Shown in pieces: positions 1 through 43,704 of a stretch of DNA of 43,704 bases. The stretch lies in NCBI GenBank assembly GCA_012840385.1, contig DULK01000043.1, positions 1 through 43,704 of the forward strand. Reading direction: 5' to 3'. This DNA comes from Syntrophomonadaceae bacterium. Its GTDB lineage: Bacteria > Bacillota > DSM-12270 > Thermacetogeniales > Thermacetogeniaceae. A program made the translations under genes and the position numbers. Position 1 is the first letter of the stretch. Each line of letters starts with the position of its first letter. The notes beneath the pieces are model-generated. The model was not told the DNA's origin. It searched no databases and was given only the letters and a program-made list of their open reading frames with translations.

Positions 1-190
1 AGGCCGGGTAACAGGACAGGCGAAGCGAGGATGACAGGTCGGGATGCGAGTACAGACACCTCTTGACCTGCGATGGAATGGATTTGCAGCGAGGCCAAAC
101 GCGGCGTTTGACAGAAGCAGTTCGCAGCTTGTTACGCAGCATCCCAGAGCTGTCCCGAAGCGAGCCGTCGTCCTGTCCGGCCTGGAATCG
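1..190. repeat. Imperfect inverted-repeat segment at window edge
   Basis: No credible gene lies in the first ~200 bases. The two ends are roughly inverted: AGGCCGG plus ACAGGACAGG near base 1 mirrors CCTGTCCGGCCT near 170-182, and GCGAAGCGAGG mirrors the GAAGCGAGC area only in part. This may be a small repetitive element cut by the window start. It does not match the other repeat family in the window (13772, 31271, 43509). Confidence 0.3.
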
Positions 191-261
191 GGAGTCGAGC
201 GGTAGACCGGCGGGTGAACTTGATGTATTTTCAGGGCAGTAACCCCCTTGTTGGAAAAATG

Positions 262-290
262 GTGATGGGAGCCGTGTTTTGGGGTATAAT
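262..290 (+). promoter_or_regulatory. Candidate promoter of the usp-que operon
   Basis: A perfect TATAAT lies at 285-290, 56 bases before the usp start. The matching -35 region (around 262-267) is poor, so this rests on the -10 alone. Confidence 0.35.
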
Positions 291-346
291 TTTAGCGGAC
301 GGCTGGATGCTTCCGGTTGTTCACTTTGACCGAAGGGGGAAAACTC

Positions 347-850
347 ATGACCGGGGGAGTAAACCGGGTTCCTTACAGGATGATCGTTGCCGCCACGGAC
401 GGTTCGCCCGCCGCCCTTTATGCGGCCGGCCACGCCGTTGCCCTTGCCGGGCAGAACGGAGCCGCCCTGCGGGCGGTCTACGTTGTGAACACCCATATCG
501 CCTTCCACCTTGGCGCCTACCAGCACCTTGCCCTGGAGACTTTGAAGGAGGAAGGCCACCGGGCGGTGGATGAGGTTGTAAAAATGGCGGAAAGCGCTGG
601 TTTAAAGGATGTGAGCGGTGCGGTGCTCAGCGGCAGCCCGCGGCAGGTCATTGTTGACTGGGCAAGGGAACAGGATGCCGACCTGATTGTAGTCGGCTCG
701 CACGGATATTCCCGGCTCACCTATATGTTGATAGGGAGCGTTGCAGAATACGTGGTGCGTCACGCCGGGTGTCCCGTGCTGGTTGTAAGGCCGAAAAAAG
801 TCTCAAAAGCCGGGGAGGGGAAGGAACAGGTTACAGATGGGTCTGTATGA
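347..850 (+). CDS. Universal stress protein (UspA family)
   Basis: Single-domain cytoplasmic USP of 167 aa, the normal size. It opens with a strand of type YRMIVAATDGS and ends with the nucleotide-binding signature GSHGYSRLTYMLIGS, i.e. G-x2-G-x9-G-S, which in this family marks the ATP-binding subgroup. The start is ATG 347, six bases after a clear GAAGGGGGA site; an upstream in-frame TTG at 317 has no such site. The 3' end overlaps queD by 14 bases, so the two genes are probably co-transcribed. A functional link to queuosine synthesis is not established and may be only transcriptional. The exact stress role cannot be read from the sequence. Confidence 0.9.
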   Translation: MTGGVNRVPYRMIVAATDGSPAALYAAGHAVALAGQNGAALRAVYVVNTHIAFHLGAYQHLALETLKEEGHRAVDEVVKMAESAGLKDVSGAVLSGSPRQVIVDWAREQDADLIVVGSHGYSRLTYMLIGSVAEYVVRHAGCPVLVVRPKKVSKAGEGKEQVTDGSV

Positions 851-1256
851 ACTGCGTGTGAAGACGACCTTTGACGCCGCCCACTATCTCCGGCACTACC
901 AGGGCAAATGCAGCCGTCTCCACGGCCATACCTGGACGGTGGAAGTTTCGGTGGCAGGGACGGGGGTTGACAGGAGAGGAATGCTGGTCGACTTTCTCGA
1001 TCTGAAAGGCATCTTGCGGGAAATAACCGGCCGCTTCGACCACACCCTGTTGAACGAGATTCACCCTTTCAACGGGGAGACGGCAAAAGAAACAAACCCC
1101 ACTGCGGAAAACCTGGCTCGCCTGATCTTCGAGGAGTTGCAGGAAAAGCTCAAAGAGATTGCCCCGGCGGTTCACCCGGTCTCCGTGCAGGTATGGGAGT
1201 CGGAAAACAGTTCGGTGATTTACCGGCAGGAGGATGGAAGGGAGGAAACCCGGTGA
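837..1256 (+). CDS. queD: 6-carboxy-5,6,7,8-tetrahydropterin synthase QueD
   Basis: QueD converts dihydroneopterin triphosphate to 6-carboxytetrahydropterin, the second step from GTP to the queuosine precursor preQ0. The 139-aa protein shows the zinc-binding histidines (FDAAHYL and RLHGH), the catalytic cysteine in GKCSRLHGH, the DHTLLNE segment and the C-terminal WESENSS segment with the substrate-binding glutamate. It overlaps the upstream stress-protein gene by 14 bases and shares a GTGA overlap with queC, which indicates translational coupling. The neighbours queC and queE confirm the pathway. No GTP cyclohydrolase I is nearby. Confidence 0.95.
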   Translation: MGLYELRVKTTFDAAHYLRHYQGKCSRLHGHTWTVEVSVAGTGVDRRGMLVDFLDLKGILREITGRFDHTLLNEIHPFNGETAKETNPTAENLARLIFEELQEKLKEIAPAVHPVSVQVWESENSSVIYRQEDGREETR

Positions 1257-1942
1257 GGCAGATTGTGCTTCTTTCGGGCGGGCTGGACTCGGCGGTCTGC
1301 CTGGCCCGGGCGGTCAGGGAAGGGGAGGTCCGGCTGGCCTTGAATTTCTCGTACGGGCAGCGGGCGGAAAGCAGGGAGCGGGAGAGCGCAGAGAAATTGG
1401 CGGATTACTACGGCGTTCCCCTGGAGTGTGTGGAACTCCCTTTTTTGAAAAAGCTGACCGGAACAGCGCTGGTCGATGATGAGGTGCCTCTGCCCGAGCC
1501 GCGGACTGCAGACCTGGACAACCCGCAGGTCGCCCGGGAAACCGCGGAACGGGTGTGGGTGCCCAACCGCAACGGCCTGTTTATTAATATAGCCGCCTGC
1601 TATGCCGAAAGCCTGGAATGCGATGTTCTTGTGGCCGGCTTCAACGCCGAGGAGGCCCGGACCTTTCCCGACAACAGCCGGGCCTTTGTGGAAGCCGCCA
1701 ACCGCGCCTTCTCCTTTTCAACCCGGGGCAGCGTCCGCCTGGTCAGCTACACCCAATCGTTGACCAAGCCCGAAATCGCCGGGCTTGGTGCGGAACTCGG
1801 GCTCCCCTTTGAAATGATCTGGAGCTGTTACCGGGGAGAGGCGGCCATGTGCGGCAGGTGTGAGAGCTGCCGCAGGCTGCAGCGCGCCCTGATAGCGGCA
1901 GGGCTGGGCCCGGTCCTGGACAAGCTGGGGTGGCGGGATTAA
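1253..1942 (+). CDS. queC: 7-cyano-7-deazaguanine synthase QueC
   Basis: QueC is an ATP-dependent amide/nitrile synthase that turns 7-carboxy-7-deazaguanine into preQ0. The 229-aa protein begins VRQIVLLSGGLDS, the PP-loop ATP-pyrophosphatase motif at residues 8-13. It has the internal VPNRNGLF and FNAEEARTFPDN segments typical of the family and a C-terminal zinc site of four cysteines (WSCY then CGRCESC). The GTG start at 1253 overlaps the queD stop and follows an AAGGGAGG site; the longer reading from 1193 would add a non-homologous leader. Operon position: second of the four que genes. Confidence 0.95.
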   Translation: MRQIVLLSGGLDSAVCLARAVREGEVRLALNFSYGQRAESRERESAEKLADYYGVPLECVELPFLKKLTGTALVDDEVPLPEPRTADLDNPQVARETAERVWVPNRNGLFINIAACYAESLECDVLVAGFNAEEARTFPDNSRAFVEAANRAFSFSTRGSVRLVSYTQSLTKPEIAGLGAELGLPFEMIWSCYRGEAAMCGRCESCRRLQRALIAAGLGPVLDKLGWRD

Positions 1943-1966
1943 TACAGGCAAGAAAGGGGACTCAAA

Positions 1967-2530
1967 GTGCAGCGCCTTTACCTGGAACAGGAAATAACCT
2001 ACGACGGAACGCAGCTCTGCTCCCACTTTGCCTACCGGAATTATGGCATCCTGGGGGATGTGATCCTGGCCTTTCAGGGGCCGTGCCGGGTGGGGTTGGG
2101 CGAAATGGTAGACCTGGAGGATGTTCGGGACGGCCTTTTTATCTACAGCCCCCGCATGCTCAGTTTCATCGTGGAACACTTCGACCCCCACCTGGAATGC
2201 GCCGTGCTGCGGCAGCGGCTGCTGGTTGCCCTTGCCGCGGATATCCTCCGTTCGCTGTCGCCCCAGGCGAAGGAAGGGCTGGCGCGCCGGGGAGACGACC
2301 TTTACCTGGAGGGCCGGAAGCTATCCGTTTCCATTGCCACCGTTTCCCCCGTTTCCTCGCTGATCCATTTCGGGATCAATGTTCTTACCGAAGGGACACC
2401 TGTCCCCACCGCCGGACTGACAGAACTGGGAGTGGAACCGGCTGGTTTTGCGGAAAGCCTGATGGATGCCTACCTTGAGGAGAACGCCGGCATCATGAAG
2501 GCCCGCTGCAAGGTGAGGTGGGTGCCCTAG
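1967..2530 (+). CDS. DUF366 family protein in the queuosine operon
   Basis: This 187-aa protein matches my memory of the DUF366 family (conserved SHFAYRNYGILGD, MVDLEDV, EHFDPHLE, RGDDLYLEGRKLSVSIAT, PVSSLIHFGIN). I know no established activity. The many conserved charged residues and the RKLSVSIAT core suggest an enzyme rather than a structural protein. It sits between queC and queE, and its stop touches the queE start, so it is likely to act in or around deazaguanine metabolism; that is inference from position. The start is GTG 1967 after AAAGGGG. Confidence 0.8.
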   Translation: MQRLYLEQEITYDGTQLCSHFAYRNYGILGDVILAFQGPCRVGLGEMVDLEDVRDGLFIYSPRMLSFIVEHFDPHLECAVLRQRLLVALAADILRSLSPQAKEGLARRGDDLYLEGRKLSVSIATVSPVSSLIHFGINVLTEGTPVPTAGLTELGVEPAGFAESLMDAYLEENAGIMKARCKVRWVP

Positions 2531-3283
2531 GTGGACGGCTGGGTAGCGGAGGTTTTTTCCGGGATCCAGGGGGAGGGCCCCTGGGTCGGCTGCAGGCAGC
2601 TGTTCATCAGGCTGGCGGGGTGCAACTTGCGCTGTGCCTACTGCGACACACCGGCGACACAGCAGCGTCTTGCGGCGGGAAGGATCGAGGAAGAAGCCGG
2701 GGGGCGGAAATTTGCTCTGCTGGAAAACCCGGTTTCCCCGGCACGGTTGGTTGATCTGGTGCGGAAGCTGCGGCCGGCCAGGCACCAGGCGGTGAGCATC
2801 ACCGGAGGGGAGCCCCTGACCCAGCCGGGTTTCCTGAAGGAATTGCTTCCTTTACTTAAAGAGAAGGGAGCCCGTATCTACCTGGAGACGAACGGCACGT
2901 TGCCCGGCGCCTTTGCGGAGGTAAAAGACTTGATTGACATCACCGCTATGGATTTTAAGCTGGCCTCGGCAACAGGGCAGCCGCCTCCCTGGGAGGATCA
3001 CGCCCGGTTTTTGAGACTGGCGAGGGAGTCCTCCCGGGTGTTTGTGAAGGCGGTTGTTGCTGCCGCGACAACGCCGGGGGAACTGGAGCAGGTCGCCTCC
3101 CTGATTGCGGCGGTGGACCCGGGGATCACCCTGGTCCTGCAGCCCGTTACCCCGGTAATTGGGGCGCCTGGCCTGCATGCGCCTACTCCCCGGCAGGTCC
3201 TGGCCATGCAGGATATGGTCTCTGAAAGGTTGAAAGACATCCGGGTCATACCCCAGGTTCATAAACTGATGTGCCAGATCTAA
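2531..3283 (+). CDS. queE: 7-carboxy-7-deazaguanine synthase QueE (radical SAM)
   Basis: QueE is a radical-SAM enzyme that contracts the pterin ring of 6-carboxytetrahydropterin to 7-carboxy-7-deazaguanine. The 250-aa protein carries the N-terminal SGIQGEGPW substrate/SAM region, then the cluster motif CNLRCAYCDT (C-x3-C-x2-C) at about residues 31-38, and SITGGEPL, the SAM-binding GGE motif. A short insertion of about 30 residues follows the cluster motif. The GTG start directly follows the stop of the DUF366 gene. With queD and queC this completes the path from dihydroneopterin triphosphate to preQ0. Confidence 0.95.
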   Translation: MDGWVAEVFSGIQGEGPWVGCRQLFIRLAGCNLRCAYCDTPATQQRLAAGRIEEEAGGRKFALLENPVSPARLVDLVRKLRPARHQAVSITGGEPLTQPGFLKELLPLLKEKGARIYLETNGTLPGAFAEVKDLIDITAMDFKLASATGQPPPWEDHARFLRLARESSRVFVKAVVAAATTPGELEQVASLIAAVDPGITLVLQPVTPVIGAPGLHAPTPRQVLAMQDMVSERLKDIRVIPQVHKLMCQI

Positions 3284-3306
3284 TTGTTTCTGAAGGGGGA
3301 AGGTAA

Positions 3307-3588
3307 ATGGTAGTGGGGCTTTGCACTCTGGAACTATATATAGGGGAAGCCGATTCCCTCAAAGATAAACGGCGCGTTCTGAAAAGCATCCTGGATCGGG
3401 TGAGGGGCCGGTTTAACGTCTCCATTGCCGAAATCGGGCAGCAGGACCTCTGGCAGCGGGCGACCATCGCCTTCGCCTGCGTAAGCAACGACAGCGGGCA
3501 CACAAATCAGGTTATCAATAATGTTATCAAATTTATTGAGAAGCAGAACCAGGCACAGGTAACGGATTACCGGATTGAGACCTTTTGA
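3307..3588 (+). CDS. DUF503 (YlxP-like) protein
   Basis: Small cytoplasmic protein of 93 aa, the normal length for DUF503, with the family pattern LYIGEADSLKDKRRVLKSILDRVR then FNVSIAEIG and the final FIEKQ region. YlxP-like proteins are often encoded near nusA/infB/rbfA and have been linked to ribosome function, but the biochemical role is not settled. Here it is placed 23 bases after queE with its own GAAGGGGGA site. It may be the last gene of the que transcript or a separate unit. Function left open. Confidence 0.85.
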   Translation: MVVGLCTLELYIGEADSLKDKRRVLKSILDRVRGRFNVSIAEIGQQDLWQRATIAFACVSNDSGHTNQVINNVIKFIEKQNQAQVTDYRIETF

Positions 3589-3955
3589 CCATTTAGGGCG
3601 GGACGCAAATCCAAAATTTGATATGCTTGATACCTGCAGGAAGGAAAAAGGTGTTTTGTCTCCGAATGAATAATGAATAGTTGCAGGGTTGAAAATGCCC
3701 GATTTTTGTGGTTTCTGCGTATTTGTTCAATAATGCTCTGTCCTCAATTCAGAAGTCCCGGCCTGAAATAAGCAGGAAATATGCGGTGTTGTTGCCCTCA
3801 CAGCTATTGCAGCTTTCTCACCAGTTTAGCCGCTGTTACCTTCTCAAGTTTTCCAATTTAATACTCGGGGTTTATACCGAAAATCAAATATGTCAGGCAT
3901 CAAAGCAAGTTAATGTGTCAGGGCTTAACGGGATTCAGCAGGGAGAGAAGCCGTT
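3589..3955 (+). other. Intergenic region before the histidine kinase
   Basis: These 367 bases hold no convincing gene. They are more AT-rich than the flanks. At 3636-3670 there is a stretch reading GCAGGAAGGAAAAAGG followed by a GTCTCCGAAT segment, which recalls a spaced GCAGGA...CGAAT pattern seen again, more loosely, at 5640-5665 upstream of the amidase. It is probably a promoter/regulatory region for the kinase gene. Confidence 0.4.
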
Positions 3956-4834
3956 ATGGTTCCCGGTTTTTTTGTCCGCAAACCATTCTCGTTTTTCAGC
4001 ATTGCCATCCAGGTGCTGTGTATGTTTTTTCTTGGGATATGCATCTTTCTCAGGATAATCACGAAACCTGCCGGTTCCTTTGCCGTGCTTCTTGACATTT
4101 TCACCGGTGGTGCCTTTGCACTGCTGGCTATATTTATGGCCCACAGCCTTGTCAGGGCGGCCAAGGCCGAGGCGGAGGCAGAGATTAACCGTATCCGCAT
4201 GCAGGAAACCGCTGCCATGATCGATATGCTGAGGGCCCAGAGGCACGACTTCCTGAACCATCTGCAGGTGATTTACGGCCTGATTCAGATTGGGCGGACC
4301 GAGGTGATCAAGGAGTACATCAATCAGGTAAACCAGGAAGTGCGCGAATCCTCAAGGTTGATCACCTCTTTAATCCAGAGGCCGGAGATCGCCGGCCTGA
4401 TCATGCGCAAGATGGCCGAGGCTGAGGCCGACGGTATCAAGTTCACCGTGAATCTGAAAACCGATCTGGCCCTGCTGGGAGTGCCTCCCCTGGACTTTTC
4501 CAGGATACTCGGAAATCTCATTGACAATGCCATAAATGCGGTAAATACTGTTCCCCTCGAAGAGAGGATCATCAAGCTGGAAATGGCGGAGGACCACGAT
4601 TGCTACGAAATCAGGGTTACCAACTACCGCCCCCTGATTCCCGAACCGCATATGGAATCCGTTTTTGAGAAGGGGTTTACCACCAAGGAAGATAGGGGAG
4701 AGGGGTTGGGGCTCTTTATCGTAAAAACCCTGGTGGAAAAGCACCGGGGGGAAGTTCGCCTGAGGTGCAGCATCGAATCCGGCACTACCTTCGAACTTCG
4801 CTTTCCCAAAGCCGTGCTGCGGGGAGTGGTGTAG
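3956..4834 (+). CDS. Spo0B/CitA-type sensor histidine kinase (orphan)
   Basis: Membrane-bound histidine kinase of 292 aa. Two hydrophobic segments span about residues 12-32 and 40-65. They are followed by a charged helical linker, then a Spo0B-type dimerisation box RHDFLNHLQVIYGL with the phospho-accepting His at about 97, and a GHKL ATPase domain with N-box GNLIDNAINAV and G-boxes GEGLGLFIVK and GTTFELRF. There is no periplasmic sensing domain, so the signal may be read by the membrane part or by a partner. No response regulator is adjacent. In spore-formers, orphan kinases of this form often feed the Spo0 phosphorelay; that is inference. ATG 3956 follows AGGGAGAG. A short 6-bp inverted repeat just after the stop may be a weak terminator. 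Confidence 0.85.
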   Translation: MVPGFFVRKPFSFFSIAIQVLCMFFLGICIFLRIITKPAGSFAVLLDIFTGGAFALLAIFMAHSLVRAAKAEAEAEINRIRMQETAAMIDMLRAQRHDFLNHLQVIYGLIQIGRTEVIKEYINQVNQEVRESSRLITSLIQRPEIAGLIMRKMAEAEADGIKFTVNLKTDLALLGVPPLDFSRILGNLIDNAINAVNTVPLEERIIKLEMAEDHDCYEIRVTNYRPLIPEPHMESVFEKGFTTKEDRGEGLGLFIVKTLVEKHRGEVRLRCSIESGTTFELRFPKAVLRGVV

Positions 4835-4974
4835 AGGAGGCATCCTCTCTTCTTATGGTCCCGCCCGGCAGAAGAGACCGTGCTGAAAATAGATCGGCAA
4901 CAGGAATAAAACCCTCTTTCCTGACATAGGATGCTAGAGGAAATCAATCCATTAAAAGGAAGGAGGGTGAATGG

Positions 4975-5607
4975 ATGTGGGACTTTAGCCGCTTGAGAGA
5001 ACAGGAAAAACAGCGCAGTGCCCTGCGTGTTCGCCTCCTGCTGCTGGCAATAATGGTTGGGGCACTTCTGGTTTTCGGAGGATGCAGCCTGTCAGAGCGA
5101 CTTCAGTCTTTAAAGGGAAGCCGGACGCAGGTGCAGCCGGGGGATCTGCCGGAAATGGCTGACGACCTGGAGTCAACGGCGGATCTGCAGGAAATGACTA
5201 AAGTGGTGCTTTACTTCAAAGACGGGGATGGTCGCTGGCTCGTCCCGGAACGCCAGGAAATTCCAAAGGTTACCGGCATCGGCCGGGCTGCGCTGGAAGC
5301 GCTCTGCCGGGGGCCTGTGAGCAAGGATTTGAAACCAAGTCTTCCGGCCGGAACTGAGGTGCGCGGTTTGAACGTCAAGCCTGACGGCACGTGTGTTGTG
5401 GATTTAAACCAGGCGGCCACCAAAATACCGGCTCAGAACTCCAAGGCGGAGGCCCTGGCGGTATCCGCAATTGTGAATACTTTGACGGAATTCCCGACCG
5501 TTAAAAAGGTGCAGATACTGATCGAAGGCCAGATCAGGGAGACCCTGGCAGGACATATACCCATCGACGTGCCGTTGCCCCGCAACATGGCCTTTGTTAA
5601 GGAATAA
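4975..5607 (+). CDS. GerMN-domain lipoprotein
   Basis: Exported lipoprotein of 210 aa. A charged N-terminus and one hydrophobic stretch (about residues 20-38) lead to a lipobox LVFGGC, so the mature protein is probably anchored through that cysteine. The C-terminal half is a GerMN domain (VVLYFKDGDGRWLVPE... ALEALCRGP... VVDLNQ... VNTLTEFPTVKKVQILIEG). GerMN proteins act at the cell surface in sporulation and germination (GerM of Bacillus) or in cell-wall regulation. The amidase gene begins about 100 bases downstream on the same strand, which fits an envelope role. ATG 4975 was chosen over ATG 4971, whose frame stops at once; the site is AAGGAAGGAGGG. Confidence 0.88.
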   Translation: MWDFSRLREQEKQRSALRVRLLLLAIMVGALLVFGGCSLSERLQSLKGSRTQVQPGDLPEMADDLESTADLQEMTKVVLYFKDGDGRWLVPERQEIPKVTGIGRAALEALCRGPVSKDLKPSLPAGTEVRGLNVKPDGTCVVDLNQAATKIPAQNSKAEALAVSAIVNTLTEFPTVKKVQILIEGQIRETLAGHIPIDVPLPRNMAFVKE

Positions 5608-5658
5608 CAGGCGACCCTGAAATTGCTACCCAATATTTAAAGGAAATTTGCCAGTTGG

Positions 5659-5665
5659 TGTCGAA
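5659..5665 (+). promoter_or_regulatory. Candidate Spo0A box upstream of the amidase
   Basis: TGTCGAA matches the 0A-box consensus exactly and lies 49 bases before the amidase start, preceded by AGGAAATTTG. A single 7-mer can occur by chance, so this is only suggestive. Confidence 0.35.
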
Positions 5666-5713
5666 ATCACCTGATTATGAAAAATCAAGCATACGTAGCA
5701 AAGGGTGGTTTTG

Positions 5714-7807
5714 ATGCCAGAGTACTTGTCGAATAAAGCAGTGAACGGGTGCTCACCATTGGGAAGAAGGCTTTCCGCTTTGGTGGCTCCCTTTATTTTT
5801 TTCCTTGCTTTTTCGCTGCTTGCCGGCAGCTTTTTAGCGATCCCCGCACATGCCGCCGCTTTCTCCGACACCAGGGGGCACTGGGCGGAGGCTGCCATCG
5901 AACAGGCGTCTGCGGCAGGCTACATCAAGGGCTATCCCGATGGAACCTTCCGCCCCAACCAGGGGGTAACCCGGGCCGAGTTTATAGCGATTCTCAACAG
6001 CGCCTTTGGCGTTCCGAAATCCCCGTCCACCCCGCTGCCTTTCAAGGACGTTTCGGCCAAGGACTGGTTTGCGGAAGGGGTCAGGGCGGCAGTGGCCGCG
6101 GGTTATGTGGGCGGTTATCCGGACGGTACTTTTCGCCCGCAGCAAACCGTTACCCGGCAGGAAGCAGCCGCCTTCCTGGCCAGGCTGCTTAAGCTTGAGG
6201 GTAATGCAAGTATAAGTTTGAGATTTACCGATGCTTCGCAGATAGACGGCTGGGCGCGCCCGGCCGTGGCGGCGCTGGTGGAAAAGGGAGTGCTGTCCGG
6301 GTATCCGGACGGCTCCTTCGGGCCGAAACGGACCATCAGCCGGGCGGAAGCGGCGGTGATTGTGAACAATGCCCGCGGCCTGGGAGGGGACAGGCCTGCT
6401 CTTGTCTACCTCCTGGTCACGGGAAAACTGGTTAACATCCGCTCAGGGCCTGGCACCGGTTATGACATCATAGGACAGGTGGAGGAAGGGGATGTCCTCG
6501 AGGCGGTAGAAGAAAGTAACGGCTGGTACAGGGTGAGGTTTCAGGGAAAAACCGGCTGGATCGCCGGGTGGCTGGTCGAGGTGCACGAAACGAAACCGCC
6601 CGCCCGGGGGGAACCGGGTACGCTGGACGTCCGGTACGGACAGGAGAGCGGCGGGATCGTCGTCACCCTCACCGGAGGTGAGAATACCGACTACAGCTGG
6701 GTTGAGTTTTCTAACCCCCAGCGGCTTGTGGTAACGGTCCCGGGCGTAACCGTGGTCCGTACCCCCCTGGAGATCACCGTCAATGAGGCAGGTCTGGAAC
6801 GGGTGACAACGCGTTTGCAGAGCGGCAGCGCCGAGGTCGTCCTCACCTTTGAGGGGGGTGCAGAGCCGGTCTATTACCGGGTTGCAAAAGGGTCTGGCGG
6901 TGTGCTGCAGATCACCGTTCCCTACCAGATCAACCGCGTGGAGGCGGAGAACGCCGGGGACGGGGTAGACATCACCCTGGGCGGGACGGCACCGCTGTCT
7001 TATAACTCCTTCCGGTTATCCAACCCCTCCCGGCTGGTCTTCGACTTCTCGGGTTTCACCCTGGCGGGCTCGCTGCTGCACTGGCAAAAGCAGTTGAGCC
7101 AGGCAGGTTTCACCGAGGCGCGCCTCAGCCAGTATCAGGACGGGATTGTCCGGCTGGTGGTCGAGGTGACGAAGGGGGTTACCTTTACGAAGGAAACGCG
7201 GTTGAACGGCAGGGAGATCACCCTTAAGTTCAGGCCTGCATCCCTGACGTCGCGGGTTGTTGTAATCGATCCCGGTCACGGCGGATCGGATCCTGGGGCG
7301 CTCGGCCCCAGCGGCGTAAAGGAAAAAGACGTCAATCTGGCCATTGCCGGCAAGGTGGCGGAGATCCTGAGACAGCAGGGAGTCAACGCCCTCCTGACCC
7401 ATGCTGGAGAGGGAGCGGGGCTGGTGGAGCGTGCAGAACTTGCTAACAGCAACGACGCCGAGGTTTTTGTCAGCATTCATTCCAATTCATCAACAAACTC
7501 CGGCATGGGAGGAACGGCGACCTATACCTATGCCCCGGCGGGCACGCCCCTCGGACTGCAGCGGGACTCCCGGCTGCGGCTGGCATCGCTGCTGCAGGAA
7601 GAGCTGGTTCGGGCCCTCGGCCTCCGGGATGCGGGTGTTTTCGAAGAAAACTTTTCCGTCCTGCGGAATACGTCAATGCCCGCCGCCCTGGTAGAGGTGG
7701 CCTTCCTCAGCAACCCTGCCGAGGAGCAGCTTCTGACCAGCCCCGATTTTCAGAACAGCGCTGCCCAGGCCATTGCCCGGGCGATTGTCAGGTACCTTAC
7801 CGAGTAG
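5714..7807 (+). CDS. SLH-anchored N-acetylmuramoyl-L-alanine amidase
   Basis: Secreted peptidoglycan hydrolase of 697 aa that cleaves the bond between N-acetylmuramic acid and L-alanine. A signal peptide ends near AIPAHA at residue 47. Three SLH repeats (each with a YPDGTF or YPDGSF segment, about 50-215) should tether it to secondary cell-wall polymers. An SH3b domain (about 230-290, NIRSGPGTGYDIIG) and two AMIN-like segments (about 305-490) follow. The catalytic Amidase_3 domain runs from about 514 with zinc ligands H522 (DPGHGG), E537 and H589 (SIHSN) and catalytic E661 (ALVEVAFLSN), all present. ATG 5714 lies about 9 bases after AAAGG; GTG 5705 and TTG 5711 are in-frame alternatives. The enzyme may act in division, envelope turnover or sporulation. 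Confidence 0.93.
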   Translation: MPEYLSNKAVNGCSPLGRRLSALVAPFIFFLAFSLLAGSFLAIPAHAAAFSDTRGHWAEAAIEQASAAGYIKGYPDGTFRPNQGVTRAEFIAILNSAFGVPKSPSTPLPFKDVSAKDWFAEGVRAAVAAGYVGGYPDGTFRPQQTVTRQEAAAFLARLLKLEGNASISLRFTDASQIDGWARPAVAALVEKGVLSGYPDGSFGPKRTISRAEAAVIVNNARGLGGDRPALVYLLVTGKLVNIRSGPGTGYDIIGQVEEGDVLEAVEESNGWYRVRFQGKTGWIAGWLVEVHETKPPARGEPGTLDVRYGQESGGIVVTLTGGENTDYSWVEFSNPQRLVVTVPGVTVVRTPLEITVNEAGLERVTTRLQSGSAEVVLTFEGGAEPVYYRVAKGSGGVLQITVPYQINRVEAENAGDGVDITLGGTAPLSYNSFRLSNPSRLVFDFSGFTLAGSLLHWQKQLSQAGFTEARLSQYQDGIVRLVVEVTKGVTFTKETRLNGREITLKFRPASLTSRVVVIDPGHGGSDPGALGPSGVKEKDVNLAIAGKVAEILRQQGVNALLTHAGEGAGLVERAELANSNDAEVFVSIHSNSSTNSGMGGTATYTYAPAGTPLGLQRDSRLRLASLLQEELVRALGLRDAGVFEENFSVLRNTSMPAALVEVAFLSNPAEEQLLTSPDFQNSAAQAIARAIVRYLTE

Positions 7808-7842
7808 CAGATATGGCCACCCGGCCTCAAAGGCACGCATGT

Positions 7843-7874
7843 AAAAAATGAACCGGCGGTAAAGGCCGCCGGTT
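7843..7874 (-). terminator. Terminator for the minus-strand transporter gene
   Basis: A 9-bp GC-rich stem (AACCGGCGG / CCGCCGGTT, 7851-7859 with 7866-7874) is followed on the minus strand by CATTTTTTAC. It lies between two convergent genes and could also slow transcription from the plus strand. Confidence 0.75.
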
Positions 7875-7902
7875 ATATCAGGCCGGGTAGATGCTCTGCT
7901 TG

Positions 7903-8496
7903 CTATTTATTCAGTGGTCCCACCGGTAGTACCGTTTTCCGGAAAACCGTATTGAGTACACCGGCGGCCGATGCATACCAGGCGCTCAAGGCGCAGATGA
8001 TTCCCATGATCCCTCCGGGGACGGAAGAGGTGATGCCGAATTCGGCAAGGTCAAGGAGAATGAAGGTGATCTCAAGGGTTGTAAAGACTGCGCATACGGC
8101 TACATTGACCCGGAAAGATCCTATCCACATGTAGGTATTAAAGATGGTAAAGGCGACGAGGAAGATTCCGGTCAGCGGGCCGCCCCATTTCACAGGGACG
8201 CCACATGCCACAAGTAGTGTCATCAGAGCAAGGGACATCCAGAAAGCTCCGTAGGTCGAAAAAGCTGTGGCCCCGAAAACATTGTTTTTCTTAAACTCCT
8301 GCATTCCGGCCAGCAACTGAGCGAGTCCACCGTAGAAGAAGGCGAGTCCCAGGAAGGCGTGGCCTTCAATTATTTTGGCATTGGCTATACTCAGGACGAA
8401 GGTTGTCAAGGCGAAGCCCCCCAATCCCAGCGGGCCCGGATCCGCCGTTGCCGCCCCCAGGCTCACTTCCGCCTTAACATTGTTATTATCGCTCAT
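7903..8496 (-). CDS. Acetate uptake transporter (SatP / GPR1-FUN34-YaaH)
   Basis: Integral membrane protein of 197 aa with six predicted hydrophobic segments, the usual size of the bacterial AceTr family. The signature DPGPLGLGGFALT near residue 20 corresponds to the family NPAPLGL motif, and FYGGLAQLLAGMQEF and the FSTYGAFW segment are also typical. Family members move acetate or succinate, probably with protons. The ATG lies after AAAGGGGGGTT. It is a single-gene unit, divergent from the UPF0316 gene and convergent with the amidase. Acetate transport would suit a fermentative or syntrophic anaerobe, but the substrate is inferred from the family. Confidence 0.9.
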   Translation of the reverse strand: MSDNNNVKAEVSLGAATADPGPLGLGGFALTTFVLSIANAKIIEGHAFLGLAFFYGGLAQLLAGMQEFKKNNVFGATAFSTYGAFWMSLALMTLLVACGVPVKWGGPLTGIFLVAFTIFNTYMWIGSFRVNVAVCAVFTTLEITFILLDLAEFGITSSVPGGIMGIICALSAWYASAAGVLNTVFRKTVLPVGPLNK

Positions 8497-8979
8497 TATC
8501 TAACCCCCCTTTGCCAGTTTTACAAATTTCCTATCTACCCGGCCTTTTCACAGGGGTTGAGAGCAGATCACCTCCAGCAGAGGAGAAAGAATAGGAAAAC
8601 AAACAACAGGTAGACTGAGTTGTTGGTTCATAAAGGTAAGAAGCCAGCAGAGCTTTGAGACGTGGGGCAGGTTCGCAGGGATGAATAAGAGATGTTTGTT
8701 CATTATTATAAGGGGAAATTCGAATCCTGAAAAGAATTTTTTCCACATAATTATGTCCGTCTGCCAATTTTATACCTGTTGTGGTGGGTGTTGTTCGAAT
8801 AAATTTTTTACACAGTAAGAGCCGGCCTTCCCCACGACCCGATTGTTTTGTTTCCTCACGTTTTCGACGTGATTTTTATTGCTGCACCCCCGGGACGGCA
8901 TTTAAATTTGCTGCCAAATAGTGATATAATCTAAAAGAATTTGCATAGAGTTCTTTAGAACCGCTGAGGAGGCGAACCT
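8497..8979. other. Divergent intergenic region
   Basis: These 483 bases separate the transporter from the UPF0316 gene. They are AT-rich and contain no supported gene; short readings here lack ribosome sites and family features. The region must hold the promoters of both flanking genes. Confidence 0.5.
8901..8930 (+). promoter_or_regulatory. Candidate promoter for the UPF0316 - murI unit
   Basis: A perfect TATAAT at 8925-8930 is preceded, 18 bases upstream, by TTTAAA, a weak -35. It is 50 bases before the first gene of the following operon. Confidence 0.45.
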
Positions 8980-9507
8980 TTGGAGACTTCCCTCTGGCTT
9001 GGCTGGATCCTGATCTTCATCGCCCGGGTTGCCGACATGACCCTGGCAACCCTGCGAACCCTCTTCCTGGTGCGGGAGCGCTCCTGGGTGGCGGGTGCCA
9101 TCGGCTTTGGGGAGGCTCTGATCTACATTGTCGCCCTCAATCTTGTCTTTCGCCACCTGAACAGCGCCTGGAGTTTCTTTTTTTATGCCGGGGGTTTCGC
9201 CTGCGGGAACGTCTTGGGTTCCCTGATTGAACAGAAACTGGCGATCGGCTACCTGGTGGTGCAGGTGATACCCAGGCAAGACGCAGGCGTCCTGGCCGAA
9301 AGGCTCAGGGAAGCCGGCTTCGGCGTTACCGTGTGGGAGGCGGAGGGGCTGGAGGGAAAGCACCGGGTTTTGAATGCCGTTATCAGGCGGAGGGACCGCG
9401 ACCGCATCTTTTCTGTGGTCAAAGGCATCGACGAAAAAGCCTTTGTCGCCGTGAGCGAGGCCCGTTCGAAAGAGGGCGGGGTTTTTGGTTTGAGCCAGTC
9501 AAAATGA
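8980..9507 (+). CDS. UPF0316 membrane protein (DUF5698-DUF2179)
   Basis: Protein of 175 aa with an N-terminal membrane part of about three helices (residues 5-85, including MTLATLRTLFLVR) and a C-terminal soluble DUF2179 domain of about 75 residues (VLAERLREAGFGVTVWEAEG... VIRRRDRDRIFSVVKGID). The combination is typical of UPF0316 (YebE-like) proteins. DUF2179 is related to the C-terminal domains of YitT-type proteins; no defined function is known to me. It starts with TTG 8980 behind a GAGGAGG site, and is followed after 16 bases by murI, so the two may share a transcript. Confidence 0.85.
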   Translation: METSLWLGWILIFIARVADMTLATLRTLFLVRERSWVAGAIGFGEALIYIVALNLVFRHLNSAWSFFFYAGGFACGNVLGSLIEQKLAIGYLVVQVIPRQDAGVLAERLREAGFGVTVWEAEGLEGKHRVLNAVIRRRDRDRIFSVVKGIDEKAFVAVSEARSKEGGVFGLSQSK

Positions 9508-9523
9508 ATGGAGATGAACAGGA

Positions 9524-10363
9524 TTGGATGAAATACAGCCCATTGGAATCTTCGATTCCGGCGTGGGTGGCTTAACCGTAGTACGATTCCTTTTCGCAAA
9601 CCTTCCGGAGGAGAGAATTATCTATTTCGGGGACACCGCACACGTCCCCTACGGATCGCGGACCCCTGAGGAGATCATCGCCTTTGGAGACGAAATCGTC
9701 TCATTTTTAATGCGGTTTGATGTAAAAGCCGTGGTGGCCGCCTGCAACACCAGTTCTTCGGTTTCGCTGCCTTACCTGCAGCAAAAATTCAGCGTACCTA
9801 TCCTGGGCGTGCTCGAGCCCGGCGTCAGGGCGGCCCTTAAGGTGACCAGGAACAAGCGGGTGGGGGTGATCGCCACCACCGCTACCGTAAACAGCGGCGC
9901 TTACCCCCGTGCCTTTAGGAGGCAGGATCCCGAGGTAGAGGTTTTTACTCAGGCCTGTCCCCTGTTCGTCCCTATTGTCGAGGCGGGGAGGATGGAGTCA
10001 GCGGAGGCCCGGGAAGCTGCTCGGGAGTACCTTGCCCCCCTGAAAGAGGCGGGGATCGACACCCTGGTTTTCGGCTGTACCCATTACCCCTTCCTGGCTC
10101 CGGTGATCAGGGAGGTTTTGGGGCCTGGCGTGAGGCTGGTGGATCCCGCCGAAGAAACCGTCCGGGAGCTGGCCGTGCTGTTGAAAAAAGACGGCGGCCG
10201 GCCCGGGAACAGCCCGGTGGGCAGCAGAGGGCCCCATGCTCCCAGGCACCTCTTTTTCACAAGCGGGTCCGCCGTCTCCTTCTACGATTCGGGTAAAAAA
10301 TTCCTGGGGGAGTTCCCCTTTACCGTGGAGCAGGTGTCCCTTGACGGACGGAAAGGTAGTTAG
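9524..10363 (+). CDS. murI: Glutamate racemase MurI
   Basis: Cofactor-independent racemase that supplies D-glutamate for peptidoglycan. The 279-aa protein has GIFDSGVGGLTV at the start, YFGDTAHVPYG, and both catalytic cysteines: C74 in AACNTSS and C185 in FGCTHYP. TTG 9524 is the only start in this frame, because an in-frame stop lies just upstream; a modest GGAG site is ten bases away. A C-terminal insertion rich in Gly, Arg and Pro (about residues 222-245) is a small deviation from the family. It is followed 20 bases later by the fumarase genes, which are metabolically unrelated. Confidence 0.95.
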   Translation: MDEIQPIGIFDSGVGGLTVVRFLFANLPEERIIYFGDTAHVPYGSRTPEEIIAFGDEIVSFLMRFDVKAVVAACNTSSSVSLPYLQQKFSVPILGVLEPGVRAALKVTRNKRVGVIATTATVNSGAYPRAFRRQDPEVEVFTQACPLFVPIVEAGRMESAEAREAAREYLAPLKEAGIDTLVFGCTHYPFLAPVIREVLGPGVRLVDPAEETVRELAVLLKKDGGRPGNSPVGSRGPHAPRHLFFTSGSAVSFYDSGKKFLGEFPFTVEQVSLDGRKGS

Positions 10364-10383
10364 ATTGCAGGAGTGGAGGTGCC

Positions 10384-11244
10384 ATGCGAGAGCTGAACGT
10401 TGAACTGGTTACCGCACAGGTTGCCCGGCTGTGCCAGGAGGCCAACTTCGATCTGCCCCCTGACGTTGAGGCCGCCCTTCAGGAGGTCGGAAAAAGGGAG
10501 GAGTCTCCCACCGGCCGCCGGATCCTCGGTGAGCTGTGTGAGAATGCCCGCCTGGCGCGCTCCGACCGGATACCTCTCTGCCAGGATACCGGGCTGGTGC
10601 TTGTCTTTGTGGAAATCGGGCAGGAGGTGCGGGTGACCGGTGGAAGCCTCTCTGAGGCCGTCAACCGGGGAGTTGCAAAGGGCTACACCGAAGGCTACCT
10701 GAGGAAGTCGGTGGTGGCCGACCCGCTGCGCCGGGTCAATACCGGGGACAACACCCCTGCGGTGATTTACTACGACATTGTACCCGGAGATGCCTTTCGC
10801 CTCACCGTCATGCCCAAGGGATTCGGGAGTGAAAACTGCACCGCGCTGGGGATGCTCAAGCCGGCGGACGGACTCGAGGGGGTCAAGCGGTTTATCATCG
10901 AGGCCGTAGACCGGGCGGGGCCAAACCCCTGCCCTCCCGTGGTGGTGGGCGTGGGCATCGGGGGCACCGCCGACAAGGCCCTGCTCCTGGCCAAGAGAGC
11001 CCTGCTGCGGCCGCTTGGAAGCAGGCACGCCGATCCCTTCATTGCCGGGCTGGAGGGGGAGTTGGAAGAGCAGGTCAACGCCCTCGGCTACGGGCCGGGC
11101 GGGCTCGGGGGGAGGATGACCGCCCTTGCCGTCCACATCGAAACCTTTCCCACCCACATCGCCGGGCTTCCTGTAGCGGTAAGCCTCAACTGCCATGCCC
11201 TGAGGCACAAAACCTGGGTCTGGGAGGGAGAGAAAAGTGAGTGA
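10384..11244 (+). CDS. Fumarate hydratase class I, alpha subunit
   Basis: Alpha (N-terminal domain) subunit of the oxygen-sensitive 4Fe-4S fumarase / L-tartrate dehydratase family, which interconverts fumarate and malate. The 286-aa protein contains the three cluster cysteines in LCQDTG, SENCTAL and NPCPPVVVG, and the GVGIGGTAD segment. The start is ATG 10384 after a GGAGTGGAGG site. It overlaps the beta-subunit gene by 8 bases. In clostridial relatives two-subunit fumarases act in a partial citric-acid cycle or in propionate oxidation. Tartrate dehydratase cannot be excluded from sequence alone. Confidence 0.92.
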   Translation: MRELNVELVTAQVARLCQEANFDLPPDVEAALQEVGKREESPTGRRILGELCENARLARSDRIPLCQDTGLVLVFVEIGQEVRVTGGSLSEAVNRGVAKGYTEGYLRKSVVADPLRRVNTGDNTPAVIYYDIVPGDAFRLTVMPKGFGSENCTALGMLKPADGLEGVKRFIIEAVDRAGPNPCPPVVVGVGIGGTADKALLLAKRALLRPLGSRHADPFIAGLEGELEEQVNALGYGPGGLGGRMTALAVHIETFPTHIAGLPVAVSLNCHALRHKTWVWEGEKSE

Positions 11245-11794
11245 AGTGCTGCGGCTTGAGGCGCCCTTCTCCGAAGCTGCTGCCCGCAGCCTGGAGGTGG
11301 GTCAGAGGGTTCTCCTTTCCGGTGTGATTTACGGTGCCCGGGACCAGGCCCACCGGCGTTTTATCGATGCCCTGGAGCGGGGGGAGGAACTTCCCCTCGA
11401 TCTGCGCGGCCAGGTGATCTACTATGTGGGGCCAACCCCTGTGCCTCCCGGCAGGGCCTGCGGGTCGGCCGGCCCGACAACCGGCGGGAGAATGGACAGG
11501 TATACACCGCAGCTTATTGCTTACGGGGTCAGGGGACTGATCGGAAAAGGGAAGCGCAGCCCGGAGGTGGTCGCAGCCCTGAAGGAGCATGGGGCGGTGT
11601 ACCTGGCGGCGACCGGGGGAGCGGGCGCCCTGCTCGGGCGCCGCATCAGGGAAATGCGCTTGGTAGCCTACCCGGATCTGGGCCCCGAGGCGGTCTACCG
11701 GATTGTTGTTGAAGACTTCCCGGCAACCGTTGCCATCGACAGCAGGGGGCAGAACCTCTATGAACTCGGCCCCGCCCGGTACCGAAAGGCGTGA
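11237..11794 (+). CDS. Fumarate hydratase class I, beta subunit
   Basis: Beta (C-terminal domain) subunit of the same two-part hydro-lyase, 185 aa. It shows the family segments LLSGVIYGARDQAHRR, YYVGPTPVPPGR, GPTTGGRMD and GLIGKGKR. These contribute substrate-binding residues, the cluster being held by the alpha subunit. The GTG start lies inside the 3' end of the alpha gene behind GGGAGGGAG, so translation is coupled and a 1:1 complex is expected. The next gene, rph, begins after about 170 bases. Confidence 0.92.
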   Translation: MSEVLRLEAPFSEAAARSLEVGQRVLLSGVIYGARDQAHRRFIDALERGEELPLDLRGQVIYYVGPTPVPPGRACGSAGPTTGGRMDRYTPQLIAYGVRGLIGKGKRSPEVVAALKEHGAVYLAATGGAGALLGRRIREMRLVAYPDLGPEAVYRIVVEDFPATVAIDSRGQNLYELGPARYRKA

Positions 11795-11830
11795 TGCCGG
11801 CACCCGTATGGGATATGCATACCGTCTCAT

Positions 11831-11858
11831 CCGGTTTTCGATCTGCTGCGGAAACCGG
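11831..11858 (+). terminator. Hairpin between fumarase and rph genes
   Basis: Inverted repeat CCGGTTT / AAACCGG (11831-11837 with 11852-11858) with a 14-base loop. No T-run follows, so terminator function is uncertain; it may be an RNA-stabilising structure. Confidence 0.3.
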
Positions 11859-11962
11859 ACAGTCCCATAAATGGGTGAACCACGCCCCGGTTGTAGCTTG
11901 CTAAGGTTAATAAGGCAGCTTTTATGGTAAACGTGGAATAATAATGTTAGGAGATGGTAGTC

Positions 11963-12727
11963 ATGCGCCCGGATGGCAGAAAGCCGGAAGAACTGCGCCC
12001 CGTCAGGATAACCCGCAACTACCTGAAGCACCCGGAAGGTTCCGTGCTGATAGAGATGGGGGACACGAAGGTAATCTGTACCGCCAGTATCGAGGACAAG
12101 GTGCCCGCTTTCCTGAAAGGAGGGGGGAAGGGATGGATCACCGCCGAGTACAGCATGCTGCCCCGCTCCACTCCGGTCCGTACCCCCCGGGATATCGCCC
12201 GGCTGCGTCTCAACGGGAGGTCCTGCGAGATCCAGCGCATCATCGGGCGATCCCTGCGGGCGGTGGTCGACCTGGAGAAGCTGGGGGAGCGCACCATCTG
12301 GATCGACTGCGACGTTATCCAGGCCGATGGGGGAACCAGGACGGCCTCGATTACGGGTTCCTTTGTCGCCCTGGCCGATGCCCTGCGCAGCCTCCGGCAG
12401 CAGGGGGCCCTGGAGGAAATCCCCCTGCGCGACTACGTTGCTGCAGTCAGTGTCGGCAAGGTTGACGGCGAACTGCGCCTCGACCTCTGTTTTGCCGAAG
12501 ACTCTCAGGCGGAAGTGGACATGAACGTGGTGATGACAGGCGGGGGAGAATTCGTGGAAATCCAGGGAACGGCCGAGGGAAAACCCTTTACCGGCGAGGA
12601 ACACGAACTTCTTCTGGCTCTGGCATCCGAGGGTATAGATAAATTGATTGCAATCCAAAAGGAACTGCTTGGTGATCTTCATGCACAGGATCGTGATCGC
12701 CAGCCGGAATCCGGGGAAGATAGCTGA
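11963..12727 (+). CDS. rph: Ribonuclease PH
   Basis: Phosphate-dependent 3'-5' exoribonuclease that trims tRNA 3' ends; it works as a hexamer. The 254-aa protein begins [14 protein letters not shown], the standard N-terminus, with [40 protein letters not shown] and the final [11 protein letters not shown] region. ATG 11963 is chosen over ATG 11954 because AGGAG at 11949-11953 would leave no spacing for the latter. The 3' end overlaps rdgB by 47 bases. Pairing of rph with rdgB is common in bacteria. Confidence 0.95.
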
Positions 12728-13316
12728 ATTTCGAGAACTGCTCGGCTGTTTACCGGTGGAAATCCTGACGCTCGTGGACTTCCCCGGCATTCCCGAGGTC
12801 CGGGAAACCGGCTCCAGCTTTCGTGAAAACGCACTGTTGAAGGCGCGCCCGGTGACCGCTGCCACCGGCCTGGTCGCCCTGGCGGACGACTCCGGACTGG
12901 AGGTGGATTACCTGGATGGCGCTCCCGGTGTTTACTCATCCCGCTATGCCGGTCCGGGGCGTGACGACAACGCCAACAACCGGAAGCTTCTTGCAGCCCT
13001 GGAAGGGGTGCCTTTACATCAACGGACCGCCCGCTTCCGCTGCGTCATTGCCATTACCACCCCCCAGGGGGGTGAATATTTCAGTGAGGGGGTCTGTGAG
13101 GGCAGGATAGCCCTGGCGCCGCGGGGAGAGGGTGGATTCGGCTACGATCCCCTTTTTCTTGTGCCATCTCTCGGGAAGACCTTTGCGGAACTCGGCCCGG
13201 CGGTGAAAAACCAGATCAGCCACCGGGCCCAGGCGCTGCGTGCCGCCAGGGAGATGCTTGCCCATATCCTCGGGGAAAAGGGGGAGGGAAAACCGGGATG
13301 CGGGTCGGGATTTTGA
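12681..13316 (+). CDS. rdgB: XTP/dITP pyrophosphatase (RdgB/HAM1)
   Basis: House-cleaning enzyme that hydrolyses dITP, XTP and ITP to monophosphates. The 211-aa protein begins [17 protein letters not shown] and contains [40 protein letters not shown] and [11 protein letters not shown], the full set of family motifs. ATG 12681 is preferred because homologues start one or two residues before the IVIAS strand. The gene is embedded in the 3' end of rph and itself overlaps the following phosphoesterase by 19 bases, so the three genes form one coupled unit. Confidence 0.95.
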
Positions 13317-13774
13317 GTGACTCGCACGGCAACCTGGAACAGGCAAAGAGGGCCGTGTCCGAAATGGGAAAGATCGACTTGCTGATCCACGCCGGTGATT
13401 ACTATCACGACGCCCTCTACCTGTCAGATCACTTCGGCCTGGAGGTCAGGGCGGTCGTCGGCAACTGTGACCGCGGGGCAAAGGGCCCTGTCGAGGAATT
13501 ATTCGAGATAATGGGGCGCCGGATCTACCTGACGCACGGCCACCTCTACGGCGTAAAGCACGGACTGCTGAGGCTGCACTACCGCGCCCGGGAAGCCGGA
13601 GTGGATATCGTCATCTTCGGCCACACCCATGTGGCCGGGCAGGAGAATGTTGAGGGGATTCTCTTTCTCAACCCGGGAAGTGTGGTCTGGTCGCGCCTTG
13701 CGGAAAACGGCAGCTTCGCGGTGCTTGAGTTTGAGGGGCCGGAATACACCGTGGCGTTTTTTGAACTGCCCTGA
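13298..13774 (+). CDS. YfcE/MJ0936-type metallophosphoesterase
   Basis: Calcineurin-like phosphodiesterase of 158 aa. All metal-binding motifs are present: SDSHGN, HAGDYYHD, VGNCD, LTHGH and FGHTHV. Enzymes of this small class hydrolyse phosphodiesters; the natural substrate is usually unknown. It follows rdgB with a 19-base overlap, as in many Firmicutes. The stop codon at 13772-13774 lies at the very edge of a dispersed repeat element. Confidence 0.92.
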   Translation: MRVGILSDSHGNLEQAKRAVSEMGKIDLLIHAGDYYHDALYLSDHFGLEVRAVVGNCDRGAKGPVEELFEIMGRRIYLTHGHLYGVKHGLLRLHYRAREAGVDIVIFGHTHVAGQENVEGILFLNPGSVVWSRLAENGSFAVLEFEGPEYTVAFFELP

Positions 13775-13893
13775 AAATACATTCCGGTTTATCCTTGCGC
13801 CTGCTCCCATATTCCGGTTGAACTCGCCTTTAAAAACTCGAGCCGACCGGCTCCTATGACGCCGTCCATGGCGCATAGTCACCTGGCTCAATA
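13772..13893 (+). repeat. Dispersed repeat, copy A (left half only)
   Basis: Begins CTGAAAATACATTCCGGTTT and continues through ATCCTTGCGCCTGCTCCC, GAACTCGCC, CCGACCGGCTCCTATGACGC and GGCGCATAGTC. It matches the left half of the complete element at 31271-31475 and the start of the copy at the window end. The right half is missing, so this copy is truncated. It lies between the phosphoesterase gene and the tRNA promoter. Confidence 0.8.
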
Positions 13894-13919
13894 GCTCAAT
13901 ATCCTTCTTGGGGGCCGTG

Positions 13920-13948
13920 TTGAAAGAGAGCCGTAATCATGCTATACT
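13920..13948 (+). promoter_or_regulatory. Promoter of the tRNA cluster
   Basis: TTGAAA, exactly 17 bases, then TATACT: a near-consensus housekeeping promoter. The -10 ends 13 bases before tRNA-Pro, consistent with a short leader. Confidence 0.8.
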
Positions 13949-13961
13949 TGATCTTGCCCGG

Positions 13962-14038
13962 CGGGGTGTAGCGCAGTTTGGTAGCGCGCTTGGTTTGGGA
14001 CCAAGAGGTCGGGAGTTCAAATCTCCCCACCCCGACCA
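13962..14038 (+). tRNA. tRNA-Pro (TGG)
   Basis: Full cloverleaf of 77 nt: acceptor CGGGGTG pairs with CACCCCG, the D-arm reads GCGCAGTTTGGTAGCGC, the anticodon arm is CTTGG-TTTGGGA-CCAAG with anticodon TGG, the T-arm has GTTCAAATC. CCA is encoded at 14036-14038. Confidence 0.97.
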
Positions 14039-14100
14039 TTTGCTCAACCCGAGAGGTTGCCGAAAGCGGTCTAATATGCTAAAATAGCAATCGACAACGG

Positions 14101-14174
14101 GCGGGTGTAGCTCAGTGGTAGAGCCCTGGCCTTCCAAGCCAGTCGGGTGGGTTCGATTCCCATCACCCGCTCCA
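14101..14174 (+). tRNA. tRNA-Gly (TCC)
   Basis: Cloverleaf of 74 nt: acceptor GCGGGTG / CACCCGC, D-arm GCTCAGTGGTAGAGC, anticodon arm CTGGC-CTTCCAA-GCCAG with anticodon TCC, T-loop GTTCGATTC, encoded CCA at 14172-14174. Confidence 0.97.
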
Positions 14175-14182
14175 TTTTTTAT

Positions 14183-14259
<77 letters not shown>

Positions 14260-14270
14260 TGAGAAATCAA

Positions 14271-14299
14271 GTCCCGCAAGGATTTGCGGGACATCATTT
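14271..14299 (+). terminator. Terminator after the tRNA cluster
   Basis: Nine-bp stem GTCCCGCAA / TTGCGGGAC (14271-14279 with 14284-14292), 4-base loop, followed by ATCATTTTA. Because it lies inside the duplicated-end element, it may have come with that element. Confidence 0.7.
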
Positions 14300-14438
14300 T
14301 ATACGCTGACTGCATAAATTTCGAAACAGAGTTACCGCCAGTAATGCTCTGACATGCCGGCAAGGCTATGCTGCTTCCTCAACTGCAAAGGGAAGACCTA
14401 CTGGTGTGCATGTCGGACGAGGTAGATGGTGAACCGTT

Positions 14439-14638
14439 ATGAAGGTAAAGGATGCGATCAAGATGCTGCTGGACGACGGCTGGTACCAGGTAGCCCAGAA
14501 GGGAAGCCACCGGCAGTTTAAACACCCGGTGAAGCCTGGCCGGGTGACGATTGCGGACATTTGAACGATGATCTTGCGCCGGGAACCCTTAACAGTATTC
14601 TCAAGCAAGCCGGTTTAAAAGGGAGGCGTGAAAAATGA
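14439..14638 (+). pseudogene. HicA toxin, frameshifted
   Basis: The first frame encodes 38 residues typical of HicA (MKVKDAIKMLLDDGWYQV, then QKGSHRQFKHP and GRVTI) and stops at 14562-14564. The expected C-terminus (GHLNDDLAPGTLNSILKQAG) is present in the next frame and ends at 14636-14638, overlapping the hicB start. One base seems to be missing near 14555. HicA is an mRNA-cleaving toxin with a double-stranded-RNA-binding fold and an essential His, here in KGSHRQ. As read, the toxin would be truncated. A sequencing error cannot be excluded. Confidence 0.8.
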
Positions 14639-14844
14639 AGCGGTACCTTGTGGTTATCGAGAAAGCCGAGGGGAATTTCTCGGTCTACCTGCCCGATGTG
14701 CCGGGATGCATGGCCACCGGTAGGACGCCGGAAGAAGCCAAGGCCAATATCGCGGCCGCCCTGAAGATGCACCTTGAGGGATTGGCCGAGGACGGCCTTC
14801 CCCTGCCGGAACCGACGGCGGAAAGCGACTATGTTACGGCCTGA
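14635..14844 (+). CDS. HicB-family antitoxin
   Basis: Protein of 69 aa with the HicB partial RNase H-like fold: RYLVVIEKAEGNFSVYLPDVPGCMATG, then TPEEAKANIAAALKMHLEGL and DGLPLPEP. It lacks an evident DNA-binding tail, so it is the short type that neutralises HicA by binding. The ATG overlaps the stop of the shifted hicA frame (AATGA), the usual arrangement, with GGGAGG upstream. It appears intact although its toxin partner is broken. Confidence 0.88.
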   Translation: MKRYLVVIEKAEGNFSVYLPDVPGCMATGRTPEEAKANIAAALKMHLEGLAEDGLPLPEPTAESDYVTA

Positions 14845-14892
14845 AAGGCGAAGAGAGGAAGGTGAAGTGTTCCGGTCTTAAAGGCTTTGCGA

Positions 14893-14982
14893 ATGGCTAA
14901 ACGCGGGCAGGGCGAAGGGTCCATCCGCAAACGTAAGGAATTCCGTCAGTCGGGGGTTCGAATCCCTCCTGGGACGCCATGA
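14893..14982 (+). pseudogene. Integrase N-terminal remnant
   Basis: Reading from ATG 14893 gives MAKRGQGEGSIRKRKE, the typical first residues of tyrosine-type phage integrases (KRG-GEGSI-KRK pattern). It then runs into the tRNA-derived repeat and stops at 14980-14982 after 29 codons. The rest of the integrase is gone. This supports the view that the segment is a decayed integrative element. Confidence 0.65.
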
Positions 14983-14994
14983 GAATGCAAAAAT

Positions 14995-15038
14995 GGCAAG
15001 GGTTTGAGAATATAATCGCCCTTGCCGTTTTATTTTTT
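14995..15038. terminator. Terminator between element remnant and PH-domain gene
   Basis: Stem GGCAAGGG / CCCTTGCC (14995-15002 with 15019-15026) followed by GTTTTATTTTTT on the plus strand. On the minus strand the same stem is followed by ATTTTTGC, so it may act for the convergent minus-strand gene too. Confidence 0.75.
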
Positions 15039-15065
15039 GAGAATATAGCAGGGAAACCCTGCTCC

Positions 15066-15473
15066 TTACAGGCCTGGGAAGTCGGCCTGAGGGCACCTTT
15101 TCTTCAGTTCTTCCAGGAAAGCGGCGGTGTCTACAGGAGATACTAGTGTGAAGCCGGTGAAGCCTTGACCGTGCCTTATCTCCAGCCTGTCGAGAGAAAG
15201 CGCCGGCGACGAACAGAGCGCCCTGCTCCGCCTGACCGAGCGGATCTTGCCGAAGGGGATTTTTTCCCGGAAGGGCCCGCATTTCACCAGGAGCTCCGTC
15301 TCCGTGATGGTGTAGCCGGTCTCGAACCAGATCCAGGCGAATAAAAGAATTACAGGAACCAAGACCGCCAGCTCGTGCCAGTGGTGATCACGGATTTCGA
15401 TTACAAGCGGCAGCAACAAACTGCACCAGATCACCAGGCCGAACCAGAGGTCTTTTTTTGACGGGAAATACAT
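15066..15473 (-). CDS. Membrane protein with bacterial PH domain
   Basis: Protein of 135 aa. Two hydrophobic segments (about residues 10-25 and 33-50) are followed by a soluble domain with GYTITETELLVKCGPFREKIPFGKIRSVRRS, SSPALSLDRLEIRHG and a final LVSPVDTAAFLEELK helix. This is the pattern of the small bacterial PH-domain proteins (YdeB/bPH_4 type). Its role is unknown. It stands alone on the minus strand, between the element remnant and the defence island, and its ATG follows an AGGAGGT site. Confidence 0.8.
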   Translation of the reverse strand: MYFPSKKDLWFGLVIWCSLLLPLVIEIRDHHWHELAVLVPVILLFAWIWFETGYTITETELLVKCGPFREKIPFGKIRSVRRSRALCSSPALSLDRLEIRHGQGFTGFTLVSPVDTAAFLEELKKRCPQADFPGL

Positions 15474-15619
15474 ATTGAAAACCTCCTGTTCCGCCCTCTA
15501 CTTCTCATGCCGTACGCGGGGAGCCATCGGGTCAGGCTTGTTGCCATAACCCCGATGGTTACGGTTTTGCGGTTGTTCACCCCGCATTATTGGAAATACC
15601 GGGAGAAAAAGCCTATCAT

Positions 15620-15635
15620 TCCCGGGACCCCGGGA
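15620..15635. promoter_or_regulatory. Palindrome upstream of the defence operon
   Basis: TCCCGGG-AC-CCCGGGA, two perfect 7-base arms, 104 bases before the first defence gene. It could be an operator for controlled expression of the restriction genes. No other copy was noticed nearby and no regulator gene is adjacent. Confidence 0.35.
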
Positions 15636-15738
15636 CCATTATAAACCCTTATTAAAGGAATCATTCAGTTTTTGACGAAAAACCATTTAATGATCTTTCT
15701 TTTTTGCCAGGAATTGCTTTCGGGAAAGGATGTAGGGG

Positions 15739-18700
15739 ATGAGCATAGACCTTGATCAGTTTGCAGATGAGCAGGGGCGTGTTGTTGCGCAAAAATTGCT
15801 TGCTGCGGCCAGACAAGGCGGAACGGAGTCCGATTTCCGCAGGGAGGCGTCACGAATCCTTGAAGAAGCAGGGAAAGCCGCTGACCTTACGATCATACCC
15901 CGGGATGAATTCTCTGTTGCCCGCGGCCGGGTTGATTCTGTCTATAACCGCCTGATTTTAGAGTACAAGCGCCCGGGGATCATACGTCCTACCAATCAAG
16001 GTCGTTCTAACAGCGGAGTGATTCAGCAGGTAAAAGATTACATTAACGATGTGGCTGCACGGGAACGCCGGGAGGTACACCGGCTGGCAGGCGTTGCCCT
16101 TGATGGCTTCCATTTTATTTTTGTCCGACGTGTCGGTGATGGCTGGTCGGTAGACGATCCTGTTCCCGTCACCCCGGCTTCTACAGCTCGTTTCTTACGA
16201 TTGCTGTTTTCTCTTTCAACAGGGGCTGCCCTTGTCCCTGAAAACCTGATAGAAGATTTCGGGCCCCTCACATGGCGTGCCCAACGGTCCGTTAAGGCTT
16301 TTTACAGGGCCATCCACAGCAGCAGACATCCTCTGGTTGCAAAGCTTTACGAACAGTGGAAGCTCTTTTACAGCGAAGTAACGGATTACCGGGAATGGTC
16401 GGCGCGCATTGACAGTAAAAATGAATTCCGTAGCTTTGTAAGAGGGATGGACCTGGATCCGGAATATACCGAGCCTCCCAAAATCTTTTTTGCCATCCAT
16501 ACCTATTACGCCCTCCTGATCAAACTGATTGCGACCCTTGCTGCTTCACGGTTTGCAGGGGATGCACAAGATTTCCTATCCCATCTGGCATCGAAAACCG
16601 GAGATAGCCTGAGAGAAGCCTTAGCGGAAATGGAAAGGGGAGGCCTTTTCCGGGAATACGGGATCCGCAATTTCCTTGAGGGGGATTTTTTCGGGTGGTA
16701 TTTGGCGGCCTGGAATAATGATATTGAAGCAGCAGTAGGTCAGCTGATCCAGCGTCTCGCCGAGTACGATCCGGGCGCACTTGAGCTGGCCCCGGAAAAT
16801 GCCCGTGACCTGTTAAAAAAGCTTTATCACAATCTTTTACCTCGTGAGATACGCCATACTCTTGGTGAGTATTATACCCCGGACTGGCTGGCCGACAGAC
16901 TGATCAGGGTGACACTGGGCACGGCCGATCTGGGCAATGCTGCAAAGCGTGTGCTCGATCCTGCATGCGGCTCGGGTACCTTTCTGGTTCTTCTAATTAA
17001 GCATATCCGGGAACGTGCGACACGGAACAAAAAGGACCCGGCGGAAACACTAGAGTTAATCCTGAAAAACATAGTGGGGATCGACCTCAATCCGCTGGCC
17101 GTGATCGCGGCCAGGACCAACTATTTGCTGGCTCTAGGTGATCTGTTGAAATACAGAAAAGGGGACATCGACATCCCGGTTTACCAGGCGGACTCCATTT
17201 TAACCCCTTCGCGGGGGACAGGGCTTTTCGACGGCGATGTTTATCCTCTCAAGACCTCTGTGGGTGAGTTCCGCATCCCTGCTTTATTTGCGGAACGTGA
17301 AAAGATGGACGTGCTTGCCAATGTCCTGGATGAGGCAGTGGAGTCGGGCATCGGTGAGGAAGCATTTATTGCGAGACTTGAGGGACCTGCCGGGCTGGAT
17401 CCTGAGGAAATTGAAGCCGTAAGGGACGATCTGGTTGCCCTCTACAGGCAACTGCGTGCCCTTCACGAACAGGGACTGGATGGAGTGTGGGCGAGGATTA
17501 TAAAGAACGCCTTTACCCCGCTTTTCCTCGAGCCCTGCCACTACATCGTCGGCAATCCCCCGTGGGTCAACTGGGAGAACCTTCCCGACGACTACCGCAC
17601 GCAGATACGCAACCTTTTCGAACATTACGGGCTTTTCCCGCACGGCGGCATGGATACGATTCTCGGCAAGGGGAAAAAGGACATCTCCATGCTGATGACC
17701 TACGTGGCCGTTGATAAGTACCTGAGGCGTGGGGGGAAACTGGGTTTTGTCATTACCCAGAGCGTCTTCAAAACATCCGGGGCGGGGCAGGGTTTCCGGC
17801 GGTTCCTGCTTCCGGATGGGACTCCCTTCGGGCCGCTGGTGGTGGAAGACATGGTAAAACTGAATCCCTTTGAAGGGGCAACGAACAGAACGGCGGTAGC
17901 CGTTTTTTCGAAAGGACGCGGGATTCAGTACCCTGTCACCTATACCTACTGGAAGAAGCGGGCTACCGGTCGGGGGAGCAGCATCGGCTTCGATACCCCC
18001 TACGAAGAGGTGACCGGAGAAAAGATCACCTTTCATCAATGGTATGCGGAACCGGTGAACAGGTCGGATGCCACCTCCGCCTGGTTGACCGCCCGGCAGA
18101 AGGCGCTCCAAGCCCTGCATAAGGTGATTGGAAATTCGCCATACTCTGCTCACGAAGGGGCTAATACCGGTGGTGCCAACGGCATTTACTGGGTGGAAGT
18201 CACCGGCCGGAGACCCGGCGGGCTTGTAATAATCTCAAACGTAACAGAGGGAGCAAGAAGGAATGTGCATAGCACCCAGGCCGCGGTTGAACCCGATCTC
18301 CTGTACCCCCTGCTGCGGGGGAGAGATGTCAAGCGCTGGTCGGCGATACCCTCTGCGCATATTTTGATGACACAGGATCCCGAGACCCGAATTGGAATTA
18401 ACGAAGAGTTCATGAAAAACAGACATCCCAAAACATATGCGTACTTAAAAAGATCAGAAACCATATTAAGGGCGAGAAGAACTCAAGCAATTCGCCGTTT
18501 AATGGAACGGGGGCCATTCTATTCGATTTTTGGAGTAGGTAAATATACATTTGCACCGTGGAAGGTTGTATGGCGGGAAGTTGCGAATGAGCTCGATGCT
18601 GCAGTGATTGGAGAGCAAGATGTTTTTGGAACAAAAAAATCTGTTGTTCCTGATCATACCTGTGTGCTGGTTGCATGTGACGTTAGAGAGGAAGCCCATT

Positions 18701-18993
18701 ATATATGTGCTATTATTAATTCCGCTCCAGCCAGACTGGCCATAAGAAATTATATTGTTTTACACCCGGATCCCCATATACTAAACAACGTTAACATTCC
18801 TAAGTATTCTCCCAGAGATAATATTCACCTTCACCTTGCACACCTCTCGGAGGCAGCACACCAGGCTGCTGCCGGTGGCAACGAAGCTGAGGTTCAGAGA
18901 ATAGAAGCAGAAATTGACTATTTCGCCGCGCAGCTTTGGGGATTAACCGAACAAGAGCTATCCGATATTAAACAATCCCTCGAGGAGGCTTGA
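15739..18993 (+). CDS. Nuclease-methyltransferase fusion (type IIG-like)
   Basis: Large protein of 1084 aa. The N-terminus resembles a PD-(D/E)xK nuclease of HsdR type: D66 in GRVDSVYNR, E75-x-K77 in LEYKRPG, and a Q97-x3-Y101 motif. The centre is an adenine-type DNA methyltransferase: motif X GEYYTP, motif I DPACGSGTF near 407, motif II GIDLNPLA and motif IV NPPW at 606-609. The last ~400 residues should hold the target-recognition domain. Such fusions both cut and methylate, as in Eco57I-type enzymes. It is the first gene of a four-gene set; only 2 bases separate its stop from the NurA-like ATG. The part from about 18370 to 18840 is visibly richer in A and T than the flanks. The ATG follows a GAAAGGATG stretch. 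BREX PglX is a more distant alternative. Confidence 0.85.
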   Translation: MSIDLDQFADEQGRVVAQKLLAAARQGGTESDFRREASRILEEAGKAADLTIIPRDEFSVARGRVDSVYNRLILEYKRPGIIRPTNQGRSNSGVIQQVKDYINDVAARERREVHRLAGVALDGFHFIFVRRVGDGWSVDDPVPVTPASTARFLRLLFSLSTGAALVPENLIEDFGPLTWRAQRSVKAFYRAIHSSRHPLVAKLYEQWKLFYSEVTDYREWSARIDSKNEFRSFVRGMDLDPEYTEPPKIFFAIHTYYALLIKLIATLAASRFAGDAQDFLSHLASKTGDSLREALAEMERGGLFREYGIRNFLEGDFFGWYLAAWNNDIEAAVGQLIQRLAEYDPGALELAPENARDLLKKLYHNLLPREIRHTLGEYYTPDWLADRLIRVTLGTADLGNAAKRVLDPACGSGTFLVLLIKHIRERATRNKKDPAETLELILKNIVGIDLNPLAVIAARTNYLLALGDLLKYRKGDIDIPVYQADSILTPSRGTGLFDGDVYPLKTSVGEFRIPALFAEREKMDVLANVLDEAVESGIGEEAFIARLEGPAGLDPEEIEAVRDDLVALYRQLRALHEQGLDGVWARIIKNAFTPLFLEPCHYIVGNPPWVNWENLPDDYRTQIRNLFEHYGLFPHGGMDTILGKGKKDISMLMTYVAVDKYLRRGGKLGFVITQSVFKTSGAGQGFRRFLLPDGTPFGPLVVEDMVKLNPFEGATNRTAVAVFSKGRGIQYPVTYTYWKKRATGRGSSIGFDTPYEEVTGEKITFHQWYAEPVNRSDATSAWLTARQKALQALHKVIGNSPYSAHEGANTGGANGIYWVEVTGRRPGGLVIISNVTEGARRNVHSTQAAVEPDLLYPLLRGRDVKRWSAIPSAHILMTQDPETRIGINEEFMKNRHPKTYAYLKRSETILRARRTQAIRRLMERGPFYSIFGVGKYTFAPWKVVWREVANELDAAVIGEQDVFGTKKSVVPDHTCVLVACDVREEAHYICAIINSAPARLAIRNYIVLHPDPHILNNVNIPKYSPRDNIHLHLAHLSEAAHQAAAGGNEAEVQRIEAEIDYFAAQLWGLTEQELSDIKQSLEEA

Positions 18994-18995
18994 TC

Positions 18996-20117
18996 ATGCG
19001 CAATCCTTTTTCGGGTTTGAGACCGGCGCTGGAGGTGATCCTCCAGGAAGGAAGGGTACTCCCGGCAACAGGCCAGGCAATGGAGGACCTGGTGCGTCCG
19101 GATCACGAAGAGGTTATCGACCGCCTCCGCACAGGTGACGACAGTGTGTTTGATGTGATTTTGGAAAGACCAAACACCAAGCCATACGTCGAGGTGAAAC
19201 CGATACCGAGGACGGAGCGGCACCTGCTCCGCTATTTTTTAGACGGTTCGGCGCGCACCTTTTTCCTGGGGGATGTGGTGGAGGGCAACCGGCGCAGCCC
19301 CATCCATGTTTCCCAGATTGGCGCTGTGGCAGTATACCGCATGGATAACGGCCGGATTAAAGTGGCACAGTCAAAGCACCAGATTGTGTTGATGATGGAC
19401 AAACAGGCGGTATCTTTCGGGGATAGGGTAGAGGAACTGGTAAAAAACGCCGGCCCGCGGTTTGCCTTCCATGATATCATGGAGGATGACGGGGAAACGG
19501 AACGGACATCACCCGGTAAAGAGCCCCGTTCCCGTGCGGCGCACAAGGCGCATCACCTGATGTCAGGCCTTGAGGATGAGCTTGGCCGGGGGTTAGCGAG
19601 GCAAGATGGTCTATGGCTTGTCCTTGACGGCAGTTTAAGCAAAGATCTCTATAAATGGGAGTCCGTTCCGCAGTTCTTCGGTGTGACCAAGTCGTTTAAC
19701 CGCCAACCGTTATTTAAACTTCCGGGCAGCCGGGGTGGACGGGTGGTGAACTTATACGATCTCCTGGTTGACCTACCCTTTTCCGCCAGGACCTGCGCCT
19801 TTTCAGCCAGATCAGGTAAAATGGCGGTCTGGTACGTCCGCATCCGGGAACAGAAGCATCTTGATTACCCGCTGATGGGAGTCGTCAAGGTGGAGTTTCC
19901 CAATTTCAGCACCGATGCTGTGCCGTCTGAGTTGATCGATGAGATTTCCGGAGCGCTTGTGGCGGAGCGCCAGGTAGCACCGCACGGCAAGGACAGCAGG
20001 TGGCACGCCCATCTTTATGCCATTTATCTGGCCGAGCAGGCGGTAAAAAATGGGTTTATTTCTACAGAGGCCCTGAAGGCAGGTCTGAAGTGGCCTATGG
20101 GAATCCAAAGCATTTAA
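18996..20117 (+). CDS. NurA-like nuclease
   Basis: Protein of 373 aa that I read as a NurA-domain nuclease. It has two spaced Asp-Gly-Ser motifs, FLDGSART (D83) and LVLDGSLSKD (D211), followed by FFGVTKSF, and later VWYVRIREQ with a final His/Ala-rich helix (WHAHLYAIYLAEQAV). These correspond to the metal-binding acidic motifs and C-terminal features of NurA, a 5'-3' nuclease that works with HerA on DNA ends. Similarity is modest and the central 150 residues are not clearly assignable. ATG 18996 is preferred to TTG 18990, because it is correctly spaced from CGAGGAGG. The next gene encodes the expected HerA-type partner, which strengthens the call. Confidence 0.7.
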   Translation: MRNPFSGLRPALEVILQEGRVLPATGQAMEDLVRPDHEEVIDRLRTGDDSVFDVILERPNTKPYVEVKPIPRTERHLLRYFLDGSARTFFLGDVVEGNRRSPIHVSQIGAVAVYRMDNGRIKVAQSKHQIVLMMDKQAVSFGDRVEELVKNAGPRFAFHDIMEDDGETERTSPGKEPRSRAAHKAHHLMSGLEDELGRGLARQDGLWLVLDGSLSKDLYKWESVPQFFGVTKSFNRQPLFKLPGSRGGRVVNLYDLLVDLPFSARTCAFSARSGKMAVWYVRIREQKHLDYPLMGVVKVEFPNFSTDAVPSELIDEISGALVAERQVAPHGKDSRWHAHLYAIYLAEQAVKNGFISTEALKAGLKWPMGIQSI

Positions 20118-20140
20118 CCGTATAAAGGAGGTTAAGGATC

Positions 20141-21898
20141 ATGCCGGACGAAACAATAAATGAAAAGATTCAAAAAGAAGAGCGCAGGGTAATCGGAAAG
20201 GCTTCCGCCACCGAGCGGGAACCGAATTCCTCGGAGAAGTTTTCCTTTTGGCTAGCTGCAGACGAAATTGCTAATCCTTTTGATATTGTTGAAGCCGATC
20301 AAATGGCTAATACCCGTACCTTTGGACTGGTGACAAATATCAAACAGGTTACCGACGCCCCTTCTCATCTTTCCAACTATATTTCCAGCGATTTCGGCAG
20401 TACGGAGGCGTTACCCCAAACACCCCGCCAGGGGGTTAATGTGGCAGAGGCAAATGTGCTGGCGAACTATGATCCGGCCGAACCGAAACGCTACCCTATG
20501 GGTATCTATATGCCTGTACAGAATGAGTCCCCGATTCGTTTTGCCGACGAAGAAGGTATCCATGTGGCCTTGGGTATTGACAAGATGTTCGAGTATGAGC
20601 GGGAACATAAAGAAAAGATTACCATCCCGGCCGGGCTGATCCAAATGTCGAACGGCACCAGGGCCAGGGTTTTTCTGGACAAGAGGTATGTTTTGGGGCC
20701 GGAGGGAGCACACATCAATATTTCCGGGATATCCGGTCTGGCCACGAAGACATCTTATGCCATGTTTCTGATTCAATCGATTTTACAATCGGTCGGTTCT
20801 AAGGACATTGCCGTGATCTTGCTAAACGTCAAACAGAACGACCTGCTTGTGATAGATAAGCCGAGGAAGGGGAAGCCTGAAGAATACCAGATGTGGGATT
20901 ATCTCGGCCTTCATCCCAAGCCTTTTGAAAATGTACGCTATCTGCTTCCCTGGGGAAAACAGACGCAAACCACCGGTTTGCCGAACTGTTTCGGTGAACC
21001 GCCTGATCAGTTTCAGATATATGCATATTCTCTCGAGGATGTCATCGGCAGCCGGGCTAAGCCGGGTCCCGGTATCGGCCTCCTGATCAGGGTACCAGAC
21101 CCTTGGGATACACTGGGGGCCCTTATCGGGGAGATCCAGCAAGGGGTTATGAACGGTGATAAGGCCTGGCAGAATGTTCGAACCTGGTCAAACCTGCTCA
21201 ACGGGCCACCCCTGATGGATAAAGGTATCCCTCAGGCATACAGACAGGTTACGGCTTCCTCGGTGGGGCGGTTTATCCGTATCCTCCGGCGCGTCGTGGT
21301 GAACCGCCAATCGGGTATCTTTGTCGAACAAAGAGCAGCACGCCGGGCGGTTAACCTTGGCGAGGAAATCAGAAAAATCCAGGGTGGACAGACGATTGTG
21401 GTTGATATAGCTAAACTGACCGATGAAGAGCGGGCGCTGGTATTCGGCCACATTATCCAGGAGGTTTATGATATGTACGCCGAGGCTACCGTAGATGATC
21501 GGGGTGAACTTCCAAAGAGAATTATCATCTTTGTTGACGAACTGAATAAATACGCTCCGGCCAGGCGTGGTGAGGGGGAATCGTCGATCATCGAGTACGT
21601 GCTGGACATCGCCGCTCGCGGCCGGTCGCTGGGGGTTGTCCTGATTTCCGCGGAACAGTTTATGAGTGAGGTTCATCCGCAGGTTGCAGGCAACTGCGCC
21701 ACGAAAGTCATCGGTCGCAGCGATTCCTCGGAGTTGTCTGACCCAGCTTACAGGTTTATCTCCCAGGATGTGAAAGCGCATTTAACACGGCTGGAAAAAG
21801 GGGAACTCCTGCTTACCCATCCAATATACCGACAGCCTGTAAAAATTGAGTTCCCGATGCCTGCCTATCAGGCTATAGGACATGAGCGTTTGGGGTAA
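20141..21898 (+). CDS. HerA/FtsK-superfamily ATPase
   Basis: ATPase of 585 aa in the HerA group, expected to form a hexameric DNA translocase with the NurA-like protein. The N-terminal ~190 residues form a barrel-like region (ending KRYVLGPEGAHINISG). The phosphate-binding loop is unusual: GISGLATKTS at 196-205, one residue off the GxxGxGKS spacing. The Walker B strand is clear, IIIFVDELNKYAP with D466/E467, followed by DIAARGRSLGVVLISAEQF, a sensor-like segment, and CATKVIGRSDSSEL. These last motifs are typical of HerA/VirB4-like ATPases. The start follows ATAAAGGAGG. The gene lies 23 bases after the NurA-like gene and 8 bases before the second methyltransferase. Confidence 0.8.
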   Translation: MPDETINEKIQKEERRVIGKASATEREPNSSEKFSFWLAADEIANPFDIVEADQMANTRTFGLVTNIKQVTDAPSHLSNYISSDFGSTEALPQTPRQGVNVAEANVLANYDPAEPKRYPMGIYMPVQNESPIRFADEEGIHVALGIDKMFEYEREHKEKITIPAGLIQMSNGTRARVFLDKRYVLGPEGAHINISGISGLATKTSYAMFLIQSILQSVGSKDIAVILLNVKQNDLLVIDKPRKGKPEEYQMWDYLGLHPKPFENVRYLLPWGKQTQTTGLPNCFGEPPDQFQIYAYSLEDVIGSRAKPGPGIGLLIRVPDPWDTLGALIGEIQQGVMNGDKAWQNVRTWSNLLNGPPLMDKGIPQAYRQVTASSVGRFIRILRRVVVNRQSGIFVEQRAARRAVNLGEEIRKIQGGQTIVVDIAKLTDEERALVFGHIIQEVYDMYAEATVDDRGELPKRIIIFVDELNKYAPARRGEGESSIIEYVLDIAARGRSLGVVLISAEQFMSEVHPQVAGNCATKVIGRSDSSELSDPAYRFISQDVKAHLTRLEKGELLLTHPIYRQPVKIEFPMPAYQAIGHERLG

Positions 21899-21906
21899 TC
21901 GGAAAG

Positions 21907-23136
21907 ATGTTGAATTATGCAGTTGAGGAAAGAACAGAATGGCGCCGGTGGGTAACGCCGAAGAACCTGCATGAAAAACCGGTTCACCGCTGGTTTGTTT
22001 TTCCCCACAGCTTTACCAGCGAACTTGTGCATGCACTGATTGATGAGTGGGGATTGGACCGGCGTGACCGCATCCTTGATCCCTTTGTAGGGGCCGGGAC
22101 GACTTTACTGGCGGCTAAAGAGAAGGGAGTACCGGCTACGGGGTATGACCTTTTGCCTCTGTCGATCCTTGCGGCGAACACCAAAGTGGCTAATTATAAC
22201 TTACTGCGTCTGGAAAGAGGGTGGGAGAGTCTTAAAGGAGCATTAAAACCAAATGAATGGCTTGAGCCCGCAAAGAGATATCCTGAACTGGTGCAAAAGG
22301 CCCTACCGGGGAGAATGCTGGCGGCATTTGACGCGATTGCCGGGAAGATTGCACATCTTTCATGTTCAAAAGAGGAGAGGAATTTCTTTCGCCTGGCCTT
22401 GCTGGCCATTATTCCTCAATTTAGCCATGCTGTCGCTACAGGCGGTTGGCTGAAATGGATCGAACCCAAGATCGATGTGGAGTTCCTGCCGGAAGCCTTT
22501 AAGGGGCGGTTAGAAATGATGCTTGGGGATCTTTATCAGGTAAAGTTGCCGCGCCGGGCGGAGTGGCAGGCACGGCAGGCCGATGCCAGGTATTTGCCCG
22601 ATAATGATGAAACTTATTCGGCAGTTATAACATCACCTCCGTATCCCAACCGTCATGACTATACGAGGGTTTTTGGCGTGGAGTTAATGTTTGATTTTTT
22701 GAACTGGGAAGATACCCGGAGAATTCGCTACCAAAGCATCCAGTCGCACCCCGAAGCTCATCCTTTAAGGCCGGAAACTAAGGAATACAGGCGACCGGAA
22801 ATGCTTAAAAAAGTTATCGAAGAGCTTAACGAGGTGGCAAAGGATATCCGCATCCCGGCAATGATTGATGGCTATTTCTTGGATATTTATATCTGCCTCC
22901 GGGAAATGATGCGTGTTTGCAAATCCGGAGCAAGAATCGCACTTGTGGTGGGTAATGCGCAATACTATGGTTTACCGCTCCCGGTTGATGAACTTACCGC
23001 AGAACTGGGTGAACAAATCGGCCTTACCTGCGATAAGATAGTGGCGGTTCGCTACCGCGGGAATAGTGCCCAACAAATGGGAAAATACGGGCGCAACCCC
23101 TCAAGGGAAAGCGTAGTGATCTTCCGTAAGAAGTAA
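21907..23136 (+). CDS. DNA amino-methyltransferase (TSPPY type)
   Basis: Protein of 409 aa with SAM-binding motif I DPFVGAGTT (D58) and catalytic motif IV TSPPY (242-246). The TSPPY form is common among N4-cytosine and some N6-adenine enzymes. Motif I comes first and about 180 residues separate it from motif IV, where a target-recognition region may lie. The C-terminus (RIALVVGNAQYYG, VRYRGNSAQQMGKYGR, ESVVIFRK) is typical of this subgroup. It follows the HerA gene by 8 bases. Having two methyltransferases with one nuclease fusion and a NurA-HerA pair suggests that the set marks self DNA at two sites or strands. Confidence 0.87.
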   Translation: MLNYAVEERTEWRRWVTPKNLHEKPVHRWFVFPHSFTSELVHALIDEWGLDRRDRILDPFVGAGTTLLAAKEKGVPATGYDLLPLSILAANTKVANYNLLRLERGWESLKGALKPNEWLEPAKRYPELVQKALPGRMLAAFDAIAGKIAHLSCSKEERNFFRLALLAIIPQFSHAVATGGWLKWIEPKIDVEFLPEAFKGRLEMMLGDLYQVKLPRRAEWQARQADARYLPDNDETYSAVITSPPYPNRHDYTRVFGVELMFDFLNWEDTRRIRYQSIQSHPEAHPLRPETKEYRRPEMLKKVIEELNEVAKDIRIPAMIDGYFLDIYICLREMMRVCKSGARIALVVGNAQYYGLPLPVDELTAELGEQIGLTCDKIVAVRYRGNSAQQMGKYGRNPSRESVVIFRKK

Positions 23137-23172
23137 ATAAAATGTTGATAAAATCTTAAGAGGTTATGGGGT

Positions 23173-23391
23173 ATGGCCAATACCAATATATTGAAAACTG
23201 AGATTGAAGAAGCGTTAATCCAGAGTTTTGTGAATAAATACACCGGTGTAAGAATTCTGGATCTATCAACAAGAGAAAAGATCTATGTATTTCAAGGTAC
23301 GGAACCTGATCTGGTGGGAGTGAATAGTGAGAATTTAACATTATACTTAGGCGAGATTACCACTTCGGGTTACCTGGGACAAAGGCATTAG
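23173..23391 (+). pseudogene. Truncated PD-(D/E)xK-like nuclease fragment
   Basis: Reading frame of 72 aa with a reasonable start (after a TTAAGAGGTTATGGGGT stretch). It carries an E...PDLVG...LYLGEIT pattern like the metal site of PD-(D/E)xK nucleases and then stops at LGQRH. A second short frame (23424-23513, 29 codons, LPEETKHIMIDVLEKSQKEM) follows. Together they look like the broken start and middle of a restriction-related gene. A small intact protein is possible but less likely. Confidence 0.45.
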
Positions 23392-23559
23392 GATACCGCA
23401 GGCGGTTGTTCCAAACGGGGTATATGATATTGGATGAACTCTATTTACCGGAAGAAACGAAGCATATAATGATCGATGTTTTGGAGAAATCCCAAAAAGA
23501 GATGAAGAAATAAGACTGCGGTATGAAGTGAAAATTTTGCGAATCCGTTTTGACTGCCC

Positions 23560-23820
23560 GAGATTGTTTTTGAGCTCAGGCCCGGTATCTTTAAAAGGTT
23601 ATGTGAGGATGCCCAGAGAGATCCGGACAAAAATTACTATTTGATTTTTGATGAAATTAACCGGGGGGATATATCCCGGATATTCGGTGAGCTGATTACG
23701 GTTATCGAAGCCGGAAAAAGAGGAAAACCGATGCTGCTTCCTTTATCCGGGCAGGTGTTCAGCGTCCCCTTTCCATCTGCAGGACATCAAGCTTGGCTTC
23801 AATTCGGCAACCGGGCTTAG
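23560..23820 (+). pseudogene. McrB-type AAA+ ATPase remnant
   Basis: A stretch of 86 codons without a start encodes FELRPGIFKRLCEDAQ, NYYLIFDEINRGDISRIFGE and LITVIEAGKRG, ending LPLSGQVFSVPF before the match is lost. The DEINRGDISRIFGEL block is diagnostic of the Walker B region of McrB-family GTPase/ATPases of type IV restriction. The upstream P-loop part and the downstream sensor part are both absent. It is a decayed restriction gene at the downstream edge of the defence operon. Confidence 0.8.
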
Positions 23821-23869
23821 CAATATGCATAGAATATGACAGGTGGTTAGATTCAAGGGAGGATGAGGT

Positions 23870-24253
23870 GTGGTGTATAATTTTCTGAGCGTTGACTACA
23901 TCACGACCTTTGCCGGCATGGTGCTGGCGGTGGCCCTGATCGTGCAGTTCACAAAATCGCTGGTCAAGCGCCTGTTTTCCGACCGGGCGGTGAGGATTTA
24001 CGCCTTCATCTGGGCGCTGGTTTTTGTTGTTGCCGTCAACATCTACAAGGGGTCCTACGCCGTAAAGGGTTCGGAAATGCCTGTCAAGATCCTTCTATCG
24101 GTGGTAAATGCGATTATTGTGGCTCTGGCCGCCATCGGCGGTTATGAGGTCGTCTCAGATCCTCATGCCGGGAAGCAGAAGCCGGTGCCGCCGGAGGTTA
24201 TTCCGGCCTCTGAGGCCGGGAGAAAGAGAGGCGGCTCCATTGCCCGTGGTTAA
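23870..24253 (+). CDS. Small membrane protein, unknown function
   Basis: Protein of 127 aa with three hydrophobic stretches (about residues 8-30, 42-60 and 72-92) and a polar Pro/Lys-rich tail. The size and layout recall phage holins or holin-like proteins, but no family motif is recognised. The GTG start at 23870 follows AAGGGAGG. It has higher GC than the fragments upstream and no obvious partner. It could be a prophage relic or an ordinary membrane protein. Confidence 0.6.
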   Translation: MVYNFLSVDYITTFAGMVLAVALIVQFTKSLVKRLFSDRAVRIYAFIWALVFVVAVNIYKGSYAVKGSEMPVKILLSVVNAIIVALAAIGGYEVVSDPHAGKQKPVPPEVIPASEAGRKRGGSIARG

Positions 24254-24319
24254 CAATTTTTGGCGAATATGAGTTAGAACTATTATCCTGCCCGTGCGCC
24301 TGGCATGGATAGCCCGTTT

Positions 24320-24478
24320 TCATTCCATCGCCCTTTTTAAAGCCTCGGGGCCGTTGATCTTCACCGGCGCCCTGTGAAAATCGATGATTCCCTCGGTCTT
24401 CATCCTGCCCATCTCCCGGGATAGGGACGGTCGGTATACGTTCAGGAAATCCGTACCCACCGTTTTTGGTAACCCGGG
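24320..24478 (-). pseudogene. Crp/Fnr regulator C-terminal remnant
   Basis: On the minus strand a short frame ends at 24320 and encodes LPKTVGTDFLNVYRPSLSRE, then a MGRMKTEGIIDF segment and an ending NGPEALKRAME. This is the helix-turn-helix tail of Crp/Fnr regulators (RPSLSRE...MKEEGLIDF pattern). The sensor domain and the first part of the HTH are missing and there is no start. It lies head-to-head with the ferredoxin gene, an arrangement in which an Fnr-like gene would make sense as its former regulator. Confidence 0.65.
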
Positions 24479-24554
24479 TTAGCGATTTTCCGGGCGCGAT
24501 TTTATTACAATGAAGGCGAAAGCACAAGGTTAAAGTTACGAGGAGGTTATCGCA

Positions 24555-25271
24555 ATGAAGAGAAAGATCGTCCGGATCGATGAAGAGAAGTGCAACGGCT
24601 GCGGGCTGTGCGTGGAGGCCTGTCATGAGGGAGCCCTGCAGTTAGTAGACGGCAAGGCAAAGCTGGTGTCGGAATCCTACTGCGACGGTCTCGGGAACTG
24701 CCTGCCCGAATGTCCCACCGGAGCCATTACCATTGAGGAACGGGAGGCGGCTGCTTATGACGGGGAGGCCGTGCAGAGGAACATGGAAGCGCTCAAAAAG
24801 CCCGAGAAGCTGGCCTGCGGCTGCCCCGGCACGAGCGCCAGGGTTATCGAAAGGGAGAGTTGTACCCATGGAGTTGCGGCTCCTCAGAAAGCACCGGCGC
24901 CGGAATCCCGGCTTCGCCAGTGGCCCTGCCAGATCAGGCTGGTTCCGGTCAATGCCCCCTACCTGGACGGCGCATCCCTGCTGGTGGCGGCGGACTGCAC
25001 GGCCTATGCCTATGCGAACATCCACAACGATTTCATGCGCGGCAGGATCACCCTCATCGGCTGCCCCAAGCTGGATGACGTCGATTACACCGAAAAGTTG
25101 ACGGAGATCCTGAAAGCCCACGAGATCAAGAGCATCACCGTGCTCCGCATGGAGGTGCCCTGTTGCGGAGGTATTGTCAATGCGGTCAAGCAGGCCCTCG
25201 TCAACAGCGGCAAGATGATTCCCTGGCGTGTGGTGACCATCGGCACCGACGGAAGGATTCTGGAGGACTGA
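24555..25271 (+). CDS. Two-cluster ferredoxin-like 4Fe-4S protein
   Basis: Protein of 238 aa. The N-terminus has two ferredoxin motifs, CNGCGLCVEAC and CDGLGNCLPEC(P), which should bind two 4Fe-4S clusters. A Cys-rich linker (LACGCPGT) and a C-terminal domain of about 120 residues follow, with LVAADCTAYAYANIHNDF, LIGCPKLDD and EVPCCGGI. This architecture is common in anaerobes but its reaction partner is unknown. Cysteines in the C-terminal part may bind a third cluster or a metal. The ATG lies after CGAGGAGG. The gene stands alone; a Crp/Fnr remnant is directly upstream. Confidence 0.85.
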   Translation: MKRKIVRIDEEKCNGCGLCVEACHEGALQLVDGKAKLVSESYCDGLGNCLPECPTGAITIEEREAAAYDGEAVQRNMEALKKPEKLACGCPGTSARVIERESCTHGVAAPQKAPAPESRLRQWPCQIRLVPVNAPYLDGASLLVAADCTAYAYANIHNDFMRGRITLIGCPKLDDVDYTEKLTEILKAHEIKSITVLRMEVPCCGGIVNAVKQALVNSGKMIPWRVVTIGTDGRILED

Positions 25272-25364
25272 TGGGCGGGCGGCAGTATCTCGCTCACTGC
25301 CCCCAGGGAGACAATAAATTATTGAATCGAATACGCTCTTACCGGGGCAGGAGCGCCTTTAGAT

Positions 25365-25404
25365 ATCAAGAGGGAGAAGCAGATGGTTGCTTTTCCCTCT
25401 TGAT
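25365..25404. terminator. Strong hairpin between convergent genes
   Basis: A 16-bp stem with one G-U pair and an 8-base loop (ATCAAGAGGGAGAAGC with GCTTTTCCCTCTTGAT). No T-run follows on either strand, so it may be a factor-aided terminator or a processing/stability structure between the ferredoxin and permease genes. Confidence 0.55.
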
Positions 25405-25488
25405 CATGCCCAGATTTAAGGGTAATCGCCGGAACGTGAGAGTTGTTGAACCTGAGAACTGAGCCGGGGGTGCCTCCAATCGAACTGG

Positions 25489-26442
25489 TTAAACCGGGAT
25501 CAGCCAGTTGAAGATATATCCCACCAGCATGATGGAGACGGCGACAATCCCGATAAAGATCGCAATCAGTTTGGGCTTGAGAACGTTGCGCAGGATAATC
25601 ATTTCCGGGACCGACAGGGCAGTCACCGACATCATAAAGGCCAGCACCGTTCCCATCGCCATTCCCTTTTCCCGCAGTGCGGCCACGATCGGAATTGTCC
25701 CCGCGGCGTTCGAGTAAAGCGGCACCCCCAGGGCAACCGCAATTGGCACCGCAAAGGGATTGCCGCGTCCGGCGTATTTTACCAGGAAGTCCTCCGGTAT
25801 GTAGCCGTGTATCGCCCCACCGATGGCGATGCCGATCAGGACGTAGGGCCAGACCTTGCGGAGGATCTCGCGCACATAACCGTAAGCGTAATCCAGCCGG
25901 TCACGCCAGGTGAGTTCCGGAACGTCCAGTTCGCCTAACTGCACTTCGTAAACATAACTCTCCACCAGGTGCTCCAACCCCAGACGGCCGATCAGCAGGC
26001 CTCCTGTAATGGCCACAATCAGACCGGTGACTAGGTAAACGGCAGCGATCTTCAGCCCGAACATCCCGAAAAGCATGACCAGTGCCACTTCGTTCACCAT
26101 CGGCGAAGATATCAGAAACGACAGGGTAACCCCCAGGGGAACACCCGCTTCGATGAACCCGATGAACACCGGGATGGCGGAGCAGCTTCAGAAGGGTGTC
26201 ACGATCCCCAGGGCTGCGGCAACTATGTTGCCGAAATACTGCCTCCTGTAACTCAGGATCTTGCGGGTTTTTTCCGGCGGGAAGAAGCTCCTGATCACGG
26301 CCACCAGAAAAATAATGACTGACAGCATGATAAAGATTTTCAGGGTATCGTAGACGAAAAAGTGGACCGCCTCACCAAGCCTGGTGCCGGCGGTCAGGTG
26401 CAGCAGTTTCCAGGCCACCAGATCGGCCACCCGGTTTAACAC
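25489..26442 (-). CDS. DUF318/ArsP-type permease, probable selenoprotein (Sec85)
   Basis: One reading frame of 318 codons from GTG 26442 to the stop at 25489, broken only by UGA at 26188-26190 (codon 85). Both sides belong to the same permease family: VAAALGIVTPF before, SCSAIPVFIGFIEAGVPLG after. Relatives read TPFCSC at this point, so UGA sits exactly where the first cysteine is expected and would be selenocysteine. About eight hydrophobic segments are visible. ArsP-type permeases export organic arsenicals or similar compounds; the Cys pair is thought to bind the metalloid. The operon carries ArsR and a thioredoxin-like protein upstream, and selenium-metabolism genes lie next door. The alternative is a nonsense mutation, but no other damage is seen. 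The start follows GAGGTG. Confidence 0.8.
26158..26190 (-). promoter_or_regulatory. UGA codon with SECIS-like hairpin
   Basis: On the mRNA, UGA is followed after 14 bases by CCCG-GUGUUCAU-CGGG (plus-strand 26158-26173). The 4-bp stem has an 8-base loop beginning GU. The spacing and a G at the start of the apical loop agree with the general bacterial SECIS rules as I recall them. The stem is short, so folding should be computed. Confidence 0.5.
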
Positions 26443-26470
26443 ATTAAGTCACCTCTTCCTGGCTAAATTA

Positions 26471-26710
26471 TTACAGTTCCTCGTTGATGTACTTTTTGAT
26501 CTCGTCGATTTGAGGGAGCCTTCCCGCAACCTTCACCTTGCCGTTGATCACAAGGGCGGGTGTTCCCATTACCTTGTAGGACATGATCTCCTTGATGTCG
26601 GTCACATGCTGGACATCCGCATTGACGCCGAGTTCGGATACCACCCTGCGGACATCTTCCTCCAGTTGACGGCATCTGGCACAGCCCTTTCCCAAAACCT
26701 TGATTTCCAT
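26471..26710 (-). CDS. Thioredoxin-like redox-active disulfide protein
   Basis: Small cytoplasmic thioredoxin-fold protein of 79 aa (Thioredoxin_3 type). It shows the active-site GKGCARCRQLE (CxxC), then VMGTPALVINGKVKVAG with the cis-Pro loop. The ATG at 26710 follows AAAGGAGG; a longer reading has no support. It is encoded between the ArsR regulator and the permease, 28 bases before the permease start. A natural role is to reduce the permease or its substrate, or to handle a selenium or arsenic adduct; that is inference from position. Confidence 0.88.
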   Translation of the reverse strand: MEIKVLGKGCARCRQLEEDVRRVVSELGVNADVQHVTDIKEIMSYKVMGTPALVINGKVKVAGRLPQIDEIKKYINEEL

Positions 26711-26738
26711 CTGTGTTCCTCCTTTTATTGTTAATAAT

Positions 26739-27116
26739 TTAAGGCAGCGGGGAATTTTTGCATTTCCTGACCGCCTCATTGCAGTCCAGATTTTGCAGGC
26801 GTGCAACTTCGGGGGAGAGTTCCGGCAATTGGGCGATTTCGGCCCTCATGTATTCGGCGAAGGATGCGATCTCCCCGGTTTTCAAGGTGCCGGCAAGGCT
26901 GTAAAAGGATCTTTGTCGTTCTTTGCGCTCCTTGACGATTCCCGCCTCTTTTAACACCCTGAGGTGCTGGGAGATCCGGGGCTGGCTGATGCCGAGCACC
27001 GCTTCCAGCTCGCATACGCATAATTCCCGAACCGAAAGCAGCTTTACAATCTTCAGTCTGGTCGGTTCCCCCAGCGCTTTTAATACTGTTTCGAGTTGCT
27101 GTATCAAGCCAGGCAC
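26739..27116 (-). CDS. ArsR-family repressor
   Basis: Winged-helix metalloregulator of about 125 aa. The ELCVCELEAVLGISQPRISQHLRVLKEAGIV segment holds the metal-binding CVC motif and recognition helix, and further cysteines lie at the C-terminus (LQNLDC, RKCKN). Such repressors leave DNA when arsenite, antimonite or related soft metals bind. GTG 27116 is the longest start; TTG 27107, with GAGGTG at the proper distance, is an equally good choice. First gene of the arsR - thioredoxin-like - permease operon, with a perfect palindromic operator candidate just upstream. Confidence 0.9.
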   Translation of the reverse strand: MPGLIQQLETVLKALGEPTRLKIVKLLSVRELCVCELEAVLGISQPRISQHLRVLKEAGIVKERKERQRSFYSLAGTLKTGEIASFAEYMRAEIAQLPELSPEVARLQNLDCNEAVRKCKNSPLP

Positions 27117-27124
27117 CTCACAAT

Positions 27125-27148
27125 TTATATAAGTTATAGCTTATATAA
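27125..27148 (-). promoter_or_regulatory. ArsR operator candidate
   Basis: Perfect inverted repeat TTATATAAG-TTATAG-CTTATATAA, 8 bases upstream of the arsR start. Size and AT content resemble known ArsR/SmtB operators. It would allow autorepression of the operon. Confidence 0.65.
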
Positions 27149-27536
27149 TCCATTGATTATATACTATGACTGGCATAAACAAATGTCAAGCTCCTTCTGA
27201 ATGGGCGGATAACTTCTTGAACCTTTAAGCGTTTTTATTTCCTATTGCGCGTTTCTTGTCTCTCTGCAAGTGCCTTTTGATGGCCTGCCGCCCCTCGGGA
27301 AGTGCCTCATTTATTGCCTTACCTCCGGGATCATCTCGATTTTAATCTATAACGCATTTTCATAAGTAATCAGCCGGTAATTAATTGACGTTTTTTATGT
27401 CTTTGCCATAAAATTGAGCCAGGCAGAAATAAGTGTTGCTATATATAACGTATGGTAATAATAATCTGTTTGGGAATGCAGAAACAACTGTCTGAACCTG
27501 GCTTTAATAATAGATGAATACTTGGGGGGAGAAGCT
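27149..27536. other. Divergent control region, arsR operon / selenium cluster
   Basis: No gene is supported in these 388 bases. The stretch from 27355 to 27480 is AT-rich, with GGTAATTAATTGACG and TATATATAACGTATGGTAAT segments; the latter contains possible -10 sequences. It is a likely target for the LysR regulator encoded downstream, but no repeated LysR half-sites are certain. Confidence 0.4.
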
Positions 27537-28811
27537 TTGGCCGATTACCGTAAGATGTGGACCGACCTGGGGATGGATCTGGAAAAGCACGACCTGTTAT
27601 GCGCAGCCCTGCCCGGGGCCTTCAGCGAGGTCTTTCTTTCCCAGGAGAACCGCCCCGAAGGGATGGACTATTTCAACTTTGTGGTGGCAGAGATTCACGG
27701 GGTGAGGCCCGCGGAACTGGTGGAACACAAGCAAAGAGGGGGCAAAGTGTTCGGCACTTTCTGCGTTTATGTGCCCGACGAGGTGATCATCGCCGCTGGG
27801 GCGGTTGCCACAGGATTGTGCGGGGGCTCCCAGTTCTGGGTACCGGACGGGGAAAGGGTCCTGCCCGCTAACACCTGCCCGCTGATCAAGGCATCGGTGG
27901 GAGCCCGCCTTGGCAGAACATGCCCCTTCTTCCGGCTGGCCGATGTCTATATCGGGGAAACCACCTGTGACGGCAAGAAGAAGGCATGGGAAATCCTCCG
28001 GCAGGACGTTCCTGTGCACGTGATGGAATTACCCCAGATGAAGAGGGAGAAGGACATCGCCGCCTGGGCCGGCGAAATCCGCCTTCTCATGGAGAAGGTC
28101 GAAGAAGTGACGGGGAACCGGGTGACCCCGGAGGCCCTGGCGGAAAGCATCAGGCTGATAAACCGTAAGAGAAGGGCATTGGCCCGCCTCTACAATGCCC
28201 GCAAGAGTTCGCCCGTTCCCATCAGCGGCAGGGACGCCCTCCTGATCAGCCAGATCGCCTTTTACGACGACCCCGCACGCTTCTCCGCCCAGGTAAACGC
28301 CCTGTGCGACGAGCTCGATCAGAGGATAGCCAGAGGTGAAGGCGTCTTCTCCTCGGACGCCCCGCGCATCATGGTCACCGGTACCCCGATGGCCATCCCC
28401 AACTGGAAGCTCCACCACATCATCGAGACCTGCGGCGCTCCGGTGGTGGTCGAGGAAACCTGCACGGGCGTGCGCTATTTTGAGAATTTCGTGGATGAGA
28501 GCAGGGTAGACCTGGATGGGCAGGTGCAGGCCCTGGCGGAGCGCTACATGAGGATCAACTGCGCCTGCTTCACACCGAACACCGGCAGGATAGACGACAT
28601 CCTGCGCCTCGTTAAGGAGTACAAAGTGGATGGCGTGGTCGACTGCAGCCTCCAGTTCTGTACCCTGTACTCCACCGAAAGCCATCTCGTCCAGCAGGCC
28701 CTCAGGAAAGCAGGCATTCCCGTCATGCACCTTGAGACCGACTACAGCGAGCAGGACTCGGGACAGATCAAAACCCGGGTGCAGGCATTCCTGGAGATGC
28801 TGCGAAAGTAG
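27537..28811 (+). CDS. Double-cubane-cluster anaerobic reductase (HgdB-like)
   Basis: Protein of 424 aa in the 2-hydroxyacyl-CoA dehydratase/BcrC-like superfamily. Single-subunit members of this form bind a double-cubane iron-sulfur cluster and carry out low-potential reductions. Cluster cysteines are seen in GGSQFW...NTCPLIK, GRTCPFF, ETCTGVRYF and DCSLQFCTLY. The start at TTG 27537 follows GGGGGGAG by six bases; TTG 27522 would overlap that site. The usual partner, an ASKHA-type ATPase activator, is not in this window. It starts a three-gene unit with DUF3343 and the cysteine-desulfurase-like gene. The substrate is unknown; a role in selenium reduction is only a guess from the context. Confidence 0.85.
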   Translation: MADYRKMWTDLGMDLEKHDLLCAALPGAFSEVFLSQENRPEGMDYFNFVVAEIHGVRPAELVEHKQRGGKVFGTFCVYVPDEVIIAAGAVATGLCGGSQFWVPDGERVLPANTCPLIKASVGARLGRTCPFFRLADVYIGETTCDGKKKAWEILRQDVPVHVMELPQMKREKDIAAWAGEIRLLMEKVEEVTGNRVTPEALAESIRLINRKRRALARLYNARKSSPVPISGRDALLISQIAFYDDPARFSAQVNALCDELDQRIARGEGVFSSDAPRIMVTGTPMAIPNWKLHHIIETCGAPVVVEETCTGVRYFENFVDESRVDLDGQVQALAERYMRINCACFTPNTGRIDDILRLVKEYKVDGVVDCSLQFCTLYSTESHLVQQALRKAGIPVMHLETDYSEQDSGQIKTRVQAFLEMLRK

Positions 28812-29083
28812 TGCTGCCGGTGGAAGGTAGGATCAATTATGATTGTTATATCCTTTTCCCCAATCATCATGAAGGGCTTCGCCTGTACAGGGAGCTGAAG
28901 GCGGCCGGGGTGAGGTGCACCATTGCCCCGCCTCCCCGCGCTGCCACCAGCTTCTGCGGCATCTCACTGCTGGTATCAGAAGACCTGATTGAGCCGGCCC
29001 GGCAGGTGATTGAACGGTGCGGTGTGAAGGTTGAGGGTATCGCCAGGATTCCCAGGAAAGCAAGCGCATCCGGCTGTAAATGA
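28811..29083 (+). CDS. DUF3343 protein
   Basis: Small protein of 90 aa with the family pattern YILFPNHHEGLRLYRELKAAG, IAPPPRAATSFCGISLLV and the central Cys in TSFCGIS. DUF3343 genes occur with YedE/YedF and SclA in prokaryotes that use selenium, and the conserved Cys may carry a persulfide or selenium. The GTG start at 28811 shares one base with the stop of the reductase gene; a later in-frame GTG at 28820 is possible. Its stop (29081-29083) lies 14 bases before the start chosen for the next gene, so translation may be linked. Confidence 0.85.
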   Translation: MLPVEGRINYDCYILFPNHHEGLRLYRELKAAGVRCTIAPPPRAATSFCGISLLVSEDLIEPARQVIERCGVKVEGIARIPRKASASGCK

Positions 29084-29097
29084 AGGGGTTGTTTTCC

Positions 29098-30252
29098 ATG
29101 GACATAACCTATCTGGACAACGCTGCAACCAGCTGGCCGAAGCCTGAATGCGTCTACCGGGCGGTGGACCGTTTTAACCGGGAGATAGGAGCGAACCCCG
29201 GCCGCGGCAGCCACCGGAAAACCATCGAGGCCGGGATGCTGGTTCTCGAAACCCGCGAGATGCTGGCCGGGCTGTTTAATGTAAAGGACAGTTCCCGCAT
29301 TGTTTTCATGCCCAACGTCACCTATGCCTTAAATCTCGCGCTGAAAGGGATACTCAACCCCGGCGACCACGTGGTGATCAGCAGCATGGAGCACAACGCC
29401 GTGGCCCGGCCGCTGCATGCCCTGGAGCAAACCGGCGTGGAAGTCTCCGTTGTGCAGTGCGCCCCGGACGGCAGCCTTGATCTCCGTGACGTGGAGCTGG
29501 CGGTGAAAGCCAATACGCGCATGATCTGCATGCTGCACGCCTCCAATTTGACCGGGACGATCATGCCTGTGGAAGAGGTCGGCCGCATCGCCAAAGAAAG
29601 GGGTGCGCTCTTTCTGGTGGACGCAGCCCAAACCGCCGGAGTGCTTCCCATAGACGTGGAAGCCCAGCACATCGATCTGCTGGCCTTTACCGGGCACAAG
29701 GGCCTGTTGGGGCCTCAGGGAACGGGCGGCCTTTACATCAGGCCGGGGTTGGAGGTTCGTCCCCTCGTGGAGGGAGGGACGGGTTCCCTTTCGGAAGAGC
29801 TTTCCCAGCCTGATTTTCTTCCCGACAGGTTTGAAAGCGGCACCCCCAATACACCCGGCCTGGCCGGTTTGGGAGCAGGTGTCAGGTATCTTTTGGAAGT
29901 GGGAATTGAAAAGGTGCGGCGGCATGAACAGGAACTGACGGAGCTTTTGCTGTGCGGTCTTAAAGAGATCAAGGGGGTTACCCTTTACGGGCCCTGCGAC
30001 AGCCGCCGCCAGACCGCCGTGGTCTCCCTGAATGTTGCAGGGCTCGACTGCGGCGAACTCTGCTTTATGCTGGACAGGAATTACGGTATCATCAGCCGCT
30101 CCGGCCTGCACTGTTCGCCGCTGGCGCACCGTACCATCGGGACCATAAAAAAGGGGACCTGCCGCTTGAGTCCCGGTTTTTTCAATACGCCCGAAGATAT
30201 CGAAAAGACCGTCCGGGCCGTCGCCGAGATCGCCCGTGAGAGCAAATGGTAA
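29098..30252 (+). CDS. Cysteine desulfurase / selenocysteine lyase-like enzyme
   Basis: PLP-dependent class V aminotransferase-fold enzyme of 384 aa. It begins MDITYLDNAATSWPKPE, has SSMEHNAVARPL, LVDAAQTAGVLPID, and FTGHKGLLGPQG with the PLP-binding Lys. The catalytic-loop cysteine is present in RSGLHCSPLAH. This matches the cysteine desulfurase family that in selenium users appears beside DUF3343 (sometimes called SclA). It should release sulfur from cysteine or selenium from selenocysteine. ATG 29098 fits the homologue N-terminus and follows AAGGGG; ATG 29080 is the longer alternative. Confidence 0.88.
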   Translation: MDITYLDNAATSWPKPECVYRAVDRFNREIGANPGRGSHRKTIEAGMLVLETREMLAGLFNVKDSSRIVFMPNVTYALNLALKGILNPGDHVVISSMEHNAVARPLHALEQTGVEVSVVQCAPDGSLDLRDVELAVKANTRMICMLHASNLTGTIMPVEEVGRIAKERGALFLVDAAQTAGVLPIDVEAQHIDLLAFTGHKGLLGPQGTGGLYIRPGLEVRPLVEGGTGSLSEELSQPDFLPDRFESGTPNTPGLAGLGAGVRYLLEVGIEKVRRHEQELTELLLCGLKEIKGVTLYGPCDSRRQTAVVSLNVAGLDCGELCFMLDRNYGIISRSGLHCSPLAHRTIGTIKKGTCRLSPGFFNTPEDIEKTVRAVAEIARESKW

Positions 30253-30258
30253 CCTGAG

Positions 30259-31176
30259 CTATAAATCATTCCCCGCATGGTCCGAGTCCCTTTGCTCCTT
30301 CAGAAAATCGATGAAAACGCGCAGGATGGTTCGCGGTTCCGGCTTTTTTCTTGTGACGAAATACAAGCCGCGTTCAAAGGGTACACCGTCAATCTTGAGG
30401 CAGGCGAGTTCTCCGACCCGCGCCCTGGGCCGTGCCGCATAACCGGACACCAGGGAGATGCCGACTCCCCGGGCAACGGCGTTCAGGACGGCCTCCGTGC
30501 TCCCCAGTTCCAGGCTGATGTTGAGGGCCGACGGGGAAACGCCGAGCTCCATCAGCCTGTTTTCGATGGCGATTCTTGTTCCCGAGCCCTTTTCCCTGGC
30601 CACGTGCGGTTCCGCAATAAATTCTTCGAGGGTGACGGATCCTCTTCCGGCAAACCTGTGTCCCTTGGGAACAACCACCACCAGTTCATCCCGGAAAAAG
30701 AGTTCGTACCGGAGGTTCCGGCCTTTGATTAAGGCGCCGGTGATGCCCAGCTCCAGTTTTCCTTCGGCCACCTTTTGGGCGACTGCTTTGCTGTCCCCGA
30801 TTTCCAGCTTGACTCTGACCCCGGGATAGCGCTGCTGGAAAAGGCCGAGGAAGCCGGGAAGGATGTATTCCCCGGGAATGGTGCTGGCTCCGAGGCTGAG
30901 TTCCCCCTGTATGATCCGGGCGAGGGACTGTACCTCGTTTCTGCTCTTTCCGATCAAATCCAGAGCCTTCTGGCTGTACTGGTAGACGATCTTACCGGCC
31001 TCCGTCAGTTCTATCTCCCGGGTGGTCCTGTAAAACAGGGGTGTCCCGTAATACTCCTCCAGGGCGCGCAGCTGTTTGCTGACAGCCGGCTGGGTCAGGT
31101 GCAGCGCCCTGGCCGCCCTGGTCAGGCTCCCCTCTTCGACGATCACGTTAAATGTCTGCAGCCAGGCGAAATTCAT
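30259..31176 (-). CDS. LysR-family regulator (selenium-associated type)
   Basis: Transcription regulator of 305 aa. The N-terminal HTH reads FNVIVEEGSLTRAARALHLTQPAVSKQL (about residues 9-36) and a periplasmic-binding-like effector domain follows (GELSLGASTIPGEYILP... RGVGISLVSG). It is convergent with the cysteine desulfurase gene, with only 6 bases between stops. Regulators of this subgroup are repeatedly encoded with DUF3343 and SclA-like genes, so the likely target is the reductase - DUF3343 - desulfurase unit. The ligand is unknown. No terminator fits in the 6-base gap, so transcripts may overlap. Confidence 0.88.
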   Translation of the reverse strand: MNFAWLQTFNVIVEEGSLTRAARALHLTQPAVSKQLRALEEYYGTPLFYRTTREIELTEAGKIVYQYSQKALDLIGKSRNEVQSLARIIQGELSLGASTIPGEYILPGFLGLFQQRYPGVRVKLEIGDSKAVAQKVAEGKLELGITGALIKGRNLRYELFFRDELVVVVPKGHRFAGRGSVTLEEFIAEPHVAREKGSGTRIAIENRLMELGVSPSALNISLELGSTEAVLNAVARGVGISLVSGYAARPRARVGELACLKIDGVPFERGLYFVTRKKPEPRTILRVFIDFLKEQRDSDHAGNDL

Positions 31177-31270
31177 TTAATTCCTCACCCACCGAAAGGT
31201 TATTCTTCTGTCGTTAGCAAGATTCCTGCTTGTTTTGACGTGACTTTTCCCTGCCTTGAAAATATGTTCC

Positions 31271-31475
31271 GGTTTATCCTTGCGCTTGCTCCCAGACTCC
31301 GGTTGAACTCGCCCTAAGACTCGTCGCAGACGGCAGCCGACCGGCTCCTATGACGCCATCCGTGGCGCATAGTCGCCTAGCTCAACCTCCTGTTTCGCTT
31401 CGGCTGCCGTTAGCTGCTCCTTCGTCAAGGGCGAGTAACAACCTCCGTAGGTCGCTGCGCCAGCAAGGATAAACC
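31271..31475. repeat. Palindromic MITE-like repeat, copy B (complete)
   Basis: A 205-base element with terminal inverted repeats GGTTTATCCTTGC and GCAAGGATAAACC (13 of 13). It has no coding capacity. Its left half matches copy A at 13772-13893, and its right part 31399-31460 is an exact reverse complement of 43593-43654 (62 bases). The 420-base gap between the lysR and 31599 genes is mostly this element. The form suggests a non-autonomous transposable element. Confidence 0.8.
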
Positions 31476-31598
31476 ATTGTTTTTAATTATTTGTTGGTGC
31501 TGCCGGAGGCGGCGTGATGGCCTGCCCTGAAAAAATGCAAAAAAAGTCTCCCGCCGGGGCAAAATAAGAAGAAAAACTCGAATTTTGGAGGGAGCATC

Positions 31599-31799
31599 GT
31601 GGATCAGGGCATGATGATCGAGCAGATCATGGACTTTGTTGAGCAGCACAGGGAGTCCCATGCAAGCAGGAACGTTTTTCGCAGGATTCTGGGGACATAT
31701 CCGGAAAAGGTCGACCGCGGCCTGCTTTCCGACCTTCAGAAGGGACTGGAGGAGGCTGAACCGGACGTGGTCGAAGCCTGTTATTACATCATTAAATAA
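31599..31799 (+). CDS. Small hypothetical protein
   Basis: Protein of 66 aa from GTG 31599 behind GGAGGGAG. It is soluble and helical (MDFVEQHRESHASRNVFRRI, LLSDLQKGLEEAEPDVVEAC). No family is recognised. The clear ribosome site, acidic composition and normal codon use support it being real. It stands alone between a repeat element and a convergent gene. Confidence 0.6.
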   Translation: MDQGMMIEQIMDFVEQHRESHASRNVFRRILGTYPEKVDRGLLSDLQKGLEEAEPDVVEACYYIIK

Positions 31800-31913
31800 A
31801 CGCTTGTACCGCCCGAGTGCACCCTCAGAAGAATCGTTTATTCCTGCTGGCCCGGTGGCCGGAGGTTATCTTACCCCCGCGGGGAGCGGCTAAGAGCAGC
31901 CGAAGCGTTGAAC

Positions 31914-31945
31914 AGAAAAAAACGCCCTGCGGTTCTTCGCAGGGC
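31914..31945 (-). terminator. Terminator of the DUF2225 gene
   Basis: Eight-bp stem GCCCTGCG / CGCAGGGC (31924-31931 with 31938-31945) followed on the minus strand by a run of T (plus-strand A-run ending at 31922). Confidence 0.85.
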
Positions 31946-31969
31946 CGGAGAAAGAGAGGTGATATATTA

Positions 31970-32977
31970 TTAGTCATCGCCGGCCTGATTCTTGCCGGCT
32001 TTTTTGATCTCCTGCAGGCAGTCCTGCGCGAATTCGGCGAGGCGCGGTTTTTTACCGGGGGAATGCAAATATTTTAACAGGAAATCCATGGCGTTTTTGT
32101 TGTTGCCGGTATACCAGCTCAGGATACCGATGATATAGCAAAGCTGTTCCATTTGACCCGGCTTTAAATGCAGCGAGGACTTACCGGTATAAGCATCCAT
32201 GAAAAACTGCAGGGCCTGCTCCCGTGCCCGGTTCGCCTCTTCCTTTTCACCCCGGTCGCTGTAGAGCCACGCAAGACGCAGCCAGATATTCCCGATTTTC
32301 ATAGGCTCTGCTTCGACGGCCTCCAGACAGGACAGGGCCAGTTGATGGCTGCGAATGGCGTATTCGATGCTGCCTGGTTCTTTCAAGCCATCGGGATTTT
32401 CCTGCCTCCTCTTTTCAGCGCCGGATTGAAGGATGTGTTTTTTGGCCTCGGAGTCTGCTGTTGAGAGAAAGTCTTTTTTTAAATTGGCGTAGAGGCAGTC
32501 CGGGCATGTCCATATGTCGTAATACATGGGCTCCACGTTTTCATAATGCTGTCTCAGGTCCGGGTCCTGCTTTGAGAACCTGAGCTTGTAATCGAATATG
32601 TTTAATGCCTGAAACCGGCTTCCGCATACAGGGCAGTTGACCGCCTTTTCGTACATTAGCTCACTGTGCGGTTTTGTGGCGGCCTTCCCGGTTTCCTTTT
32701 TGTTTTTTTCCAATTCGCTCTGGATCTTTGAGGCCAGTTCCGGCTGCTCCCTCTTCAGTTTCTCAAGATCAAACGCCAAAACCCGGCTTTCCTTAAGGGT
32801 GCGGACATCGGAGGTCGAGTAGAAAAAACTTCCGGGGCCGGCAGTTACTTCCTGATCAGACTTTTTGATCTTTACCAAACCCTCTATCAGGACGCAAACC
32901 TTCTTATCGCCGCTGAAAACCAGTTTATGGTAAGGAGGAAAAGCGTAGATGAGTTTACCGCTCTCTTTTGGCTGCAC
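31970..32977 (-). CDS. DUF2225 protein with cNMP-like N-terminus
   Basis: Protein of 335 aa. The N-terminal ~85 residues (KLIYAFPPYHKLVFSGDKKVCVLIEGLVKI...) resemble a degenerate cyclic-nucleotide-binding barrel. The DUF2225 region follows, with two zinc-ribbon-like motifs CPVCGSRF and CPDCLYA and a TPR-like helical tail (IGNIWLRLAWLYSDRGEKEEANRAREQAL). DUF2225 proteins occur in spore-formers and other anaerobes; their function is unknown. The start GTG 32977 is preferred because GGGAGG precedes it by a good distance; the longer frame to 33151 adds an unlikely Cys-rich leader. Confidence 0.8.
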   Translation of the reverse strand: MQPKESGKLIYAFPPYHKLVFSGDKKVCVLIEGLVKIKKSDQEVTAGPGSFFYSTSDVRTLKESRVLAFDLEKLKREQPELASKIQSELEKNKKETGKAATKPHSELMYEKAVNCPVCGSRFQALNIFDYKLRFSKQDPDLRQHYENVEPMYYDIWTCPDCLYANLKKDFLSTADSEAKKHILQSGAEKRRQENPDGLKEPGSIEYAIRSHQLALSCLEAVEAEPMKIGNIWLRLAWLYSDRGEKEEANRAREQALQFFMDAYTGKSSLHLKPGQMEQLCYIIGILSWYTGNNKNAMDFLLKYLHSPGKKPRLAEFAQDCLQEIKKAGKNQAGDD

Positions 32978-33243
32978 GTTAAGACCTCCCGGAAAAAGAC
33001 AATTCCCTTCAGAATTGGATTCTAATCCTAATTTTATGATCAAAACAAAAAAAATTAAAGGGGTAAAAGTGGGAGAACTGCAAGCGCAAATAACGTGGAA
33101 CGTGTAACCATTTGCTTGTTTATTACATATGCTGTAGCAAGGCAGAAACAAAACGGTTTGCGATTAACCGATATAATCTGTCTCTACCTTAAAATGTAGG
33201 GAATATCGGGGCGACAAACACACGTAAAGAAGGGAGGAATATC

Positions 33244-33363
33244 ATGGAATTAAAAGGCATGGGTTTTCCATTTGCTTTCTTAATGTTGCCGTTTTTCCTG
33301 TTTTTAATCCTGATTCTGCTGATTGGCGGGCTTGATGGCGGCAGGGGTCCATTTATTCCGTAA
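33244..33363 (+). CDS. Tiny hydrophobic protein 1 of array
   Basis: Peptide of 39 aa: a short MELKGMGF head, the core LMLPFFLFLILILLIGG forming one membrane segment, and a tail ending GPFIP. Ribosome site AGGGAGG. Its core is nearly identical in three following genes and one at 34884. Spore-former genomes carry small YjcZ-like hydrophobic coat proteins of this size; membership is an inference. A TATAAT at 33172-33177 may be its promoter. Confidence 0.75.
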   Translation: MELKGMGFPFAFLMLPFFLFLILILLIGGLDGGRGPFIP

Positions 33364-33406
33364 ATGTCTAACCTGACAAAACAGATTAAGGAGGAGTGAT
33401 TAATCA

Positions 33407-33505
33407 ATGGCAGAGGCGAGACAATTTCCAGGCTTTCCGTTTTTCTTGATGTTACCGTTCTTCCTGTTCTTAATCCTGATTCTGCTTATTGGCGGACTCA
33501 ATTAA
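33407..33505 (+). CDS. Tiny hydrophobic protein 2 of array
   Basis: Peptide of 32 aa: MAEARQFPGFPF head, the shared LMLPFFLFLILILLIGG core and a short GLN end. It has an excellent site, TAAGGAGGAG, ten bases before ATG. It lies 43 bases after the first copy and lacks the GPFIP tail. An imperfect hairpin (about 33514-33540) follows the stop. Confidence 0.78.
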   Translation: MAEARQFPGFPFFLMLPFFLFLILILLIGGLN

Positions 33506-33576
33506 CCTGGTAAAAGGGCCACGGTGAAGACCGCGTGGGCTCTAAAATAATACTTAGATAAAGGGGGATAAAATAC

Positions 33577-33672
33577 ATGGAGGCAAAAGGCGCAGCTTTT
33601 CCGTTTCCTTTCTTGATGTTGCCGTTCTTCCTGTTCCTGATCCTTATCCTGCTTATTGGCGGACTCAATTAA
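33577..33672 (+). CDS. Tiny hydrophobic protein 3 of array
   Basis: Peptide of 31 aa: MEAKGAAFPFPF, then the shared LMLPFFLFLILILLIGG core and the GLN end, as in copy 2. The site AAGGGGG lies before ATG. The DNA of copies 2 and 3 is similar through the stop and into the following hairpin, which points to tandem duplication of a gene-plus-hairpin unit. Confidence 0.78.
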   Translation: MEAKGAAFPFPFLMLPFFLFLILILLIGGLN

Positions 33673-33683
33673 CTTGAGAAAAG

Positions 33684-33712
33684 GGCCCGCACGGTGGCAA
33701 ACCGTGTGGGCC
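33684..33712. terminator. Hairpin after third array gene
   Basis: Twelve-bp stem GGCCCGCACGGT / ACCGTGTGGGCC with a 5-base loop, no T-run. A related but imperfect hairpin follows the second copy. It may protect or process the array transcript. Confidence 0.55.
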
Positions 33713-33758
33713 TCAACCCAAATGCTGACAAGTGCTGAAAGGAAGGAGGATAAAATAT

Positions 33759-33887
33759 ATGGAAGCAAAAGGTGCCGGTTTTCCGTTTTTCTTCCCGTTT
33801 TTCTTAATGCTGCCGTTTTTCCTGTTCCTGATCCTGATCCTGCTTATCGGCGGAGTTGACGGGGTCGGTGGCCCATTTATCCCATAA
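33759..33887 (+). CDS. Tiny hydrophobic protein 4 of array
   Basis: Peptide of 42 aa: MEAKGAGFPFFFPFF head, the shared LMLPFFLFLILILLIGG core and the longer GPFIP tail, as in copy 1. AAGGAAGGAGG precedes the ATG. Its head begins with the same MEAKGA as copy 3 while its tail resembles copy 1, so the array may have been shaped by recombination between copies. Confidence 0.78.
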   Translation: MEAKGAGFPFFFPFFLMLPFFLFLILILLIGGVDGVGGPFIP

Positions 33888-33960
33888 GTTTTGGGCACAA
33901 CGAGAGATCACCGACAGACCCCGGGAATTTTCCAGAAATTGTCCGGGTCTGTAACAAATT

Positions 33961-33997
33961 AACCGTGTAGAATGTTTCATCTACACGGTTATTTTTT
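33961..33997 (+). terminator. Terminator of the hydrophobic-protein array
   Basis: Eleven-bp stem AACCGTGTAGA / TCTACACGGTT, 8-base loop, then ATTTTTT. A second hairpin (ACAGACC / GGTCTGT, 33914-33952) lies just upstream. Confidence 0.88.
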
Positions 33998-34021
33998 GGG
34001 GGGTGCCGGAGGTGGGTCCAC

Positions 34022-34690
34022 TCATTTGCATCTGTATACCCTGTACCCCAGCTTCCGGTAATACTGTTTCATTAAGTTGAAATGGGCGGAAAACTCTTTG
34101 CCCAGCCTGTTTCCGAACAGTAATTCCAGGGGGTTGATTCTGCCTTTTAAAATTTGAATGCTTGAAAAGCCGGCGGCCTTTAACATGTCGGTCCATTCAT
34201 CCTGCGTCGGTACCTGTTTTATCCCGTAGACGGATTTCACATCCTTCAACTCCTCTGCTGTTAGCGGCATCTCGGCGGTCATCTCGATATCGATTAGAAT
34301 GCCGCCTGGTTTCAAGACGCGGGAATATTCCCTTAACGTTCTACTAATATTTGTAAATATTGTTACAGATTCGGCCAGCACCAAGTCGAATGAATTGGGC
34401 CAAAAAGGCAGGCGCATGGCGTCGGCTCGCACCAATCCGATCTTCAAGCTGTCTTTTTGAAATCTTTGTTGCGCTTTTTCCAGCATTTTGGTGCTATTGT
34501 CAACGGCAACCACCCTGCACTTGAATTTTTTGGCTATGTACGACGATGTCTGTCCGGTTCCGCAGCCGACATCGAGAACCGTGGTGTTCGCATCTATCAT
34601 TTCTCTTCTTAATAAGGCTCTTGTCAGGGCAAAACCCCCCGGGTGGGCGCCGTCTATTCCGCGCTCGGCCAGCAGTTCAAGGTATGTCAT
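34022..34690 (-). CDS. Class I SAM-dependent methyltransferase
   Basis: Soluble methyltransferase of 222 aa (type 11). SAM motif I is VLDVGCGTGQTS, with the acidic VVAVDNS, motif IV region FDLVLAESVTIF, and RVLKPGGILIDIEMT after it. The start follows AAGGAGTGG. Substrate cannot be read from sequence; the group includes quinone, lipid and small-molecule methylases. It is on the minus strand between two groups of tiny hydrophobic proteins and has no obvious pathway partner. Confidence 0.85.
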   Translation of the reverse strand: MTYLELLAERGIDGAHPGGFALTRALLRREMIDANTTVLDVGCGTGQTSSYIAKKFKCRVVAVDNSTKMLEKAQQRFQKDSLKIGLVRADAMRLPFWPNSFDLVLAESVTIFTNISRTLREYSRVLKPGGILIDIEMTAEMPLTAEELKDVKSVYGIKQVPTQDEWTDMLKAAGFSSIQILKGRINPLELLFGNRLGKEFSAHFNLMKQYYRKLGYRVYRCK

Positions 34691-34883
34691 CTATGCCACT
34701 CCTTGGAAAATCAGGTTTACTTTAGCATATGAGGAGTGTGGCAGTTATGTACTTCTGACAGGGGGTTGTTTTAAAACGGTATGTCTCTTATTGGTTGGAA
34801 TGCAAACCGTAACCCTTTGATCCTCTGGTTCATACCCTAAAGAAAAGGAAACAATGCGTTTCTGTGTAAAGGAGGTTCCTAAA

Positions 34884-35066
34884 ATGGGAGATGGTCCGGG
34901 AGCGGGGCCGGGTAAACCGGGTGGCGGCCCGGGAGCGGGGCCGGGAAAGCCGGGCGACCCGGGAGCGGGGCCGGGTCCCGGTTGCAATCCGGGTCCAGGC
35001 CATATCGGCAATCTGCCGTTCTTTCTGTTTTTGATTCTGATTCTGCTTATTATAGGCTTTAAGTAG
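34884..35066 (+). CDS. Gly/Pro-rich hydrophobic small protein
   Basis: Protein of 60 aa. The first ~42 residues are a Gly-Pro repeat (GPGAGPGKPG occurring twice, then PGAGPGPGCNPGPG); the rest is one membrane segment, LPFFLFLILILLI, matching the core of the four array proteins 1-1.6 kb upstream. ATG 34884 follows AAAGGAGG; a longer frame from 34854 has no site. A collagen-like repeat on a membrane stub suggests a surface or spore-coat component. The single Cys lies in the repeat. Confidence 0.8.
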   Translation: MGDGPGAGPGKPGGGPGAGPGKPGDPGAGPGPGCNPGPGHIGNLPFFLFLILILLIIGFK

Positions 35067-35159
35067 AGTTTTCAACCGGCTTTCCGGATGAGAGCAAAAC
35101 CCGGGAACGGCCGGTGAACCTTGCATGGGTGATAGCCCCGTAATAAGTTGCGGGGCACA

Positions 35160-35378
35160 TTACCTTCCTGTTTTTATTGACATGTCAATGATATCCGGGT
35201 CGTGGATAAAGTTGAGGCGGCTTGTTATCCGGTTCCCGTCGCCGTTGACCCTGCCCAGGGCGTTGTTTCCCTTGGAGCGGGACTGCCAGCCCCGCAGTTT
35301 GTTATCCCCGTAAAAGGCTCCTGCATTGCTGTTTACGCTTGACATATTTACTTCCTTGAGGTAGATCACGGTTTTCAT
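35160..35378 (-). CDS. GerPA/GerPF-like spore protein (a)
   Basis: Protein of 72 aa with FYGDNKLRGWQSRSKGNNALGRVNGDGNRI and an ending HDPDIIDM. The K-x-NN-x-G-x-(V/I)NGD core and terminal DPD-x-(I/F)-D recall GerPA/GerPF coat proteins, which help germinants cross the coat. The ATG at 35378 follows AGGAAGGATGG; a second ATG eleven codons later is possible. It follows gene (b) by 13 bases on the minus strand. Confidence 0.65.
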   Translation of the reverse strand: MKTVIYLKEVNMSSVNSNAGAFYGDNKLRGWQSRSKGNNALGRVNGDGNRITSRLNFIHDPDIIDMSIKTGR

Positions 35379-35391
35379 AAAGCCATCCTTC

Positions 35392-35652
35392 CTATTCTAA
35401 TTCCAACAGCCTGAGGAAATCCCGTTCCCCTTGCCACTCATTGGAAAGCATATCCTGGAAGTCCGGGTCGTCGACCCGGGCAATCGCTTCCGACAGGGAA
35501 TTCCGGTCACCGTTAATGCGGCCGAAGCCGTTATTGGTTTTACTGTGGGTTTGCCAGTTGAAAAAGTAGTTGTTCCCGATAGCCACAGCCGAGCCTGTGT
35601 CAATATCCGCAATCCGAATCGTATTGATATTGATCTGCAGGGAGGCCACCAT
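35392..35652 (-). CDS. GerPA/GerPF-like spore protein (b)
   Basis: Protein of 86 aa: LQININTIRIADIDTGSAVAIGN at the start, then HSKTNNGFGRINGDRN and VDDPDFQDM. The beta-rich start and SKTN-G-G-INGD core fit the GerPA/PF family better than gene (a). A non-typical acidic tail (GERDFLRLLELE) follows. ATG 35652 has AAGAAGG at good spacing; GTG 35661 is an alternative. First of two minus-strand genes, divergent from gene (c). Confidence 0.7.
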   Translation of the reverse strand: MVASLQININTIRIADIDTGSAVAIGNNYFFNWQTHSKTNNGFGRINGDRNSLSEAIARVDDPDFQDMLSNEWQGERDFLRLLELE

Positions 35653-35752
35653 AACCGCCACCTTCTTTCCGCTTAATTAAGGTTATGTGAAAGAGCCGCC
35701 TGATGTGACTTGGAAAGCTGCTTGCCGGGAATAAGCAACTCAGGGTCAGCGG

Positions 35753-35760
35753 CATATAAT
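35753..35760 (+). promoter_or_regulatory. Possible sporulation sigma -10 element
   Basis: CATATAAT, 26 bases before the start of gene (c), resembles the -10 of mother-cell sigma E/K promoters (CATACANT type). No clear -35 was found. Confidence 0.3.
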
Positions 35761-35785
35761 GGTTACAAGACGGGGGGCTGGCTTT

Positions 35786-36043
35786 ATGGCTGTTCTCATC
35801 ATCAATCAGGTTACCCAGGTTAACCAGTTCCGCAATAATGCCAACATGTTTCAGGGCAAAGGGATCGCCAACGGTTACACGCTGAATACAAAAGGAAACT
35901 TCAACGTGGGGCAAATTGCTGGCAACTTTAACGCCTTCTTCATCGGAGCAAATGTTATCTTCGATCCCGATATCACCGACACTCCGATTATTGACGGGGA
36001 GGTTAAAGGCTTCATCGGCCCCGAGATCGCAGAGGTTACCTGA
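35786..36043 (+). CDS. GerPA/GerPF-like spore protein (c)
   Basis: Protein of 85 aa: VLIINQVTQVNQFRNNANMF, then NGYTLNTKGNFNVGQIAGNFN and FDPDITDTPII. It shares the N-TKGN-G-I-GN core and DPD-x-x-D ending with the two minus-strand relatives, with a longer tail. ATG 35786 follows a G-rich site. It is followed after 5 bases by the GerPC-like gene, so the two are probably translated together. Confidence 0.68.
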   Translation: MAVLIINQVTQVNQFRNNANMFQGKGIANGYTLNTKGNFNVGQIAGNFNAFFIGANVIFDPDITDTPIIDGEVKGFIGPEIAEVT

Positions 36044-36048
36044 TAACC

Positions 36049-36453
36049 ATGTCCCTGTGGCAGCGCTTCAACTTCCTGTTTAAACCCCGGGAAAGGCCGC
36101 CTGATCGGGCTGGGCTCGAGTTAAAGGTGGCGGAACTGCAAACGGTTGTAAGCAAGTTATGCACCGAAATGGCTTCTTTAGTGAAAGACCTGGCCAACCA
36201 GCCCTTCGATATTCACATCGATAAGGTTTTTATCGACAAGGTCAACCTGGAACAGCTGGTTTTCAATATCGACGACATCGGGGTGAAAGACTTAAGCGGT
36301 TCCCTGAGCATAGGGGTCAATTACGGCGGCAGGGTGATGCGGGTGACGACCGCCACACCGCATAAAAGCGAGGAAACGAAAAAGCCGCGGTTTGCAAGCC
36401 ACAGTCCCCTGTCAGATGGGCAGACCCGGGTAAAAATTAATTTTCGTGATTAA
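36049..36453 (+). CDS. GerPC-like protein
   Basis: Protein of 134 aa. A helical, probably coiled-coil segment (about residues 20-50) precedes PFDIHIDKVFIDKVNLEQLV and FNIDDIGVKDLSGSLSIGVNYGG. That last block resembles the C-terminal part of GerPC-type germination proteins as I remember them; the rest is not conserved enough to be certain. Its place directly after a GerP-like gene favours a spore-coat role. The tail is basic and Ser/Lys-rich. Confidence 0.55.
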   Translation: MSLWQRFNFLFKPRERPPDRAGLELKVAELQTVVSKLCTEMASLVKDLANQPFDIHIDKVFIDKVNLEQLVFNIDDIGVKDLSGSLSIGVNYGGRVMRVTTATPHKSEETKKPRFASHSPLSDGQTRVKINFRD

Positions 36454-36477
36454 CGGCGGTAAGAGGGGGAGTACTGG

Positions 36478-36936
36478 ATGAACCGTAACCCTTTTGAGAG
36501 CTTGAAAGATATTCCCTTTCTGGGCGAGGATTTTTTTAAGGAATTTGCCGGTATGAACTGGCCAGTCCCCACGGACCTCTTCGGCGGGCTGGGGCAGGGC
36601 AGATGGCCGCCTCTGAATATAGTGGAAACCATGGATGAACTGGTGGTTACCGCGGCCATTCCCGGACTGCGGCAGGCCGGTGACGTGAACGTTTTTTTGA
36701 AGGGAAATGTCCTGACCCTTGAAGGTGAAATCCCCCCGGAACACCACAGTTTTACTGCCGTCAAGGTGCACAGCCGGGAACGGCGGGAGAAAAAGTTCAG
36801 CCGCACCGTCAACCTGCCCGTCGCGGTGGATGCCGGGAACTCCCGGGCCACCTACCGGCACGGCATCCTTGAGATCAGGCTGCCGAAACTGACGGGGAGC
36901 TATGCCCAGACGGTAAGGATCGAATTTCTAAAGTAG
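36478..36936 (+). CDS. Hsp20/alpha-crystallin family protein
   Basis: Small heat-shock protein of 152 aa. The alpha-crystallin domain runs from about residue 45 (PPLNIVETMDELVVTAAIPGL) through NVLTLEGE and FSRTVNLPVAVD to the G-I-L-E-I motif (HGILEIRLPK). In spore-formers similar proteins (CotM/CotP of Bacillus) sit in the spore coat. The neighbours here are GerP-like, so a spore role is likely but a general chaperone is possible. It starts 24 bases after the GerPC-like gene, following GAGGGGGAG, and ends in a clear terminator. Confidence 0.88.
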   Translation: MNRNPFESLKDIPFLGEDFFKEFAGMNWPVPTDLFGGLGQGRWPPLNIVETMDELVVTAAIPGLRQAGDVNVFLKGNVLTLEGEIPPEHHSFTAVKVHSRERREKKFSRTVNLPVAVDAGNSRATYRHGILEIRLPKLTGSYAQTVRIEFLK

Positions 36937-36950
36937 AGTGTCAATGATAC

Positions 36951-36990
36951 GCCCCTGGAGGCCGCCGCGCCGGGGGCTGTTCTGTTTTTT
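36951..36990 (+). terminator. Terminator after Hsp20 gene
   Basis: Stem GCCCCTGG / CCGGGGGC (36951-36958 with 36970-36977, one G-U pair), then TGTTCTGTTTTTT. Confidence 0.85.
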
Positions 36991-37116
36991 ACCGGAAATT
37001 AACTGAACCTTAATTAAGAACAAGAATTTTTAATAAAACCCTAAAGCTTATTTAATACTTAATATGTATCATGAAACATGAACAAGCCTGAAAATATGAA
37101 TCCAGGAGGTATCGAA

Positions 37117-37968
37117 ATGACGGTCAAAACGAAGTGGTTGGGTGTGGTTGTGGCGCTCCTGCTTGTGATAGTAGCGGCAGCAGGTTGTGCGGGAAAAGGG
37201 CAGACAAAGACCGGGGAAGGTGAGCAGCCGGGCAGCTTAAGCGGGTCGATTAAGATTGCCGGCTCCACTTCCGTGCAGCCCCTTTCCGAGGAACTGGCCG
37301 ATGCCTTTATGAACAAGAACCCGAACGTATCGGTTATGGTCGCCGGGGGTGGATCCAGCGCAGGGATCAAGGCGGCTCAGGACGGAGCGGCGCACATCGG
37401 CGCATCCTCCCGGGAGCTCAAGCCGGAGGAAAAAACCGGCCTGACGGAAACAGTAATTGCCAAAGACGGTATAGCCATTATTGTTAACCCCAAGAACGGT
37501 GTATCGGAATTGACCCTTGATCAGATTAAAAAGATCTTTGCCGGTGAGATCACCAACTGGAAGGATGTCGGTGGAAAGGACGCTCCCATCAACGTATTCA
37601 CACGCGAGGAGGGGTCCGGGACCCGCGGGGCCTTTGAAGAAATCGTCATGGGCAAGGATAAGAAAATCACCGGTAAAGCAGGGGTCCAGAATGCCACCGG
37701 AGCGGTGCGCACAGCCGTGGAACGGGATGAGAACGCCATCGGCTACATCTCCTTGGGCAGCCTGAACGAAAAAGTAAAGGCCGTTACGGTGGACGGTGTG
37801 AAGCCGAGTGAGGAGACGGTACTGAACGGGACCTACAAGATCTCCCGCCCCTTCATCTACCTGACCAAGGGGGCTCCCACCGGTGTTGTGAAGGCGTACA
37901 TCGACTTCGTGCTGAGCCCCGAAGGCCAGAAGATAGTCGGGGAGAAGTACGTACCTGTCAGGAAGTAA
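37117..37968 (+). CDS. pstS: Phosphate ABC transporter substrate-binding protein PstS
   Basis: Exported lipoprotein of 283 aa. A signal segment ends in a lipobox VAAAGC near residue 26. The mature part has IKIAGSTSVQPLSEELA, GGGSSAGIKAA, IGASSRELKPEE, IVNPKNGVSELTLDQIKKIFAGEITNW and TREEGSGTRGAFEE, the standard PstS phosphate-binding segments. ATG 37117 follows CCAGGAGG; a longer frame from 37078 has no site. pstC, pstA and pstB do not follow within this window, so it is an orphan here. It ends in a strong terminator and its upstream region is AT-rich. Confidence 0.93.
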   Translation: MTVKTKWLGVVVALLLVIVAAAGCAGKGQTKTGEGEQPGSLSGSIKIAGSTSVQPLSEELADAFMNKNPNVSVMVAGGGSSAGIKAAQDGAAHIGASSRELKPEEKTGLTETVIAKDGIAIIVNPKNGVSELTLDQIKKIFAGEITNWKDVGGKDAPINVFTREEGSGTRGAFEEIVMGKDKKITGKAGVQNATGAVRTAVERDENAIGYISLGSLNEKVKAVTVDGVKPSEETVLNGTYKISRPFIYLTKGAPTGVVKAYIDFVLSPEGQKIVGEKYVPVRK

Positions 37969-38006
37969 ATTATTAATTCATCAGATGGTGGCATTGGGAT
38001 CTGCCA

Positions 38007-38035
38007 GGGGGAGAAGTCTCGCTCCCCCGTTTTTT
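38007..38035 (+). terminator. Terminator after pstS
   Basis: Seven-bp stem GGGGGAG / CTCCCCC (38007-38013 with 38022-38028) followed by GTTTTTT. It slightly overlaps the end of the convergent DUF1232 gene. Confidence 0.9.
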
Positions 38036-38444
38036 ACTTCAGAGTCTGCATGATGTAAAGAACCGCCCATACCGCCAGAATGAGCCAGGCGGCGACGATA
38101 ACCCCTGCTGTAAACCAGTTGGCGGGCTTGCCCTCGGACGATTTGCGCGCCCGAAGGGCACCCGCCTTGTTACGGTACTCTTCAAGGACCTCCGGTGGTA
38201 TCATCCTTCTCGCCGCGAGGATGCCCAGCGGCAGCAGGACCAGGTCATCCAGGTAGCCGAGCAGGGGGACGAAGTCAGGGATCAGGTCGATGGGGCTGAA
38301 GGCGTATGCAACCAGGCAGGCAGCAAAAATCCTGGCATACCAGGGAGTCCGTGGGTCCCTGTAGGCCAGGTAGATGGCATAGATTTCGTTCTTCAATTTT
38401 CGAGCGTTTTGCTTCCACCTGTCAAGCGCTTTTTCCGAACTCAT
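38034..38444 (-). CDS. DUF1232 (YkvA-like) membrane protein
   Basis: Protein of 136 aa. The DUF1232 core is clear: TPWYARIFAACLVAYAFSPIDLIPDFVPLLGYLDDLVLLPLGI (about residues 33-75, quoted in parts: SPIDLIPDF is the hallmark), and a single C-terminal membrane helix follows. Function is unknown. The ATG is one base after the livG stop, so the gene is transcriptionally and perhaps translationally joined to the branched-chain amino-acid operon, in the place where livF would usually be. Confidence 0.85.
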   Translation of the reverse strand: MSSEKALDRWKQNARKLKNEIYAIYLAYRDPRTPWYARIFAACLVAYAFSPIDLIPDFVPLLGYLDDLVLLPLGILAARRMIPPEVLEEYRNKAGALRARKSSEGKPANWFTAGVIVAAWLILAVWAVLYIMQTLK

Positions 38445-38445
38445 T

Positions 38446-39213
38446 TTACTCGATCTCGTTTCCCAAATAGGCCTCGATCACCCTGGGGTTTTGCCGGATC
38501 TCGGCAGGGGTGCCCCCGGCGATCTTTTCCCCGTAATTAAGCACGTCCACGTGATCCGAGAGGTTCATCACAAAGCTCATGTCGTGTTCCACCAGCATGA
38601 TGGTGATGTTCATCTCCCGGATGCGCTGCACCATCTCCATCAGGGTCTGCTTTTCCTGGGGGTTCATCCCGGCGGCGGGCTCGTCCAGGAGCAGCAGCCT
38701 GGGGGATGCGGCGAGGGCTCGGGCAATCTCCAGCCTGCGCTGCTCCCCGTAAGGAAGGTTCTTTGCCAGTTCATCGCCCTTGGATGCCAGGCCGACTATC
38801 TCCAGGGCCCTTTGTGCCCTGGCGGTAATCTCACGCTCTTCCCGCTTCACCCATCCCAGGCGGGTGACGGCTCCGAAGAGCCCGGCGCGGCTGCTGCTGT
38901 GGCAGCCGATCTTCACGTTGTCCAGCACCGTGAGGTTTTTAAAAAGGCGGATATTCTGAAAGGTCCGGGCTATACCCCGGGCGGTGATCAGGTACGGTTT
39001 TTCCCTGGTGATGTCCTCCCCCTGAAAGATCACCCTGCCGTAGGTCGGCGTGTAGATGCCTGTGATCACGTTGAAAATGGTGCTCTTGCCGGCGCCGTTG
39101 GGGCCGATCAGCGAATTGATCTTCCCCTCTTCAACCCTGAGGCTGACCCGGTTGAGGGCGGTGAGGCCGCCGAAGGAGATCGTGATGTTGTCCAGTTCCA
39201 GTAAAGCAGGCAT
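38446..39213 (-). CDS. livG: Branched-chain amino-acid ABC transporter ATPase LivG
   Basis: ATPase subunit of 255 aa. Walker A is GPNGAGKST, the ABC signature LPYGEQRRLEIARAL and Walker B LLLLDEPAAGMN followed by the H-loop EHDM. The NITISFGGLTALN start and the DITREKPYLITARGIARTFQ segment are typical of LivG rather than LivF. ATG 39213 follows GAGGTGG; GTG 39222 overlaps that site. Fourth gene of the operon livJ-livH-livM-livG. No livF-type second ATPase is present in this window. Confidence 0.93.
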   Translation of the reverse strand: MPALLELDNITISFGGLTALNRVSLRVEEGKINSLIGPNGAGKSTIFNVITGIYTPTYGRVIFQGEDITREKPYLITARGIARTFQNIRLFKNLTVLDNVKIGCHSSSRAGLFGAVTRLGWVKREEREITARAQRALEIVGLASKGDELAKNLPYGEQRRLEIARALAASPRLLLLDEPAAGMNPQEKQTLMEMVQRIREMNITIMLVEHDMSFVMNLSDHVDVLNYGEKIAGGTPAEIRQNPRVIEAYLGNEIE

Positions 39214-39246
39214 TTTTTCCACCTCGCTCCGTATTGCGTCCAGCCG

Positions 39247-40137
39247 TTATTGCGAGGCCATCTCTGTGGACCTGCGGCGGGTAAAGGCCCTGCGCAGGTC
39301 CTTGAGGTGAACTCCGCCCAGCAGGCCGTTGGGCCGGAAGATCATCATGATCACCATCAGGGCGCTGTAGATCAGCATCCGGTATTTATTGACGAAGCGC
39401 AGGAACTCAGGGGCCATGGTCAATACCGTCGTTCCCAGGATTGTCCCGGGTATGCTCCCCAGCCCGCCGAGGACCACGAAGTTGAGAAGGTCGAAGGACC
39501 TGGTCACGCCGAAGTCGAACGGGTTCAGGTACTGCATCAGGTGGGCGTAGAGCCCCCCGCTGACCCCTGCGAAGAAGGTGCCCACGGCAAAGGCCTTCAC
39601 TTTATAGATCAGGGTATTGATCCCCATGGCCTCGGCGGCGATGTCGTCCTCCCGGATCGCCATCAGGGCGCGGCCGAACCGGGAATTCTGAATGCGGTAC
39701 ATGCACCAGACCGACAGAACCGCCACAACGATAACCAGCAGGAGGCTGGTTTCCTTGGGGATGCCTGCCAGCCCCTGTGTGCCCCCCGTTATTTTCATAT
39801 TGATAAAGACAACCCTGACGATTTCTGCGAACCCCAGGGTGGTAATCCCCAGGTAGTCGCCTGTCAGCTTCAAAGAGGGAAAACCCAGCAGAATACCGGC
39901 AAATCCTGCCGCCAGGCCCCCCACCAGCAGGTTCAGGATCAGGGGTGTATGCAGGTGCAGTGTGAGCAGGGCCGCGGTGTAAGCGCCGATGCTCATGAAC
40001 CCGGCATGGCCGAAGGAGAACTGGCCGGTGACGCCGGTGATCAGGTGCAGGCCCAGTGCGGCGATCAGGTAGATTCCCGTTAAGGTCAGCACCTGTATGT
40101 AATAGGGGTCCGTCAGAATGCGCATGATTCCGTCCAT
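39247..40137 (-). CDS. livM: Branched-chain amino-acid permease LivM
   Basis: Membrane permease of 296 aa with about eight to ten hydrophobic segments. The family segments GLHLITGVTGQFSFGHAGFM, TGDYLGITTLGFAEI, the cytoplasmic coupling loop GRALMAIREDDIAAEAMGI and GLGSIPGTILG are present. It pairs with LivH to form the pore. Three bases separate it from livH upstream, indicating translational coupling. A 33-base gap leads to livG. Confidence 0.93.
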   Translation of the reverse strand: MDGIMRILTDPYYIQVLTLTGIYLIAALGLHLITGVTGQFSFGHAGFMSIGAYTAALLTLHLHTPLILNLLVGGLAAGFAGILLGFPSLKLTGDYLGITTLGFAEIVRVVFINMKITGGTQGLAGIPKETSLLLVIVVAVLSVWCMYRIQNSRFGRALMAIREDDIAAEAMGINTLIYKVKAFAVGTFFAGVSGGLYAHLMQYLNPFDFGVTRSFDLLNFVVLGGLGSIPGTILGTTVLTMAPEFLRFVNKYRMLIYSALMVIMMIFRPNGLLGGVHLKDLRRAFTRRRSTEMASQ

Positions 40138-40140
40138 GTC

Positions 40141-41043
40141 CTACACCTTCCTCTGGATCGGCCGCCCCAGAAGCCCCGTCGGCCTCAGGAGCAGGACCAG
40201 GATCAGCAGGGCGAAGGCAATGGCGTCCCGGTAGGTGCCGAACCCGGCGGCCACCCCCATGACCTCGGCCACCCCGAGGAAGATCCCGCCCAGCATCGCC
40301 CCGGGTATGCTGCCGATGCCTCCCAGGACTGCGGCACAGAAGGATTTCAGGCCAACGACAACCCCCATCAGGGGATTCACGGAGTTAACGTACATGCCCA
40401 CCAGCACCCCGCCGGCTCCCGCCAGGGCGGCTCCCAGGGCGAAGGTGAAGGAGATGATCCGGTTGACGTTGATTCCCATCAGGTTGGCGATTTCATAGCT
40501 CTCGGAGGTGGCCCGCATCGCCTTGCCCACCTTGGTGTACTTGACCGTCAAATGCAGCAAGATCATCAGGGCGCCGGCCACGATCAGGATGACCAGCTGC
40601 ACCAGGGAGAACGTTACCGGGCCCAGGCGGTACACCGTGTCCCTGACCACTTCCGGAAAGCCCAGGGGGTTGGGGTCCCCTTTGATCAGGGTAACCAGGG
40701 TTTGCAGGAAAAGGGAGACGCCGAGGGCGGAAATCAAGGGGGCGAGGCGGGTCGAATTGCGCAGCGGTCGGTAGGCCACCCTCTCGATCAACACCGCCAG
40801 CGGCACGCACACCAGGATGGCGGCCAGCATGGCCAGGAAAAAGTTCACCTTGTAAACGGTGACCATGATCAGCCCCGTGAAGGCGCCGATCATGTAGACT
40901 TCGCCATGGGCAAAGTTGATTAACTGGATGATTCCGTAGACCATGGTGTAGCCCAGGGCGATCAGGGCGTAAGTCGCCCCGAGGGTTACGCCGTTCACGA
41001 CTTGCTGCGGCAGCAGTTGCACAAATCCGTGTAAATGTTCCAT
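40141..41043 (-). CDS. livH: Branched-chain amino-acid permease LivH
   Basis: Membrane permease of 300 aa. Typical segments: NGVTLGATYALIALGYTMVYGI, NFAHGEVYMIGAF, the coupling loop GKAMRATSESYEIANLMGI and AAVLGGIGSIPGAMLGG. It transports leucine, isoleucine or valine together with LivM. It follows livJ by about 90 bases, with a terminator-like hairpin between them that may lower its level compared with the binding protein. The ATG is preceded by a weak CAGGAA site. Confidence 0.93.
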   Translation of the reverse strand: MEHLHGFVQLLPQQVVNGVTLGATYALIALGYTMVYGIIQLINFAHGEVYMIGAFTGLIMVTVYKVNFFLAMLAAILVCVPLAVLIERVAYRPLRNSTRLAPLISALGVSLFLQTLVTLIKGDPNPLGFPEVVRDTVYRLGPVTFSLVQLVILIVAGALMILLHLTVKYTKVGKAMRATSESYEIANLMGINVNRIISFTFALGAALAGAGGVLVGMYVNSVNPLMGVVVGLKSFCAAVLGGIGSIPGAMLGGIFLGVAEVMGVAAGFGTYRDAIAFALLILVLLLRPTGLLGRPIQRKV

Positions 41044-41077
41044 TTCCTGTAAGCTCGCCTTCCGCTTAATTAAGATT

Positions 41078-41123
41078 GAAAAAATGAGGCGACAGCCATA
41101 AGGTAACCGGCATGGCCGCCGCC
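41078..41123 (-). terminator. Attenuating terminator between livJ and livH
   Basis: On the minus strand a two-part stem (GGCG...CGCC outside, GCCAT...ATGGC inside) is followed by TCATTTTTT. Its position just after livJ suggests partial termination, giving more binding protein than permease. Confidence 0.65.
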
Positions 41124-41133
41124 CTTATCTTTT

Positions 41134-42312
41134 TTATTTGGGAATGTCGATGACGGTCTTCACCGTAAACTGGTGGTTCTTGACCTCCAGGAGATAAACC
41201 GGGCTCTTGATCGGCTCACGTTTGGAGTCGAAGGTGATGTTCCCGGTGACGCCCTGCCAGTTCTTGGTCTGGGCGAGTTTTTCGCGGAACTTAGAGGGCT
41301 CCGCGCTGCCGGCAGCCTTGATGGCGTCCGCCACCAGCATCACGGCATCGTAGCCCTGGGCGGAGAACATGTCGGGCAGGGCGCCTTTATTTTTCGCCTT
41401 GTATTTCTCGATGAATTCCCTGGTCTTGCCCGAGGCCCTGTTCATGTCCACCGCAAAACCGGTATAGACCATGCTTCCTTCCACGGCGTTGCCGCCCAAC
41501 TCGTAGAGTTCCTTGCCGAGCAGGCCGTCGCCGCCGGCCATCACCTGCTTAAGCCCCTGCTTCCGCATCTCCTTCATGAACAGGGCGCCTTCGGTGTAGT
41601 AGCCCGTAAAGATTACCCCGTCAAACTGCTTTCGCGACAGTGCTGTAACCTGGGCGCTGAAGTTGGTATCCTTTTCCTGGATGAACTGTTCATCCACAAT
41701 TTTGATCCCGTACTTGGCCAGGGCCGGTTTGAAGATACTTGTCAGCCCCTCGCTGTAGGAAAGACCGGTCGTGGTGACCAGGGCCACCTTTTTCCACTTG
41801 AGTTCCTCGGCCAGGTACTTCGTTACGGCCGGGGCCGCCACAGAATCCAGCAGGCAGTCCCGGAAGATGTAATCACCGATCTCCACAACGCCGGGTCCCA
41901 CCGCGCCTGCGGACATCATGACCACCTTGCTGTTCTGGCAGATGGGAGCGGTCAACTTGGTAATGCCCGTTGTCGGGTCGCCGATTACCGCCACTACTCC
42001 CTGGGTTATCAGCTTCTGGGTGACGCTGGCAGCCTCAGACGAGTTGCTGCCGTGATCGCCTTCGATGATCTCCAGCTTTTTTCCCAGGATGCCGCCGGCC
42101 TTGTTGATGTCCTCAACCGCCATCTGCATGCCCTTCAGGGTCTCGATCCCGTAGTGGGCGTGGTTGCCGGTCTTGCCCCCCAGGAACCCGATCTTGATGG
42201 TGTCCCCGCCGGCACCGGACGAAGTGCCCTGGGAACCGCCGCAGCCCGACGCCACCAGGGCCAATGCCAGCAATGGGACCACCAGGTATGCGAATAATTT
42301 CTTTTTCTTCAA
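41134..42312 (-). CDS. Branched-chain amino-acid binding lipoprotein (LivJ/K)
   Basis: Exported binding protein of 392 aa. The signal segment ends in the lipobox ALVASGC near residue 24. The mature protein is a type-I periplasmic-binding fold with IKIGFLGGKTGNHAHYGIE, VEDINKAGGILGKK, VAVIGDPTTGITKLTAP and the final DSKREPIKSPVYLLEV. TTG 42312 follows AGGAGG. It heads the liv operon. Relatives bind leucine/isoleucine/valine, but urea, amides and other amides-like ligands occur in the same family, so the ligand is inferred from the operon. Confidence 0.92.
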   Translation of the reverse strand: MKKKKLFAYLVVPLLALALVASGCGGSQGTSSGAGGDTIKIGFLGGKTGNHAHYGIETLKGMQMAVEDINKAGGILGKKLEIIEGDHGSNSSEAASVTQKLITQGVVAVIGDPTTGITKLTAPICQNSKVVMMSAGAVGPGVVEIGDYIFRDCLLDSVAAPAVTKYLAEELKWKKVALVTTTGLSYSEGLTSIFKPALAKYGIKIVDEQFIQEKDTNFSAQVTALSRKQFDGVIFTGYYTEGALFMKEMRKQGLKQVMAGGDGLLGKELYELGGNAVEGSMVYTGFAVDMNRASGKTREFIEKYKAKNKGALPDMFSAQGYDAVMLVADAIKAAGSAEPSKFREKLAQTKNWQGVTGNITFDSKREPIKSPVYLLEVKNHQFTVKTVIDIPK

Positions 42313-42484
42313 TTTATTTTATCCTCCTTCGATCTTGCGTTTTATGGTCGGATTTATATCTGGAGTGCCGGGCCTAATCACCCCCCGTTCTGACAGTAAG
42401 CAAAAATCCTGAAAAAATCCTGAAACAAATAAATTCAACAGAACTGATAAAATCTCCTGCAAGATCTGAAAAGTTGTTCTTTTG

Positions 42485-43366
42485 CTACGCATTTTCCTTG
42501 AGGAGAAAAACGGTAAGGCCGGAGATTACGGCAAGCCCCCCGAGCACCTGGATCATGCCCGGAATCTCCCTGAAGAACAGGATTCCCAGCAATGTTGCAC
42601 CAACCGGTTCCCCCAGGATGCTCACCGATACCAGGGCGGCCTTGACGTAGCGCAAGGCCCAGTTGAAGACCGTGTGCCCGAAAATGGTAGGGACCACCGC
42701 CAGGGCGAAAAACCAGAGCCAGTCCCTTGGGGGGTAAGGGTAAAGCGGAGTTCCGGTCAGAAGGTTGAATAACAACAGGAAGAGAACCGCCGTACCGTAA
42801 ACCACGAAAACATAAGGCAGGAGGGAGAGCCGGCTCCGCAGGCTGCGCCCGATCAGGACGTAGACGGCCACAAAGAAAGCCCCGGAAAAGGCCAGCAAGT
42901 CCCCCAGCAGGGCCTGGCCCCCGATCCGGAAGTCCCCGAAGCCGATTAGAATACTCCCCGCCAGGGCAATGGCCCCGCCCAATCCGCCGGCGGTGCTGAT
43001 TTTCTCCTTGAGGAACAGGTAGCCCAGCGAGATCACGAAGATCGGCTGGAGCGTCACCAGTACGGTGGAACTGGCAATCGAGGTATATCTTAGGGAGGTG
43101 ATCCAGACGGTGAAGTGAACTGCCAGAAACGCCCCGGAAAGGGAAGCCAGCGCCAGGTCGCGCCTGCTCATACTCTTCAACTCTCCAATTCCGGAAGAAA
43201 ACAGCAAAAATGGGGTGAGCAGCAAAACTGTCATGAACAGCCGGTAAAAGGCGATGACGAGCGGCGGCGCCGTGGCGAGCCTGGTGAAGATCGAGGCAAA
43301 GGATGTGCATACGACCCCCAGAATCACGATCAGGTAAGGGTTGACCACAGGCTTTGAGTCTTGCAA
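42485..43366 (-). CDS. EamA/DMT-family transporter
   Basis: Integral membrane protein of 293 aa with ten hydrophobic segments in two EamA repeats. Typical features are FASIFTRLATAPPLVIAFYR in the first repeat, the loop PIFVISLGYLFLKEKIS, and GEPVGATLLGILFFREIP in the second repeat. Family members export amino acids or other metabolites; the substrate is unknown. The TTG start lies 8 bases after GGGAGG. It is a single gene in front of a repeat element and is transcribed toward the liv operon. Confidence 0.88.
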   Translation of the reverse strand: MQDSKPVVNPYLIVILGVVCTSFASIFTRLATAPPLVIAFYRLFMTVLLLTPFLLFSSGIGELKSMSRRDLALASLSGAFLAVHFTVWITSLRYTSIASSTVLVTLQPIFVISLGYLFLKEKISTAGGLGGAIALAGSILIGFGDFRIGGQALLGDLLAFSGAFFVAVYVLIGRSLRSRLSLLPYVFVVYGTAVLFLLLFNLLTGTPLYPYPPRDWLWFFALAVVPTIFGHTVFNWALRYVKAALVSVSILGEPVGATLLGILFFREIPGMIQVLGGLAVISGLTVFLLKENA

Positions 43367-43508
43367 TGATGAAACCTCCCATGAGTGCGGAACCTTTTGC
43401 GGAAAAGGATGAACCGCGGTTTAAGTTGTTATTGGGTTGTTATTCTAGAATGGGTTGCTTTTTCCTGTTCGAACTGCCGGTTTAGTTCAAAAAACCTGAA
43501 GCGTCCGC

Positions 43509-43704
43509 CCTGAAAATATGTTCCGGTTTATCCTGCCCTGGAAATGTTCAGGTTTATCTTGCCTTGTAAATACATTCCGGTTATCCTTGCAGGCGCAGCG
43601 ACCTACGGAGGTTGTTACTCGCCCTTGACGAAGGAGCAGCTAACGGCAGCCGAACTGAGGCATGGATGCCGAAGTAGCCGACTCCGCTGCAAGGATGCAG
43701 CGTA
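43509..43704. repeat. Dispersed repeat, copy C with tandem ends
   Basis: Runs off the window. It starts with three tandem variants of a ~28-base unit (about 43509-43536, 43537-43562, 43563-43590), each ending ATCCTTGC or ATCTTGC. It then continues as the reverse complement of the right half of copy B: 43593-43654 equals the complement of 31399-31460 exactly. No gene is seen between 43367 and the window end. Confidence 0.8.

Follow-up and report, generated by a model that had tools for sequence, protein, structure and literature searches.

A probable tdtA-type operon pairing a type IIG restriction enzyme with NurA and HerA in a Bacillota genome

We propose that four adjacent genes in a Syntrophomonadaceae genome form a tdtA-type operon, the same module as the operon that serves DNA donation (transjugation) in Thermus, with a cut-and-pump mechanism. 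We put the probability of this reading at roughly 65%. The genes encode a type IIG restriction endonuclease-methyltransferase (G1), a NurA nuclease (G2), a HerA/FtsK-type ATPase resembling TdtA (G3) and a second DNA methyltransferase (G4), and lie in a stretch of 43,704 nucleotides that was analyzed as a whole (hereafter, the window). The four-gene operon is real, conserved and functional-looking; chance is excluded as the source of the arrangement, since the identical order recurs in genomes independent of one another and on a viral contig.

Results

All four open reading frames, at positions 15,739–23,136, are intact and co-directional on the + strand. G1 (15,739–18,993) encodes 1084 amino acids, and G2 (18,990–20,117) encodes 375 amino acids from a TTG codon or 373 from the ATG at 18,996; G3 (20,141–21,898) and G4 (21,907–23,136) encode 585 and 409 amino acids. 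Counted from the ATG of G2, the genes are separated by 2, 23 and 8 bases, in line with the preliminary description. PADLOC, Pfam, profile searches and the predicted fold also bore out its assignment of the components: a nuclease fused to a methylase, NurA, HerA, and a methylase with TSPPY. Scans for promoters and terminators performed no better on this sequence than on shuffles.

The full length of G1 is covered by a match to the PADLOC profile REase_MTase_IIG (1211 bits), and in Pfam the protein matches the N6_Mtase/Eco57I family. Alignments place a nuclease motif at D66-x8-E75-x-K77 (D-ExK), QxKxY at residues 97–101, the SAM motif DPACGSG at 407–413, NPPW at 606–609, and a variable target-recognition domain at about residues 840–1020. 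Residues 1–214 have no Pfam match and a poor predicted model (pLDDT 56), and a PD-(D/E)xK nuclease fold is assigned to this N-terminus provisionally, from the motif and the literature. In TspDTI, the predicted catalytic residues are D66, E75 and E77, with lysine at the last position (D-ExK) noted in other homologues (PMC3384240), and the G1 residues D66, E75 and K77 carry the same numbers. With the type IIG/IIC enzymes of the TspDTI subfamily (TspDTI, TthHB27I/Tth111II, TsoI), G1 shares a length of about 1100 amino acids, D66 and E75, DPACGSG, NPPW, and a domain order of (in G1 putative) nuclease, helical linker, m6A methylase and target-recognition domain; it has K77 in place of the E77 of TspDTI. 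At the related loci L019, L020, L021 and L031 the motif is D-ExE, the form found in Thermus. The short flanks available to the 2012 TspDTI paper had no similarity to methylases or DNA-binding proteins. Solitary nuclease-less IIG relatives of 765–851 amino acids, unlinked to NurA-HerA, occur at loci L046, L047, L048, L049, L050 and L051.

Identification of G2 as NurA did not come by the route proposed in the preliminary description, a search with the Pfam model PF09376, which failed to match G2 even at E = 10 and matched only two of 12 family members (best E = 0.022). This failure tests the reach of the Pfam model and is not a defining biological feature; because of it, NurA identity was taken from a family profile and the fold. 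The sole PDB match of the 12-member profile was Deinococcus radiodurans NurA (7f6d, E = 1.2 × 10−4). NurA structures also ranked first against the AlphaFold model (pLDDT 74; 7f6d, E = 2.7 × 10−11), and the only matches below E = 0.001 were D. radiodurans NurA, the NurA-like TM1739 and two entries for Thermococcus kodakarensis NurA. D85, E195, D213, H341 and Y343 are conserved without exception in the 12 relatives, and the gene for the HerA partner lies directly downstream. The HerA-NurA complexes of D. radiodurans (7F6D) and T. kodakarensis (9X1L) share fold and partnership with G2 and G3, but are distant from them in sequence (17% identity for NurA in structural alignment), and no coupling of either complex to a restriction enzyme is known. 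Among predicted structures of viral proteins, NurA found no match.

The proposed HerA identity of the 585-amino-acid G3 was upheld by its profile match to D. radiodurans HerA (PDB 7f6d, E = 1.8 × 10−65). In the alignment, G3 has an unusual Walker A motif, GISGLATKTS, likewise atypical in D. radiodurans HerA (GISGVATKTS), a Walker B motif IIIFVDELNKYA, and D466/E467 and the arginine finger R493, which are invariant in 12 relatives. Phage and plasmid searches for G3 returned distant relatives only. Marinitoga camini virus 1 carries adjacent genes for a NurA-like protein and a HerA protein 34% identical to G3 (L039:4933–7641). G4 matches Pfam N6_N4_Mtase and PADLOC MTase_II, an N4/N6 amino-methylase assignment with the aligned motifs DPFVGAGTT and TSPPYPNRHDY.

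The operon has no whole-system match in PADLOC, in agreement with the preliminary description, which had set it apart from DISARM, BREX, Dnd and HerA-DUF4297/Sir2. Markers of DISARM (DrmA/B), BREX (PglZ/BrxC), Dnd (DndFGH) and MADS (the mad set) are absent from the four proteins, which show partial methylase- or HerA-domain matches only. HerA-DUF4297, Sir2-HerA, DndFGH/HerA capture, MADS (mad8), DISARM and BREX share with the operon a HerA-family ATPase or a DNA methylase in a multi-gene defence setting, but use other nucleases and partners.

The further suggestion that the layout was undescribed did not survive comparison with the integrative element ICETh1 of Thermus thermophilus HB27, whose tdtA operon matches it in the four families, in their order and, very nearly, in their sizes (PMC5365140). 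There, TTC1877 encodes the IIG enzyme TthHB27I/Tth111II (1106 amino acids), which belongs to the TspDTI subfamily, TTC1878 a NurA-like protein (377), TTC1879 the HerA/FtsK protein TdtA (568) and TTC1880 a pfam01555 N4/N6 methylase (410), and RT-PCR detected the four on one transcript (PMC5365140). The window operon shares their common strand, with products of 1084, 375, 585 and 409 amino acids; the gene spacing is 4, 2 and −4 in Thermus vs 2, 23 and 8 in the window, and the nuclease motif is D-ExE in Thermus vs D-ExK in G1. Orthology to TTC1877–TTC1880 is suggested by order, sizes, families and motifs rather than by protein alignment. We conclude that the operon is a known module in a new bacterial home, Bacillota, rather than an unknown defence system.

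The four genes recur in this order at seven further loci, so the conserved co-occurrence that the preliminary description had asked about is real. Six of these came from a scan of genome contigs and from 398 sampled genomes of the host's phylum: L003 in Moorella sulfitireducens, L004 in a Desulfobacca MAG, L005 in an 'Armatimonadetes' MAG, L026 in genome G385, L027 in genome G143 (of the same family as the window), and L019 in genome G257 (40–55% identity). The seventh is on a viral contig (L031/L036). In a same-genus genome (G271, locus L028) a decayed copy has its IIG gene shortened and split in two and its HerA gene shortened. At two loci (L020:4610–10753 and L021:8747–17525), NurA, HerA and IIG genes are followed by a DUF3800 gene and a B12-binding radical-SAM gene, and G4 is lacking; integrase-like ORFs and a tRNA-Pro are near L020. 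Directly upstream of the L027 operon are genes for an Hsp70-TPR protein and a UvrD/GajB-like helicase (L027:13626–17290).

This recurrence bears on two rival explanations. One is that G2 and G3 are the cell's own end-processing pair for DNA repair, with the methylases as accidental neighbours. HerA-NurA is known for end resection, but the four genes are found side by side in distantly related genomes, and the decayed same-genus copy shows that the set is dispensable. The genome moreover keeps a separate nurA-herA-sbcD-sbcC cluster (G000:C40; the usual Walker A, GGSGSGKS; the sbcD and sbcC labels were assigned by eye), and the HerA of this canonical cluster has only 29% identity to G3 over 102 amino acids. 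Because the genome carries this cluster of its own, the window NurA-HerA is not the cell's repair pair, and we rejected a repair role, to which we attach very little probability.

The other explanation is an ordinary type IIG restriction-modification system with NurA-HerA merely adjacent. G1 and G4 alone would form a conventional pair; Eco57I is an example of such an arrangement of a IIG enzyme plus a companion methylase. Linkage, however, points the other way: in the phylum sample, intact G1 at no less than 49% identity occurs in seven genomes, and NurA-HerA adjoins it in every one (7/7). G4, by contrast, is absent from L020 and L021, so the partner that stays with the IIG enzyme is NurA-HerA rather than G4. 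Backbone trees of all four genes also agree, recovering ((window, L027), L003) and placing L019 with L031, so that the module travels as a unit. Among more distant G1 relatives whose neighbourhoods were read, NurA-HerA is beside none of nine, and six of these are nuclease-less (765–851 amino acids). An ordinary IIG system is accordingly a highly improbable account of the locus.

While the other genes are co-inherited, the sequences indicate that the target-recognition domain of the IIG enzyme is exchanged between close relatives. G1 of the window is 82–100% identical to that of L027, its closest intact relative, through residues 61–840, falling to 50% and 38% at residues 901–1020, and in a tree of the recognition domain the window instead falls with L026 and L005 (support 0.96–0.97). 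G4 of the window is 88% identical to that of L027, at 83–92% throughout. Since the recognition domain differs and groups elsewhere whereas G4 is constant, IIG specificity has been exchanged without G4 following. This weakens the suggestion of the preliminary description that the nuclease reads a methylation status laid down by the second methylase, given that it is 88% identical to its L027 counterpart even where the IIG recognition domain differs sharply.

A related type of cassette, with the order NurA, HerA, HSP90-like ATPase and B12-binding radical-SAM protein and no restriction enzyme, was observed at L022, L023, L024, L032, L033, L034, L035, L055 and L056. The HSP90-like ATPases carry HATPase_c_3 in those profiled. 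They occur in Bacillota, in genomes from the same phylum as the Desulfobacca MAG, and on viral contigs, and several cassettes are beside integrase-like ORFs. The HSP90-like ATPase and radical-SAM genes of L024 have no PADLOC match, and we found no description of the cassette in the literature searched.

The window operon is downstream of a tRNA-Pro/Gly/Arg array identified with ARAGORN, in a region that looks like a worn mobile-element site, a putative integration scar. The tRNA-Arg(TCT) gene at 14,183–14,259 (+ strand), upstream of the operon, probably once served as an attachment site. A repeat search found 65 nt of its 3′ end at 14,222–14,286 (+ strand) and a second copy 720 bp on, at 14,942–15,006 (+ strand; 86% over 65 nt); the 28-nt core is exact, and none is expected by chance. 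By eye, an apparent cut-off integrase N-terminus, MAKRGQGEGSIRKRKE, at about 14,894–14,941 precedes the second copy, and a HicA-like frame between the copies appears to be frameshifted; a HicB-like antitoxin between them was matched by Pfam. Downstream of the operon, at 23,173–23,820, a frameshifted ORF and a McrB-like fragment were recognized by eye, and the ORF is longer and open in L028:5547–6065. There is no intact integrase near the operon in the window, and by eye no recognisable integrase near the chromosomal copies at L003, L005, L019, L026 and L027. An intergenic repeat at about 13,766–13,891 of the window has dozens of copies in the same-genus genomes G223 and G271.

Discussion

The tdtA-type reading draws on more than gene content. 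ICETh1 is a mobile element at a tRNA gene, and the window operon may once have had a similar setting; ICETh1, however, can excise and has its integrase intact at tRNA-Ile, whereas the window keeps only the tRNA-Arg repeat and an integrase-like fragment. The tRNA-Arg scar, the tRNA-Pro and integrase-like ORFs at L020, and the viral contig L031 would fit this reading.

We envisage that the TspDTI-like IIG enzyme would recognise a short asymmetric site through its exchangeable domain, methylate adenine, and nick or cut DNA with unmodified sites; TspDTI-family enzymes have been shown to methylate and to cut beside asymmetric sites. The cut or nick could then be the loading site for NurA-HerA: the HerA hexamer and NurA would engage the break and pump double-stranded DNA while NurA hydrolyses the strands, activities that have been shown for archaeal HerA-NurA, and the T. 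kodakarensis complex cleaves both strands of double-stranded DNA exonucleolytically (PMC12977600). The second methylase would add a separate mark and may not simply guard the IIG site. DNA would in the end be mobilised or exported, as in Thermus, or, if incoming, destroyed. The cut-then-degrade idea of the preliminary description is therefore mechanistically plausible; its label of 'defence operon', drawn from gene composition only, is a plausible hypothesis.

For the role of the operon in the window organism, we give DNA transfer a little under an even chance and restriction or defence the same, leaving only a small share for anything else. The only genetic data on the four-gene set, those from Thermus, favour DNA donation: loss of TdtA abolishes donation, loss of NurA costs 4–5 orders of magnitude and loss of the IIG enzyme about 3 (PMC5365140; PMC7767461), and the operon methylase matters little for donation (PMC7767461). 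The operon has genes for neither an export pore nor a mating partner, and ComEC is present in the genome but is widespread and hence proves little.

In the restriction scenario, the IIG enzyme would cut unmodified invading DNA, NurA-HerA would degrade it processively from the cut, and the methylases would protect the host. This suits the gene composition and the carriage of the operon on the viral contig L031, where it is beside a weak EVE-domain match. Two observations speak for it and against transfer: most chromosomal copies look like stand-alone restriction-type cassettes, set between ordinary genes, and the swapping of recognition domains among close relatives is what turnover of restriction specificity typically looks like. 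HerA-NurA degrades double-stranded DNA (PMC12977600), and other HerA partners are antiphage. Against restriction, the second methylase does not track IIG specificity, and few defence genes adjoin the operons, those seen being the frameshifted HicA with HicB and the McrB-like fragment in the window and the UvrD/GajB-like helicase at L027. Moreover, DNA donation is the role of the only operon with this layout that has been studied genetically, and the available part of PMC5365140 reports no defence test of it.

A broader and more doubtful proposal would make tdtA-type operons a DNA-cutting and pumping module that is widespread, moves horizontally, and outside Thermus both restricts and exports DNA; its restriction enzyme, whose recognition domain can be exchanged, would load NurA-HerA onto breaks. 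The wider NurA-HerA family would pair this engine with other loaders, an HSP90-like ATPase plus a B12 radical-SAM protein, which would form an undescribed system.

The gene set for DNA donation in Thermus would, on the tdtA-type reading, now be found also in Bacillota, a Desulfobacca MAG and a viral contig. The exchange of the specificity domain of the IIG enzyme, in which the second methylase does not take part, constrains models of host self-protection. It becomes a testable question whether the combination of a IIG enzyme with HerA-NurA is a weapon against incoming DNA, a DNA-sending device, or both.
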